Source: an uncultured Clostridia bacterium
GTDB lineage: Bacteria; Bacillota; Clostridia; Christensenellales; Borkfalkiaceae
NCBI GenBank assembly: GCA_947626005.1
Contig: CANQQM010000004.1
Location: forward strand, 1 to 47,238
Length of the DNA: 47,238 nucleotides
Direction of reading: 5' to 3'
Shown here one piece after another: positions 1 to 47,238 of the stretch (positions within the stretch are counted from its first letter, which is position 1; the number at the start of each line of letters is the position of its first letter). Made by a program: the position numbers and the translations under genes. Under the pieces are notes generated by a model. The model was not told the DNA's origin, did no database searches, and was given only the letters and a program-made list of their open reading frames with translations.

Positions 1-1804
1 AGAGCTTGCGCTTGTGCGTGAGCTCTGCGATCGGGTTGGTCTGGTCCATGAACTGCGAGAGCTGCGAGGAGCCGAAGAATTCGCGGATGACGGCGGAGAT
101 GGGACGGACGTTGATGAGCCCCGAGGGGGTCACTTCCATCGGGTCCGCGGTCGCCATGCGCTCCTTGATAAGGCGCTCGAGGCGGGACATGCCGATGCGG
201 AGCTGATTCTGAAGGAGCTCCCCGACCGAACGCACGCGGCGGTTGCCGAGGTGGTCGATCTCGTCGATGGAACCGATCCCGTAGACGAGGTCGAGGTTGG
301 TGGAGACGGCGGCGACGATATCGTCGACCGTGATGCACTTATGGTTGAGTTTTTCGACGAGGGGCTTCACCGCCTTCTTCTCTTCGGGCGTGACGCCGAG
401 GACGCGCTCCCCTTCGTTGAGGTCGACGGGGGCGTTCGCGGAGCGCGGCGCGTCGTCGCGGGAGAGAAGTTCGTGGAAGATACGGCACGCCGCAACGAAC
501 TTGAGGCGGCAATCCCGACGCTTTTCGCGGTTCTTCTTCTCTTCCTGCTTCTCGTCGGCTTCGGGCGCCGTCTCGTGGGTGTAATAGACGGCGTTGATTT
601 CGTCGAGGAAGGCGTTTGCGACCTCCTCGTCCGTCATCGTCTTGCATGCCTCCGCGATCTTCTTGGAGAACACGAAGTTGGGATAGTAGACCGTTTTGAG
701 GAGCCCGAACGCGCGGGGATCTTTTTCGGAGAGCGCCGAGAAGTCCACCGTGCAGTTGGAGATGATCTTGTGGCGGATCTCCCCGTCGACGGGATCGTTG
801 ACGAGGACGAACACCGACCCGATGCCCGCGTTCTGGATGGCGCGTGCCTGCTCTTCGGAGACAACTTCCCCCTTGCTTGCAAGGAGTTCCCCCGTCTCGG
901 GATGGAAGATGTCGTCCGCGATGCGGCAGCCGGGCAGACGGTAGGCAAGGTTGAGCTTTTTGTTGAACTTGTACCGCCCGACCTTGACGACGTCGTAGCG
1001 GCGCGGGTCGAAGAAGAGGTTGTTGAGGTGCTGGCGGACGGTCTCGTCCGTCGGGACTTCGCCGGGGCGAAGGCGCCTGTAGAGGGCGATGAGGCCGTCC
1101 GATTCCGAACGGATGGGCGGATTGTCCTTCTCGTCCTTTTCGATGGTGGCGGCGATCATCTTGTTCCCGCCGAAGAGTTCCTCGAGGGCGCGGTTGGAGC
1201 CGTACCCGAGCGCGCGGAGGAGGACGGTCGCCGTCAGCTTTCTGCGGCGGTCTACGTTGACCCAGAGAACGCCCTGCGGATCCTGCTTGAATTCGAGCCA
1301 TGCGCCGCGGTTGGGAATGACCGTCGTCTCGTAGATCTGCTTGCCCGTCTTATCCGTCTCGGCGACGTTGTTGACGCCGGGGGAGCGGACGAGCTGGGAG
1401 ACGATGACGCGCTCCGCACCGTTGATGATGAAGGACCCGTTCTCCGTCATGAGCGGGAAATCGCCCATAAAGACGTCTTGGTCGAGGATCTCCCCCTTCA
1501 CCTTGTTGACGAGGCGTACCTTCACCCGAAGGGGAAGAGCATACGTCGCGTCGCGGTTGCGGCATTCCTTCTCGTCGTACTTGGGCGCCTTCCCGAACTC
1601 GTGGTCGAGGAAGTACAGCTCGAAGTGATCGGAAAAGTCGGTGATCGGAGAGTAGTCCTCGAAGATCTCGGAGATCCCCTCGCCGATGAACGCGTCATAG
1701 CTTTCCCGCTGGATCTCGACGAGATTGGGGATATCGATGACTTCGTTGATCGACCCGAACTTTCTTCGCTCGGTCTTGCCGTACTTTTGGATTGGTAAGT
1801 TCAT
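1..1804 (-). CDS. rpoB: RNA polymerase beta subunit, 5' part
   Basis: Beta subunit of RNA polymerase. Only the first 601 codons are inside the window; the rest lies beyond base 1. The ATG at 1802-1804 follows an AAAGGAG ribosome binding site. The start reads [20 protein letters not shown] and is followed by the conserved [10 protein letters not shown] at residues 27-36. The last residues visible, [19 protein letters not shown], are rifampicin-resistance cluster I (E. coli Rif region from about residue 512). The position of E. coli Arg529 is Lys here. The gene is read from its own promoter (2022-2050) and is divergent from rqcP, so rplL is not directly upstream as it is in most Bacillota. Confidence 0.97.
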
Positions 1805-1906
1805 CCGTCAAATAACTCCTTTTTCGTTGTTATCATTTGGCGATCTACCGAGTATATCTTTTCATCGATAAAAATCGAAATGTTCGGAAATTTTTCCTCT
1901 CCCCGC

Positions 1907-1935
1907 TTTACAAGACGCCCGAAATGCGCTATAAT
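1907..1935 (+). promoter_or_regulatory. Sigma-A promoter of rqcP-ispDF-radA
   Basis: TTTACA (1907-1912), a 17-base spacer and a perfect TATAAT (1930-1935). The start site would be near 1942, giving a leader of about 200 bases to rqcP. This promoter lies inside the rpoB leader, so the two transcripts face each other and overlap. Confidence 0.7.
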
Positions 1936-2021
1936 TCAAGGAGCGGGTTTGTCCCGTTCGGAGGCGAAAATCCGTCAAAACGGCACAAACCGACATTCTA
2001 AACATAATGATACAGTATGTC

Positions 2022-2050
2022 ATTATAACGCCCGAACAAAAAGATGTCAA
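2022..2050 (-). promoter_or_regulatory. Consensus sigma-A promoter of rpoB with A/T-rich upstream element
   Basis: On the minus strand TTGACA (2045-2050), exactly 17 bases, then TATAAT (2022-2027). An A/T tract (2062-2082, runs of A and T flanked by CCC/GGG) lies just upstream of the -35 box, as an UP element would. The predicted start is near 2015, leaving a leader of about 210 bases before rpoB. An imperfect dyad ATGACA-N5-TATCAT overlaps the -10 region and could be an operator, but that is weak. The rest of 1805-2143 contains no gene that I can see. Confidence 0.88.
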
Positions 2051-2143
2051 CCGCTTTTTGCCCCAAAAAAAATTTTTTTGGGACTTTCGCCAAAAAAAGC
2101 CGAAAAACGGCGGGATACGACCTTCTACAGGGGAGGAAAAAGC

Positions 2144-2386
2144 ATGCGGATCGATAAATTTCTCAAGGTCAGCCGCATTCTGAAGCGGCGTACGGTCGCA
2201 AAGGACGCGGCCGCGGCGGGCAAGATCTCCGTCAACGGACGGGAGGTCAAGCCCTCCTACAATCTCAAAGCGGGCGACGTCGTCGAGATCGCCTTCCTTT
2301 CGGGCGTCTTTCGCTTCCGCGTCCTCGCCTTAAAGGAGACCGTCAAAAAGGACGAGGCGGACAGCCTTTACGAGGTGATCGCATGA
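2144..2386 (+). CDS. rqcP: RqcP-type S4-domain RNA-binding protein
   Basis: 80 residues, almost all a single S4 RNA-binding domain (MRIDKFLKVSRILKRRT... start, KISVNGREVKPS turn). It closely resembles B. subtilis RqcP (YabO), which binds 50S-peptidyl-tRNA complexes with RqcH during C-terminal alanine tailing of stalled nascent chains. The ATG at 2144 has a GGGAGGA site seven bases upstream; an in-frame extension to 1880 lacks any S4 homology and is not used. The stop overlaps the ispDF start by 4 bases (ATGA), so the two are translationally coupled. Heat-shock protein 15 homologues share the fold, but length and sequence favour RqcP. Confidence 0.9.
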   Translation: MRIDKFLKVSRILKRRTVAKDAAAAGKISVNGREVKPSYNLKAGDVVEIAFLSGVFRFRVLALKETVKKDEADSLYEVIA

Positions 2387-3537
2387 CGACGGTCATCCTC
2401 TGCGCCGCGGGAAGCGGCGTCAGGGCGGGGCGCGGGGAGAACAAGGTCCTTTCGGAATACAACGGCCTCCCCGTCCTCTCCTATTCCCTCTCCGCCTTCT
2501 CCCCCTATGCGGACGAACTGCTCGTCGCCTGCCGGGAGGAGGACGAGGCGCGCATCCTTCCCCTTCTCTCCCCCTTCCCGAACGCCCGCTCGGTGCGCGG
2601 CGGCAAGACGAGGGCGGAGAGCGTCTTTTCCGCCCTCTCTTCGGCGCGGGGGGAGACCGTCCTCATCCACGATGCGGCGCGGCCCTTCGTGACGGCGGAA
2701 CTCATCGAGGGCTGCCTTGCCTCCGTGAAGGAGACGGGGAGCGGGATCTGCGCCGTCCGGACGAGCGACACCGTCCTTCTTGCGGAGGAGGGAAAGGTCA
2801 CCGCCCATGTCCCGCGGGAGGCCTCCTTCGCCGCCCAAACGCCGCAGGGATTCGAGACAAAGCGCCTCCTTGCGGCCTACCGCCGCGCAAGCGAAGAGGG
2901 GACCCTCCCCTCCTTCACCGACGACAGCGGCCTGTATGCGGCGTATGTCGGAAAGCCCACCCTCTGCGCGGGCTCCCGCTTCAACCGAAAACTCACCTAT
3001 CCCGAGGATTTTGCCCCGATAGAGCGCGTCGGCTTCGGCGTCGACACGCACGCCTTCGCACATTCCGAGGAGTGGGATAAGGGCATCGCGCGGCTCAACC
3101 TCAACTATATCCGCCTCTGCGGGGTCACTCTCCCCTCCGACCGCGCCCTCGAGGCGCACAGCGACGGGGACGTCCCCGTCCACGCCCTGATGGACGCCCT
3201 TCTTTCCGCCATCGGAGAAAGAGATATCGGCTTCCACTTCCCCGATTCCGACCCCAAGTACAAAAATGCGGACAGCATGGGGCTTTTGAAAACGGTCATG
3301 GAACGCGTTCGGGCGGCGGGATTTTCCGTCGCGAATGCGAGCATTTCCATCCTTGCGGAAAAGCCCCGCCTCTCCCCCTATATCGAAGAGATGCGGAAAG
3401 TCCTTAAAGAGGCGCTCGGAACGCAGACCGTCGCGGTCGCCGCGGGGACCAACGAAAAACTCGGCTATGTCGGCGAGGGCAAGGGGATCACCGCCTATGC
3501 GGCCGTCCTCCTCGCCCCCGCACAAAGGAGGATGTGA
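2383..3537 (+). CDS. ispDF: Bifunctional IspD/IspF isoprenoid enzyme (MEP pathway)
   Basis: A 384-residue fusion of two non-consecutive enzymes of the methylerythritol-phosphate pathway. Residues 1 to about 210 are IspD (2-C-methyl-D-erythritol 4-phosphate cytidylyltransferase), with the nucleotide-binding AAGSGVRAGRGENK loop at 8-21 and IHDAARPFV. Residues from about 214 are IspF (MEcPP synthase), with the metal-binding GVDTHAF, the AHSDGDVPVHALMDALL block, DIGFHFPDSDP and the C-terminal TNEKLGYVGEGKGI signature. Both halves look intact. It overlaps rqcP by 4 bases and abuts radA. Such fusions are known in several bacteria. Confidence 0.96.
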   Translation: MTTVILCAAGSGVRAGRGENKVLSEYNGLPVLSYSLSAFSPYADELLVACREEDEARILPLLSPFPNARSVRGGKTRAESVFSALSSARGETVLIHDAARPFVTAELIEGCLASVKETGSGICAVRTSDTVLLAEEGKVTAHVPREASFAAQTPQGFETKRLLAAYRRASEEGTLPSFTDDSGLYAAYVGKPTLCAGSRFNRKLTYPEDFAPIERVGFGVDTHAFAHSEEWDKGIARLNLNYIRLCGVTLPSDRALEAHSDGDVPVHALMDALLSAIGERDIGFHFPDSDPKYKNADSMGLLKTVMERVRAAGFSVANASISILAEKPRLSPYIEEMRKVLKEALGTQTVAVAAGTNEKLGYVGEGKGITAYAAVLLAPAQRRM

Positions 3538-4907
3538 TGCCCAAACCGACCACACAGTTCGTCTGCGCCGCCTGCGGCTACACCAGTCCCAAGTGGCTGG
3601 GAAAGTGCCCCGACTGCGGCACCTTCAACACCTTTGCGGAGGAGGCGATCGCGCCGTCCTCCCCCGCTTCGCGCCCGACCCGCCCCGTCTCCCGCGCCAT
3701 CCCCCTCTCGGAGGTCAAATTCGAGCGGTATGAACGGGTCTCGAGCGGGATCCCCGAGCTCGACGTCGTCCTCGGCGGCGGCGTGGTGCGCGGCTCTCTC
3801 GTCCTCGTCGGCGGAGACCCGGGCGTGGGCAAGTCCACCCTCCTCACCGAAGTCGCGGCGCATCTTTCCAAGGAGCACCGCGTGCTCTATCTCTCGGCGG
3901 AGGAGAGCTGTTCGCAGGTAAAACTCCGCTGTGAGCGTCTGCATCTCGATTCCGCAAACCTCCTCCTTCTCAACGAGACCGAACTCGACGCGGCCGAGGA
4001 GAGCATCCTCGGGGCGGAATATGTCGTCGTCGACTCGGTGCAGGCCATCTACACGAGCGCCCTCTCCTCCGCGGCGGGGTCGGTGGGACAGGTGCGGGAA
4101 TGCGCAAGCCGCCTGATGCGCATCGCCAAGTCCCGCGGGATCACCTTCTTCCTCATCGGGCACGTCACGAAAGAAGGCACCCTCGCGGGGCCCAAAGTCC
4201 TCGAACACATCATGGATACCGTCCTCTATTTCGAGGGCGAACGCTCGGAGAATTTCAAGATCCTCCGCGCCGTCAAGAACCGCTTCGGCTCGGTGCAGGA
4301 GGTGGGCGTGTTCGAAATGACGGACGAGGGCATCTTCGGGATGAGCGACTACTCCGAGCTCTTCCTCTCCGACTCCCGCGGGATCGCGGCGGGGGCGGTC
4401 GTCACCCCGAGCGAAACGGGCAACCGCTGCATGATGGTGGAGATCCAGACGCTCATGACCAAGACCGCCTACGGCCTCCCGCGGCGGATGAGCCTCGGCG
4501 TCGACTTCAACCGCCTCATCGTCCTCATCGCGGTGCTCGAAAAGCGGTGCGGCCTCGCCCTCGGCGGGCAGGACGTCTACCTCAACGCGATGGGCGGGAT
4601 AAAGCTCGGGGAGCCGAGCGCCGACCTCGCCGTTTGCGCCGCCCTTGCCTCCGCCGACCGCATGACCGCCGTCGACCGCTATACGGCCGTATTCGGCGAA
4701 GTGGGCCTCACGGGGGAGGTCCGCGGCGTGAGTTTTGCGGACAAGCGGGTCAACGAATGCCTCAAAATGGGCTTCCGCCGCGTCATCCTCCCCGCCAAGA
4801 ACATGAAGGCGTGCGAAAAGTACGCGGATAAGATCGAACTCGTCCCCGTCCGCTATGTGACGCAGATGATCAAGGCGCTCTTCCCGCCCGAACCCTCCGA
4901 AAAGTAA
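3537..4907 (+). CDS. radA: DNA repair protein RadA
   Basis: A RecA-like, DnaB-type branch-migration ATPase that processes recombination intermediates. It has an N-terminal four-Cys zinc finger (C10, C13, C24, C27), Walker A GGDPGVGKST at 92-101, the diagnostic KNRFG motif near residue 248 and a C-terminal Lon-protease-like domain (about 290 onward). 456 residues is the normal length. I use the ATG at 3537 because the AAAGGAGG site is about six bases upstream; a GTG at 3534 is also in frame but too close. The start shares a base with the ispDF stop codon. Third and last gene of its operon. Confidence 0.97.
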   Translation: MPKPTTQFVCAACGYTSPKWLGKCPDCGTFNTFAEEAIAPSSPASRPTRPVSRAIPLSEVKFERYERVSSGIPELDVVLGGGVVRGSLVLVGGDPGVGKSTLLTEVAAHLSKEHRVLYLSAEESCSQVKLRCERLHLDSANLLLLNETELDAAEESILGAEYVVVDSVQAIYTSALSSAAGSVGQVRECASRLMRIAKSRGITFFLIGHVTKEGTLAGPKVLEHIMDTVLYFEGERSENFKILRAVKNRFGSVQEVGVFEMTDEGIFGMSDYSELFLSDSRGIAAGAVVTPSETGNRCMMVEIQTLMTKTAYGLPRRMSLGVDFNRLIVLIAVLEKRCGLALGGQDVYLNAMGGIKLGEPSADLAVCAALASADRMTAVDRYTAVFGEVGLTGEVRGVSFADKRVNECLKMGFRRVILPAKNMKACEKYADKIELVPVRYVTQMIKALFPPEPSEK

Positions 4908-4920
4908 CTGCTAAAAACGC

Positions 4921-4959
4921 AAGCGCCCGCGCGGCCTTCTGCCGCGCGGGCGCTTTTTT
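4921..4959. terminator. Intrinsic terminator after radA, probably bidirectional
   Basis: Perfect 15-bp stem 4921-4935 / 4941-4955 with loop CTTCT and six T on the plus strand (4954-4959). On the minus strand it is followed by GCGTTTTTAGC, so it can also end the converging ABC operon. Confidence 0.9.
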
Positions 4960-4968
4960 CGTACCCCG

Positions 4969-5964
4969 TTACTTCTTTTTTCTCTTCTTGCCGAGCCCGA
5001 GCACCTCGGCAAGTTTTCTTCCCGCGCCGATATTGAGGACGAGGAAAAGGAGGAGATACACCGCAAGCGCCAACGCCTGAAATTGCGGGGAGACGGGGAT
5101 CCCGAAGAAGCTGAAATTGTAGCCGAACGTCCCCGAAAGCTCGGAGAGCATGCTGCTCAGCGTCTCCGCGGGGATGTCGAGCCCCTGCGCATAGGCGGTG
5201 AGGCGGAGAAGCGGAGTCTCCATAAAGGCATAACGGAGGAGGGAACAGGCGTAGGTGCCCGGGATGAACCCGCAGATCCCCTGCACCCAGTCGGGCATCA
5301 TCCCGAGGGGCATGTATGCGCCGATGAGGAATCCGACCGCCGTCGAGAAGATGGCGACGATGCTCATCATCGTCCCCTCCGTCTTTACAAAGGAGCAGAT
5401 AAAGACGGTCATGAGGGTGGAGGCGACGGTCGCAAAGAACATGATGATAAGGGAGAAGAGCACCGTCCCGAAGGAGAGCACGAACTCCCCCGCCGCCGCA
5501 AGATAGACAAGGCAGATGAGGTAGAACGCCAAACAGATGAGGGCGGAGACGATGAAGTTGTAGAGGAAATAGCTTGCAACGAGCAGATCTTTGGGGATGG
5601 GCGAAGAGGCGAAGTCGCGGTTGACGCCGTTCTGCTTGTCCTCGACGATGACGGTATTCGTCTGCAGGGCGACGGTGATCGTCGAGAGCCCGATGATCCC
5701 CGAGAGCATCCAGCTGTCGACGACCGTCTCGATGCACTTATGGAGCCGCGCATCGGCGGCGACCTCCGCGGAGAGCCCGAGAGCGGGGTCCGTGAGGATG
5801 TTCTGCACCATCGAGAGCTCCAATCCGCGCAAAAAGAGAAGATAGACCGCAAAGATGATGACGGGCACGAGCAGGGTGTACATGAGCCGCACCTTGTTGC
5901 GGAAAAAGACGAGAAGGTGGCGCTTCGTCAATTGGAAGAAGATGGAAAAATAGCGCGTTTTCAC
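4969..5964 (-). CDS. ABC-2 type transporter permease
   Basis: 331-residue integral membrane protein. One hydrophobic segment lies near residues 27-47, then a long loop (about 50-110), then a cluster of about five segments from residue 112 on, the usual layout of ABC-2 exporter permeases of the drug or polysaccharide type. It ends in a basic tail (GKKRKKK). The start codon is GTG at 5964 with GGAGGAATC upstream; GTGA overlaps the ATPase stop, so the two are coupled. It pairs with the upstream ATPase to form an exporter. Substrate unknown; the glycosyltransferase upstream could suggest a glycan or a drug, but that is guesswork. Confidence 0.85.
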   Translation of the reverse strand: MKTRYFSIFFQLTKRHLLVFFRNKVRLMYTLLVPVIIFAVYLLFLRGLELSMVQNILTDPALGLSAEVAADARLHKCIETVVDSWMLSGIIGLSTITVALQTNTVIVEDKQNGVNRDFASSPIPKDLLVASYFLYNFIVSALICLAFYLICLVYLAAAGEFVLSFGTVLFSLIIMFFATVASTLMTVFICSFVKTEGTMMSIVAIFSTAVGFLIGAYMPLGMMPDWVQGICGFIPGTYACSLLRYAFMETPLLRLTAYAQGLDIPAETLSSMLSELSGTFGYNFSFFGIPVSPQFQALALAVYLLLFLVLNIGAGRKLAEVLGLGKKRKKK

Positions 5965-6896
5965 GATTCCTCCTCCCCGCGGATGGCCGTTCCCGTCACG
6001 TTCAGAAAGACGTCGTCCATGTTCCCCTTTCGAATTTCAACGTCGGGGAGAAAGCGGTCGTAGCGGGAAAGGAGCCGCTTCGCCGCCGCCGTGTCCGCGA
6101 TGACGATGCCGTACGCCCCCCGCTCGGCGTCGTAGGAGAACTTCGTCCCCTCCGAAGAGAGCGCCGCCTCGAGCTCCGGGCACTTTGCACGGTAGCAGAG
6201 GAGTTTGTCGCTCGAATAGGCGTTTTTGAGTTCGTTGGGCGTCCCGTGGGCGATGATGTTGCCCTTGTCCATGATGACGACGTCCGTCGCCTTATCCGCC
6301 TCTTCGAGGTAATGGGTGGTGAGAAAGACGGTCATGCCCGTTTCGGCGCGGATGCGGTCGATGAGCGACCACACCGAAAGGCGGGTCTTGGGATCGAGCC
6401 CCGTCGTCGGTTCGTCGAGGATGAGAAGGCGGGGCCTGTGCACCATGGCGCGGGCGATATCCACCCGCCGAAGCTGCCCGCCCGAGAGGTTCTTTACGGG
6501 TCGGTCCAAAATGGGCTCGAGCTCGAGGAGCCGAACGATCTCGGCGATATTCCTCTTTGCCTCCTCCTTGGGGAGGGAGTAGAAGGAAGTGCGGATCTCG
6601 AGGTTGCGCCGTGCAGTGAGTTCGCGGTCCAAAACGCTCGTCTGGAACACGACGCCGAGTTCGCGCTTGATGGCGAAGGGATCCTCGTCGAGGTCGTGCC
6701 CGCAGACGAAGATCTTCCCGCCGTCCTTTTTGAGGATGGAGCAAATGACGTTGATCGTCGTGCTCTTTCCCGCACCGTTGATGCCGAGAAAGGCGAACAG
6801 CGACCCGTTTTTCACCGAAAACGAGATGCCGTTCACCGCCTTGAGATCGCCGTACGATTTGCTTAAATTTTCGATCCTGAGCGCAAATTCCCCCAT
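5961..6896 (-). CDS. ABC exporter ATP-binding protein (DrrA/NodI-like)
   Basis: 311-residue ATPase subunit. Walker A GINGAGKST at 38-46, a Q-loop, signature LSGGQLRRVDIARA near 137, Walker B LLILDEPTTGLDP and the switch His in TTHYLEEAD. The roughly 90 residues after the ATPase core match the C-terminal accessory region of the DrrA/CcmA-like ABC-2 exporter class. It starts 8 bases after the glycosyltransferase stop and overlaps the permease, so the three form one transcript from the promoter at 7818-7846. Energises export through the partner permease; substrate not evident. Confidence 0.92.
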   Translation of the reverse strand: MGEFALRIENLSKSYGDLKAVNGISFSVKNGSLFAFLGINGAGKSTTINVICSILKKDGGKIFVCGHDLDEDPFAIKRELGVVFQTSVLDRELTARRNLEIRTSFYSLPKEEAKRNIAEIVRLLELEPILDRPVKNLSGGQLRRVDIARAMVHRPRLLILDEPTTGLDPKTRLSVWSLIDRIRAETGMTVFLTTHYLEEADKATDVVIMDKGNIIAHGTPNELKNAYSSDKLLCYRAKCPELEAALSSEGTKFSYDAERGAYGIVIADTAAAKRLLSRYDRFLPDVEIRKGNMDDVFLNVTGTAIRGEEES

Positions 6897-6904
6897 ACCG
6901 TACC

Positions 6905-7759
6905 TTACTTTTTGAGCGGAGGGAGCCCGTATTCTTCCGCAAGACGGTCGTACTCCGCATACACGTCGTCGAAATAGGTGATATGTAACTTCCCGTGGAC
7001 GTTCTTTACGTCGTTCTGCTTATAGTTATAGACCTTGAAAAAGGGCAGCCAGCGGATCCCGCGGCAGAAGTGCTTGACGACGGTATCTTCGCGGATCCCC
7101 CGCTGTTCGTTGAAGCGCCGCGGCAAGAGGAGCTTCCCCTTCCGTCCGTAGCGGTTGAGCACCGTCTGGTCGGAAAAGTACATCTTCTTGCGGAAGAGGG
7201 TCTCGCGGGCGCGGACGAAGAGCCCCGTCTCCCTGATCTTTTTCAGGTTGAAGTAGACGACGCCCGCGTTGATGTAGTCCCGACGGATCCAGAACTTCCC
7301 CATGTGGTCGAGGGCGGCGGCGAATTCGTAGGAGGAAATGTCGTATTCCTCGAAGGCGGAGAGGTCGGAGCAGCACATCGTATCGGCGTCGAGATAGACG
7401 GCGCGGTCGAAGGCGTCGAATTCGGAGAGGAGAAGGCGGAGAAAGGTATAGGGCGTGTAGGAGGAGCCCTCGTTCTTTCCGCCGCGGAAGTAGGTTTCGT
7501 ACAGCCCGTCTGCGCGGAGAAGGGTCGCCGTGTTCCCCGCCGTATGGGCACGGACGGCCGTCTCGAGGACGCTCCGTTCCTCCTCCGTGACGGGAAGGTA
7601 GCGCGGATCGACCTCGGTGAGGTCCATCGTCACGATGTAGAAGGAGACGGGACGCGGGGTGTAGCGTGCGACCGAGAGCGCCGAAAGCAAAATGAGCGGA
7701 AACACCTTCTCGTTTCCGCAATATACGACGTTCAACCGATTTTCTTCCGTCCCGATCAT
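6905..7759 (-). CDS. Family 8 glycosyltransferase
   Basis: 284 residues with the layout of GT8 retaining sugar transferases: an N-terminal VVYCGNEKVF strand, the metal-binding DAD at 124-126 (VYLDADTM), INAGVVYFNL near 163 and a C-terminal KHFCRGIRW segment that carries the second metal-ligand His. It would transfer a hexose from a nucleotide sugar, probably to a cell-surface glycan; no signal peptide. First gene of a unit with the ABC exporter. The ribosome binding site is weak (GGAGA about 12 bases upstream), so the start is less certain than the family. Confidence 0.85.
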   Translation of the reverse strand: MIGTEENRLNVVYCGNEKVFPLILLSALSVARYTPRPVSFYIVTMDLTEVDPRYLPVTEEERSVLETAVRAHTAGNTATLLRADGLYETYFRGGKNEGSSYTPYTFLRLLLSEFDAFDRAVYLDADTMCCSDLSAFEEYDISSYEFAAALDHMGKFWIRRDYINAGVVYFNLKKIRETGLFVRARETLFRKKMYFSDQTVLNRYGRKGKLLLPRRFNEQRGIREDTVVKHFCRGIRWLPFFKVYNYKQNDVKNVHGKLHITYFDDVYAEYDRLAEEYGLPPLKK

Positions 7760-7817
7760 CTGCAGTACCGCTCTCCGCGCTATTCGATGCTTCCCCCGTT
7801 AAAGGAGAAGCAATTGC

Positions 7818-7846
7818 ATTATAGCAAACTTTTCCGATCTCGTCAA
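7818..7846 (-). promoter_or_regulatory. Sigma-A promoter for glycosyltransferase/ABC unit
   Basis: TTGACG (7841-7846), 17 bases, TATAAT (7818-7823) on the minus strand. The -35 box overlaps the stop codon of the alcohol dehydrogenase upstream. Confidence 0.85.
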
Positions 7847-8937
7847 TCGTTTATGCCGAAGGAGCGCAAAAAGATGCGCTCCACCTCCTTCGGAGAGGGC
7901 TCGTAGACGGACTTTGCGATGTTCTTATTGGTGCGGGAACGGGCGGCGAAATCGAGGAGGACCTCCCGCGGAATGACCTCCCGCGGGGAGACAAGTTTGT
8001 CGATGCAAAGGGCGATCTCCTCCGCGCTCTCCCCGCATGCGCCCTCGAGAAGGGAAAGGTCGGCCCCCTTCTCCCTTGCGAGGCGAAGGGCCTCCCCGAG
8101 GAGAAGTGCGTTCGCCCTGCCGTGGTCGATCCCGCAGAAATAGGTGAGACAATACCCGAGGCCGTGAACGGCCGTCGTGCCCGACTGGGCGATCGCCATC
8201 CCCGCAAGCGAAGAGGCGAAAAGAAGGGCGTCCCGATCATTCTCCGAAAGGCGGGAAAGACGGGGAAGATATGGATAAACGACCTTTGCGCTCTCTACGG
8301 CAAGGAGGCGGGAGAAGGGCGTTGCGGCGCGGGAGAGGAGACTTTCCACGGCGTGCGAAAAGGCGTCGAGCGCCGTATTTTTCGTGATTGTTTCGGGGAG
8401 AGCGTCCGTGTACTTCCCGTCGAGAAAGGCAAGGCGGGGAAAGAGCGCTTCGGAATAGATGCTGCGCTTGGTCTCCCCCTCCCCGTCGGTGAGAACGGAA
8501 TAGGGCGTGACTTCGCTCCCCGTCCCCGCGGTCGTCGGGATCATCGCAAGCGGAAGGGCACAGTCGGCGTAGTTTCCCTGAAAAACCGCACCGTCCCCCC
8601 TCGTTTCGACGCTCAAAAGGGCAATCGCCTTGGCGGCATCCATCGGGGAACCGCCCCCGACGCCGACGACGAAGTCCGCGCCCGCGCTCTCAAGAAGGGC
8701 GATCCCCTCCCGAATGCAGGAAAGGCCCGGATTGGGGGTCACGCGGTCGAAAACCGTCGCGTCCTGTCCGTTTTCGGAGAGAGCGAACAGAAGGTCGTCA
8801 AGCGCCCCGTTTCTTTTGGAGGAGCGCCCCGTGACGATGAGCGCATGCCCGCCGAGGGGGCTTAAAAGAGCTCCGTTTTTTCGCACGCAATCTCGCCCGA
8901 AAACAATTTTCGTGGGCATACGGTATGTAAAATCCAT
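7843..8937 (-). CDS. Iron-containing alcohol dehydrogenase
   Basis: 364-residue group III (Fe-type) alcohol dehydrogenase, a cytosolic NAD(P)-dependent oxidoreductase. The cofactor loop GGGSPMD is at 94-100. All four metal ligands are visible: Asp and His in TALDAFSHAVES, His in AVHGLGYCL and His in GIDHGRAN. The ATG at 8937 is two bases after trmB, so it is probably the last gene of the glnN-dut-trmB unit. An open frame continues upstream to 9444 but only as a shadow of trmB. The family covers butanol, 1,3-propanediol and lactaldehyde dehydrogenases; the substrate cannot be told from sequence. Confidence 0.93.
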   Translation of the reverse strand: MDFTYRMPTKIVFGRDCVRKNGALLSPLGGHALIVTGRSSKRNGALDDLLFALSENGQDATVFDRVTPNPGLSCIREGIALLESAGADFVVGVGGGSPMDAAKAIALLSVETRGDGAVFQGNYADCALPLAMIPTTAGTGSEVTPYSVLTDGEGETKRSIYSEALFPRLAFLDGKYTDALPETITKNTALDAFSHAVESLLSRAATPFSRLLAVESAKVVYPYLPRLSRLSENDRDALLFASSLAGMAIAQSGTTAVHGLGYCLTYFCGIDHGRANALLLGEALRLAREKGADLSLLEGACGESAEEIALCIDKLVSPREVIPREVLLDFAARSRTNKNIAKSVYEPSPKEVERIFLRSFGIND

Positions 8938-8939
8938 GC

Positions 8940-9617
8940 TTACTCCTTCACGGCGACGGCGCGGAAGATGGGCTTCCCCTGCGCAAGGAAGTTCGCCTCG
9001 TACTCGGTGACGATGTTCCCCTCCGCATAGGCGCTCTTGTGCAGGTCGCGCGTCACATCCTTCACGGTAAACCCGTGTGCGCGGTAGCGCTCGAGCGAAT
9101 AGTCGAAAAAGTAGCCGCTGTCCGTTTTCTGGATTATCTCCCCGCCTTCCGTTAAAACGGCGTCGTAGATCGCAAGGAACCGTTCGGAGGTGAGCCGCTG
9201 GCGCTCCCTGCTCGGCTCGGGAAGAGGGGTCGAGAAATTGAGGTAGATGCGCCGCACGGAGGCGGGCGGAAGGTAACAGGGAAGGATCTCGGCGGGGATG
9301 TTGAGAAAGCGGATATTGGGGATCCCCTCCCGCATCACCCGCTCCATCGCGGTGAGAAGGACGTTGGTACAGAGCTCTACGGCGATGAAATTCGTCCCCT
9401 TTTCCCGAACGGCGAGTTCGGCGATAAATCCGCCGTTTCCGCACCCCACCTCGAGTTCTACGGGGTTTCGGTTGCCGAAGATCTCCTCAAAAGACAAAAG
9501 GGCGCGGAAGTTCTCCGCCGCCTCTTTCAGGTTTTTACAGGGCTTCCCCCGTGCAAGCAGAACGGGCGCACACGCCTCCATGCGCGGCTCCAAATTCCGC
9601 TTTCTTCGCATCCGCAT
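8940..9617 (-). CDS. trmB: tRNA (guanine-N7-)-methyltransferase
   Basis: 225 residues; makes m7G46 in tRNA using SAM. The SAM-binding loop EVGCGNGGF is at 56-64, AVELCTNVLLTAMER follows and a typical TrmB tail (GNIVTEYEANFLAQGKPIFR) closes the protein. The motif that normally reads NFSDPWPKxRHxKRRLT reads NFSTPLPEPSRERQRLT here (127-143), so the conserved Asp is Thr and the Trp is Leu. The start ATG shares one base with the dut stop (TAATG). Family assignment is firm; full activity is less sure because of the altered motif. Confidence 0.9.
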   Translation of the reverse strand: MRMRRKRNLEPRMEACAPVLLARGKPCKNLKEAAENFRALLSFEEIFGNRNPVELEVGCGNGGFIAELAVREKGTNFIAVELCTNVLLTAMERVMREGIPNIRFLNIPAEILPCYLPPASVRRIYLNFSTPLPEPSRERQRLTSERFLAIYDAVLTEGGEIIQKTDSGYFFDYSLERYRAHGFTVKDVTRDLHKSAYAEGNIVTEYEANFLAQGKPIFRAVAVKE

Positions 9618-10054
9618 TATGCTCTCCCCGTGGAGCCGAAGCCCCCTTCGCCGCGGACGGTTTGGGAGAGCTCCGCCGTCTCCTCGAATTCGCAGGGAAG
9701 ATAGGGAACGACGACGAGCTGGGCGATACGGTCGCCGTAGGAGACGCTCCTTACCTCCTTCCCGTGGTTATGGAGGGCGACTTTGACCTCCCCGCGGTAG
9801 TCGCAGTCGATAACGCCCACCTTGTTCGCGGGGGCGAGGTCCTGCTTCGTCGCAAGGCCGCTCCGTGCGAAGACGAGCCCCACCGTCCCCGCGGGAAGTT
9901 CGACGGCGATCCCCGTCGGGATGAGGACGGTCTCCCCGGGGGCAATGACCGTCTCTCCCTCCGTGCAGGCGTAAAGATCGGCGCCCGCCGCAAAGCGGGA
10001 GCCGTAGACGGGGAGCTTTGCCCCGTTTTGAAGTTTTTTGACGTTGATTTTCAT
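9617..10054 (-). CDS. dut: dUTP diphosphatase (trimeric dUTPase)
   Basis: 145-residue trimeric dUTPase that hydrolyses dUTP to dUMP and keeps uracil out of DNA. All five motifs are present: GADLYA, a PTGIAVELP strand, ARSGLATKQ, GVIDCDYRGEV with GDRIAQLVV, and the C-terminal GEGGFGSTG arm that closes over the substrate. The ATG at 10054 has AAAAGGGGA upstream; an upstream in-frame extension carries no dUTPase sequence. It starts 14 bases after glnN. Confidence 0.96.
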   Translation of the reverse strand: MKINVKKLQNGAKLPVYGSRFAAGADLYACTEGETVIAPGETVLIPTGIAVELPAGTVGLVFARSGLATKQDLAPANKVGVIDCDYRGEVKVALHNHGKEVRSVSYGDRIAQLVVVPYLPCEFEETAELSQTVRGEGGFGSTGRA

Positions 10055-10068
10055 ACCGTCCCCTTTTG

Positions 10069-12147
10069 TTATCTCACGCTGTACATGATGTCGGTATAGG
10101 TGGGATAGGGCCAATAATCGGAGGAGACGAGCGTCTCCATCTCGTCCGCCGCCGCGCGGACGGCCTCCATATCGGGCACCACGGTATGCGCCATCTTCTC
10201 GGCGGTCTCCCGCTCTCCCGTCGGCATGACGGAGAGGTCCTTTTCGAGTTTTTCGACCGCCTTCATCATCGCCTCGTTGCGGGAGGAGAGCTTTTCCGCG
10301 AGGGCGCAGTCCGTCTTCACGGAGAGTTTTTCGCCGACCGCACGCTTTGCGGAGATCACCGAACAGAGCTCGGCGATGTAGCCGTTGACGGCGGGATAGA
10401 TGTCCCGTCTTGCCATTTCCACCATCGTGCGCGCCTCGATGTTGATGGTCTTGGAGTAGTTCTCGAGCGAAATATTCGCACGGGCAATGACCTCTTTTTC
10501 GGTATATACCCCCTGCTTCACGAACACATCGATGTTCTCTCGGCGGAAAAATTCGGGGACGGCGTCGGCGGTCGTCTTGTTGTTGAGAAGCCCCCTACGC
10601 TCTGCCTCCTTCTCCCAATCGGGACCGTAGCCGTTGTAGTTGAAGATGACGCGGTAATGGGCCTTCAAGAGCTTCTCGGTGTACGTCTTGCACGCCTTCG
10701 GGAAGTCCTTCGCCCCCTCGAGCGCTTCGACGGCCTCGGAGAAGGTCTGGGCGACAATGGTGTTGAGAACGATGTTCGGGTCGGCGACGGACGCCTGCGA
10801 GCCGAGCATGCGGAATTCGAATTTGTTGCCCGTAAAGGCAAAGGGCGACGTGCGGTTGCGGTCGGTCGTGTCGATGGGGAAAATGGGCGATTCGGGAACG
10901 CCGATGGACCCCGGGACCGCCTTCTTCGGCACATATTGCCGCCCGAGGACGATGCTGTCGACGAGGGCGCCGAGCTGATCGCCGAGGTAGACGGAGATGA
11001 TGGCGGGCGGGGCTTCGTTTGCCCCGAGACGGTGATCGTTCCCCGCAGAGGCCACCGATGCGCGCAGGATCCCCTGATAGCGGTCGACGGCGGCGACGAC
11101 GCAAGCGAGAATGAGCATGAAGCGGAGGTTCTCCTCGGGATTGTCCCCGGGGTCGAGAAGGTTGAGCCCGCTGTCGGTGGAGACCGACCAGTTGTTGTGC
11201 TTGCCCGAACCGTTCACCCCCTCGAAGGGCTTTTCGTGGAGAAGGCAGACGAGCCCGTGCTTCTTTGCGACCTTCTTCATGAGCTCCATCGTGAGCTGAT
11301 TGTCGTCGACGGCGACGTTGGTCGTCGTAAAGACGGGTGCGAGTTCGTGCTGGGCGGGCGCCACTTCGTTGTGCTTTGTCTTGGCGAAGATGCCGTAGCT
11401 CCACAGCGTCTCGTCGAGGTCGCGCATGAAGTCGGAGATGCGCGTCTTGAGGGTGCCGAAATAGTGATCTTCGAGCTCCTGCCCCCGCGAGGGCGCCGCG
11501 CCGAAGAGCGTCCTCCCCGTGAGGATGAGGTCCTTTCTTCGGCGATAGACCTCCTCGTCGATGAGGAAGTACTCCTGTTCGGGCCCGACCGTCGTCGCGA
11601 CCTTCCTGCATTCGATGCCGAAGAGCTTCAAAAGCCGCTTCGCCTGCGCGTCGAGCGCCGTCATCGACTTGAGAAGGGGCGCCTTTTTATCGAGCGTCTC
11701 CCCCGTATAGGAGACGAAAACCGTCGGAATGTAGAGCGTCCCCTCCTTGACGAAGGCGGGAGAGGTCGGATCCCATGCGGTGTAGCCGCGGGCGGCGGAA
11801 GTCGCACGCGTCCCGCCCGAGGGGAAGGAGGAAGCGTCGGGTTCGCCGACGATGAGGCTTCTCCCCGTGAGCTGAAGGATGACCTTGTCGCCCGAGGGTT
11901 CGATGAAGCTGTCGTGCTTTTCCGCCGTGAGGTTGGTGAGCGGCTGGAACCAGTGGGTGTAGTGGGTCGCCCCCTTCTTGACCGCCCAGTCCTTCATCGC
12001 ATTGGCGACGGCGCTTGCGATCGAGGAATCGAGGGGTTCGCCCTCGTCGATCGTCTTTCTGAGGGACTTATAGACCTCCCGCGGAAGGGAGTTCTTCATC
12101 ACCTCGTCGTTAAAGACGTTGCAACCGAACATCTCCGTAACGTTCAT
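10069..12147 (-). CDS. glnN: Glutamine synthetase type III
   Basis: 692 residues, the size of the large GSIII class rather than the 440-470 residues of GSI. It makes glutamine from glutamate, ammonia and ATP. Class signatures seen: the N-terminal HYTHWFQPLTNLTAEKHDSF block, TVGPEQEYFLID, AKTKHNEVAPAQHELAP and LHEKPFEGVNGSGKHNNWS (ATP and glutamate binding), then NRTSPFAFTGNKFEFR. The ATG at 12147 has AAGGAGATACAT upstream. First gene of a unit continuing into dut, trmB and the alcohol dehydrogenase, with no terminator visible between them. Confidence 0.97.
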   Translation of the reverse strand: MNVTEMFGCNVFNDEVMKNSLPREVYKSLRKTIDEGEPLDSSIASAVANAMKDWAVKKGATHYTHWFQPLTNLTAEKHDSFIEPSGDKVILQLTGRSLIVGEPDASSFPSGGTRATSAARGYTAWDPTSPAFVKEGTLYIPTVFVSYTGETLDKKAPLLKSMTALDAQAKRLLKLFGIECRKVATTVGPEQEYFLIDEEVYRRRKDLILTGRTLFGAAPSRGQELEDHYFGTLKTRISDFMRDLDETLWSYGIFAKTKHNEVAPAQHELAPVFTTTNVAVDDNQLTMELMKKVAKKHGLVCLLHEKPFEGVNGSGKHNNWSVSTDSGLNLLDPGDNPEENLRFMLILACVVAAVDRYQGILRASVASAGNDHRLGANEAPPAIISVYLGDQLGALVDSIVLGRQYVPKKAVPGSIGVPESPIFPIDTTDRNRTSPFAFTGNKFEFRMLGSQASVADPNIVLNTIVAQTFSEAVEALEGAKDFPKACKTYTEKLLKAHYRVIFNYNGYGPDWEKEAERRGLLNNKTTADAVPEFFRRENIDVFVKQGVYTEKEVIARANISLENYSKTINIEARTMVEMARRDIYPAVNGYIAELCSVISAKRAVGEKLSVKTDCALAEKLSSRNEAMMKAVEKLEKDLSVMPTGERETAEKMAHTVVPDMEAVRAAADEMETLVSSDYWPYPTYTDIMYSVR

Positions 12148-12179
12148 ATGTATCTCCTTGAAAACAGATGCACGTTTTT

Positions 12180-12234
12180 GGGCGCCTCGCGCGCCCACAA
12201 CAATCATTATAGGATTTTCGGGAAACGAAGTCAA
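12180..12234 (-). promoter_or_regulatory. Sigma-A promoter and leader hairpin of glnN
   Basis: TTGACT (12229-12234), 17 bases, TATAAT (12206-12211). The short leader contains a hairpin GGGCGC-GCGAG-GCGCCC (12180-12196) that is not followed by a U run, so it is more likely a 5' stabilising or regulatory hairpin than a terminator. Confidence 0.82.
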
Positions 12235-12338
12235 ACGTTTCGCCGCATATTTTCGCCCGCCGTCCTTTCGCGTTCCGAAACCATGCTATAAGTTTCGCTT
12301 ATATTTCTCCCCGCCTTTCCGAAATTTTCGGAAAAGAG

Positions 12339-12367
12339 TTGTATTTTCGCCCGAGGTGTGCTATACT
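12339..12367 (+). promoter_or_regulatory. Promoter of the structured leader and zinc-ribbon gene
   Basis: TTGTAT (12339-12344), 17 bases, TATACT (12362-12367). The start site would fall near 12374, exactly where the first strand of the leader's closing stem begins. Confidence 0.7.
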
Positions 12368-12373
12368 TGATTC

Positions 12374-12487
12374 GCCACGCAAACCGAATAAAAAAGCAAA
12401 CTCGGGGACCACAATCCTTAGGCATTGTGTATCTCACCCTCGGGAATGCTTTTTCGTGCATCGGTTTGCGTGGCAACAAATCGGAGA
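12374..12487 (+). ncRNA. Structured leader RNA, riboswitch-like, class not recognised
   Basis: A 14-bp closing stem pairs 12374-12387 with 12461-12474. Inside it 12391-12398 pairs with 12447-12454, and a hairpin 12410-12415 / 12424-12429 carries the loop CCTTAGGC. After the closing stem comes AAATCGGAGA (12478-12487), complementary to TCTCCGGTTT (12504-12513) inside the following terminator, so it can act as an antiterminator. I compared it by memory with c-di-GMP, c-di-AMP, TPP, FMN, cobalamin, lysine, glycine, SAM, purine, ZTP, Mn and T-box leaders and found no match. The ligand or signal is unknown; function is inferred from the architecture only. Confidence 0.6.
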
Positions 12488-12496
12488 TACTCATGT

Positions 12497-12534
12497 AGAT
12501 GCGTCTCCGGTTTGGAGCACGCATCTTTTATTTT
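12497..12534 (+). terminator. Intrinsic terminator in the leader (attenuator)
   Basis: Stem 12497-12504 / 12519-12526 plus CTCC/GGAG (12505-12508 / 12514-12517), loop GGTTT, one bulged C, then TCTTTTATTTT. It lies immediately before the ribosome binding site of the zinc-ribbon gene (AAGGAGG 12535-12541), so full termination would silence the gene. Confidence 0.75.
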
Positions 12535-12546
12535 AAGGAGGTTGTT

Positions 12547-14265
12547 ATGCACAAATGCCAAAACTGCGGGACGGAATTCGTCGGAAAATTCTACCCCGAA
12601 TGCGGGACCCCCGCCCCGCAGATCGTCTGCCCGCACTGCGGAGCAGAACTGCGTACGCCGACAAAGTTCTGTCCCGAATGCGGGAATGCGCTCCCCGAGG
12701 GCGTAACTTCCGCCGCGGGTTCCCCTTCGCCTACCGCGCCGCCCCAACCGCCGACCGCCGCAAGCAAGGCCTCTCCTTTCGCCGTCAAGCTCTGCACCCT
12801 GCTCCCTACCGCGGTCGCCGTCCTCTTTGCGCTCTTTTCGGTGCTGCTTTTTCTGTTCTTCCTTGCCCCCGTCGCGACTTCGCTCCTCGGCGCCGTCGGG
12901 AACTTGTATGAATATGCGGGAATGCGCAGCGCGACGCCCTCCGATCTGACTTCGGGAGGAATGGAGGGGATCTTCGGCGGGGACGAGACGCTCGATGCCG
13001 TCCTCGGCGTGAAGACGACGACGAACGCCTGCATCGCGCTCATCGTGTTTGCGGCGATCGGGCTCGCGGCGGCGGGCGTTGCGCTCGCAAGCTGTTTCGT
13101 CCCCTCCCTTCGTGAACGCCGCGTGTTCGGCGTCCGCCTCTCCCTTCTTATCGATTACGCCCTTCTCCTCTTCTATTTCGTCGACTTTCTCCTTGGGTGC
13201 ATCGTCGCAGGGACTTGCGGCGACGAGATCACGAAGCCCGGTGCGGCGCCCGTGCTCGTACTCGTCTTTTCCCTCCTCTTCGGGCTCATTTCCGCCGCCG
13301 CGACAGTTGCGATCGCCCTTCGCGCCAAATTCTTCCCCGCCGCCCATGCGGCGATCGAGGCGGAGAGAAAACGGCGCATCGCAGCGCTGCCCAAACCGCA
13401 GCCGCCTACGGACGCACCCGCGGAAAAGCCGACAAAGCCGACCTTCCGCACCGTCGGCGAACCGTCTAAACAAACCGTCGCCGAGGCCGTGCGCTGTATG
13501 CGGGCGAAAAAGCTGTTCCTCCTCTTCTCGTTGATTGCGTTCCTCATTCTCAGCTGCTACGAAATATATATGGTGGCGATCGCATGGGGACTTCCGCCGA
13601 CGATGATGAATTATGCACCGTCGACTTCGCCGACAAAGCAAGATTTCGTGCGGCGGTATGTTTCGCTTTGGGCGGCGAATGCCAACGAAAAAGGTTGGGA
13701 GCCCGCTCAGTGGCTTATGCTGTTCTGCGTAATGCTCGCGCCCGTTCTGACGGTATTGACCGCCGTCCTCGGGGGCATTTTCGGCAGCAAATACTATAAG
13801 AAATTTATCCCGATCGGGGTGCGGCTTCCCCGCACGGATAAGTTCGAAAGAATGCTCCTGCCTGCGATCGTTTGCGGATTTGCCGCGATTTTGTTTCTCG
13901 ACGGCTTCCTGTTTACCGCCTCCTTCCTCGGGCGGATGCGGAGCGGCGGCATATACGGCTACAGCCAATATAAACAGGGCGACGGTGCCTATGCGTACGG
14001 GAAGTGTGCGCTCGTTACCCTCATCATGTGTGCGCTTTTCCTGATCGCGGAGCTGCCCTTCCTCATCCGTCTTGCCCGTCGGGAGCGAACGGCAAACATC
14101 GCCCTCTACGGCACGGACAAGCCCGAAACGGCGCCCGAATATCTTGCCGCGAAGCGTGAGCACGAAGAAAAGGAGGCCGCATGGCACGACTTTAAGCGGA
14201 GAGAAAGAAAGTACCGCCGAGACCTTGCCCGCTACAAAAGCGGCCTTCCTCCGAAAACCGAATAA
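12547..14265 (+). CDS. Zinc-ribbon multi-pass membrane protein, unknown function
   Basis: 572 residues. The N-terminus has two tandem zinc-ribbon units; the second is complete (C28, C31, C42, C45), the first has C4, C7, Tyr16 and C19, so one ligand is lost. A Pro/Ala/Ser linker (about 52-75) leads to hydrophobic segments at roughly 77-110, 158-182, 194-222, 229-255, 318-345, 383-410, 433-460 and 485-510, interrupted by a charged loop (about 265-315). The C-terminus is a charged, probably helical tail. The ATG at 12547 follows AAGGAGG. Its leader contains an attenuator. I do not recognise a family beyond zinc-ribbon-domain membrane protein. Confidence 0.8.
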   Translation: MHKCQNCGTEFVGKFYPECGTPAPQIVCPHCGAELRTPTKFCPECGNALPEGVTSAAGSPSPTAPPQPPTAASKASPFAVKLCTLLPTAVAVLFALFSVLLFLFFLAPVATSLLGAVGNLYEYAGMRSATPSDLTSGGMEGIFGGDETLDAVLGVKTTTNACIALIVFAAIGLAAAGVALASCFVPSLRERRVFGVRLSLLIDYALLLFYFVDFLLGCIVAGTCGDEITKPGAAPVLVLVFSLLFGLISAAATVAIALRAKFFPAAHAAIEAERKRRIAALPKPQPPTDAPAEKPTKPTFRTVGEPSKQTVAEAVRCMRAKKLFLLFSLIAFLILSCYEIYMVAIAWGLPPTMMNYAPSTSPTKQDFVRRYVSLWAANANEKGWEPAQWLMLFCVMLAPVLTVLTAVLGGIFGSKYYKKFIPIGVRLPRTDKFERMLLPAIVCGFAAILFLDGFLFTASFLGRMRSGGIYGYSQYKQGDGAYAYGKCALVTLIMCALFLIAELPFLIRLARRERTANIALYGTDKPETAPEYLAAKREHEEKEAAWHDFKRRERKYRRDLARYKSGLPPKTE

Positions 14266-14270
14266 AACCC

Positions 14271-14302
14271 TTGCGCGCCGCCTTTTTGAAGGCGGCGCGC
14301 AA
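14271..14302. terminator. Hairpin between convergent zinc-ribbon gene and sigK
   Basis: Perfect 14-bp stem 14271-14284 / 14289-14302 with a 4-base loop. On the minus strand it is followed by GGGTTTTATT, so it probably serves sigK; the plus-strand U run is poor. Confidence 0.65.
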
Positions 14303-14314
14303 ACGCTTCTTTCC

Positions 14315-15013
14315 CTATTCGAAGAAATCCTCTCGGGAGAGCCCGCGGCGCAGCTTTTCGAGCGCCTTCTTCTCGATGCGGGAGACGTAGGAGCGGGAAA
14401 TTTTGAGTTTCTGCGCGACCTCCCGCTGGGCAAGCGGCACCCCGCCCGTGAGCGCGTAGCGGAGGCGGATGATCTCCGTCTCCCGTTCGGAGAGGAGGGA
14501 GCCGATCGCCGTGAGAAACTTCTCCTGCATGAGGGTGCGTTCGACGTTTCCGAATACCTTATCCTCCTTTTCGAAGAGGAGGTCCATGAGGGTGAGCTCG
14601 TTTCCGTCCTTGTCCGTGCCGACGGGATCGGAGAGGGAGACGTTGGACTTGTGCTTCTTCCCCGCGCGGATGAGCATTAAAATTTCGTTTTCGATGCACC
14701 TTGCGGTGTATGTTGCAAGCCGCGTGCCCCGCCCCTCCTCGAAGGTATTGATCGCCTTGATGAGTCCGATCGACCCGACGGAGATCATGTCGTCCGTCTC
14801 GGCGGCGCCGCTGTACTTTTTCACGATGTGCGCAACGAGGCGCATGTTGTGCTTTATCAGCATCTCCTTCGCATGTTCGTCGCCCTCCCTCGCAAGGCGA
14901 AGGCAGCGTTTTTCCTCTTCCGGGGTGAGCGGCCGCGGGTACGAACCGCCGCCCGAAAGTGCGCCTGTAAAAAAGAAAAGCCGCGCAAAGAGCAGACAAA
15001 AAAGCTCCGTCAT
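14315..15013 (-). CDS. sigK: Sporulation sigma factor sigma-K
   Basis: 232-residue late mother-cell sigma factor. It begins with a hydrophobic stretch (about residues 3-20) that fits the pro-sequence cleaved at forespore engulfment. Region 2 (HNMRLVAHIVKKYSGAAE to ARCIENEILMLIRA) and region 4 (AQKLKISRSYVSRIEKKA) match sigma-K more closely than sigma-E. The gene is uninterrupted; there is no skin element. ATG at 15013 with GGAGGTGCCCT upstream. It implies the organism forms endospores, or descends recently from one that did. Confidence 0.92.
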   Translation of the reverse strand: MTELFCLLFARLFFFTGALSGGGSYPRPLTPEEEKRCLRLAREGDEHAKEMLIKHNMRLVAHIVKKYSGAAETDDMISVGSIGLIKAINTFEEGRGTRLATYTARCIENEILMLIRAGKKHKSNVSLSDPVGTDKDGNELTLMDLLFEKEDKVFGNVERTLMQEKFLTAIGSLLSERETEIIRLRYALTGGVPLAQREVAQKLKISRSYVSRIEKKALEKLRRGLSREDFFE

Positions 15014-15028
15014 AGGGCACCTCCACCT

Positions 15029-15058
15029 ATCGTATGCAAAAAAGGTCATGTCCTATGC
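15029..15058 (-). promoter_or_regulatory. Possible sigma-E/sigma-K-type promoter of sigK
   Basis: Minus strand GCATA (15054-15058), 17 bases, CATACGAT (15029-15036), against the known mother-cell pattern ATA - 16 to 18 - CATACAnT. A transcript from it would start at or inside the ribosome binding site, which counts against it. Confidence 0.35.
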
Positions 15059-15097
15059 AAGTCCTACCTCCGAAGTCGGAAAATCCGCCCCCATCTG

Positions 15098-15122
15098 TAA
15101 AAAACGTCGGCTGAGCCGACGT
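15098..15122 (-). terminator. Intrinsic terminator of aspS
   Basis: Stem 15104-15111 / 15115-15122 with a 3-base loop, followed on the minus strand by six T. It lies just after the aspS stop. Confidence 0.88.
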
Positions 15123-15127
15123 TTTTC

Positions 15128-16879
15128 TCACTTATTTTTTACGATCGAGACGTGCACCTCGTCGAGCTGTTTCTTCTCGACGGGAGAGGGTGCATTCATC
15201 ATGAGGTCGCGCGCTTTGGCGTTCATCGGGAAGGCGATGACCTCACGGATGTTGACCGTATCCGAAATGAGCATCACCATTCTGTCGACGCCGGGCGCGA
15301 CCCCCGCATGCGGCGGGGCGCCGTACTCGAAGGCGTGGTAGAGGGCGGGGAATTTGCTCTTGACTTCCTCCTCCCCGATCCCGACGAGGGAGAACGCCTT
15401 GAGCATGATCGCGGGGTCGTGGTTGCGCACCGCGCCCGAGGAGAGTTCGACGCCGTTGCAGACGATGTCGTACTGATAGGCAAGGACGGTGAGCGGGTCT
15501 TGCTTCTCGAGCGCCTCCATCCCGCCCTGCGGCATGGAGAAGGGATTGTGGCAGAATTCGAGCTGTCCGCTCTCCTCCCCGATCTCGTACATCGGGAAGT
15601 CGACGATCCAGCAGAAACGGTACACGTTCTTTTCGAGAAGATCGAGCCCCACGCCGAGCATCGTGCGGAGGATCCCCGCCCGTTTTTGCACCGTCTGCAG
15701 CTTGTCCTCTGCAACGAGGGCGACGAACGCCTCTTTTTCGACGCCGAGGAGGGCCTTCCAACCCTCGAGGTTTTCCGTGACGAACTTGGCGATGCCGCCC
15801 GCGGGAGCGCCGTTTTCGTCGAGCTTGAACCAGTACATGCGGCCGCCCTCGGTCTTGACCGTGAACTCCTCCGCCGTCTTGTCGATCCACTTGCGCGGAA
15901 CATTCGTCCCCTTCACGCAGATCGCCTTGACGTGTTTGAGCATGATGGGATCGAACCCGCAATTGACGGTGAGCGCCGTCGCATCGCGGATGAGGAGAGG
16001 GTTTCTGAGGTCCGGCTTGTCCGTGCCGTAATCCTCGAGCGCGGTGAGGTACGGGATGCGGCGGAAGGGCGGGCGGTCTGCCTCCCACCCCGAATACTTC
16101 GCAAAGACGGGCGGAAGCACCCTTTCGAGCACCGCGAACACGTCCTCCTGCGTCGCGAACGCCATTTCGATATCGAGCTGATAGAACTCCCCGGGCGAAC
16201 GGTCGGCACGGGCGTCCTCGTCGCGGAAGCAGGGCGCGATCTGGAAATACTTATCGAACCCCGAGCACATGAGGAGCTGTTTGTATTGCTGCGGCGCCTG
16301 CGGAAGCGCATAGAATTCCCCGGGATAGAGGCGGCTCGGCACGATGTAGTCGCGGGCGCCCTCGGGGGAGGAAGAGGTGAGGATTGGCGTCGAAATTTCG
16401 TAGAAGCCCTCCTCCGTCATGAGGCGGCGAAGATCGGCGACGATGTTGGAACGGAGGACGATCTTATCGCGCACAGCGGGGTTGCGGAGGTCGAGGAAGC
16501 GGTAGCGGAGGCGTGCGTCCTCCCCCGCCTCCGTCGAGCGGGAGATCTCGAAGGGAAGGGCCTGCGTCGTGCGCCTGCCGAGCACTTCCACCTTCTCGGG
16601 GACGATCTCGATCTTCCCCGTCGGAAGTTTGTCGTTGGGGGCGGAACGGAGCACGACCGTCCCCTCCACACTGACGGTAGATTCCGTCGGGATGTCGCGG
16701 AAGGCGGAGAGCATGGGCTCTTCCGAGCAGACGACCTGCGTCACGCCGTAGAAGTCGCGGATGACTGCAAAGAGGAGCCCGCCCTTATCGCGCTTGCTGT
16801 CGAGCCAGCCGGCGATCTTCACCCGCTCGCCGACGTTCGTCTCCCGAAGCGCATTGCAATTGTGCGTTCTGTATGCCAT
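15128..16879 (-). CDS. aspS: Aspartyl-tRNA synthetase, bacterial type
   Basis: 583 residues, class II synthetase of the bacterial (GAD-domain containing) type. Order of parts: OB-fold anticodon-binding domain (1-about 105), motif 2 FRDEDARADRSPGEFYQLD near 218-236, the inserted GAD domain (about 285-415), and motif 3 GAPPHAGVAPGVDRMVML near 524-541. Charges tRNA-Asp. It is transcribed alone from 16907-16935 to the terminator at 15098-15122; the leader is too short for a T-box. Discriminating versus the non-discriminating form cannot be settled by eye. Confidence 0.96.
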   Translation of the reverse strand: MAYRTHNCNALRETNVGERVKIAGWLDSKRDKGGLLFAVIRDFYGVTQVVCSEEPMLSAFRDIPTESTVSVEGTVVLRSAPNDKLPTGKIEIVPEKVEVLGRRTTQALPFEISRSTEAGEDARLRYRFLDLRNPAVRDKIVLRSNIVADLRRLMTEEGFYEISTPILTSSSPEGARDYIVPSRLYPGEFYALPQAPQQYKQLLMCSGFDKYFQIAPCFRDEDARADRSPGEFYQLDIEMAFATQEDVFAVLERVLPPVFAKYSGWEADRPPFRRIPYLTALEDYGTDKPDLRNPLLIRDATALTVNCGFDPIMLKHVKAICVKGTNVPRKWIDKTAEEFTVKTEGGRMYWFKLDENGAPAGGIAKFVTENLEGWKALLGVEKEAFVALVAEDKLQTVQKRAGILRTMLGVGLDLLEKNVYRFCWIVDFPMYEIGEESGQLEFCHNPFSMPQGGMEALEKQDPLTVLAYQYDIVCNGVELSSGAVRNHDPAIMLKAFSLVGIGEEEVKSKFPALYHAFEYGAPPHAGVAPGVDRMVMLISDTVNIREVIAFPMNAKARDLMMNAPSPVEKKQLDEVHVSIVKNK

Positions 16880-16906
16880 GGGAACACCTTTCTTGGTTTT
16901 CTTATA

Positions 16907-16935
16907 ATTGTAGCCGCTTCAAAGAGGGTTGTCAA
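16907..16935 (-). promoter_or_regulatory. Sigma-A promoter of aspS
   Basis: TTGACA (16930-16935), 17 bases, TACAAT (16907-16912). Confidence 0.88.
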
Positions 16936-16952
16936 GTTTTCACGGCGACCTG

Positions 16953-16988
16953 AAAAAAAACCGCCCGAAAAATTTTGCATCGGACGGT
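16953..16988 (-). terminator. Intrinsic terminator of the XRE regulator gene
   Basis: Stem ACCGTCCG / CGGGCGGT (16981-16988 and 16960-16967), including one G-U pair, then eight T on the minus strand. The stem begins at the stop codon of the regulator. Confidence 0.8.
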
Positions 16989-17197
16989 CAATATTCCTTC
17001 AGTCCCACGAGAAAATCGATGGAGACGGAGAAAAACTCGGCAAGTTTCGAGAGGGAGAGAAAGTCGGGCTCGACCTTCCCCGTCTCCCAATAAGAGACCT
17101 TCCGCTGCGTCGTTCCGATTTTCTCCGCAAGTTCGCTTTGATTGAGCCCCCGCTCCGTGCGCAGATCGCGCAGCCGTTCGGCGAATAAGATCTTCAT
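16988..17197 (-). CDS. Small XRE-family transcriptional regulator
   Basis: 69 residues, little more than one helix-turn-helix DNA-binding domain (LNQSELAEKIGTTQRKVSYW, residues 18-37), with a short C-terminal helix and the DFLVGLKEY ending typical of Xre/Cro repressors. The start ATG at 17197 has no Shine-Dalgarno; a TAAAAT box (17204-17209) lies only 6 bases upstream, so the transcript may be leaderless. A near-perfect 20-bp palindrome (17221-17240) lies just upstream and would let it control itself and the opposite promoter at 17231-17259. No metal- or peptide-sensing domain is present. Confidence 0.9.
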   Translation of the reverse strand: MKILFAERLRDLRTERGLNQSELAEKIGTTQRKVSYWETGKVEPDFLSLSKLAEFFSVSIDFLVGLKEY

Positions 17198-17220
17198 ACG
17201 AAAATTTTAGACGAAAATCA

Positions 17221-17240
17221 TCTAAATCAATTGACTTAGA
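17221..17240. promoter_or_regulatory. Palindromic operator of the XRE regulator (predicted)
   Basis: TCTAARTCAATTGAYTTAGA, 20 bp with a single mismatched pair. It overlaps the -35 box of the rightward promoter. Flanking TTAGACGAAAAT (17207-17218) and TTAGACAATTTT (17236-17247) look like extra half-sites. Binding by the adjacent XRE protein is inference from position. Confidence 0.65.
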
Positions 17241-17259
17241 CAATTTTTATCTATATAAT
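17231..17259 (+). promoter_or_regulatory. Strong rightward sigma-A promoter with no clear gene
   Basis: TTGACT (17231-17236), 17 bases, TATAAT (17254-17259). It fires into 17266-17650, where the only start codon with a plausible ribosome binding site opens a 24-codon frame (17298-17372). The -35 box is inside the predicted XRE operator. Confidence 0.8.
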
Positions 17260-17392
17260 GAAACTATCTCACCTGCTCGGAGGCCCCAAGGGGAAATATG
17301 ATGATACTCACTTCGCCCTGCGGGCTCGTGCCGCCCTTAGACGAAATAGAAGCCGCGGGCGGGGCGGTATGACGTGATTAGGAGCTTCCAAT

Positions 17393-17467
17393 ATGTCACC
17401 CTGAGCCTGTCGAAGGGTCACCGCAGCGTTAAGAATAAGGTGATACTTCGACTTCGCTCAGTATGAC
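17393..17467. repeat. REP-like inverted pair
   Basis: A unit ATGTCACCCTGAGCCTGTCG... (17393-17423) and a second copy in the opposite orientation (17439-17467; GTCATACTGAGCGAAGTCG... on the minus strand). Each contains its own small inverted repeat (ACCCT/AGGGT and ATACT/AGTAT). Units of the CCTGAGC...GTCGAAGG kind are known as intergenic repeats in many bacteria. Confidence 0.6.
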
Positions 17468-17476
17468 GTTATTTGA

Positions 17477-17531
17477 AAGGCGGCGCGCCGCCTTGCCCTC
17501 TTTTTCTTTCTTGTCCCCTCCTTTGGAGGGG
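17477..17531. repeat. Two adjacent intergenic palindromes
   Basis: A perfect 18-bp palindrome centred on GGCGCGCC (17477-17494), and CCCCTCC-TTT-GGAGGGG (17515-17531) followed by GTAGGGGGTGGAT. The latter resembles a dispersed intergenic repeat common in metagenomic genomes. Confidence 0.5.
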
Positions 17532-17609
17532 GTAGGGGGTGGATGTTTCCCTCGGCAAAGCGTCTCTTGAACCACGCAACGCTCGCGCGGGTTTCGTTTG
17601 GTCAACGAC

Positions 17610-17649
17610 GGCCCGCCGAGGGTGCGACTGCACCCTCGGCGGGCCTTTT
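17610..17649 (+). terminator. Intrinsic terminator, plus-strand orientation
   Basis: Perfect 16-bp stem 17610-17625 / 17630-17645, GACT loop, then TTTT. The minus side lacks a U run, so it ends the rightward transcript better than the lipoprotein gene. Confidence 0.75.
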
Positions 17650-17661
17650 CGGTTACATTTT

Positions 17662-19401
17662 TCAGCCGATCTGCTTGAGTTCGGCGGCGAACGGAATTAC
17701 GATCTGTCCGTTTAAGACGTCGCAATAGCCGCCGACCCCGGGAAGGGCGATATAGTAGAAGTGGAAGCCGACTTCGACCTCCCCCGCCGTCCCTTCGACG
17801 GTGTACGGGAGGGTGCCCTTGCACACTTCGACGGCGATGACCGTCGCCTCCGCCCGCCGCTCTTCCCCGATCTCGAACCCCGCGAGGGAGGAGAGCTGTT
17901 TCCAAAGGCCCTCCACCGCCCCCGAGAGCGCAATGTCGGAACGGCCGAGGGAGCGGGTCTCACGAAGGCAGACCGAGGGATCGGCCGCAAGCCGCACCGA
18001 GAATTCGACCGCATTCTCCTCGGGCTTGGGCTCGGCGGTCACTTCGAGGGTGACGTACTCGGAAAAAGTCCCCGCTTCTCCTTCCGCGACGCAGAGGGTG
18101 CTGTAGCTTCCTTCGTAGGTGCCCGTCTTGAGTTTCCCCGGCATGCTGCGGCGCCATGCGCCCGAGAGGTCCCGCACTTTTGCCTTTTTGTCGGGCGTTG
18201 CGGTGATCTCGAGCTCCGTCGTACGGGTGACGACCTCCGTCGGCTGACCTTGGCCCTGCCAAATCTCCTCACGGGTGCGGGTGGAACCCGCAAAGGTGAG
18301 CGCAGTCACACGTTTTTTTCGATCGAAGCGGACGCGCACCGCAAGTTTGTTCCCCTCTTCCGCCGCCCTCTTCGCCGCCAAACCGCGGTTGTAGAGGCCG
18401 AAACGGAAGGAGACGTATTCCTCTTTGATGCTCTCCTCGTCGGGAAGCGTGCCCGTGCGCTCCCAAAGGGTGAGGGCGACAAGATCGCCCACCGTGAGCT
18501 CGGAGAGGGTGTTCGCTTCGGCGGGAAGCTCCTTCCCCTCGGAAAAGGCGGCGTAGAAGTCTCTGTCCTCGAGGACCCTTTTAAGATAGGAAAGGGCGCT
18601 CTCCTCTTCGGTCCCCTCGGGAAGAGAGGGGGAAAGTGCACATGCCTCCTTCCCCGTGATGCCCGAGAGCATCAGCCGAAGGGTGGGCGAAGCATCCGCA
18701 TAGAGGGTAGAGACGGAAGCTGTGAGGTCGTGCTCGGTGAAGAAATCGTAGGCGCGGTCGAAGCGGCTCTCTATGCAGGCGTAGAAGTCGTATTCGAGGA
18801 GATACCCCTCCTCCGTCGACATCGCCGAAGAGGCCGTCATCGAGGCAAGGTTGAGGAAAAAGCGCAAAAGCGCGGGGCGGGCCGCTGTCGCCGTCTGCAT
18901 CCGAAGGGCGTCGCCCGGAATTGTTTCCGCCGTAAAGGGACGTTCCTTCGTGCCGAATTTGGAGAGAATGTCCGAAAGGGAGACCTCCTCTTCGCTCGGC
19001 CGCCCCTCGGGAAAGTACACCGTGTCGAGGGGAAGCTCGGAGGAATACACCTCCCTCCCCCGCACGACGGAGACCGCACAGTCGGCGGCGGTCGTCGTCT
19101 TGAGGCCGTCGCCGTAGCCGACTTCGCGGGTCGTATAGATCGCCGAGACGAGGTCGCATGCGTCCCCCGCCGCCACGCCGCCGAGGAGGGTGTGCGAAGT
19201 CGTCTTGTAGACGGTGACCTCCTCCGTTTGGACGATCTCTCCTTCGAGGCGGAAGCCGTCGCCGTCGAACTCCCGAACGGCGGTGAGAAGTTCGGCCTTC
19301 CCTTCCTCGGAAACGGGCGCATCGGGATCGTGACAGCCCGACACGACGAGCGGAAAGACGAAGAGGAAAGCAAGGAGGATGCAAATTTTCTTCATTTTCA
19401 T
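17662..19401 (-). CDS. Large lipoprotein of unknown function
   Basis: 579 residues. A lipoprotein signal peptide is clear: MKMKKI, a hydrophobic core, then a VVSGC lipobox with Cys23 as the lipidated residue, so the protein should be anchored outside the membrane. The rest is acidic, beta-rich looking and without a motif I recognise; Ala/Glu/Thr-rich strands (residues 330-560) include repeated T-E-x-T-x-E patterns. ATG at 19401 with GAAGGAAAG upstream; a second ATG two codons later is possible. Its promoter carries a 9-base G tract (19468-19476), which could make expression variable. Confidence 0.8.
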   Translation of the reverse strand: MKMKKICILLAFLFVFPLVVSGCHDPDAPVSEEGKAELLTAVREFDGDGFRLEGEIVQTEEVTVYKTTSHTLLGGVAAGDACDLVSAIYTTREVGYGDGLKTTTAADCAVSVVRGREVYSSELPLDTVYFPEGRPSEEEVSLSDILSKFGTKERPFTAETIPGDALRMQTATAARPALLRFFLNLASMTASSAMSTEEGYLLEYDFYACIESRFDRAYDFFTEHDLTASVSTLYADASPTLRLMLSGITGKEACALSPSLPEGTEEESALSYLKRVLEDRDFYAAFSEGKELPAEANTLSELTVGDLVALTLWERTGTLPDEESIKEEYVSFRFGLYNRGLAAKRAAEEGNKLAVRVRFDRKKRVTALTFAGSTRTREEIWQGQGQPTEVVTRTTELEITATPDKKAKVRDLSGAWRRSMPGKLKTGTYEGSYSTLCVAEGEAGTFSEYVTLEVTAEPKPEENAVEFSVRLAADPSVCLRETRSLGRSDIALSGAVEGLWKQLSSLAGFEIGEERRAEATVIAVEVCKGTLPYTVEGTAGEVEVGFHFYYIALPGVGGYCDVLNGQIVIPFAAELKQIG

Positions 19402-19453
19402 GAACTTTCCTTCGGGGGATGGAGAAATTCCCTCCCCATCTCTTTATAATTCA

Positions 19454-19485
19454 ATTATAGTATAGCACCCCCCCCCGCTTGTCAA
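19454..19485 (-). promoter_or_regulatory. Promoter with a poly-G spacer, lipoprotein gene
   Basis: Perfect TTGACA (19480-19485). The spacer contains nine consecutive G (19468-19476), and three overlapping -10 candidates follow: TATACT at 15 bases (19459-19464), TACTAT at 17 (19457-19462) and TATAAT at 20 (19454-19459). No candidate combines a good -10 with the ideal 17-base spacing at the present tract length. Confidence 0.75.
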
Positions 19486-19512
19486 GCGTTTTGGTGAAAA
19501 TATTTTGCTTTT

Positions 19513-20781
19513 TTAACGGAGGATGACAAGTTTCTTTCTTGCCCGCGTGATCGCCGTGTACAGCCACGAGGCGGCGTTGTCGAAATAACGGCTCTCGTCG
19601 AACACGACGACGGTATCGTACTCCGAGCCCTGCGCCTTGTGACAGGTGACGGCGTACGCGAATTCGAAGCGGCAGACGGTATCTTCGCGGCGGATGCGGA
19701 ATCGGCGAAGGGCCTCGACGTTGCTTTCGTGCACCATCCTCCCCCCTTCGAGAAAACAAGCCTTGTCGCCGTAGCCGTGGTAGTACCCTCTTTCGCGGAA
19801 GATGCCCGTGTCGAAGGGAAGATCGTACACCGTATCGGGGAGAAAGTCGGGCTTGAAGTCGAGCTGGGCGAGCCCGTCCTCCTGTTCGCGTACGCAATAC
19901 GCGTTCCCGACGATCCCGTTGACGAGGCGGAATACGCCGTTCGGGTCGAGGGCCTTGCCCCAGTTGTTGAGGGTGCAGACGAGCTTTTCGCCGTCGGTCG
20001 GAAGAACGGCCTCGGGCGGGATGCCGCGGAGCATCCGCACGGTGCGGTTGAGGCGCATGCGGGTGCGGTTCGTCCCCGCGATGATCTGGTCGGCCTCGAG
20101 AAGAAGGCGATCGACCTCCTCCTTTTCGAGTGTCCTCAAGGGGAGAACGGAGACTCCCTTCCCGTATTCGCCGAAGGGGATCTCCCTCCCCTTTCTTACC
20201 TCCTCCGCAAGCCGCACGATGGGGTTATTCGCCTCCTGTCGGACGATCTCCTTTAAGGTGATCACGGGGTAGCTTAAAAGATTGCATGCCCCCGAGACGG
20301 GCGGAAGCTGGGCGGGGTCGCCGCAGAAGAGGCACTTGATGCCGAAGGAGAGAAGGTCGCGGAGGATGTCGTCGGGCACCATCGAGGTCTCGTCGACGAT
20401 GATGAGGCGGATGCCCGGCGTGAGCTGTTCCCGCTTGACAAAGCGCAAAAAGCGCTCGGAGATGACCTCGCCGTCCTCGTTGACTTCGATGTCCTCCTCG
20501 CGCGTGTAGATGAGCCCGTGCACCGTCCCCGCGGGGGAGCCCCCGCGGATGAGCACAGACGCCGCCTTCCCCGTCGGGGCGACAAAGACGGCGCTCACCC
20601 CCGCCGTGAGCCCGAGTTTTCGCACAATGTAGTCGACGAGGAAGGTCTTTCCCGTCCCCGCATACCCGCAGAGCACGAAGATCTGCGTATTCAGATGAAA
20701 AAACCACTCCTCGATGAGCTCCGCCGCCTCCGCCTGATCGGCGGTGAGGGAGACGTTCGGGACGATGCTTTGGCTTTGCAT
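19513..20781 (-). CDS. RecD-like (RecD2/AAA_30) superfamily 1 DNA helicase
   Basis: 422-residue ATP-dependent helicase. Walker A CGYAGTGKT at 38-46, Walker B VDETSMV, motif III GDPAQLPPV, and the C-terminal UvrD-like half with VTCHKAQGSEYDTVVV and YTAITRARKKLVIL. It is shorter than RecD2 (about 740 residues) because the N-terminal OB/helical part is missing; the length resembles stand-alone RecD-like ATPases of Clostridia and phages. Probably acts in repair or recombination. ATG at 20781 with no Shine-Dalgarno and a TATAAT just 6 bases upstream, so translation may be leaderless. Confidence 0.88.
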   Translation of the reverse strand: MQSQSIVPNVSLTADQAEAAELIEEWFFHLNTQIFVLCGYAGTGKTFLVDYIVRKLGLTAGVSAVFVAPTGKAASVLIRGGSPAGTVHGLIYTREEDIEVNEDGEVISERFLRFVKREQLTPGIRLIIVDETSMVPDDILRDLLSFGIKCLFCGDPAQLPPVSGACNLLSYPVITLKEIVRQEANNPIVRLAEEVRKGREIPFGEYGKGVSVLPLRTLEKEEVDRLLLEADQIIAGTNRTRMRLNRTVRMLRGIPPEAVLPTDGEKLVCTLNNWGKALDPNGVFRLVNGIVGNAYCVREQEDGLAQLDFKPDFLPDTVYDLPFDTGIFRERGYYHGYGDKACFLEGGRMVHESNVEALRRFRIRREDTVCRFEFAYAVTCHKAQGSEYDTVVVFDESRYFDNAASWLYTAITRARKKLVILR

Positions 20782-20787
20782 ATGCCC

Positions 20788-20816
20788 ATTATAGCATATT
20801 CGCCGCAGAAACGCAA
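20788..20816 (-). promoter_or_regulatory. Promoter abutting the start codon of the helicase gene
   Basis: TTGCGT (20811-20816), 17 bases, TATAAT (20788-20793). Six bases separate the -10 box from the ATG, so the predicted RNA begins at or next to the start codon. Confidence 0.65.
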
Positions 20817-20845
20817 ACTTTTGTTTGCTTATTCCGAAAAAATTT

Positions 20846-21244
20846 TTACGGCATGCGGAATTCGGCGTGAAGCGGCTTTCCGAGGAACATTTCGTCGATG
20901 AAGATCGCCCCCTCCCGCATGGGGTAGGTGCGCGATTTCTCCTCTTTCGGGAGGCGGAAGGTGATCTCCTTGCGGGTGGGATCGGCCTCGAATTCTCCCT
21001 CGAATCCCCCTTCCTCTCCCCCCTTCGTGCGGTAGTGAAGGCGGAAGTTCCCGTCCGCATAGAGCTCGATGCGGAGGTATTCGAAGTCGGCGGAGAGCTC
21101 CCTTTCGCCGAGACGGAGGATTTCGCACTCGTAGACGCCCATATAGGGGCGGGAGAGCTCGGGGAGGGTCGTCATGCGCTCGACGTCGCATGCGGAGAGG
21201 GTGCAGACGGAAAAGAGCAGGGTAAAGAGAACAAAGAACTTCAT
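20846..21244 (-). CDS. Small lipoprotein, unknown function
   Basis: 132 residues. Signal peptide MKFFVLFTLLF... with the lipobox LSAC (Cys19). The mature part is charged, with alternating strands (YLRIELYADGNFRLHYRT, EFEADPTRKEITFRL) that suggest a small beta-barrel or lipocalin-like domain of the kind seen in many Clostridial lipoproteins. The ATG at 21244 was chosen because the signal peptide starts there; the ribosome binding site is poor. It lies after the micro-protein operon terminator and has no obvious consensus promoter of its own. Confidence 0.75.
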   Translation of the reverse strand: MKFFVLFTLLFSVCTLSACDVERMTTLPELSRPYMGVYECEILRLGERELSADFEYLRIELYADGNFRLHYRTKGGEEGGFEGEFEADPTRKEITFRLPKEEKSRTYPMREGAIFIDEMFLGKPLHAEFRMP

Positions 21245-21297
21245 GCATTTAGCGTCCGCAAGACGGGGAAAAATATGTAAAATCGCGCAATGGGGTG

Positions 21298-21330
21298 AAA
21301 AAAACGCCCTCCGAAGGTTCGGAAAGCGTT
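21298..21330 (-). terminator. Intrinsic terminator of the micro-protein operon
   Basis: Stem AACGC/GCGTT (21303-21307 / 21326-21330) with an inner TCCGA/TCGGA stem, then seven T on the minus strand. Confidence 0.8.
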
Positions 21331-21335
21331 CCTCT

Positions 21336-21440
21336 TTACGATTGCCCCGTCGATGCGATGTGGTCCTCGTCAAGATCTTTCGCGTCGGGCAGGATCATAC
21401 AGTAGCGCGGGTTGTGTGCATACTTCTTTTTCTTCGACAT
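21336..21440 (-). CDS. 34-residue basic micro-protein
   Basis: MSKKKKYAHNPRYCMILPDA opens a 34-residue protein ending in IASTGQS. It has a lysine cluster at the start, one Cys, and an acidic DLDEDH patch. A strong ribosome binding site (GGAGGGGAGT) precedes the ATG, and it lies 38 bases after a 43-codon gene and 6 bases before a terminator. The packaging (promoter, two ribosome binding sites, terminator) argues it is real. Function unknown. Confidence 0.65.
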   Translation of the reverse strand: MSKKKKYAHNPRYCMILPDAKDLDEDHIASTGQS

Positions 21441-21478
21441 ACTCCCCTCCGCATGCAGTATGCGGTGGAAAGCGCAGA

Positions 21479-21610
21479 TTATTCCTCTTCCTTGGGCTCC
21501 TCGCCCGCGATCTCGGCGATCGCCTCCCGCTCGCGGCGGATGCGTTCCTCCTCGCGCGACTGGGCGTCCTTGTCGATGCGGTCGGTGGGTTGCTTTTCGT
21601 TCTCTTTCAT
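21479..21610 (-). CDS. 43-residue highly charged micro-protein
   Basis: 43 residues, MKENEKQPTDRIDKDAQSRE followed by an R/E-rich stretch and an EEPKEEE ending. More than half the residues are charged, so it should be a single polar helix. ATG at 21610 with GGAGGAAGAGCC upstream, directly behind a near-consensus promoter (21629-21657). First gene of the two-gene unit. No family recognised. Confidence 0.65.
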   Translation of the reverse strand: MKENEKQPTDRIDKDAQSREEERIRREREAIAEIAGEEPKEEE

Positions 21611-21628
21611 GGCTCTTCCTCCGAACAA

Positions 21629-21657
21629 AGTATAGCATGTGCGGCGGAAATTGTCAA
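21629..21657 (-). promoter_or_regulatory. Sigma-A promoter of the micro-protein operon
   Basis: TTGACA (21652-21657), 17 bases, TATACT (21629-21634). Confidence 0.88.
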
Positions 21658-21670
21658 GATATTCTCCTTG

Positions 21671-21964
21671 TTACGAGGCGGAAATCTGCTTTTTTGCCTT
21701 GGAAAATGTTTCCGTCTGCTTGTCGATGAGCATCTTCGCGGCGGGCTGGACCTCGTAGAAGCCGCGGGTGAGCATCTGTTCGAACACGCGGAACTGCGTC
21801 TTGGCGGCCTCGCCGTACTCGGAAAAGACGGTCTTTCGGAAGGCCTGCGAGCTGCCCTCGAGGAGGGCCGTCCCGTAGTAGCCCATGAGCAGCTTTTCGG
21901 TGTCGAGGAGGTCCTGCAGGGCGTCTTTTTCGGATAACGTGGTATCGCGTTTGGAAGGTTTCAT
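21671..21964 (-). CDS. Coat F-family spore coat protein
   Basis: 97 residues matching the Coat F domain: LSEKDALQDLLDTEKLLMGYY (opening), then the helix with FRVFEQMLTRGFYEVQPA, which corresponds to the conserved RGWY turn of CotF-like proteins. The family is a helical-hairpin, ferritin-like fold found in spore coats. Start ATG at 21964, one base after the stop of the partner gene. With sigK in the same window this supports sporulation. Confidence 0.82.
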   Translation of the reverse strand: MKPSKRDTTLSEKDALQDLLDTEKLLMGYYGTALLEGSSQAFRKTVFSEYGEAAKTQFRVFEQMLTRGFYEVQPAAKMLIDKQTETFSKAKKQISAS

Positions 21965-21965
21965 C

Positions 21966-22160
21966 TCATTTTCCTCCGTTTAAGATCGAAAAGAGACGGT
22001 TGAATCTCTCCTCGTGGGCACAGGCGATCTCGTTCATCTCCTGCGCAAGCGCCGCATCCGTGAGCGTGTTGGCGTACACCCTTGCCTTTTTGCACGCGAT
22101 CTCTTCTCCCGTTAAAACATGGCTCAAAACGTCTAAATCCTTTGCCGTAAGATTGGTCAT
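21966..22160 (-). CDS. Small Coat F-like helical protein
   Basis: 64 residues forming two predicted helices (LTAKDLDVLSHVLTGEEIAC and LAQEMNEIACAHEERFNRLF). This is the short partner often found beside Coat F genes in Clostridia. AGGAGGCACT precedes the ATG at 22160, and the gene sits one base before the Coat F gene. A possible mother-cell promoter (TATA - 18 - CATACCCG) lies between it and the hairpin at 22206-22236. Confidence 0.72.
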   Translation of the reverse strand: MTNLTAKDLDVLSHVLTGEEIACKKARVYANTLTDAALAQEMNEIACAHEERFNRLFSILNGGK

Positions 22161-22196
22161 AGTGCCTCCTTGCTTCGGGTATGGACGAAGGCGGGG

Positions 22197-22236
22197 AAAA
22201 ATATACCTCGTCCCGCCGCGGCGCGGCGGGACGAGG
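22197..22236 (-). terminator. Intrinsic terminator between nth and the coat genes
   Basis: Perfect 14-bp stem 22206-22219 / 22223-22236, followed on the minus strand by TATATTTTT. Confidence 0.75.
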
Positions 22237-22277
22237 AAATTTTTCTTTGTGCTCCCGTCAAATTTTCTTTGCACTCC

Positions 22278-22365
22278 ATGTAACATTTTTGTTACATGGA
22301 TGTAACATTTCTTTTACATCCCGTGTAACATTTTTGTTACATGCGATGTAACATTTTTGTTGCAT
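22278..22365. repeat. Tandem array of 20-bp palindromes, period 22-23 bp
   Basis: Four units at 22278-22297, 22300-22319, 22323-22342 and 22346-22365. The type unit is ATGTAACA-TTTT-TGTTACAT, arms perfectly complementary in the first copy and slightly decayed in the others. Two further degenerate copies may lie at about 22233-22275. The array sits between the nth stop and the nth terminator. Confidence 0.9.
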
Positions 22366-22383
22366 TCGCATACCGTATGGGGG

Positions 22384-23001
22384 CTATTTTTTGGAGGGGC
22401 AGAGTTCGGAGAGGCAGCACTTCCCGCATTCGGGATTTTGGGAATGGCACACCTTCCTCCCGTGCCAAATGAGCCAGTGATGCGCCGCCGACCACTTGTC
22501 CTTGGGGATGACCTGCATGAGGCCTTCTTCGACCTTCTCGGGCGTCTTGCCCTCTGCGAGGCCGAGGCGGTTGGAGACGCGGAACACATGGGTATCCACC
22601 GCGATCGCGTCCCCGCCGAAAGCGACGGAAAAGACGACGTTCGCCGTCTTTCTGCCGACCCCCGCAAGGGAGCGGAGCGCTTCGAGGTCGGAAGGGACCT
22701 CTCCCCCGAACTTTTCGAGGATCTCACGTGAGGCGGAGAGGATATGCGCCGCCTTGTTTCGGTAAAATCCGCACGAATAGATGTACTTCTCGAGCGCCTC
22801 CTGCGAAAGGGTGAGCATGCGCTCGGGGGTATTGTAGTCGCGGAAGAGGACCTCCGTCACCTTGTTGACCCGCTCGTCCGTGCACTGCGCGGAGAGAATG
22901 ACCGCGACGAGGAGCTCGTAGGGCGAAGTAAAGCGGAGGGCGGGGCGGGCGCCCCGATACGTCTCTTCGAGAAGATGAAGGATATGTGCTTGTCTTTCCA
23001 T
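22384..23001 (-). CDS. nth: Endonuclease III
   Basis: 205-residue HhH-GPD DNA glycosylase/AP lyase that removes oxidised pyrimidines. The helix-hairpin-helix LRSLAGVGRKTANVV carries catalytic Lys118, and VDTHVFRV carries Asp136; the C-terminal C-x6-C-x2-C-x5-C binds a 4Fe-4S cluster. Length matches E. coli Nth. The ATG at 23001 lacks a Shine-Dalgarno and has a -10 box 10 bases upstream, giving a leader of at most a few bases. It is followed by the palindrome array and a terminator, so it is transcribed alone. Confidence 0.96.
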   Translation of the reverse strand: MERQAHILHLLEETYRGARPALRFTSPYELLVAVILSAQCTDERVNKVTEVLFRDYNTPERMLTLSQEALEKYIYSCGFYRNKAAHILSASREILEKFGGEVPSDLEALRSLAGVGRKTANVVFSVAFGGDAIAVDTHVFRVSNRLGLAEGKTPEKVEEGLMQVIPKDKWSAAHHWLIWHGRKVCHSQNPECGKCCLSELCPSKK

Positions 23002-23011
23002 ATGTGCAACT

Positions 23012-23040
23012 ATTATAGCGCACTTTTCGGGAAAAAGCAA
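23012..23040 (-). promoter_or_regulatory. Promoter close to the nth start codon
   Basis: TTGCTT (23035-23040), 17 bases, TATAAT (23012-23017), only 10 bases before the ATG. Confidence 0.7.
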
Positions 23041-23043
23041 GCG

Positions 23044-23289
23044 TCAGAAGGGTCGAAAAGATCCCCCTTCGCGGCTTTTCAGAAATCCCGCAAAGGAGGC
23101 GTAGCGGCGTTTTTTGAGCACCGTCTCCGCCCGTTCGAGAAAGCGGGCGTCGAATTTCGCGGACACGCCGCACCCCACGCCCGCCTCCCGCGGGGTGGAG
23201 ACCGCCTGTGCGGGGATCCCCGCCGACTTGATCTCGGAAAGATAGCCGAGCGTCTCGGCGCGGGAACGGAATACTGCAAGAATCGTCAT
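23044..23289 (-). CDS. DUF3343 protein, putative Se/S carrier-like
   Basis: 81 residues with the DUF3343 pattern: a short beta-alpha fold reading AVFRSRAETLGYLSEIKSAG, then STPREAGVGCGVSAKF with the conserved Cys40 that sits where a chalcogen could be carried. Family members lie next to selenium or sulfur genes and cysteine desulfurases. Here it diverges from a cysteine-desulfurase-like gene 51 bases away, which fits a shared role in moving sulfur or selenium. ATG at 23289 with AAGGAAGGA upstream. Confidence 0.8.
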   Translation of the reverse strand: MTILAVFRSRAETLGYLSEIKSAGIPAQAVSTPREAGVGCGVSAKFDARFLERAETVLKKRRYASFAGFLKSREGGSFRPF

Positions 23290-23340
23290 GTTTGTCGTCC
23301 TTCCTTCGTAGAATAGGGTAAACTTATTTGGGAGAAGAAA

Positions 23341-24462
23341 ATGATCTATCTCGATAACGCCTCGACGGGCGGCGAAAAGCCCGCCGCCGTACAAAATGCG
23401 GTCCTTGCCGCGATGCAGGCGTGCGCCAACCCGGGGCGGAGCGGCCATCGGCTCTCCCTTGCCGCCGCCGAACGCGTCTTGGCGTGCAGAAATCTCCTTT
23501 CCGAACTCTTCGACGGCTACGGCTACGAGCGCGTCGTCTTTACGAAGAACTGCACGGAGGCGCTGAATTTCGTCCTCCTCGGCGTCCTTTCGAAGGGAGA
23601 CCACGTCGTCGCGACCGACCTCGAGCACAATTCGGTCGTCCGCCCCCTCGAATATCTTCGGAAAACGCGGGGGGTAGGTGTCGATTATGCCCCGCTCGAA
23701 GGGGGAAAACTCCGCGCCGAGGCGGTCGCCGCCCTCCTCCGCCCCGAGACCCGCGCCGTGTGCGTGACCTCCGCCTCCAACGTGACGGGGGAGGTCCCCG
23801 ACCTTGCCGCGATCCGCGCCCTCCTCCCCGAGCGCGTTCTCCTCTTCGTGGACGGCGCACAGGGAGCGGGGCACATCCCCATCCGCATGCGGGAGACGGG
23901 GATCGATGCGCTTTCCCTTGCGGGGCACAAGGGGCTGCATGCGATCCAAGGGGCGGGCGCACTCCTCTTTTCAGACCGCGTCGACCCCGCCCCCGTCCTC
24001 TTCGGCGGGACGGGAAGCGTCAGCTTCGACCCGATGATGCCCGACTTCTACCCCGACCGCCTCGAGAGCGGCACCCTCTCCTATCCCGCGGTCTCTTCCC
24101 TCTTCGAGGGAGCGCTCCTCGTGAAGGCGCGGCGAAGCGACCATGCCCGCCACCTCACGATGCTGACGGAGGAGGTCCTCTCCGCCCTCGAAGGGAGCGT
24201 TTATACCCTCTATTCCCGCCCCAATCCCTGCGGGATCGTCGCCCTTTCGCACCCCGCCCTCCCCTCGGAGGAACTTGCGGGCCGCCTCGACGGGGAGTTC
24301 GATATCGCCGTCCGCGGCGGACTGCACTGTGCGCCCCGCGTCCACCGCGCCCTCGGGACCTTCGAGACGGGGCTCGTTCGCGCCTCCTTTTCCCCTTTTC
24401 AGGGACAGCGGGAAGCCGCGGCGCTCGTTCGGGCTCTTCGGCGCATTTCTACATGCGTTTGA
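23341..24462 (+). CDS. Cysteine desulfurase-like aminotransferase class V enzyme
   Basis: 373-residue PLP enzyme of the SufS-like family. The start MIYLDNAST, the cofactor Asp171 (FVDGAQGAG), the PLP lysine in LAGHKGLHA (Lys197) and the catalytic Cys330 in RGGLHCAPRVHRALGT are all present. It would take sulfur (or selenium) from cysteine (or selenocysteine) and pass it on as persulfide. This subgroup is usually found with DUF3343, as here. GGGAGAAGAAA precedes the ATG. The 3' end overlaps a converging small gene by 14 bases. Confidence 0.9.
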   Translation: MIYLDNASTGGEKPAAVQNAVLAAMQACANPGRSGHRLSLAAAERVLACRNLLSELFDGYGYERVVFTKNCTEALNFVLLGVLSKGDHVVATDLEHNSVVRPLEYLRKTRGVGVDYAPLEGGKLRAEAVAALLRPETRAVCVTSASNVTGEVPDLAAIRALLPERVLLFVDGAQGAGHIPIRMRETGIDALSLAGHKGLHAIQGAGALLFSDRVDPAPVLFGGTGSVSFDPMMPDFYPDRLESGTLSYPAVSSLFEGALLVKARRSDHARHLTMLTEEVLSALEGSVYTLYSRPNPCGIVALSHPALPSEELAGRLDGEFDIAVRGGLHCAPRVHRALGTFETGLVRASFSPFQGQREAAALVRALRRISTCV

Positions 24463-24724
24463 GCTCCTCGACGAGCTTTTTGAGACGCTTGCGCTTGGCG
24501 GCGTCGAGCATCGGGGAAAATCGGCGGTAAAATTCGTCGATCTGCTCGTTGGTGAGCGTTCCGTTCCGCTTCCCCTCGACGGCGCGGGCGTAGATCGCAC
24601 GGAGAAGGTCGGCTTCGCTCTTGCCGCGGTAGGCGTTTACGACGGCCTCCGCCTCCTTGTTCCAATCCGTCTCCTTGCGATCCGTCTCCCCCTTTCCCTT
24701 CGAATAACTTGCAAAGTCGTTCAT
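24449..24724 (-). CDS. Small helical protein, unknown function
   Basis: 91 residues, basic at the C-terminus (AAKRKRLKKLVEELKRM) and entirely helical by composition, with no Cys and no membrane segment. ATG at 24724 with GAGGTGACT upstream. It diverges from another small unknown, and the 65 bases between the two contain a perfect 12-bp inverted repeat. Its 3' end overlaps the cysteine desulfurase gene. No family recognised. Confidence 0.7.
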   Translation of the reverse strand: MNDFASYSKGKGETDRKETDWNKEAEAVVNAYRGKSEADLLRAIYARAVEGKRNGTLTNEQIDEFYRRFSPMLDAAKRKRLKKLVEELKRM

Positions 24725-24740
24725 AGTCACCTCACTTCTC

Positions 24741-24784
24741 CATCCTATGAAGAGAACGCGCAAACAGGTTCCCTTCATAGGATG
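24741..24784. promoter_or_regulatory. Perfect inverted repeat between two divergent small genes
   Basis: CATCCTATGAAG (24741-24752) and CTTCATAGGATG (24773-24784), 20-base spacer. Read outward each arm gives CATAGGATG, which resembles the CATAnnnTA -10 box of sigma-K, with an AC dinucleotide 18 bases before it on both strands. It could be a pair of symmetric mother-cell promoters or one operator. Confidence 0.5.
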
Positions 24785-24789
24785 AGGGT

Positions 24790-24990
24790 ATGGAAACTTT
24801 GCTTCTTCTCTTTTTGCTCTCCTATGCGGGGAGCGATCCCACGATCAAGGAAAATCTCCGTTCCGCCCTCTCCTTCTATCGGGAAAACCGCGACCTTTTC
24901 GCCCTTCTCCAAAAGGAGACCGAACAAAAAGACCGACCCCGCGAAGAGGTCGGTACTTTGCTCGAAAAATATCTCGGGAAGCTCGGTTAA
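24790..24990 (+). CDS. 66-residue protein with hydrophobic N-terminus
   Basis: METLLLLFLLSYAGSDPTIK opens the protein: a short hydrophobic stretch, then a charged helix (ENLRSALSFYRENRDLFALL) and an acidic/basic tail. AGGATGAGGGT precedes the ATG. It ends by overlapping the S41 peptidase stop by 4 bases (converging). Could be a small membrane-associated sporulation protein, judging only by the promoter-like dyad upstream; function unknown. Confidence 0.6.
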   Translation: METLLLLFLLSYAGSDPTIKENLRSALSFYRENRDLFALLQKETEQKDRPREEVGTLLEKYLGKLG

Positions 24991-26297
24991 GAGAGGCGGG
25001 CGCAGACTTCTCCGAGGAAGAGGTCGCTCCCCTCGGGGAGCATGGGCGCTTCCACCGCGGCGGCGCCGTCTGCCTCGACGACCCCCTTCCCGTGGATGCT
25101 CGTCCCGTTCGGCCAATAGATCTCGGCGACCGTGAGCTTTAATACGTTCCCCTCGGGATCGGTAAAGGAGGACTGCATGATGCCCTTCCCGTACGTCTTG
25201 GCGACCTTCCCCTCCTTGCGGAGGAAAATGTTTTCGTAGGGGACGGTCCCGTAGGAGACGAGGGCGCCGATGAGGCATTCGGAGGCGGAGGCCGTGTTCT
25301 CGTCGGCAAGGATATACACCTTCGAATCGGCGCTGAAGTACTTCGAAAAGTTGTTCTTCGGGGCACGGTAGCGCTCCTCTTTGCCGCTTCGGCTGCGCGC
25401 ATAGGCGACGACGGGGCGGGCCTCGTCCGCATTCCGGAGAAGGTTGGCCGCGATGTCCTGAAAGACGGAGAGGTACCCGCCGCCGTTGAGACGGAGGTCG
25501 ATGACAAGGTCGCTCTTTCCCCTCTCCTTCATGAGGGAGAGGAGGCGCTCGAACTCCTCCGCCGCGGTGCCGTAGAAGCGGTCGATGCGGATGTAGGCGC
25601 AATGTTCGGGGAGGGCAAGCGGCCGATCCGTCCCGCGGAGGGAAAGCTCCTCGGCGGGGTCGGCGCGGAAGGAGCCCTCCGCGTCGCGATATTCACAGTA
25701 GGAGACGCGGTAGTCCCCGCTCGAGAGGGCGTAGACCTTCGCGTCCGTCCCCTCCTTCGTCGTCGCGCATTCGAGGAAGAACTTTTCGGGATGCGCCGCA
25801 ACAAGCGCCTGAAGCGCCGCAAGGTCCCCCGCCGCAAGCGAAGTTTCCTCCGCCCCCATGCGGAGGATGTACATGCCGTCCGAAAGCCCCGCCCGCTCGG
25901 CAGGGGATCCGCCGACAACGCGCATCACCCGAAGGGGATCCCCGAGGACGCTGATCCCCGTGTCCGCTCCCTTCCCCTCGTTGGAGCCGAGGACGGCCTT
26001 GTACTCCGCGCGGGTGTAGTATTCGGAATAGGGATCGAGGGAGAGGACGTCGAAGAGGTCGTCGTAGAGTTTCTCCTCGTCCACCTCGCGGTAGTACTCC
26101 CGCTCGGCCGTTCGGATCGCCCAGAGGAGCGACCGCCCCTTCCCGCCCAGAGAGAGCCAATGCGCAAACCAACCGACGGCAAAAAAGAGCAGCGCAAGCG
26201 CGATCGCCGTGAGCGCGGTCGCAATGCGCCGTTTCCTTGCGGCGCCCTCTGCGGGGCGGCCGCCCTCCTCTCTTTTTTCCTCCTTGCTTTCGTCCAT
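24987..26297 (-). CDS. S41-family (CtpA-like) carboxyl-terminal processing protease
   Basis: 436 residues. A charged cytoplasmic start (1-23), one membrane anchor (about 25-50), an N-terminal helical region, a PDZ domain (about 110-185) and the S41 catalytic core. The dyad is Ser337 in NTASASE and Lys371 in TYGKG, about 9 residues further apart than in CtpB. It should be anchored outside the membrane and cleave protein C-termini in signalling or envelope turnover. It follows the CdaR-like regulator by 8 bases with AGGAGGGACT as ribosome binding site, so the two form an operon. Confidence 0.92.
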   Translation of the reverse strand: MDESKEEKREEGGRPAEGAARKRRIATALTAIALALLFFAVGWFAHWLSLGGKGRSLLWAIRTAEREYYREVDEEKLYDDLFDVLSLDPYSEYYTRAEYKAVLGSNEGKGADTGISVLGDPLRVMRVVGGSPAERAGLSDGMYILRMGAEETSLAAGDLAALQALVAAHPEKFFLECATTKEGTDAKVYALSSGDYRVSYCEYRDAEGSFRADPAEELSLRGTDRPLALPEHCAYIRIDRFYGTAAEEFERLLSLMKERGKSDLVIDLRLNGGGYLSVFQDIAANLLRNADEARPVVAYARSRSGKEERYRAPKNNFSKYFSADSKVYILADENTASASECLIGALVSYGTVPYENIFLRKEGKVAKTYGKGIMQSSFTDPEGNVLKLTVAEIYWPNGTSIHGKGVVEADGAAAVEAPMLPEGSDLFLGEVCARLS

Positions 26298-26305
26298 AGT
26301 CCCTC

Positions 26306-27262
26306 CTATGTCTGAATGAGTTTATATAAGACAGTGAGGATGCGGAAGGTGACCGCATCGGAGAATTTTCGGATGTTCAGCCCCGTCGTGCGTTCGATCT
26401 TGTCGAGACGGTAGGTGAGGGTGTTGCGGTGCATGAAGAGGGTGCGGCTCGTCTCGGAGATGTTGAGGCTGTTCTCGAGGAAGGCCTCCGCCGTCGACGT
26501 CATTTCGGCGTCCTCGAATACGTCCGCCGCGCCCGCGATGCGGAACTGATCCATGTAGTCGACGAGGCGGGACCGCGGGATATCCTCGAGCACGCGCACG
26601 AGGAGGTATTCGCGGTAGGAGTGCACCGCCCCCTTTTCGCGGAGGATCTCGGTCATGCGGAAGGCCGTCGCCGCCTGCATGAAGGAGGTCGCGATCTCGG
26701 TAAAGGAGCGCATCTCGCACCCGACGCCGATCCTTGCCCGCACCCCCGCCTCCTCATAGAGGGACTGAGCGATGAAGCTGCCGAAATCGTAGGCGGACTG
26801 GTCGTCGTCCGAAAAACGGACAACGGCGATGCGCCCGTCGTCGGTCACAAAGACGGCGTCCCCTCTTGCCTCGGTGAGGCAACGCTCGACGTGGGTGAAC
26901 GCCTCGTCGAAGAGCCGCTCGGGCACGATGACGAGACAGAAGCATTTGCCGTCGGGAATGGCGAAGTTCGTCAGAAAGCGGATCGCGCCCCATGCGCCGC
27001 CCTCCCCATAGACGATGCGGCGAAGCTCGGCCATACGGTCGATCACGGGTTCCGCCGCCGTCTTTCCGACGAGGTACTGAACAAGCCGTGCCCGAAGGCG
27101 GGATTCCTCCCCCTTCCCGCGGATCCATGCCGCGTAATCCTTGTTGCCGAAGTGCAGCGTGAACTTCGTCGCGGGATAAGACGGCTCCTCGAACAGGACC
27201 TTCGTTCCCGTTTTCTTTCTCATCTCCTCAACGACTGCGGTAAGTTCGTCGGTGATCTCCAT
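26306..27262 (-). CDS. CdaR/PucR-type helix-turn-helix regulator
   Basis: 318 residues. The C-terminal 60 residues form the PucR-type helix-turn-helix (NISETSRTLFMHRNTLTYRL), and the middle contains a GGDEF-like/CdaR domain (about 115-245). The N-terminal 100 residues may be a sensor domain; no ligand motif is clear. The ATG at 27262 follows GGAAGGGGGACGCC. It heads an operon with the S41 protease and probably regulates it or nearby genes. Promoter at 27309-27337. Confidence 0.82.
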   Translation of the reverse strand: MEITDELTAVVEEMRKKTGTKVLFEEPSYPATKFTLHFGNKDYAAWIRGKGEESRLRARLVQYLVGKTAAEPVIDRMAELRRIVYGEGGAWGAIRFLTNFAIPDGKCFCLVIVPERLFDEAFTHVERCLTEARGDAVFVTDDGRIAVVRFSDDDQSAYDFGSFIAQSLYEEAGVRARIGVGCEMRSFTEIATSFMQAATAFRMTEILREKGAVHSYREYLLVRVLEDIPRSRLVDYMDQFRIAGAADVFEDAEMTSTAEAFLENSLNISETSRTLFMHRNTLTYRLDKIERTTGLNIRKFSDAVTFRILTVLYKLIQT

Positions 27263-27308
27263 GGCGTCCCCCTTCCATTGCGCATGCGCGCCTTGCGTGT
27301 GTAAAACG

Positions 27309-27337
27309 ATTATACCATGTCCGCAAGTAAATAGCAA
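27309..27337 (-). promoter_or_regulatory. Sigma-A promoter of the CdaR-like/S41 operon
   Basis: TTGCTA (27332-27337), 17 bases, TATAAT (27309-27314). Confidence 0.8.
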
Positions 27338-27388
27338 GTCTTTCCCCTCCATTAAGGGACGGAAATTTTCGCGTATTTTTTTGCGAAA

Positions 27389-27441
27389 GGGGGATACTGG
27401 ACATGGGTGCCGCCTTTTTCTTCCCGCGCGATAGTATCCCC
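27389..27441. promoter_or_regulatory. Inverted repeat between divergent promoters
   Basis: GGGGATACT (27390-27398) and AGTATCCCC (27433-27441) flank a 34-base interval, midway between the CdaR-like promoter and the membrane-protein promoter. It may be a regulator site; no binding protein can be assigned. Confidence 0.4.
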
Positions 27442-27448
27442 ATTTTAG

Positions 27449-27477
27449 TTGACACTCATGCGCGGACGTGGTATAAT
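27449..27477 (+). promoter_or_regulatory. Consensus sigma-A promoter of the membrane protein gene
   Basis: TTGACA (27449-27454), 17 bases, TATAAT (27472-27477): a perfect match. Confidence 0.92.
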
Positions 27478-27524
27478 GAGGGCGATTCGATGGGTTCCCG
27501 TATGCGGAAACCGCGGAGGAAATT

Positions 27525-29243
27525 ATGGCTGATTCGACAACCAAACGCTTAGATAAACGTCAGACCTCGGACATGGTAGGGCTCTACCGCTTCCTTGCGG
27601 TGATGTTCGCCCTCTTCTCCGTCCTCGGGCTCTTCCTCGGAGCGATCGGAAAAGTTTCGCCGCTCTTCGGGCATTCGCAAAAAATTTTTCCGAGGCTTAC
27701 GGAAGCGGAAGGGGCTCCCTCCTTCCTTTCGGGCACCCTCTTCGGCTATGTGATCGTAGCGTTTCGCGCCCTCTTCCGCGGGACCCTCTTCTCGGGCGGA
27801 CTGCGCGCCGTCGCCGTCTCCCTTCTTGAGGGAGGGCAGCTCATCCTCGCCGCGCTCTCCTCTTTGGCGGCGGTCGTCCTCATGATCGTCTGCTTCGTGA
27901 AGAAGAAGCCCCGCCGCTGCGCCATGGTATCGGGTGCGCTCACGGCGGTCTCGTACGGATGGCTTGCCCTCAGCGCCTTCTTCTTCGGGGCGGCGACAAG
28001 CGGATTCTCCCGCGCTCTCTTCGATCTTCCCCTCTGCCTCACGGCGGGGGCGCTCTTCCTCTTCTACCTCATCGGTGCGGCGGGACGGGCAAGGGGCAAC
28101 ACTTTTGCCAACCTCGTCCTCTTCCTCCTCACCCTCTGCGTCGTCGGCGCCTTCTCCTATCCCGGTTCGTGGACCCTCCGCGACGGGTATGCCCTTACCC
28201 GCTTCGACGCTCCCGTCTCCCTCGACGCGTCCAAGATCGCCCTCATCCTCTTCATCGGGGCCCTCTTTTTGAACTTGCTCCTTGCGACGGTCCGCCTCCC
28301 CGCGGAGGGCGGTTACACCGTCGACGTCCTCAGGAGCGTCCTCCTTACGCTGTGCATGCTGTTCGTCGTCATTGCCTACCCCGTCGCCGCATCCGAAAAC
28401 CGCGGCGGGTTCTTCACGGCAAGCACCGTCGCGACCGTGCTCTTCATCCTTCTTCCTCCCGCCCTCCTCTTTGCCGCCATCCTCGTGAAGAGCGTCGACA
28501 AGAAGAAGCGGAAGAAGTCCTCTGCGCGCACCCGTGCGGGGAAGTACGGAAAGCCCGCTCTTGCGGTGCCGCCCCAGCCCCTGCCCGCGCCGCCCGCACC
28601 CGTCAAGAAGCCGACGCCCCGCCCCGCGGCGGCCGCACAGCCCGCCATGCAGACGGTCGCGCCGCCCATGATGTTCTATCCCATGCCTACCATGACCGCG
28701 GTGCCCACCATGCCCGTGGCGTACGCCCAACCCATGTCCGTACCCCAGACCATGCAGCCCATGCCCGTGGTACAGCCCGCCCCCGTCGTGCAGCCCGCGC
28801 CCCGCGTCGAACCCGCTCCCGCCCCCGCTCCGGCGGCGGAGCCCGCACCCATGCCCGCATACAGGCGTGAGGAAGCGCCCGTGAGCGACTTCGAACGGCT
28901 CATGCAGGCGCTTGCGAAGGGAGAGACGGCGGCGACGCAGTCGAATGCGACGCCGAGGAGCACGGCCTCCTCCGAGCTTCCGCCCGCCGTCGCGCCCAAC
29001 CCTTACTACGATGTGCAATACGCGTACGACTTCTTCCTCTCCACCCTCACCCCGTCCGAGCGCAACGAGTTCTGCGAACTCTTCGTCGCCTGCCGTCACG
29101 GCTCCTTCGGGCTCCCGCCCTATCAGATCGGCGGGGAGAATCGGGAATTCTTCCGCAAGGCGTTCATCTACCTCGGCAGGTTCCGCGCCCACATCTCGGA
29201 GGAGCTCCTCGGAAAGCTCTACGCCTACGTCAACCGAAACTAA
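27525..29243 (+). CDS. Large multi-pass membrane protein with Pro/Ala-rich linker
   Basis: 572 residues. The first 325 hold about eight hydrophobic segments (near 20-45, 75-90, 105-125, 132-155, 165-185, 192-210, 236-255, 270-290 and 300-322). A basic patch (DKKKRKKSSARTR) follows, then a low-complexity linker rich in Pro, Ala, Met and Val (about 345-450) and a compact C-terminal domain (about 490-572) with YAYDFFLSTLTPSERNEFCE. The last part should be cytoplasmic. No family recognised. ATG at 27525 behind CGGAGGAAATT; strong consensus promoter and its own terminator, so it is an abundant single-gene transcript. Confidence 0.8.
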   Translation: MADSTTKRLDKRQTSDMVGLYRFLAVMFALFSVLGLFLGAIGKVSPLFGHSQKIFPRLTEAEGAPSFLSGTLFGYVIVAFRALFRGTLFSGGLRAVAVSLLEGGQLILAALSSLAAVVLMIVCFVKKKPRRCAMVSGALTAVSYGWLALSAFFFGAATSGFSRALFDLPLCLTAGALFLFYLIGAAGRARGNTFANLVLFLLTLCVVGAFSYPGSWTLRDGYALTRFDAPVSLDASKIALILFIGALFLNLLLATVRLPAEGGYTVDVLRSVLLTLCMLFVVIAYPVAASENRGGFFTASTVATVLFILLPPALLFAAILVKSVDKKKRKKSSARTRAGKYGKPALAVPPQPLPAPPAPVKKPTPRPAAAAQPAMQTVAPPMMFYPMPTMTAVPTMPVAYAQPMSVPQTMQPMPVVQPAPVVQPAPRVEPAPAPAPAAEPAPMPAYRREEAPVSDFERLMQALAKGETAATQSNATPRSTASSELPPAVAPNPYYDVQYAYDFFLSTLTPSERNEFCELFVACRHGSFGLPPYQIGGENREFFRKAFIYLGRFRAHISEELLGKLYAYVNRN

Positions 29244-29246
29244 ACG

Positions 29247-29278
29247 AAAAGCTCCCGTTCCGCGGAACGGGAGCTTTT
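29247..29278. terminator. Bidirectional intrinsic terminator
   Basis: Stem 29247-29260 / 29265-29278 with a CGCG loop. A run of A before and T after give U runs on both strands, so it can end both the membrane-protein gene and the sigma-factor operon. Confidence 0.9.
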
Positions 29279-29279
29279 C

Positions 29280-29627
29280 TTATCCGATGGGGACGATGAC
29301 GACGATCCCCTCTTCTTCGCTGTATCTTCGGGCCGAGGAGAGCGCGTCGACGAGGTAGAGCCCCCGTCCGCCCTCCGCCTCCGCCGAGGCGGGCAGGACC
29401 TTCTCGGGCGGCCGAAAGTCGTTGGCGCTCCGCACCGAAATGCGGACGCCCCCCTCCACCCGTTCGAAGGAGAAATACGCCTCTCCCCCGCCGTAACGAA
29501 GGGCGTTCGTGAGGAGCTCCCGTGCGACGAGGCGGCTGTCGAAGAGACGGTCCGCGGGCTCCGAAAGCGCTTTTGTCATCCCGTCGAGGGCACGGCGGAG
29601 GGCATCGAAATCGCGTACGACGATCAT
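29280..29627 (-). CDS. RsbW/SpoIIAB-like histidine-kinase-type ATPase, small
   Basis: 115 residues of the HATPase fold used by anti-sigma kinases. The N box is kept (RELLTNALRYGG; Glu37 and Asn41), and GGRGLYLVDAL (86-96) is the second glycine box. The first glycine box, normally DxGxG, reads RSANDFRPP, so ATP binding may be altered. Last gene of the partner-switching operon; its start overlaps the sigma-factor stop by 4 bases. Probably an anti-sigma factor or a partner of the degenerate ATPase encoded upstream. Confidence 0.75.
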   Translation of the reverse strand: MIVVRDFDALRRALDGMTKALSEPADRLFDSRLVARELLTNALRYGGGEAYFSFERVEGGVRISVRSANDFRPPEKVLPASAEAEGGRGLYLVDALSSARRYSEEEGIVVIVPIG

Positions 29628-30349
29628 TCCGCCATCCCCCTTTTGAGCGTTTCCCGAAGTTTGTCGAGCACCTTGCGCTCCATGCGCGAGACGTACATCT
29701 GCGACACGCCCATGCGCTTCGCCGTCTCGACCTGCGAGAGAGCCTTCCCGTAGCGGAGAGCGACGAGAGTGCGTTCGGCCTCCGAGAGGTCGGAGAGGGC
29801 GCTCTCGACGGCGTCGCGGTTCTCGATGCGCTCGAAGGCGTCGTCCGTGTCGGGCAAAACTTCGTAGAGGCTCAGCCCTTCCTCACCCTCCGCGCGGCGG
29901 TCGAGGGAGACGACGCCCCCCGCCTCCGCGTTCTTCACGATCTCTTCTTCGGGGACGCCGAGGCGCTCCGAAAGCTCCTTGGCGGTCGGTTTCCGCCCCG
30001 TCGCGGCAAGGAATTCCTCCGTCTCCTTGCGGACGGCGATGCGGAGTTCGGCGACCTTGCGCGGCAGATGCACGATGCGGGAACGGTCGCGGAAGTAGTT
30101 CTTGATCTCTCCCGTGATGGTGGGCGTGATGAAGGTGGAGAACTTCAGCCCCTTGCTCTCGTCGAAGCGGTCGATCCCCTTGAGCAGCGCCAAAGAGGCG
30201 ACCTGATAGAGGTCGTCGTATTCCACCCCGCGCCCGACGAATTTCTTCGCGATGACCGAGGCGATATAGAGGTACTTCATGGCGATCTCGTTGCGGAGGG
30301 CAACGTCGCCCGTTTCCCTGTATTTTGCAAAGAGTTCCCGCTCTTCCAT
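29624..30349 (-). CDS. Sigma factor of the SigB/SigF/SigG family
   Basis: 241-residue sigma-70 group 3 factor. Region 2 has VEYDDLYQVASLALLKGIDR and FRDRSRIVHLPRKVAEL, closer to the stress factor SigB than to SigF. Region 3 follows (TAKELSERLGVPEEEIVKNA), and region 4 ends with SQVETAKRMGVSQMYVSRME. It directs RNA polymerase to GTTT-N14-16-GGGTA-type promoters, and one such site stands at 31058-31083 before its own operon. ATG at 30349 overlaps the TGA of the upstream gene by one base. Assignment as general-stress or early-sporulation factor is unresolved. Confidence 0.9.
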   Translation of the reverse strand: MEERELFAKYRETGDVALRNEIAMKYLYIASVIAKKFVGRGVEYDDLYQVASLALLKGIDRFDESKGLKFSTFITPTITGEIKNYFRDRSRIVHLPRKVAELRIAVRKETEEFLAATGRKPTAKELSERLGVPEEEIVKNAEAGGVVSLDRRAEGEEGLSLYEVLPDTDDAFERIENRDAVESALSDLSEAERTLVALRYGKALSQVETAKRMGVSQMYVSRMERKVLDKLRETLKRGMAE

Positions 30350-30711
30350 CAGAGTCCGAATTTGAAGGAGACGCCTTGGACGCGTCCGCCGTCGCGGCGG
30401 GTATCCGCCTCCTCCGCAAGCGCCCCGATGAGGGCAGCGGAGATCTCGTCCTCGGGGACGGGGTGTTCCTCCCCCGCTTCGCCTTCGCCCGAGAGCGCGA
30501 CACGAAGCCCCTCCTCCGACGAAAATTTCACCCGTGCGCGGCGATAGCCCGCATGGAGAAGGAGAAGGAGACTTTCCGTAACGCAAACCTTACAGTCCTC
30601 GCTCCGCTCGAGGTCGAGCCCCGCCGCCGAACAGATCCCGCCCGTTGCGAGGCGGACCGTCGTCATGAGCTCGCTCCCGAGGGAGACGGTGAGTTCCATC
30701 AGCTCTTTCAT
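30349..30711 (-). CDS. Degenerate RsbW/SpoIIAB-like anti-sigma protein
   Basis: 120 residues. The first 46 align with the N-terminus of anti-sigma kinases (LGSELMTTVRLATGGICSAA, then SEDCKVCVTES), but the N box that should be ExxxN reads ESLLL, so the Mg-ATP Asn is Leu50, and no glycine boxes follow. It therefore should not be an active kinase of the usual kind. It lies between the STAS gene, which it overlaps by 4 bases, and the sigma factor. It might bind the sigma factor or the STAS protein without phosphorylating it. Confidence 0.65.
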   Translation of the reverse strand: MKELMELTVSLGSELMTTVRLATGGICSAAGLDLERSEDCKVCVTESLLLLLHAGYRRARVKFSSEEGLRVALSGEGEAGEEHPVPEDEISAALIGALAEEADTRRDGGRVQGVSFKFGL

Positions 30712-31013
30712 CCCTCTATCTCCATGATCGTATCGAGTGCGCAGATGACGAAGAGCTTCTTAAGCCTCGGCTGCAGGCGGCGAAGTTTGAGTGCGTGCCC
30801 GTCCGAACGGGCGTGCTTCAAGATCTTGACGAAGGTCCCGAGCGTCGTCGAATCGATGAACTCGAGCTTCGCGCAGTCGAAAACGACGTCCGTCGGGTGC
30901 GCGGCGTACCGCCCGATGACTTCGGTGTAAAACTCGTCCGCATTCTGCGAATCGATCTCCCCCGAGAGCCCGAACGTGAGCGGCTCTTCGGAGAGAAAGG
31001 TAAGTTCCTGCAT
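30708..31013 (-). CDS. STAS-domain anti-anti-sigma factor (RsbV/SpoIIAA-like)
   Basis: 101 residues, one STAS domain. The switch serine lies in FIDSTTLGTF (Ser55), where SpoIIAA has its phosphorylated serine in MDSSGLG. When unphosphorylated such proteins capture the anti-sigma factor and free the sigma factor. ATG at 31013 with GGAGG five bases upstream is preferred over a GTG at 31019. A hairpin (31025-31042) sits directly before the ribosome binding site. First gene of the four-gene operon. Confidence 0.87.
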   Translation of the reverse strand: MQELTFLSEEPLTFGLSGEIDSQNADEFYTEVIGRYAAHPTDVVFDCAKLEFIDSTTLGTFVKILKHARSDGHALKLRRLQPRLKKLFVICALDTIMEIEG

Positions 31014-31057
31014 GTTCACCTCCGCCGCGCCAAAAGGCGCGGTCTTTCTCTTAATAT

Positions 31058-31083
31058 ATACCGTGTGCGCGTCCCGTTCAAAC
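31058..31083 (-). promoter_or_regulatory. SigB-like promoter of the partner-switching operon
   Basis: Minus strand GTTTGA (31078-31083), 14 bases, CGGTAT (31058-31063), against the SigB pattern GTTTAA - 13 to 15 - GGGTAT. No sigma-A promoter of comparable quality is visible here, so autoregulation by the sigma factor of the operon is likely. Confidence 0.6.
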
Positions 31084-31091
31084 GGAATGCG

Positions 31092-31874
31092 TCAAAGAAG
31101 ATCGTTGAGGGTGGGAAGGACGAGGTCGGGGCGGTCGGGGAAGTTCTTCATCGTCTCCTCCGTCGTCTCTCCCGAAAGAACGAGGATGCTCTTCATCCCG
31201 TTGGCGTTGGCGAAGCGGATGTCGGTGTGCATGCGGTCGCCCACCATGCACATCTCCCCCTTGGGAATGCCCGTCGCGCGGGAAAGGGCGTCCCCCATGT
31301 GGCGGAAGGGCTTGCCGACAACAAGGTCGGGCGTCCGCCCCGAGGAGCGCTCGAACATCGCGAGGAAGGATCCGACGTCCGGCATAGAACCGTCCCCCGT
31401 CGGGCACACATTGTCGGGATGGGTGGCGAAAAAGGGCTTTCCGCTGCGCAAAAAGGCGTCGAGCTTTCTGATCTTCCCGAAGGTGAGCTCCACGTCGTAG
31501 GCAAGGACGCAAAGGTCCGGGTCCTCCTCGTCGAGAAGGATCCCCGCCTCCGAAAATTCCTCCTTCAAGGCGTCCGTCCCGACGAGAAAGACGCGCGCCC
31601 CCTTACGGTGCTCCTTGAGGTAGGCGACCGTCGCCATCGCCGAGGTATAGACGCCGTCCCCCTCCTCGAGAAGGCCGATCCGCTCGAGCTTGCGCCGATA
31701 TTCGCGCTCGGTGCGGGAGGAGTTGTTCGTGAGGTACACGAGCTTTTTTCCCATCGCCCGAAGTTTTCGAAGGGTGCGCTTCATCTCCCCGATCGGTCGG
31801 TCGTCGAGGTAGACGGTCCCGTCGAGGTCGAGAAGGAAGAGACGGACGGAGGCAAGCAGCGTTTCTTTGGTCAT
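31092..31874 (-). CDS. HAD superfamily IIA phosphatase (NagD/AraL type)
   Basis: 260 residues. The catalytic FLLDLDGTVY has the nucleophile Asp16 and Asp18, VYLTNNSS is motif II, the VVGKPF lysine is motif III and GDRMHTDIRFANANGM is motif IV. Members dephosphorylate small sugar or polyol phosphates. The ATG follows the TAA of the G1P-dehydrogenase-like gene without a gap, so both are translated from one message. In B. subtilis the related AraL phosphatase sits in the ara operon with araM, a glycerol-1-phosphate dehydrogenase, so the pairing is suggestive. Confidence 0.92.
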   Translation of the reverse strand: MTKETLLASVRLFLLDLDGTVYLDDRPIGEMKRTLRKLRAMGKKLVYLTNNSSRTEREYRRKLERIGLLEEGDGVYTSAMATVAYLKEHRKGARVFLVGTDALKEEFSEAGILLDEEDPDLCVLAYDVELTFGKIRKLDAFLRSGKPFFATHPDNVCPTGDGSMPDVGSFLAMFERSSGRTPDLVVGKPFRHMGDALSRATGIPKGEMCMVGDRMHTDIRFANANGMKSILVLSGETTEETMKNFPDRPDLVLPTLNDLL

Positions 31875-32954
31875 TTACAGCTCCATGAGCCCGAAGTCGC
31901 GGATGACGGCGGAGAGGCCGCCGGGGCACAGTTCGGGCAGATTTTTCATTTGCGCGGGGGAAATTTCCCCGTCGGGATAGCCGCCGAGGGCGCGGAGGGT
32001 GCGGAAATGCCCCATCCCGTCCGCGGTGAGCGCCTTCCATTCGGCACACGCCGCCGCGCGCATCGCCTCGAGCGCAAACGCGCGGTGGGCATAGCGGCGG
32101 AGGGTGGGCACGGAGACGGAGGAATAGGGAACGCCCGCCTGTGCGGCACGGGCCCTGTAGTCGGGAACGAAGTAGCGGCGCGGCGTCCCCACGCGGAAGA
32201 AGCACCCGTAGAGCCCCGACAAAAGGCGGTAGGCGGCAAAATCGGGCAAGTCTCCCGAGAGGGTATGGGAGAGCGTCCGCCCCTCCCCGACGGGAAGGCC
32301 CTCCGCCTCGAGACGGCGAAGCGCTTCGTTGGCGGAAAGGATCCCTTCCTCTTCCCTCGGCACGGGCTCTGTGAGCGCATAGGCGCGTTCGCAGAGGGGG
32401 GTAAACTCCCCTTCTCCGAACCGTGCGAGCATGCGGCGCTCGAAGAGGGCGAGACGGCACAAAAGAAGGCGCGCATAGCCCTCTGCAAGCGACGGTTTGA
32501 GCCGCGTCGGGTCGTAGACCGTCTCGGCCTCTGCAAGCGGCAGACGGCGTTTTACGCCGTCTAAGAGGACTTCGCCCCATTCCCCGAACACGCCGTCGAG
32601 AGCCGCCGAGAGCGGGACGAGGAGGCAGGGAACACCGAACACTTTGGCAAAGAATCGCGCCGCCGCGAGGGTGCGGGCGCCGCCCGTTCCGATGACGCCG
32701 CCGATGCCGTCGGGGAGGGCAAAGAGCGGGAGGGCGTCCTCCCCGTCGAGCACGACGGAGAGAATGCGGGGCGCCGAATACGAGGAGGCAAGTACGCCCG
32801 CCGCCGCCCCGTCCGTTATGAGAACGATCTTCCCCGCGACCCTCTTCGAGAAGCGGGAGATCTCCTCTTCCGCCTTACAAAAACGCGGCGCGCCTCTTCC
32901 GTCTCTCTCCCCGTTGGGTTTTTTCTCGAGTACGGAATAGTCGGCACGCCGCAT
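31875..32954 (-). CDS. Glycerol-1-phosphate dehydrogenase-like protein, possibly inactive
   Basis: 359 residues. The middle follows the EgsA/AraM (iron-alcohol-dehydrogenase-like) pattern: GGVIGTGGARTLAAARFFAK for the NAD loop, then VPCLLVPLSAALDGVFGEWG where the family has VPT-S-DG-S, and LLDGVKRRLP. The metal ligands are uncertain: the Asp of LDG is present and a SHTL His fits the first His, but the second His (usual HG) reads LYGCFFRVG, so Tyr replaces it. The start ATG at 32954 follows AGAGGTGAAT. First gene of a two-gene operon with the HAD phosphatase. Confidence 0.55.
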   Translation of the reverse strand: MRRADYSVLEKKPNGERDGRGAPRFCKAEEEISRFSKRVAGKIVLITDGAAAGVLASSYSAPRILSVVLDGEDALPLFALPDGIGGVIGTGGARTLAAARFFAKVFGVPCLLVPLSAALDGVFGEWGEVLLDGVKRRLPLAEAETVYDPTRLKPSLAEGYARLLLCRLALFERRMLARFGEGEFTPLCERAYALTEPVPREEEGILSANEALRRLEAEGLPVGEGRTLSHTLSGDLPDFAAYRLLSGLYGCFFRVGTPRRYFVPDYRARAAQAGVPYSSVSVPTLRRYAHRAFALEAMRAAACAEWKALTADGMGHFRTLRALGGYPDGEISPAQMKNLPELCPGGLSAVIRDFGLMEL

Positions 32955-32997
32955 ATTCACCTCTATGCAATTTGTTGCGTGCCCGAAGGACACGTAT

Positions 32998-33026
32998 AGT
33001 GTAGCACATTTGCGTGCATTTGTCAA
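32998..33026 (-). promoter_or_regulatory. Sigma-A promoter of the G1PDH-like/HAD operon
   Basis: TTGACA (33021-33026), 17 bases, TACACT (32998-33003). The leader contains a small UUCG-capped hairpin (32978-32994). Confidence 0.82.
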
Positions 33027-34016
33027 TCAGAGGACAAGGGCAAGCTGCACCGCATTCGCGCAATACCCGACGGCGATGCCGAAAAGAAGCATGCCCGCAA
33101 AGATCGCAAGTCCCCTCTTCCAAGTGTTTTTCCGGAACAGAATGAGATATCCGAGCCCCGCGTTGACGACAAGGCCGCCGAGAAGCCCGCCGAAGCCGAT
33201 CCCGCCGATCGCATACACCTCCGCCAAAACGACGGAAGCGGCGCAGTTGGGGACGGCGCCGAGGAAGGCGCAGACGAGGGGCTGATACCAGTACCCCGTC
33301 CCCTGCAAAAATCCGACGACCTTCTCCTCCCCGAGGAGATAGAAGAGCGTCCCGAAGGCGAAGTTGACGAGAAGGACGAACGCCGCCACCTGCAGGGCGT
33401 GTAGGAGCGGAGACCACAGATAGAGGGAGAGCTTGTTTTCGTGCTTGTGTTCGCACGGAGAGAGCTCCGCACAGCCGCATTCGCCGCTCCCGTCGCCCTC
33501 TGCTCCGTGTTCATGTTCATGATCGTGCTCATGATCGTGCTCGTGATCATGTTCATGTTCATGTTCGTGTTCATGATCGTGTTCGTGATGTTCGGGGAGC
33601 GGGACGGTCTCCTTGGCGAAGAAGAGGTCGAGAAAGTACCCCGCGAAAACGCCGAGGACGAATTTACAGCCGACGAGCGCCGCCGCCCCCAAGAGCGCAT
33701 GAACGCCGCCCGCCGTCCCCGCCGAGAGAAGGAGGACGAGGAGCGCCTCGTCGTTCGTCGCCGTAAAGACGGCAACGAGAGTGCCGAGGGTCACATGCCG
33801 ATGCTCGTAGAGCTTGGCGGCCATCACCGAAAATCCGCACATGGGAACGAGCCCGAGCCCCGTTCCGAGGAGGGGCGCCGCCTTCCCCGAGAGGGCGCGG
33901 CGGGGCTTCCCCACCCCCGTCTTGTGCTCCATGAGCTCGATGAGGAGGTAGAGGACAAAGAGGAAGGGAAAGAGAATGAGCGTATCTTTGAGCGCGTCGA
34001 GAATGACTTCCCCCAT
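33027..34016 (-). CDS. Putative heavy-metal exporter (ArsP_2 / manganese-transporter type)
   Basis: 329-residue polytopic membrane protein in two halves. Each half carries a related motif (GLVPMCGFS at 54-62, GAVPNCAAS at 253-261), as in the 10-TM ArsP_2 family proposed to export metals. Between the halves lies a His/Asp/Glu loop (143-170, 14 His) followed by C180, C182, C188, H190 and H192, which should bind metal ions in the cytoplasm or outside, depending on topology. ATG at 34016 with GGGAGGAAAAGAA upstream; single-gene transcript. The ion exported is unknown. Confidence 0.78.
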   Translation of the reverse strand: MGEVILDALKDTLILFPFLFVLYLLIELMEHKTGVGKPRRALSGKAAPLLGTGLGLVPMCGFSVMAAKLYEHRHVTLGTLVAVFTATNDEALLVLLLSAGTAGGVHALLGAAALVGCKFVLGVFAGYFLDLFFAKETVPLPEHHEHDHEHEHEHEHDHEHDHEHDHEHEHGAEGDGSGECGCAELSPCEHKHENKLSLYLWSPLLHALQVAAFVLLVNFAFGTLFYLLGEEKVVGFLQGTGYWYQPLVCAFLGAVPNCAASVVLAEVYAIGGIGFGGLLGGLVVNAGLGYLILFRKNTWKRGLAIFAGMLLFGIAVGYCANAVQLALVL

Positions 34017-34045
34017 TTCTTTTCCTCCCGTTTTGTTTTTCCTCT

Positions 34046-34076
34046 ATTATATTACGTTTTTTCGGGCGTTTGTCAA
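34046..34076 (-). promoter_or_regulatory. Promoter of the metal exporter gene
   Basis: TTGACA (34071-34076) with TAATAT at 16 bases (34049-34054) or TATAAT at 19 (34046-34051). Confidence 0.65.
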
Positions 34077-34109
34077 CCGTTTTTGCGGTCGGCGGACGCA
34101 TTGCCGACG

Positions 34110-34144
34110 AAAATAAGAGCGTTTACCGCTTTGGTAAACGCTCT
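34110..34144 (-). terminator. Intrinsic terminator of msmX
   Basis: Perfect 12-bp stem 34116-34127 / 34133-34144 with a 5-base loop; TATTTTCG follows on the minus strand. Confidence 0.85.
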
Positions 34145-34159
34145 TTCGTGATTCGGAAG

Positions 34160-35581
<1,422 letters not shown>

Positions 35582-35635
35582 AATATTTTCCTCCCTGTAT
35601 CGATACGAAGATCGATGGTTTTATTTGTTATATCT

Positions 35636-35664
35636 ATTGTACACGATTTCGAAAAAAATTGCAA
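35636..35664 (-). promoter_or_regulatory. Promoter of msmX
   Basis: TTGCAA (35659-35664), 17 bases including seven T, TACAAT (35636-35641). A leader hairpin ATCGAT-N6-ATCGAT follows (about 35600-35617). The stretch from 35665 to 35966 contains no gene that I can see. Confidence 0.78.
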
Positions 35665-35966
35665 GAGAAAAAACGCACGAACTTCTCGCCTTGAATTGTA
35701 TAATTTGCACAAAGAATTTGCGCACCCCCTCCGCCGTCTTTTCCCCTCCCGCGTGCATGCGAAAAGTCGTTTTTTGGGGAAAAACGGGCAAAAATCGCGC
35801 AAAAACGGCCGAAAAAATGCCCCGCGGCGCATGTGTCGGCGCAAAAAAATGACCCGCCTTGCACCTGTCCCCTTTTTCGCGCATATGAAAAACGGCGAAG
35901 ATGCCGCCGCGCGCATATGTTCTTCTCCGCACCCCTTGAAGAAGAGCTCTCTCCGAAAAAGAAAAT

Positions 35967-36009
35967 GCCGCCGAAGGGCGGCAAAAAACACGGCGTACTC
36001 CGCCGTGTT
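35967..36009 (-). terminator. Tandem intrinsic terminators at the end of the ribosomal operon
   Basis: Stem 35987-35995 / 36001-36009 followed on the minus strand by a U run, then a second hairpin GCCGCC-CTTC-GGCGGC (35967-35982) followed by ATTTTCTTTTT. Confidence 0.85.
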
Positions 36010-36022
36010 TTCCGTAATTGTT

Positions 36023-36529
36023 TCAGACAAGCTCGATGATGGCCTCTTCCGCCCCATCGCCGCGACGGCGCCCGAGGAGATAGATCCTCGTGTATCCGCC
36101 GCCCTGACCGACCTCTTCCTTGCGCTGTGCGTACTTGGGCGCGATCTCGTTGAACAGCTTCTCCATGAGGGGATGCTGCACCTTGCCCGTGCGCTTTTTG
36201 AAGTCGCTCTTCTTCTCCGCGAAGGGCTTGACCTCCTGAAGGTCGTACGTCTTTGCCATGATCTGGCGGCGTGCGGCGAGCTTCTTCGGGCCGTCCTTGT
36301 AGGCGGTCGTCTTGATCTCCTTGCCCTTCTTGTCCTTGGCGATGACCTCGATCTCGACGACGTCGTCGTAGGTGTTGACCGCCTTGGTGATGAGTTTCTC
36401 GACGTACGACTGCAGCTCCTTGGCGCGTGCCGCCGTCGTCTCGATCTTTCCGTACCACAGAAGCTGAGACGCCTGATTTCTAAGGATCGCAAGTCTCTCT
36501 TCCGTTGTTCTGCCCAATTTACCCGGCAT
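36023..36529 (-). CDS. rplQ: Ribosomal protein L17
   Basis: 168 residues, against 112-130 usual; the extra length is a charged insertion (about residues 60-125, beginning EVIAKDKKGKEIKTTAYKDG) between the N-terminal helices and the conserved end RIYLLGRRRGDGAEEAIIEL. The N-terminus (MPGKLGRTTEERLAILRNQA) is typical. Large-subunit protein near the exit tunnel. Last gene of the alpha operon, 6 bases after rpoA. Confidence 0.96.
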   Translation of the reverse strand: MPGKLGRTTEERLAILRNQASQLLWYGKIETTAARAKELQSYVEKLITKAVNTYDDVVEIEVIAKDKKGKEIKTTAYKDGPKKLAARRQIMAKTYDLQEVKPFAEKKSDFKKRTGKVQHPLMEKLFNEIAPKYAQRKEEVGQGGGYTRIYLLGRRRGDGAEEAIIELV

Positions 36530-36535
36530 GATTTT

Positions 36536-37489
36536 TTAATCCTCCTTTTTTTCGAGCGAAAGACCGTACGCTTCGAGCTTCTGAATAACTTCGTCGAGCG
36601 ACTTTTTGCCGAGGTTCCTCACCTTCAGCATGTCCTCTTCCGTCCTGCGGATCAGGTCTTCCACGGTGTGAATGTTGGCTCTCTTCAAGCAGTTGTAGGA
36701 ACGGACGGAGAAGTCCATGTCCTCGATCTTCATCGAGAGGATCTGCTGCTGTTTGTCGTCGTCCGTCTTGACGAGGATATCGAGGTCGCGAATGGTATCC
36801 GAAAGGTTGACGAACAGTCCGATGTGATCCTGCATGATCTTCGCGGCGAGGGAGACGATCTCCTTCCCCGAGAACGTCCCGTCCGTCCAGACCTCGATGG
36901 TGAGGCGGTCGTAGTCGATGTTCTGGCCGACGCGGGCAGGTTCGACGTTGTAATTGACCTTCTTGACGGGCGTGTAGATGGAATCGATGGGGATATAATC
37001 GATCTGGGGCTGCTTGTTGTCCTTGGCGGGGTGATAGCCCCTGCCGCGGCCGATCGTGATCTCCATATCGATCTTGCCGCCCTCGTCGACCGTGCAGATG
37101 TACTGGTCGGAATTGATGATCTCGACCTCCGCATCCTGAGAGATGTCCGCCGCCGTGATGACGCACGGGCCGCTCTTGGTGAGGCGCAGGGTCTTTTTGT
37201 ACTCCTTATCCGTGATCCTCGTCTTGATGGCGAGCAGTTTGAGGTTGAGAATGATTTCGGTAACGTCTTCCTTGACTCCCGGGATGGCGGAGAACTCGTG
37301 CTTCACGCTCCCGTCCATGAATCGGATCCCCTGCGCGGCGGCTCCGGGGAGCGCCGACAACAGAATTCTTCTGAGACAGTTGCCTATCGTAAGACCGAAT
37401 CCCTTTTCGAGCGGTTCGACGACAATGCGCGCATAGCTCTTGTCCTCGTTCTCCGTAACCTCGATCTTGGGCATATCCATTTCGATCAT
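36536..37489 (-). CDS. rpoA: RNA polymerase alpha subunit
   Basis: 317 residues. N-terminal assembly domain (VEPLEKGFGLTIGNCLRRIL, dimer interface) and C-terminal domain (about 250-317, RSYNCLKRANIHTVEDLI, RNLGKKSLDEVIQKL) that binds UP-element DNA and activators. Situated between rpsD and rplQ as in most bacteria, so transcription of polymerase alpha is tied to ribosome synthesis. Confidence 0.98.
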   Translation of the reverse strand: MIEMDMPKIEVTENEDKSYARIVVEPLEKGFGLTIGNCLRRILLSALPGAAAQGIRFMDGSVKHEFSAIPGVKEDVTEIILNLKLLAIKTRITDKEYKKTLRLTKSGPCVITAADISQDAEVEIINSDQYICTVDEGGKIDMEITIGRGRGYHPAKDNKQPQIDYIPIDSIYTPVKKVNYNVEPARVGQNIDYDRLTIEVWTDGTFSGKEIVSLAAKIMQDHIGLFVNLSDTIRDLDILVKTDDDKQQQILSMKIEDMDFSVRSYNCLKRANIHTVEDLIRRTEEDMLKVRNLGKKSLDEVIQKLEAYGLSLEKKED

Positions 37490-37514
37490 AAAGCTACCTC
37501 CTTATTTATTTTTG

Positions 37515-38138
37515 TTACTTGGAGTACAATTCGACGATCATATGCTCGGCGATCTGACTGTCGACGTCCTCGCGGGTCGGAAGCGCCAAAACTCTCCCTT
37601 CGAGTTTCTCGGGATCGAATTCGAGCCACTTGGGAAGGTTGGAGACCTTCATCGTCTTGATCTGCTCGAAATACTTGTTGTTCTTTCTCGTCTCCTTGAC
37701 GGCGATCACGTCGCCCGCTTTGACGATGTAGGAGGGAACGGTGACCGTTCTGCCGTTCACCGTGAGGTGAGCGTGGTTGACGATCTGGCGCGCCTGCGTA
37801 CGGGAGACGCCGAGCCCCATGCGGAACGCCACGTTGTCGAGCCTGCGCTCGAGAAGAGAGAGCATGTTCTCGCCCGTGACCCCCTTCATGCGCTCTGCGA
37901 TCTCGTAGTAGTGGCGGAACTGCCCTTCCTGCACGCCGTAGATGCGCTTGGTTTTCTGCTTCTCGCGGAGCTGCTGCCCGTACTCGGACACCTTCTTCCT
38001 GCCTGCGCCGTGCTGCCCGGGGGGAAGCGGCCGCTTGTTGAAGGGGCACTTCTCCATGTAGCACTTGTCCCCTTTGAGGAAGAGCTTTTCGCCCTCACGT
38101 CTGCAAAGTTTGCATTTCGCTTCTCTGTAAACTGCCAT
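37515..38138 (-). CDS. rpsD: Ribosomal protein S4
   Basis: 207 residues with an N-terminal zinc site (C10, C13, C26, C31 region: [19 protein letters not shown]) and an S4 domain (about 95-160, [20 protein letters not shown]). Primary 16S binder, and in many bacteria the translational repressor of its own operon; here it lies in the alpha operon between rpsK and rpoA. Confidence 0.97.
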
Positions 38139-38152
38139 GTTCTTTCCCTCCT

Positions 38153-38551
38153 TCAGACTCTTCTGCGCTTAGGCGGACGGCACCCGTTGTGGGCGATCGG
38201 GGAGACGTCGGAAATGAGCGTGACCTCGATCTCGCAGTTGGCAAGCGCGCGGATCGCGGACTCTCTGCCCGCGCCGGGGCCCTTGACGTACACTTCCGCC
38301 GAACGGAGCCCGTGCTCTTTCGCGGCTTTTGCCGCCGTCTCCGCAGCCATCTGCGCTGCAAACGGGGTGCCCTTTCTCGAGCCCTTGAACCCGAGGGAGC
38401 CTGCACTCGACCACGAAATGGCGTTGCCGCTCATATCGGTGATCGTGACGAGAGTATTGTTGAACGTGGACTGGATGTGGACCTGTCCTTTATCGACCTT
38501 TTTGAGCTCTCTGCGCTTGCGCGAGACAGCCGTCTTTCTCTTATCAGCCAT
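38153..38551 (-). CDS. rpsK: Ribosomal protein S11
   Basis: 132 residues. [20 protein letters not shown] and the C-terminal [18 protein letters not shown] end identify uS11, a platform protein of the small subunit. Between rpsM and rpsD. Confidence 0.98.
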
Positions 38552-38563
38552 GTCGTCCTCTCC

Positions 38564-38932
38564 TTACTTCTTCTTGTTCGCGACGGTGCGGCGGGGACCC
38601 TTGCGGGTTCTCGCGTTGCGCTTGGTGCTCTGCCCGCGGACGGGGAGCCCCTTTCTGTGGCGGACGCCGCGATAGCATCCGATCTCCATCAGACGCTTGA
38701 TGTTGAGACTGACTTGCCCTCGAAGTTCGCCCTCCACCGTGTAGTGGTGGTCGATGTATTCTCTGAGCTTGGATACGTCGGTCTCGTTGAGGTCCTTCAC
38801 GCGGGTGTTCGGGTCGATGCCCGTCGCCTCGAGGATCTTCTTGGATGTCGCGAGACCGATCCCGTAGATATAAGTGAGCCCGATCTCGACCCGCTTCTCT
38901 CTCGGTAAATCTACGCCGGCAATACGTGCCAT
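38564..38932 (-). CDS. rpsM: Ribosomal protein S13
   Basis: 122 residues: [40 protein letters not shown] and a lysine-rich end. Head protein that contacts tRNA and forms a bridge to the large subunit. It is the first gene after a consensus promoter (39142-39170) and a leader of about 200 bases, so the alpha operon has its own transcript as well as read-through. Confidence 0.98.
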
Positions 38933-38949
38933 GGAATTAGTAACCTCCG

Positions 38950-39170
38950 TGAATTCGGTAAAATTTTTCTATCGTCTCCGCTCCCTCGGGGACGCAGTGG
39001 AAAATGCGTTCCGCCTCGGGCGGTCATATTCTGTTCGGCGCCTGAAACGCATAGTAAGCCGATTCTCCGCACCTCTTTTTCATGCGGAAATTCAGCTTAA
39101 ATACGTACATTCGGCGGCTTTCTCAAAAAGCCGCGGGAAATATTATAGCACGCCGATATCCGAGTGTCAA
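38950..39170 (-). promoter_or_regulatory. Consensus promoter and long leader of the alpha operon
   Basis: TTGACA (39165-39170), 17 bases, TATAAT (39142-39147), directly after the rpmJ stop. The leader holds a hairpin GCGGCTTT-TTGAGA-AAGCCGC near 39110-39132 and other short stems before the rpsM ribosome binding site (ACGGAGGT near 38943-38950). No gene lies in it. S4-dependent control is known for this operon in other bacteria; whether it happens here is inference. Confidence 0.85.
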
Positions 39171-39176
39171 CTGTTT

Positions 39177-39293
39177 TCAGCCCTGTCTTTGCTTATGGCT
39201 CTTGTTTTTTGCGCAAATGACCATCACTTTTCCGTTTCTCTTGATGACCTTGCATTTGTCGCACATGGGTTTTACGGAAGGTCTGACTTTCAT
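39177..39293 (-). CDS. rpmJ: Ribosomal protein L36
   Basis: 38 residues, [20 protein letters not shown] and onward. The zinc set Cys11, Cys14, Cys27 and His33 marks the C+ zinc-binding form of L36. Located between infA and rpsM as in most Bacillota. Confidence 0.95.
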
Positions 39294-39333
39294 AAAAATA
39301 CCTCTTGTCTGTTTTCGCGCCGCGTATACGGCT

Positions 39334-39555
39334 TCAGTTCTTCGATCTCCACGTGATCCTGCCCTTCGTGAGATCGTACGGGCTCATTTCGAGCTTCACC
39401 GCATCGCCTTCGATGATGCGGATATAGTTCATTCTCAGCTTGCCCGAGATATATGCGGTGATGATGTGTCCGTTCGTAAGTTTGACCTTGAAGGTCGCGT
39501 TCGGAAGCGCTTCGATCACTCTGCCCTCTGTTTCGATGACGTCGTCCTTCGACAT
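39334..39555 (-). CDS. infA: Translation initiation factor IF-1
   Basis: 73 residues: an OB-fold protein, [20 protein letters not shown], with [13 protein letters not shown] and [11 protein letters not shown]. It occupies the ribosomal A site during initiation. GGAGGAACT precedes the ATG; it follows map. Confidence 0.98.
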
Positions 39556-39573
39556 AGTTCCTCCGTTGCACCC

Positions 39574-40317
39574 TCAGAGGGTGAGAATTTCCACGCCGCT
39601 CTCGCGGATCACGAGCGTATTTTCGTAGTGTGCCGCCGGGCGTCGGTCCTGCGTGACGGCCGTCCAGCCGTCGGAGAGGACCTTGACCCGCCACGTTCCC
39701 GCGGCGATCATCGGTTCGACGCAGATGACTGCGTTCGCGGGGAGACGCACGCCCGTCCCCTTCCGCCCGAAATTGGGAACGGAGGGGTCCTCGTGCATTT
39801 CCCTTCCGATGCCGTGCCCCGTGTAGGCGCGGATCACCGAAAATCCGTTTGCCTCCGCGTGCGCCTGCACGCGTGCGCCGATATCGTAGAGCGGTACGCC
39901 CGCCCGAAGTCCTTCGATGCCCTTGAAGAAGCATTCCTCCGTCACGCGGACGAGTTTCTCCTTCTCGGGGCCGACGTCGCCGATGCAGAAAGTGCGGGCG
40001 CCGTCGCCGTGAAATCCGTTCTTGTAGGCGCAGAGGTCTACGCTGACGATGTCGCCCTCCTCGAGTGCCCTCTCGTCCGGGATCCCGTGCACGACGACCT
40101 CGTTGACCGAGACGCATGCAGACGCGGGATAGCCGCAATAGCCGAGGCAGGAGGGTTCGGCGCCGCTCGCCTTGATGAAATCATAGACGAGCGCGTCCAC
40201 TTCCTTCGTGGTCATTCCCGCGCGGATGTGCGTCCCGACGAACGAAAGGCAGTCGCGGACGATCCTTGCGGGCTCGCGCATGAGCGCGATCTCTTCCTCA
40301 CTCTTGACGAAGATCAT
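39574..40317 (-). CDS. map: Methionine aminopeptidase, type I
   Basis: 247 residues. All five metal ligands can be seen: Asp in SVDLCAY, Asp in GDGART, His in TGHGIG, Glu in CVEPM and Glu in HYENT. It removes the initiator methionine from new proteins. No N-terminal zinc extension. One base separates it from adk. Confidence 0.97.
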   Translation of the reverse strand: MIFVKSEEEIALMREPARIVRDCLSFVGTHIRAGMTTKEVDALVYDFIKASGAEPSCLGYCGYPASACVSVNEVVVHGIPDERALEEGDIVSVDLCAYKNGFHGDGARTFCIGDVGPEKEKLVRVTEECFFKGIEGLRAGVPLYDIGARVQAHAEANGFSVIRAYTGHGIGREMHEDPSVPNFGRKGTGVRLPANAVICVEPMIAAGTWRVKVLSDGWTAVTQDRRPAAHYENTLVIRESGVEILTL

Positions 40318-40318
40318 G

Positions 40319-40954
40319 TCAGCGGGCGAGCTTGTCGAGCGCTTTCTTGACTTCCTCGAACAGCACTTCCGCAGGCGCTTCGGTGCCGGTCACGTTGAGG
40401 ATCACGCCCTTCTTTGCATAGTAGTCGATGAGCGGCGCCGTCTGTTCGTTGTAGACGGCAAGGCGCGCCCCGACCGTTTCGGGATTGTCGTCCTTGCGCT
40501 GGTAGAGCTCTCCGCCGCAGCGGGCGCACGTCGTCGCCCCGTTGAGGGTGGAGACGTGATAGCTCTCCCCGCACTCCCTGCAGACCCGTCTGCCGCACAG
40601 GCGGTCCATGAGGAGCTTATGGTCGATGTTGATGTTGACGACGCCGTCGATCTTCGCGAACTTGTCGAGCTCCGCCGCCTGATAGAGGTTGCGGGGGAAC
40701 CCGTCGAGAAGGAAACCGTTCTTGCAGTCGTCCCACGTGAGACGGTCCTTCACGATCGCCACCGTCACATCGTCTGGCACAAGTTCGCCCTTGTCGGTGT
40801 ACGACTTCGCGAGAAGCCCGATCTTCGTCCCGTTCTTGATGTTGGCGCGGAAGATATCCCCCGTGGAGATATGCACGAGCCCGTAGCGGTCGGAGATCTT
40901 GGTCGCCTGCGTGCCTTTTCCGGCGCCGGGTGCGCCGAGAAGAATCAGATTCAT
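40319..40954 (-). CDS. adk: Adenylate kinase, zinc-lid form
   Basis: 211 residues. P-loop GAPGAGKGT at 7-15, LLDGFPRN, and a LID domain with CREC...CARC, which binds zinc, as common in Gram-positive bacteria. Interconverts ATP+AMP and 2 ADP. The ATG at 40954 has AGGAGTCAAT upstream; an upstream in-frame ATG lacks homology. Between secY and map. Confidence 0.97.
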   Translation of the reverse strand: MNLILLGAPGAGKGTQATKISDRYGLVHISTGDIFRANIKNGTKIGLLAKSYTDKGELVPDDVTVAIVKDRLTWDDCKNGFLLDGFPRNLYQAAELDKFAKIDGVVNINIDHKLLMDRLCGRRVCRECGESYHVSTLNGATTCARCGGELYQRKDDNPETVGARLAVYNEQTAPLIDYYAKKGVILNVTGTEAPAEVLFEEVKKALDKLAR

Positions 40955-41011
40955 ATTGACTCCTATTTTGTTTGCGGGGAGCATGCTCCCCCGACGTAGC
41001 CCGAATCGAAC

Positions 41012-42325
41012 TTATTTGAGGAAGCCCTTGTAGTTCTTCATCATGATCTGCGACTGGAGCTGCTTATCGAACTCGAGCGCCACAGAGACGACGATGAGGA
41101 TCCCCGTCGTGGAGAACACGTTGACGAGGTTCTGCCCCGCCCAGCTGAACGCCACGGAAGGAATGAATGCGACGAGCGTGAGGAAGATCGCACCGAAGAG
41201 CGTGATGCGCTTGTTGATCTTGCTCAGATACATTGCGGTGGGCTTGCCGGGGCGGATGCCCTGAATGAAGCCGCCGTTCTGCTGGATGTTCTTCGCAACG
41301 TCCTCGGGGTTGAACTCGATCTGTGCGTAGAAGAACGCAAAGATGAAAATGAGGAGGCACAGCGCGACCGAATAGATGACCTGCCCGTACCAGTACGGCG
41401 AGGAACCGGAGAACCAGTTCGCAAGGTTGGTGTGAGCGGGATTATCCTCGGGCACGAACAAGCTGACGATCATGGACGGGAAGGAGATGATCGCGAAGGC
41501 GAAGATGAGGGGCATGACGCCGCTTCCCGTGATCTTCATGGGAATGACGGAGCTCTGGCCGCCGTACATCTTGGTCCCGCGGACCTGCTTCGCGTACTGG
41601 ACGGGGATCTTGCGTTCCGCAAGGTCGACATAGACGATGAGGAAGAAGATCACGACCGCAAGCACGAGGAAGAGCCCGATGTTGAGCAGATGCTCGACGT
41701 CGCCGCCGAACACGAGCTTGAACTCTTCGACGATCGAAATGCCCGCCGTCGAAAGGATACCGATGAAGATGATCATCGAGATCCCGTTGCCGATGCCGTA
41801 ATCGGTGATGCGTTCTCCGAGCCACATGACGAGGCAGGAGCCCGCCGTATAGACGATCGTCATATAGATCCCCGCGAGCCAGACCTGATTGAAGAAGAGG
41901 TCGCTCTGGATCGCGTCGCCGCTGTTGGCGAAGTTGACGATGATGCCGACCGACTGGATGATCGCAAGAATGATGGTGAGGATGCGCGTATAGTTCGTGA
42001 TCTTTTTCCGCCCTTCCTCGCCCTGTTTGGACAGCCTTTCAAGGTAGGGAATGCCCACCGTGAGCAGCTGGATGATAATGGACGCGTTGATATACGGTCC
42101 GATGCCGAGGGCAAAGAGGGTGCCGTTCGCAAGCGCGCTGCCCGTGATCCCGCTCATCAGCGTGAGGAAATCATTGCCGCTTACCGCGTTCTGGAACTCG
42201 CTCCTCAAAAGTCCGGGGACGGGGATATAGCAACCGATCCGGAAGATGAAAAGGATGAGCAGCGTAAAGAGCAGTTTCTTACGGATCTCCTTGTTGCGAA
42301 AGGCGTTTTTCAGTGTTTCAATCAT
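41012..42325 (-). CDS. secY: Preprotein translocase subunit SecY
   Basis: 437 residues with ten membrane segments. The plug region and LGIGPYINASIIIQLL, then ERITDYGIGNGISMIIF and NKRITLFGAIFLTLVAF, are diagnostic. It forms the protein-conducting channel with SecE and SecG. Located after rplO in the spc operon. Confidence 0.98.
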   Translation of the reverse strand: MIETLKNAFRNKEIRKKLLFTLLILFIFRIGCYIPVPGLLRSEFQNAVSGNDFLTLMSGITGSALANGTLFALGIGPYINASIIIQLLTVGIPYLERLSKQGEEGRKKITNYTRILTIILAIIQSVGIIVNFANSGDAIQSDLFFNQVWLAGIYMTIVYTAGSCLVMWLGERITDYGIGNGISMIIFIGILSTAGISIVEEFKLVFGGDVEHLLNIGLFLVLAVVIFFLIVYVDLAERKIPVQYAKQVRGTKMYGGQSSVIPMKITGSGVMPLIFAFAIISFPSMIVSLFVPEDNPAHTNLANWFSGSSPYWYGQVIYSVALCLLIFIFAFFYAQIEFNPEDVAKNIQQNGGFIQGIRPGKPTAMYLSKINKRITLFGAIFLTLVAFIPSVAFSWAGQNLVNVFSTTGILIVVSVALEFDKQLQSQIMMKNYKGFLK

Positions 42326-42365
42326 TTTTCACTCCTTTCATGCGCCTTGGACGAAACTTCGGACG

Positions 42366-42812
42366 TTATTCGACGGTCGCCGTTCCGCCCGCAGCTTCGA
42401 TCGCGGCCTTCGCCGCTTCGGAGAACTTCGCCGCCTTCACGGTGAGCGCCACTTTGAGTTCGCCGTTTCCGAGTACCTTCAGCCCGACGTTGCCTTTGAC
42501 TTCCTTCGCAAGATGGTTGGAAAGGACATATCCGTAGTCGACGACCGTCCCTTCGGGAAGTTCGCAGAGTGCGGAGAGATTGACGATCACATAGTCCTTG
42601 CCCCACTTGTTGTGGAACCCGCGCTTGGGGAGACGGCGGGCAAGGGGCATCTGGCCGCCTTCGAACCCGGGTCTTACCCCGCCGCCCGAACGCGCCCACT
42701 GGCCCTTGTGGCCCTTACCGCTGGTCTTGCCGAGGCCCGAACCGATGCCCCGTCCCAAACGTTTTACCGATGTTCTTGCTCCCGCTGCGGGAGAAATCGT
42801 ATCGATCCTCAT
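42366..42812 (-). CDS. rplO: Ribosomal protein L15
   Basis: 148 residues. RLGRGIGSGLGKTSGKGHKG and RSGGGVRPGFEGGQMPLARR identify uL15. The ATG at 42812 (GAGGAGG seven bases upstream) is preferred over one at 42818 that sits one base after the Shine-Dalgarno. Confidence 0.97.
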   Translation of the reverse strand: MRIDTISPAAGARTSVKRLGRGIGSGLGKTSGKGHKGQWARSGGGVRPGFEGGQMPLARRLPKRGFHNKWGKDYVIVNLSALCELPEGTVVDYGYVLSNHLAKEVKGNVGLKVLGNGELKVALTVKAAKFSEAAKAAIEAAGGTATVE

Positions 42813-42814
42813 GG

Positions 42815-42988
42815 TCATTCCTCCTCGACCTTTACAAGGTGCGCGACCTTCTTGATCTGTCCGCGGAGTGCGGGACTGTCTTCAAAGGTCTTGAAGGAGC
42901 GGATCTTCTTGAGCCCGAGGGCGGCGACCGTCTCCTTGACGGATTTGACTTCGCCGATCGTGCTCTTCACAAGCGTAACTTTTACCAT
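42815..42988 (-). CDS. rpmD: Ribosomal protein L30
   Basis: 57 residues, MVKVTLVKSTIGEVKSVKET and onward, ending KVEEE. Small uL30 of the bacterial type. Between rpsE and rplO; its TGA is two bases before the rplO start. Confidence 0.95.
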   Translation of the reverse strand: MVKVTLVKSTIGEVKSVKETVAALGLKKIRSFKTFEDSPALRGQIKKVAHLVKVEEE

Positions 42989-43000
42989 TCCGTTCCCTCC

Positions 43001-43519
43001 TCAGTCCACGATCTCTTCGACGGACTTGCCGCGGAGCGCCGCGATCTCCTCCGCCGTCTTGAGCTGCGCGAGCCCTGCGATCGTTGCCTTGATGCAATTC
43101 CCGGGGTTCTGCGTACCGTGAGACTTGGTTCTGATATTCTTGATGCCCGCGGCCTCCATGACCGCACGGACGGGGCCGCCCGCGATGACGCCGGTACCTT
43201 GTGCGGCGGGAAGCATGAGCACCGCTCCCCTGCCGAACTTTCCGAGCACCTCGTGCGGGATGGTCGTGTCGACGACCGCGACGGAGATCATGTTCTTCTT
43301 CGCCGCCTGCGTCGCCTTCTCGATCGCCTCGGGGACTTCCTTGCTCTTGCCCGAGCCGTATCCGACCTTGCCCGCGCCGTCGCCGACGACGACGAGCGCC
43401 GCAAAGCGCATGTTCTTACCGCCCTTGACCGTCTTGCTTACGCGGTTGATCTCGATGAGCTTCTTGATGAGCCCGTCGTTTTCTTCCTGCCGTCTCTGGG
43501 GTCTGTTGTCTCTTGCCAT
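43001..43519 (-). CDS. rpsE: Ribosomal protein S5
   Basis: 172 residues. The dsRNA-binding-like part [20 protein letters not shown] with [15 protein letters not shown], and the C-terminal [20 protein letters not shown], match uS5, needed for decoding accuracy and helicase activity at the mRNA entrance. Confidence 0.98.
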
Positions 43520-43532
43520 GATCTCTCTCCTC

Positions 43533-43901
43533 TCAGAATTCCAGACCGGCTTCGCGTGCGCCGTCTGCGATCGCCTGAACGCGTCCCGTGTAGTGGTAGC
43601 CGCCCCTGTCGAAAACGACCGTCGCGATGCCCTTATCCTTGGCGCGTTCGCCCGCGATCTTTCCGACGATCTTTGCGGCTTCCGTCTTGGTCTTGCCCGC
43701 GACTTCGCTCTTGACCGACTTTTCGAGGGTGGAAGCGGAGGCGAGGGTGACGCCGTTCACGTCGTCGATGAACTGAACATAGATATTCTTCGAGCTCTTA
43801 TATACGCTCAGGCGGGGGCACTCGGGCGTGCCGGAGATGAGTTTCCTCACCCGTGCATGGCGGCGCTGCCTGACCGCGTTTTTATCGATTCTTGTTATCA
43901 T
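43533..43901 (-). CDS. rplR: Ribosomal protein L18
   Basis: 122 residues: [20 protein letters not shown], then [20 protein letters not shown] at the end. uL18, a 5S rRNA binder. Confidence 0.98.
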
Positions 43902-43914
43902 GATTCACGCTCCT

Positions 43915-44463
43915 TTACTTCTTGCCCTTGCCCGAAGTCTTGCCTTCCTTGTGCTCGACATGCTCGCCCTTGTAGCGGATGCCGTAGCCGTGGTAGGGCT
44001 CGGGGATGCGGATCGCGCGGAGGTCCGCGGCGACCTGACCCACAAGGACCTTGTCGATGCCGCTGACGGAAATATCCGTCTGCGTGGGCGTTTCGATCTT
44101 GATGCCCTCGGGCTGCACGAATTCGACGGGATGGGAGAAGCCGACGTTGAGAACGAGCTTATTGCCCTGCATTGCCGCCTTCCAGCCGACGCCCTTGACT
44201 TCGAGCTTCTTCTCGAACCCTTCGGAGACCCCTTTCACCATATCGGCGACGAGCGCACGGTAGAGCCCGTGACGCGCGTTGGTCTCTTTGAGTTCGTCGA
44301 GCGCGACGAGTTGGACGGTCGTCCCCTCCGTTTTCACGTCGATATTGCCCTTGACTTCGCGCGTGAGCGTGCCCTTGGGCCCCTTGACGGTGACGACGCC
44401 GTTTTCGAACGCTACGCTGACGCCTGCGGGAACTTCGATGCTCTTTTTACCGATTCTCGACAT
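43915..44463 (-). CDS. rplF: Ribosomal protein L6
   Basis: 182 residues: MSRIGKKSIEVPAGVSVAFE, GFEKKLEVKGVGWKAAMQGN and RIPEPYHGYGIRYKGEHVEH. uL6, at the base of the L7/L12 stalk. Confidence 0.98.
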   Translation of the reverse strand: MSRIGKKSIEVPAGVSVAFENGVVTVKGPKGTLTREVKGNIDVKTEGTTVQLVALDELKETNARHGLYRALVADMVKGVSEGFEKKLEVKGVGWKAAMQGNKLVLNVGFSHPVEFVQPEGIKIETPTQTDISVSGIDKVLVGQVAADLRAIRIPEPYHGYGIRYKGEHVEHKEGKTSGKGKK

Positions 44464-44473
44464 AATTCCCTCC

Positions 44474-44863
44474 TTAGTAGACGTAGCAGAGCACTTCGCC
44501 GCCGACGCCCTGCGCCTTTGCTTTCTTATCCGTCATGACGCCCTTGCTCGTCGAAACGATCGCGATCCCGTAGCCGCCGAGCACCTTGGGCATGTTCTTT
44601 GCGCCGCTGTAGGTGCGAAGGCCGGGCTTGGAGACCCGCTCGAGCCCGCCGATGACCGACTTCCCGCCCGCATACTTGAGCGTGACGACGATCTTCCCTT
44701 CGTGCTCGTCCTCGACGAATTCGACGCCCGAAACGTACCCCTCTTCGAGGAGGATCTGCGCGATCGCCTTCTTCATCTTCGAAGCGGGGATCTCCACGGT
44801 CTCCTTCCGGACGGTGAGAGCGTTCCGGATCCTTGTGAGCATATCTGCAATCGGATCTGTCAT
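44474..44863 (-). CDS. rpsH: Ribosomal protein S8
   Basis: 129 residues: [20 protein letters not shown] and the C-terminal [20 protein letters not shown]. uS8; in E. coli the translational repressor of the spc operon. Confidence 0.98.
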
Positions 44864-44874
44864 AATGCGCCTCC

Positions 44875-45060
44875 TTACCAGCTTGCTTTCTTCACGCCGG
44901 GGATCTGCCCTTTGTAGGCAAGCTCGCGGAAGCAGATACGGCAGACGCCGTACTTCCGGAGGACCGCGTGAGGTCTGCCGCAGATCGAGCAGCGCGTGTA
45001 GGCGCGCGTCGAGAACTTCGGCGTCTTTTGCTGTTTATTGATCATCGATTTCTTTGCCAT
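44875..45060 (-). CDS. rpsN: Ribosomal protein S14, zinc type
   Basis: 61 residues, the short zinc-binding form (C24, C27, C40, C43: CSIC and CRIC). This form is usual in Bacillota. Confidence 0.97.
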
Positions 45061-45071
45061 GTCGTCTCTCC

Positions 45072-45668
45072 TTATTTCTTGAAGGGCATTCCGAGCGCCT
45101 TCAGAAGCTCCCGTGCCTCTTCATCGGTCTGCGCCGTCGTGACGATGCAAACGTCCATGCCCCTGATCTTTTCGACCTGATCGTAGGTGATCTCGGGGAA
45201 GATGAGCTGCTCCTTGAGCCCGAGGGCGTAGTTGCCTCTGCCGTCGAACGCCTTGTCCGACACGCCACGGAAGTCGCGGACGCGGGGAAGCGCGATGGAG
45301 ACGAGCTTGTCGTAGAAATCATACATCCTTCTTCCGCGGAGCGTCACCTTGAGGCCGACGTTCATGCCTTCGCGGAGTTTGAAGTTCGCGACCGACTTGG
45401 TCGCCTTCCTGTAGACGGGCTTCTGTCCCGTGATGAGCTTGAGCTCGTTCTCGACGATCTGCATGGACTTCTGGTTGTCCTTGATGTCGCCGAGCCCCGT
45501 ATTGATGACGATCTTGTCGATCTTGGGGACCTGCATCACCGACTTATACCCGAACTTCTTCATGAGATAGGGCACGACTTCCTGTTCGTAGCGGACCCTG
45601 ACTCTGCTCGGCTCGGTGGGCTTGGGTGCGGGAGCGGCTTCTTTCTTTGCGGTTTTCTTCTCTGCCAT
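45072..45668 (-). CDS. rplE: Ribosomal protein L5
   Basis: 198 residues; the core from about residue 22 is standard uL5 ([51 protein letters not shown]). An extra Lys/Ala/Pro-rich extension of about 20 residues precedes it. Binds 5S rRNA and P-site tRNA. Confidence 0.97.
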
Positions 45669-45683
45669 GACTGTTCCTCCCGA

Positions 45684-46115
45684 TTATTCCTTCGCTTCTG
45701 CTTCCGTCTTCTGGCTGCGCTTTCTCACGCGCTTCTTCGGAGCTTCTTCCTTTGCCGTCTCCGCCGCCTTGCCCTTCACCTTCTTCGCGAAGGCCTTGTC
45801 GAGCGAAGCGCCGCAACCTACTTTGCCGCCGTGATAGCGGTACCACTTCCCGTTCTCGTCCTGTTTATGATAGACGCGGGTGGGCTTGTTGCAGCCGGGG
45901 CACACGATCATCACGTTGGAAACGTGGATGGGGCCCTCTTCGGTGACGATGCGGCTCGTCTCGTTCGCCTTGCGCGCCTTCTCGTGTTTATGGACGAGAT
46001 TGACGCCCTCGACGATGACCGATTCCTGTTTGGGGAGCGTTTTGAGCACTTTCCCCTGCTTTCCCTGATACTTGCCCGTGATGACGAGCACGTTGTCGTT
46101 GACTTTGATATTCAT
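45684..46115 (-). CDS. rplX: Ribosomal protein L24, extended
   Basis: 143 residues, against about 105 usual. KOW domain start (MNIKVNDNVLVITGKYQGKQ), GPIHVSNVMIVCPGCNKPTR, then an extra basic tail of about 30 residues (KGKAAETAKEEAPKKRVRKR). Assembly initiator at the 23S 5' end. Confidence 0.95.
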   Translation of the reverse strand: MNIKVNDNVLVITGKYQGKQGKVLKTLPKQESVIVEGVNLVHKHEKARKANETSRIVTEEGPIHVSNVMIVCPGCNKPTRVYHKQDENGKWYRYHGGKVGCGASLDKAFAKKVKGKAAETAKEEAPKKRVRKRSQKTEAEAKE

Positions 46116-46127
46116 GCCCGTTCCTCC

Positions 46128-46496
46128 TTACAGTACCTCGGGGGCGAGAGAGATGATCCTCATGTAGTCCTTCTCTCTCAGTTCTCTCGCGATGGGCCCA
46201 AAGATACGCGTGCCGCGGGGCTGCTTCTGCGCGTCGATGATGACTGCCGCATTGTCGTCGAAGCGGATGTACGTTCCGTCCGCACGGCGGATGCCCTTCG
46301 AGGTCCTCACGATGACGGCCTTCACGACGTCGCCCTTTTTGACCGCGCCGCCCGGGTTCGCCGTCTTGACGCTTGCCACGATGACGTCGCCGATGTTGCC
46401 CGTCCTTCTGAAACTGCCGCCGAGCACGCGGATGCACATGATCTCCTTCGCGCCCGAATTGTCGGCTACCTTAAGTCTCGTTTGAGGTTGAATCAT
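46128..46496 (-). CDS. rplN: Ribosomal protein L14
   Basis: 122 residues: [20 protein letters not shown], then the [20 protein letters not shown] end. uL14, at the subunit interface and the docking site of RsfS. Confidence 0.98.
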
Positions 46497-46511
46497 TTCT
46501 TCTGCCTCCCC

Positions 46512-46766
46512 TTACTTCGCCTTCTCGATGATCTCGGCGACCCGCCAGTTCTTGTCTTTACTGAGCTTTCTGGTCTCGACGATGCGGACCTTGTCGCCTA
46601 CGCCGCACTCGTTCGTCTCGTCGTGTGCCTTGAACTTCTTCGTGCGGGTGATCGTCTTCTTGTAGACGGGGTGCTTTGCCTTGTCCGTCACTGCGACGAC
46701 GACAGTCTTATCCATCTTGTCGGAAACGACGAATCCGACTCTTTCTTTTCTCAGATTTCTTTCCAT
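46512..46766 (-). CDS. rpsQ: Ribosomal protein S17
   Basis: 84 residues, OB fold; [20 protein letters not shown] and [20 protein letters not shown] mark uS17. Confidence 0.98.
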
Positions 46767-46778
46767 TGCCGCTCCTCC

Positions 46779-46973
46779 TTACGCCTTCGCACGGCGCGCG
46801 CGGATCTCGGTGTTGACTCTTGCGATATCCCGCTTGCAGATCCGGATGGAGACGGGATTCTCGAGCTGCCCGCTCGCATGACGGAAGCGGAGATTGAAGA
46901 GTTCGCTCTTGAGGTCCTGCAGCTTTTTGTTGAGCTCGACTTCGGTCATGTTGTGAAATTCATTGCCTTTCAT
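46779..46973 (-). CDS. rpmC: Ribosomal protein L29
   Basis: 64 residues with the [20 protein letters not shown] signature. The ATG at 46973 shares a base with the rplP stop (TGATG); another ATG eight codons in (46949) is also possible. uL29 lines the exit tunnel and receives trigger factor and SRP with uL23. Confidence 0.96.
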
Positions 46974-47238
46974 CAGACTTCACCGCCTATCTCCGTATTT
47001 TCGGCGGACTCGTCCGCCTTCTTGATGAACTTGCACCGGATGGGAAGTTTGTGCGCCGCAAGACGCATCGCTTCGCGTGCAACGTCCTCGGGCACGCCTG
47101 CCATCTCGAAGAGCACTCTGCCCGGCTTTACGACCGCGACCCAGAACTCGACGCCGCCCTTGCCCGAACCCATACGGGCTTCGGCGGGGTGACGGGTGAT
47201 GGGCTTGTGCGGGAAGATGTCGATCCAGACCTGCCCGC
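46973..47238 (-). CDS. rplP: Ribosomal protein L16, C-terminal part
   Basis: The window ends inside the gene; about 87 codons of the 3' end are present. [40 protein letters not shown] and EVAREAM-like [14 protein letters not shown] identify uL16. A tail of about 15 acidic residues ([14 protein letters not shown]) extends the usual end. Confidence 0.96.

Follow-up and report, generated by a model that had tools for sequence, protein, structure and literature searches.

The leader that precedes a zinc-ribbon gene in the window, by which we mean the whole 47,238-nucleotide stretch of Clostridia DNA analysed here, is on sequence grounds a real and unclassified cis-acting transcription attenuator, and it is probably a riboswitch. 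Between the promoter and the gene lies an intrinsic terminator with a competing antiterminator, as judged by sequence, energy and covariation, and the structure is kept by compensatory change in homologues. We place a probability of about 0.72 on the reading that the leader works as a promoter-fused relay of mutually exclusive helices. That a small molecule acts as the effector within this relay is, in our estimate, roughly an even bet, and the wider proposal, that of a new riboswitch class, promoter-fused, with a relay of five segments in which the antiterminator strand takes over a hairpin arm via a pseudoknot, and confined in our samples to one class of largely uncultured bacteria, falls somewhat short of even odds. 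Throughout, "riboswitch" is a candidate label only, for an RNA that is predicted to bind a ligand and whose core strand is not strictly conserved.

The elements of the leader are collected in the table. A sequence-only reading of this DNA had described a promoter, a 14-bp closing stem with internal helices, an antiterminator and a terminator that exclude each other, and the ribosome binding site of a zinc-ribbon membrane-protein gene, and all of these are borne out: the closing stem (P1) is perfect, the internal helices P2 and P3 appear in the fold, the antiterminator and the terminator share a strand, and the downstream protein matches the double zinc ribbon of Pfam (the start of its gene was set by hand). 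As for the two partners of the antiterminator strand, here called X, the same reading had recognised the terminator and had missed the decisive one, the core of the apical hairpin P3.

Features of the leader and of the gene that follows it, in positions of the window
Feature	Position	Strand	Basis or pairing
Promoter (TTGTAT 12339-12344, 17-nt spacer, TATACT 12362-12367)	12339-12367	+	Sequence
P1 (closing stem), 5' strand	12374-12387	+	Pairs with 12461-12474, perfect 14 bp in fold
P2, 5' strand	12391-12407	+	12391-12398/12447-12454 and 12401-12407/12438-12444, by fold
P3, apical hairpin	12410-12429	+	CACAAT 12410-12415/ATTGTG 12424-12429, by fold
Core strand GGCATTGTGTATCTC (P3 loop, P3 3' arm and 3' bulge)	12421-12435	+	Alternative partner X 12484-12496
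Unpaired 3' bulge of P3, TATCTCAC	12430-12437	+	Fold
P1, 3' strand	12461-12474	+	As for P1 5' strand
X strand CAAATCGGAGATACTCATGT	12477-12496	+	12477-12487 pairs terminator 5' side (antiterminator); 12484-12496 pairs core (pseudoknot)
Antiterminator, CAAATCGGAGA with TCTCCGGTTTG	12477-12487 with 12504-12514	+	Pairing
Intrinsic terminator	12498-12534	+	Stem 12498-12508/12514-12525, T-tract 12526-12534; 12504-12514 also partner of X
Ribosome binding site AAGGAGG	12535-12541	+	Sequence
Downstream gene, 572 aa, double zinc ribbon then hydrophobic segments	12547-14265	+	Pfam DZR E 6.6e-7, Zn_Ribbon_1 1e-6

For the leader (12372-12535) the predicted fold has an energy of -67.7 kcal/mol, whereas its shuffles average -39.2 (sd 3.7; z -7.7), and none of 200 shuffles folds as stably. 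With core:X left out, the window's antiterminator and terminator states lie at -67.7 and -67.6 kcal/mol, only 0.1 kcal/mol apart, and the terminator hairpin itself amounts to -17.0 kcal/mol. The core:X duplex is worth -13.5 kcal/mol and the opening of P3 costs 5.6, figures from which pseudoknot costs are left out. The -35 hexamer of the window is weak (3 of 6 consensus letters), and a simple promoter scan did not list this promoter; a pattern scan for terminators likewise returned none at the window's leader, probably because the stem is bulged.

The order of the segments, namely the P3 5' arm, the core, X, the terminator 5' strand and the terminator 3' strand, suggests how the leader may operate. 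The core could pair either with the P3 5' arm or with X, and X either with the core or with the terminator 5' strand; these helices exclude each other by overlap, and only two full arrangements would be consistent, one with P3 closed and the antiterminator formed, the other with core:X and the terminator. In the predicted ON state the core would remain with its 5' arm, X would be free to take the terminator 5' strand, and polymerase would go on; in the OFF state a core:X pseudoknot over P1/P2 would let the terminator hairpin form, and transcription would stop. Formation of core:X could nucleate on the unpaired bulge of P3, and its topology seems to require that P2 bend back towards P1. Given that X is made before the terminator and that core:X can form first, the default is likely OFF, and the gene would be turned ON by an effector that keeps P3 closed, the likeliest candidate being a small molecule bound in the P1/P2/P3 body. 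We infer this direction of switching, together with the OFF default and the small-molecule nature of the effector.

The pairings were examined in two sets of leaders. The first holds 102 leaders, namely the 111 covariance-model matches of A2 less nine left out by eye (five opposite-strand matches to the near-palindromic body, and L177, L163, L159 and L171, which are truncated or poor). The second (A4) holds 48 matches, 45 of them distinct, and has no leader in common with the first; it is not phylogenetically independent of it, since seven of its source loci belong to the window's family (L202, L204, L210, L213, L218 and L220 from its genus, and L196). Leaders were taken as non-redundant at a 6-mer overlap below 0.12 (29 in the first set, 37 in both combined) or below 0.2 (25 in the second set). 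In the permutation test the duplex energy of each strand with its own partner was compared with 5000 permutations of the partners, kinship being handled only by the shared-6-mer filter.

In about 98 of the 102 leaders the best duplex between the interior of P1 and X is that of the core against X, mostly with 12-16 pairs; by reading, the best duplex lies outside the core in about four (L121, L145, L155 and L175). The two strands change in concert, GTATCTC/GAGATAC in the window giving way elsewhere to GTACCTC/GAGGTAC, GCGTCTC/GAGACGC, CTTCTC/GAGAAG and AAAAATGCAT..CTCT/GGAG..ATGCATTTTT. Own core:X pairs average -16.3 kcal/mol against -12.7 for permuted ones (z -14.5 in the 102 leaders and -7.8 in the 29 non-redundant), and the second set gives z -8.9 (45 leaders) and -6.5 (25 non-redundant). 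For the X:T antiterminator, in which X pairs with the terminator, the corresponding values are -22.6 and -12.1 in the first set and -12.2 and -9.0 in the second, and for P1 they are -31.6 and -16.6, then -17.1 and -12.5. Over the 37 non-redundant leaders of both sets the P2 arms reach z -22.6 and the P3 5' arm with the core -11.1. For each of P1, core:X, X:T, P2 and P3, own partners beat 5000 of 5000 permutations among the non-redundant leaders. As controls, core:T shows no enrichment in either set (z +2.0 in the 29 and -0.4 in the 25 non-redundant leaders), and neither does core:P1-3' (0.0 and -1.1), although the latter control is not clean in all 45 leaders of the second set (z -3.0, reached by 5 of 5000 permutations).

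Two further pairings fared less well. The complementarity that the sequence-only reading had pointed out between AAACCG of P1 and CGGTTT of the terminator loop is there in the letters, but it is rejected as a pairing, z going from -3.9 in the 102 leaders to -1.3 in the 29 non-redundant; the second set gives only -0.4 in its 45 leaders and -0.7 in the 25 that are non-redundant. A hairpin between the P1 3' strand and X was set aside because its signal is confined to the first set (z -4.6 in the 102 and -3.3 in the 29 non-redundant, reached by 6 of 5000 permutations, against -1.1 and -0.6 in the 45 and 25 of the second), though it may be real in the genus and its near kin.

Pair counts point the same way for P1, which shows both-side changes at 11 of 11 counted pairs with 98.8% of cells paired (77 sequences); the alignment was itself fitted to P1, yet the permutation test, in which no pair counts are used, agrees. 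Core:X and X:T were counted on a covariance-model alignment whose structure contained neither helix. Core:X has both-side changes at 6 of 7 pairs, and P1 and core:X counted jointly score 0.477 against 0.184 when shuffled and at most 0.125 when slid. X:T scores 0.274, compared with 0.157 for shuffles and no more than 0.104 when slid, the number of its pairs with both-side changes (9) being not above that of the shuffles (7.6; 130 of 500 shuffles reach it). Terminator pairs also show both-side changes (18 leaders), and all 37 non-redundant leaders carry a terminator hairpin of between -10 and -19 kcal/mol, followed by a tail of 8-9 nt that contains 5-8 T. In a subgroup from the genus (L006, L007, L010, L013 and L016) GCAGGGC stands just 5' of the terminator, with GCCCTGC or a close variant just past the T-tract, a possible further pairing across the terminator.

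The letters themselves are unevenly kept. Over the 37 non-redundant leaders the conserved ones are those of P1 (CACACAA/TTGTGTG), of the AATA linker after it and of the AACAA that follows the P1 3' strand, P1 and AACAA being the most conserved, in part because the search models select for their letters. The hairpin interior varies, P2 differs in both length and sequence from copy to copy, and the core drifts over the class, from GGCAT..GTATCTC in the window's genus to GGTAAAAATGCAT..CTCT elsewhere. An aptamer for a small molecule would be expected to keep a nearly invariant pocket, and such drift counts against the preferred reading.

The promoter is a fixed part of the element. All but one of 147 leaders have a -10-like hexamer no more than 20 nt upstream of P1, in 108 it ends exactly 6 nt ahead of P1, and a -35 with at least four of six letters is found in 105 of the 147; among control stretches, 117 of 431 carry such a -10-like hexamer. 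As the -10 is locked to P1, the RNA probably starts there (in the window, the start is predicted at or beside the first base of P1), which leaves a leader peptide no space upstream and joins promoter and switch in one cassette. Tandem copies with starts some 180-270 nt apart were seen in seven genomes (G887, G639, G867, G799, G871, G220 and G233) and at L048, L179, L180, L181 and L198; in the five pairs examined every copy carries a -10 of its own, and the tandems are thus repeated promoter-switch-terminator units.

A BLAST-type search of 101 genomes returned 19 hits spread over 13 genomes of the genus, including the window and a second copy in its own genome. Covariance model R1, built from 18 leaders (A1), matches 85 of the 103 genomes searched in the genus, 161 of a family sample of 301 (11 of 18 genera) and 58 of an order sample of 296 (28 of 125 genera). 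Model R2, built from 77 leaders (A3), matches 83 of 341 genomes sampled in the class (53 of 202 genera) and one of 348 in the phylum sample, that one being the window's own genome, which the phylum sample contains along with at least 11 others of the class. Genomes from the narrower groups recur in the samples for order and class (for instance, six of the 83 class matches fall within the same order), and since the samples overlap and 8-28 candidates were scored per genome, these counts are lower bounds. In eight genomes picked for many matches, with up to 150 candidates scored in each, we count 8 to 23 matches per genome, some of them weak (E up to 3e-4); G887 has 23, G867 14, G009 13 and G048 11. 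The window's own genome has three good copies and one weak match (E 0.14).

When named genomes were scanned with an 18-base pattern, 51 stretches were found, of which 46 are titled Clostridia bacterium, and 39 of these 46 come from assemblies named "Lapin", a name that suggests the rabbit gut; the five from other bacteria gave no model match. A phage or plasmid element was considered and rejected, blastn with the window's leader giving no match in phage or plasmid collections, a search that diverged copies would escape. The exact pattern led to four IMG/VR contigs, and a model match is present in one of them (L224, 6412-6583, 55.7 bits, at the end of the contig) and absent from the other three; in L225 and L226 the pattern sits inside a 727-aa ORF that we take to be a phage tail sheath. 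Near the L224 match lie ORFs that are presumably phage-tail-like and transposase-like, so the cassette can adjoin mobile elements.

Downstream ORFs were called by rule (ATG, a purine-rich stretch, at least 60 aa), which left 19 of 150 leaders without one and gave 118 distinct ORFs, two of them being starts of the same gene (L203); the scan covered 117 proteins, truncated at 330 aa. Among the 118 there are 53 lipoprotein-like, 8 zinc-ribbon and 34 other proteins with a hydrophobic N-terminus, the lipobox pattern being crude, with visible false positives at L003 and L147. When only ORFs of at least 100 aa are compared, lipoprotein-like starts make up 53 of 107 downstream against 35 of 215 in the background (Fisher p 9e-10, odds 5.0), the other counts being 7 and 6 for zinc ribbons and 34 and 45 for hydrophobic starts; the background consists of 47 stretches, the window and 46 of the 51 pattern-scan stretches, and is narrower than the downstream set, which spans the class. 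Among the Pfam families listed (25 of 64) for the 117 proteins are LRR_5 (BspA) with 26, Zn_Ribbon_1 with 8, Flg_new with 7, and ABC_tran and MazE_antitoxin with 2 each, and no tRNA or amino-acid gene family is among them. The downstream genes show no metabolic theme pointing to a ligand. Zinc was not singled out as ligand, zinc-ribbon genes being a minority among targets of many kinds (Zn_Ribbon_1 in 8 of 117 proteins), and we reject it. An anti-phage role of the targets was rejected as well, PADLOC matches being scattered, with at most two of the 117 proteins per family.

Two leaders (L190:1690-1929 and L205:1242-1481) are, as read from their sequences, followed by small AbrB/MazE-like proteins, possibly regulators under the same switch. 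In the window itself a sigma-70-type promoter match (TTGACT-17-TATAAT, 11 of 12 letters) at 12206-12234 on the minus strand points away from the leader and faces a large minus-strand ORF, 10069-12234, which we take to be a type III glutamine synthetase. Just past the zinc-ribbon gene lies a further minus-strand ORF (14315-15049), presumably a sporulation-type sigma factor.

Control by a ligand or by a protein had been proposed by the sequence-only reading, and we likewise infer one of the two. It is conceivable, and a serious if on the whole unlikely alternative, that the same relay responds to an RNA-binding protein, or to a factor riding on RNA polymerase, that recognises P1/AACAA, which would make the leader a protein-controlled attenuator. 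The high conservation of P1 and AACAA beside a variable hairpin interior would agree with this, as would the locking of the promoter to P1 and the many copies per genome; yet the P1 letters are enriched by the search models themselves, and the interior helices are kept by covariation, for which a simple binding site has no need.

The near balance of the two states in the window, the drift of the interior sequence and the apparent export of many targets would also be consistent with a bistable attenuator that has no effector at all, one giving a fixed noisy read-through or a temperature response and spreading surface-protein expression among cells. For such a purpose, however, a bare weak terminator would suffice, and the preserved P1-P2-P3 body and the shared core suggest sensing; we regard this possibility as improbable. 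Overlapping segments that form a relay are a classic feature of trp-type attenuators, and in X of several leaders of the genus GGAG is followed by ATG (CGGAGATACCATG), features which speak for ribosome- or leader-peptide-controlled attenuation. We nevertheless reject that assignment and give it very little credence: the position of the -10 leaves no transcribed stretch ahead of P1 in 108 of the 147 leaders (with a -10-like hexamer no further than 20 nt from P1 in 146), X is without an ATG in several relatives (e.g. L002, L019, L187 and L222), and the ATG in X of the window directly precedes TAG.

Known c-di-GMP riboswitches control surface and adhesion genes and occur in many copies per genome, and the window's own genome encodes a GGDEF domain, but a variant of these is a very slight prospect, given that no Rfam family matched, and c-di-GMP was rejected as a general ligand, GGDEF being over the cut-off in only five of nine genomes and not in G009, G048, G887 and G867 (draft assemblies, in which absence is uncertain). 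Diadenylate cyclase was found in all nine genomes searched, and c-di-AMP stays among the conceivable ligands, although the enzyme is common and its presence proves nothing.

Should the wider proposal of a new riboswitch class be correct, the copies, as many as 23 in a genome, would tie much of the exported-protein repertoire to a single signal, perhaps a second messenger that has gone unrecognised or a molecule from the host, and a switch found class-wide would point to a signal used for changing the cell surface. The element would be an orphan riboswitch candidate with unusually many copies per genome, often placed before exported proteins of uncultured Clostridia. The covarying relay makes precise and testable predictions, and ligand screening is therefore possible at once.

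In a literature search the element was not met, and the passages of PMC11109978 and PMC8632094 consulted do not describe it. Rfam 15 gave no match in the window at curated thresholds, and at E up to 10 only three weak and unrelated matches at 12300-12600; the loci of 20 relatives, picked for diversity, gave only three tRNAs. The earlier description of an attenuator of no known class therefore stands, "unclassified" meaning set apart by Rfam 15 and the literature search only.

With transcriptional riboswitches such as SAM-I and purine the leader shares its 5' position, a closing stem, alternative antiterminator and intrinsic terminator helices, and the occurrence of several copies per genome; it differs in having no Rfam match, in a core that drifts widely, and in that X would be captured by the core of an apical hairpin via a pseudoknot and not by the closing stem. 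In T-box leaders, too, a conserved antiterminator strand competes with the terminator, but the Rfam scans held no T-box match, and the leader is not placed among them. Trp-type attenuators likewise consist of overlapping segments, each pairing with the previous or the next, whereas the present leader has one extra segment, a pseudoknot, and no leader-peptide space before P1. The c-di-GMP-I and -II riboswitches resemble it in their many copies per genome and surface-protein targets; here, in contrast, no Rfam family matches, and GGDEF is below the cut-off in four of nine element-bearing genomes. Last, the guanidine-IV and HMP-PP riboswitches are likewise short leaders acting through the terminator, in which the tip of the terminator stem bears the aptamer letters (according to a passage of PMC8632094), whereas the body of the present element is separate from the terminator and lies upstream of it.
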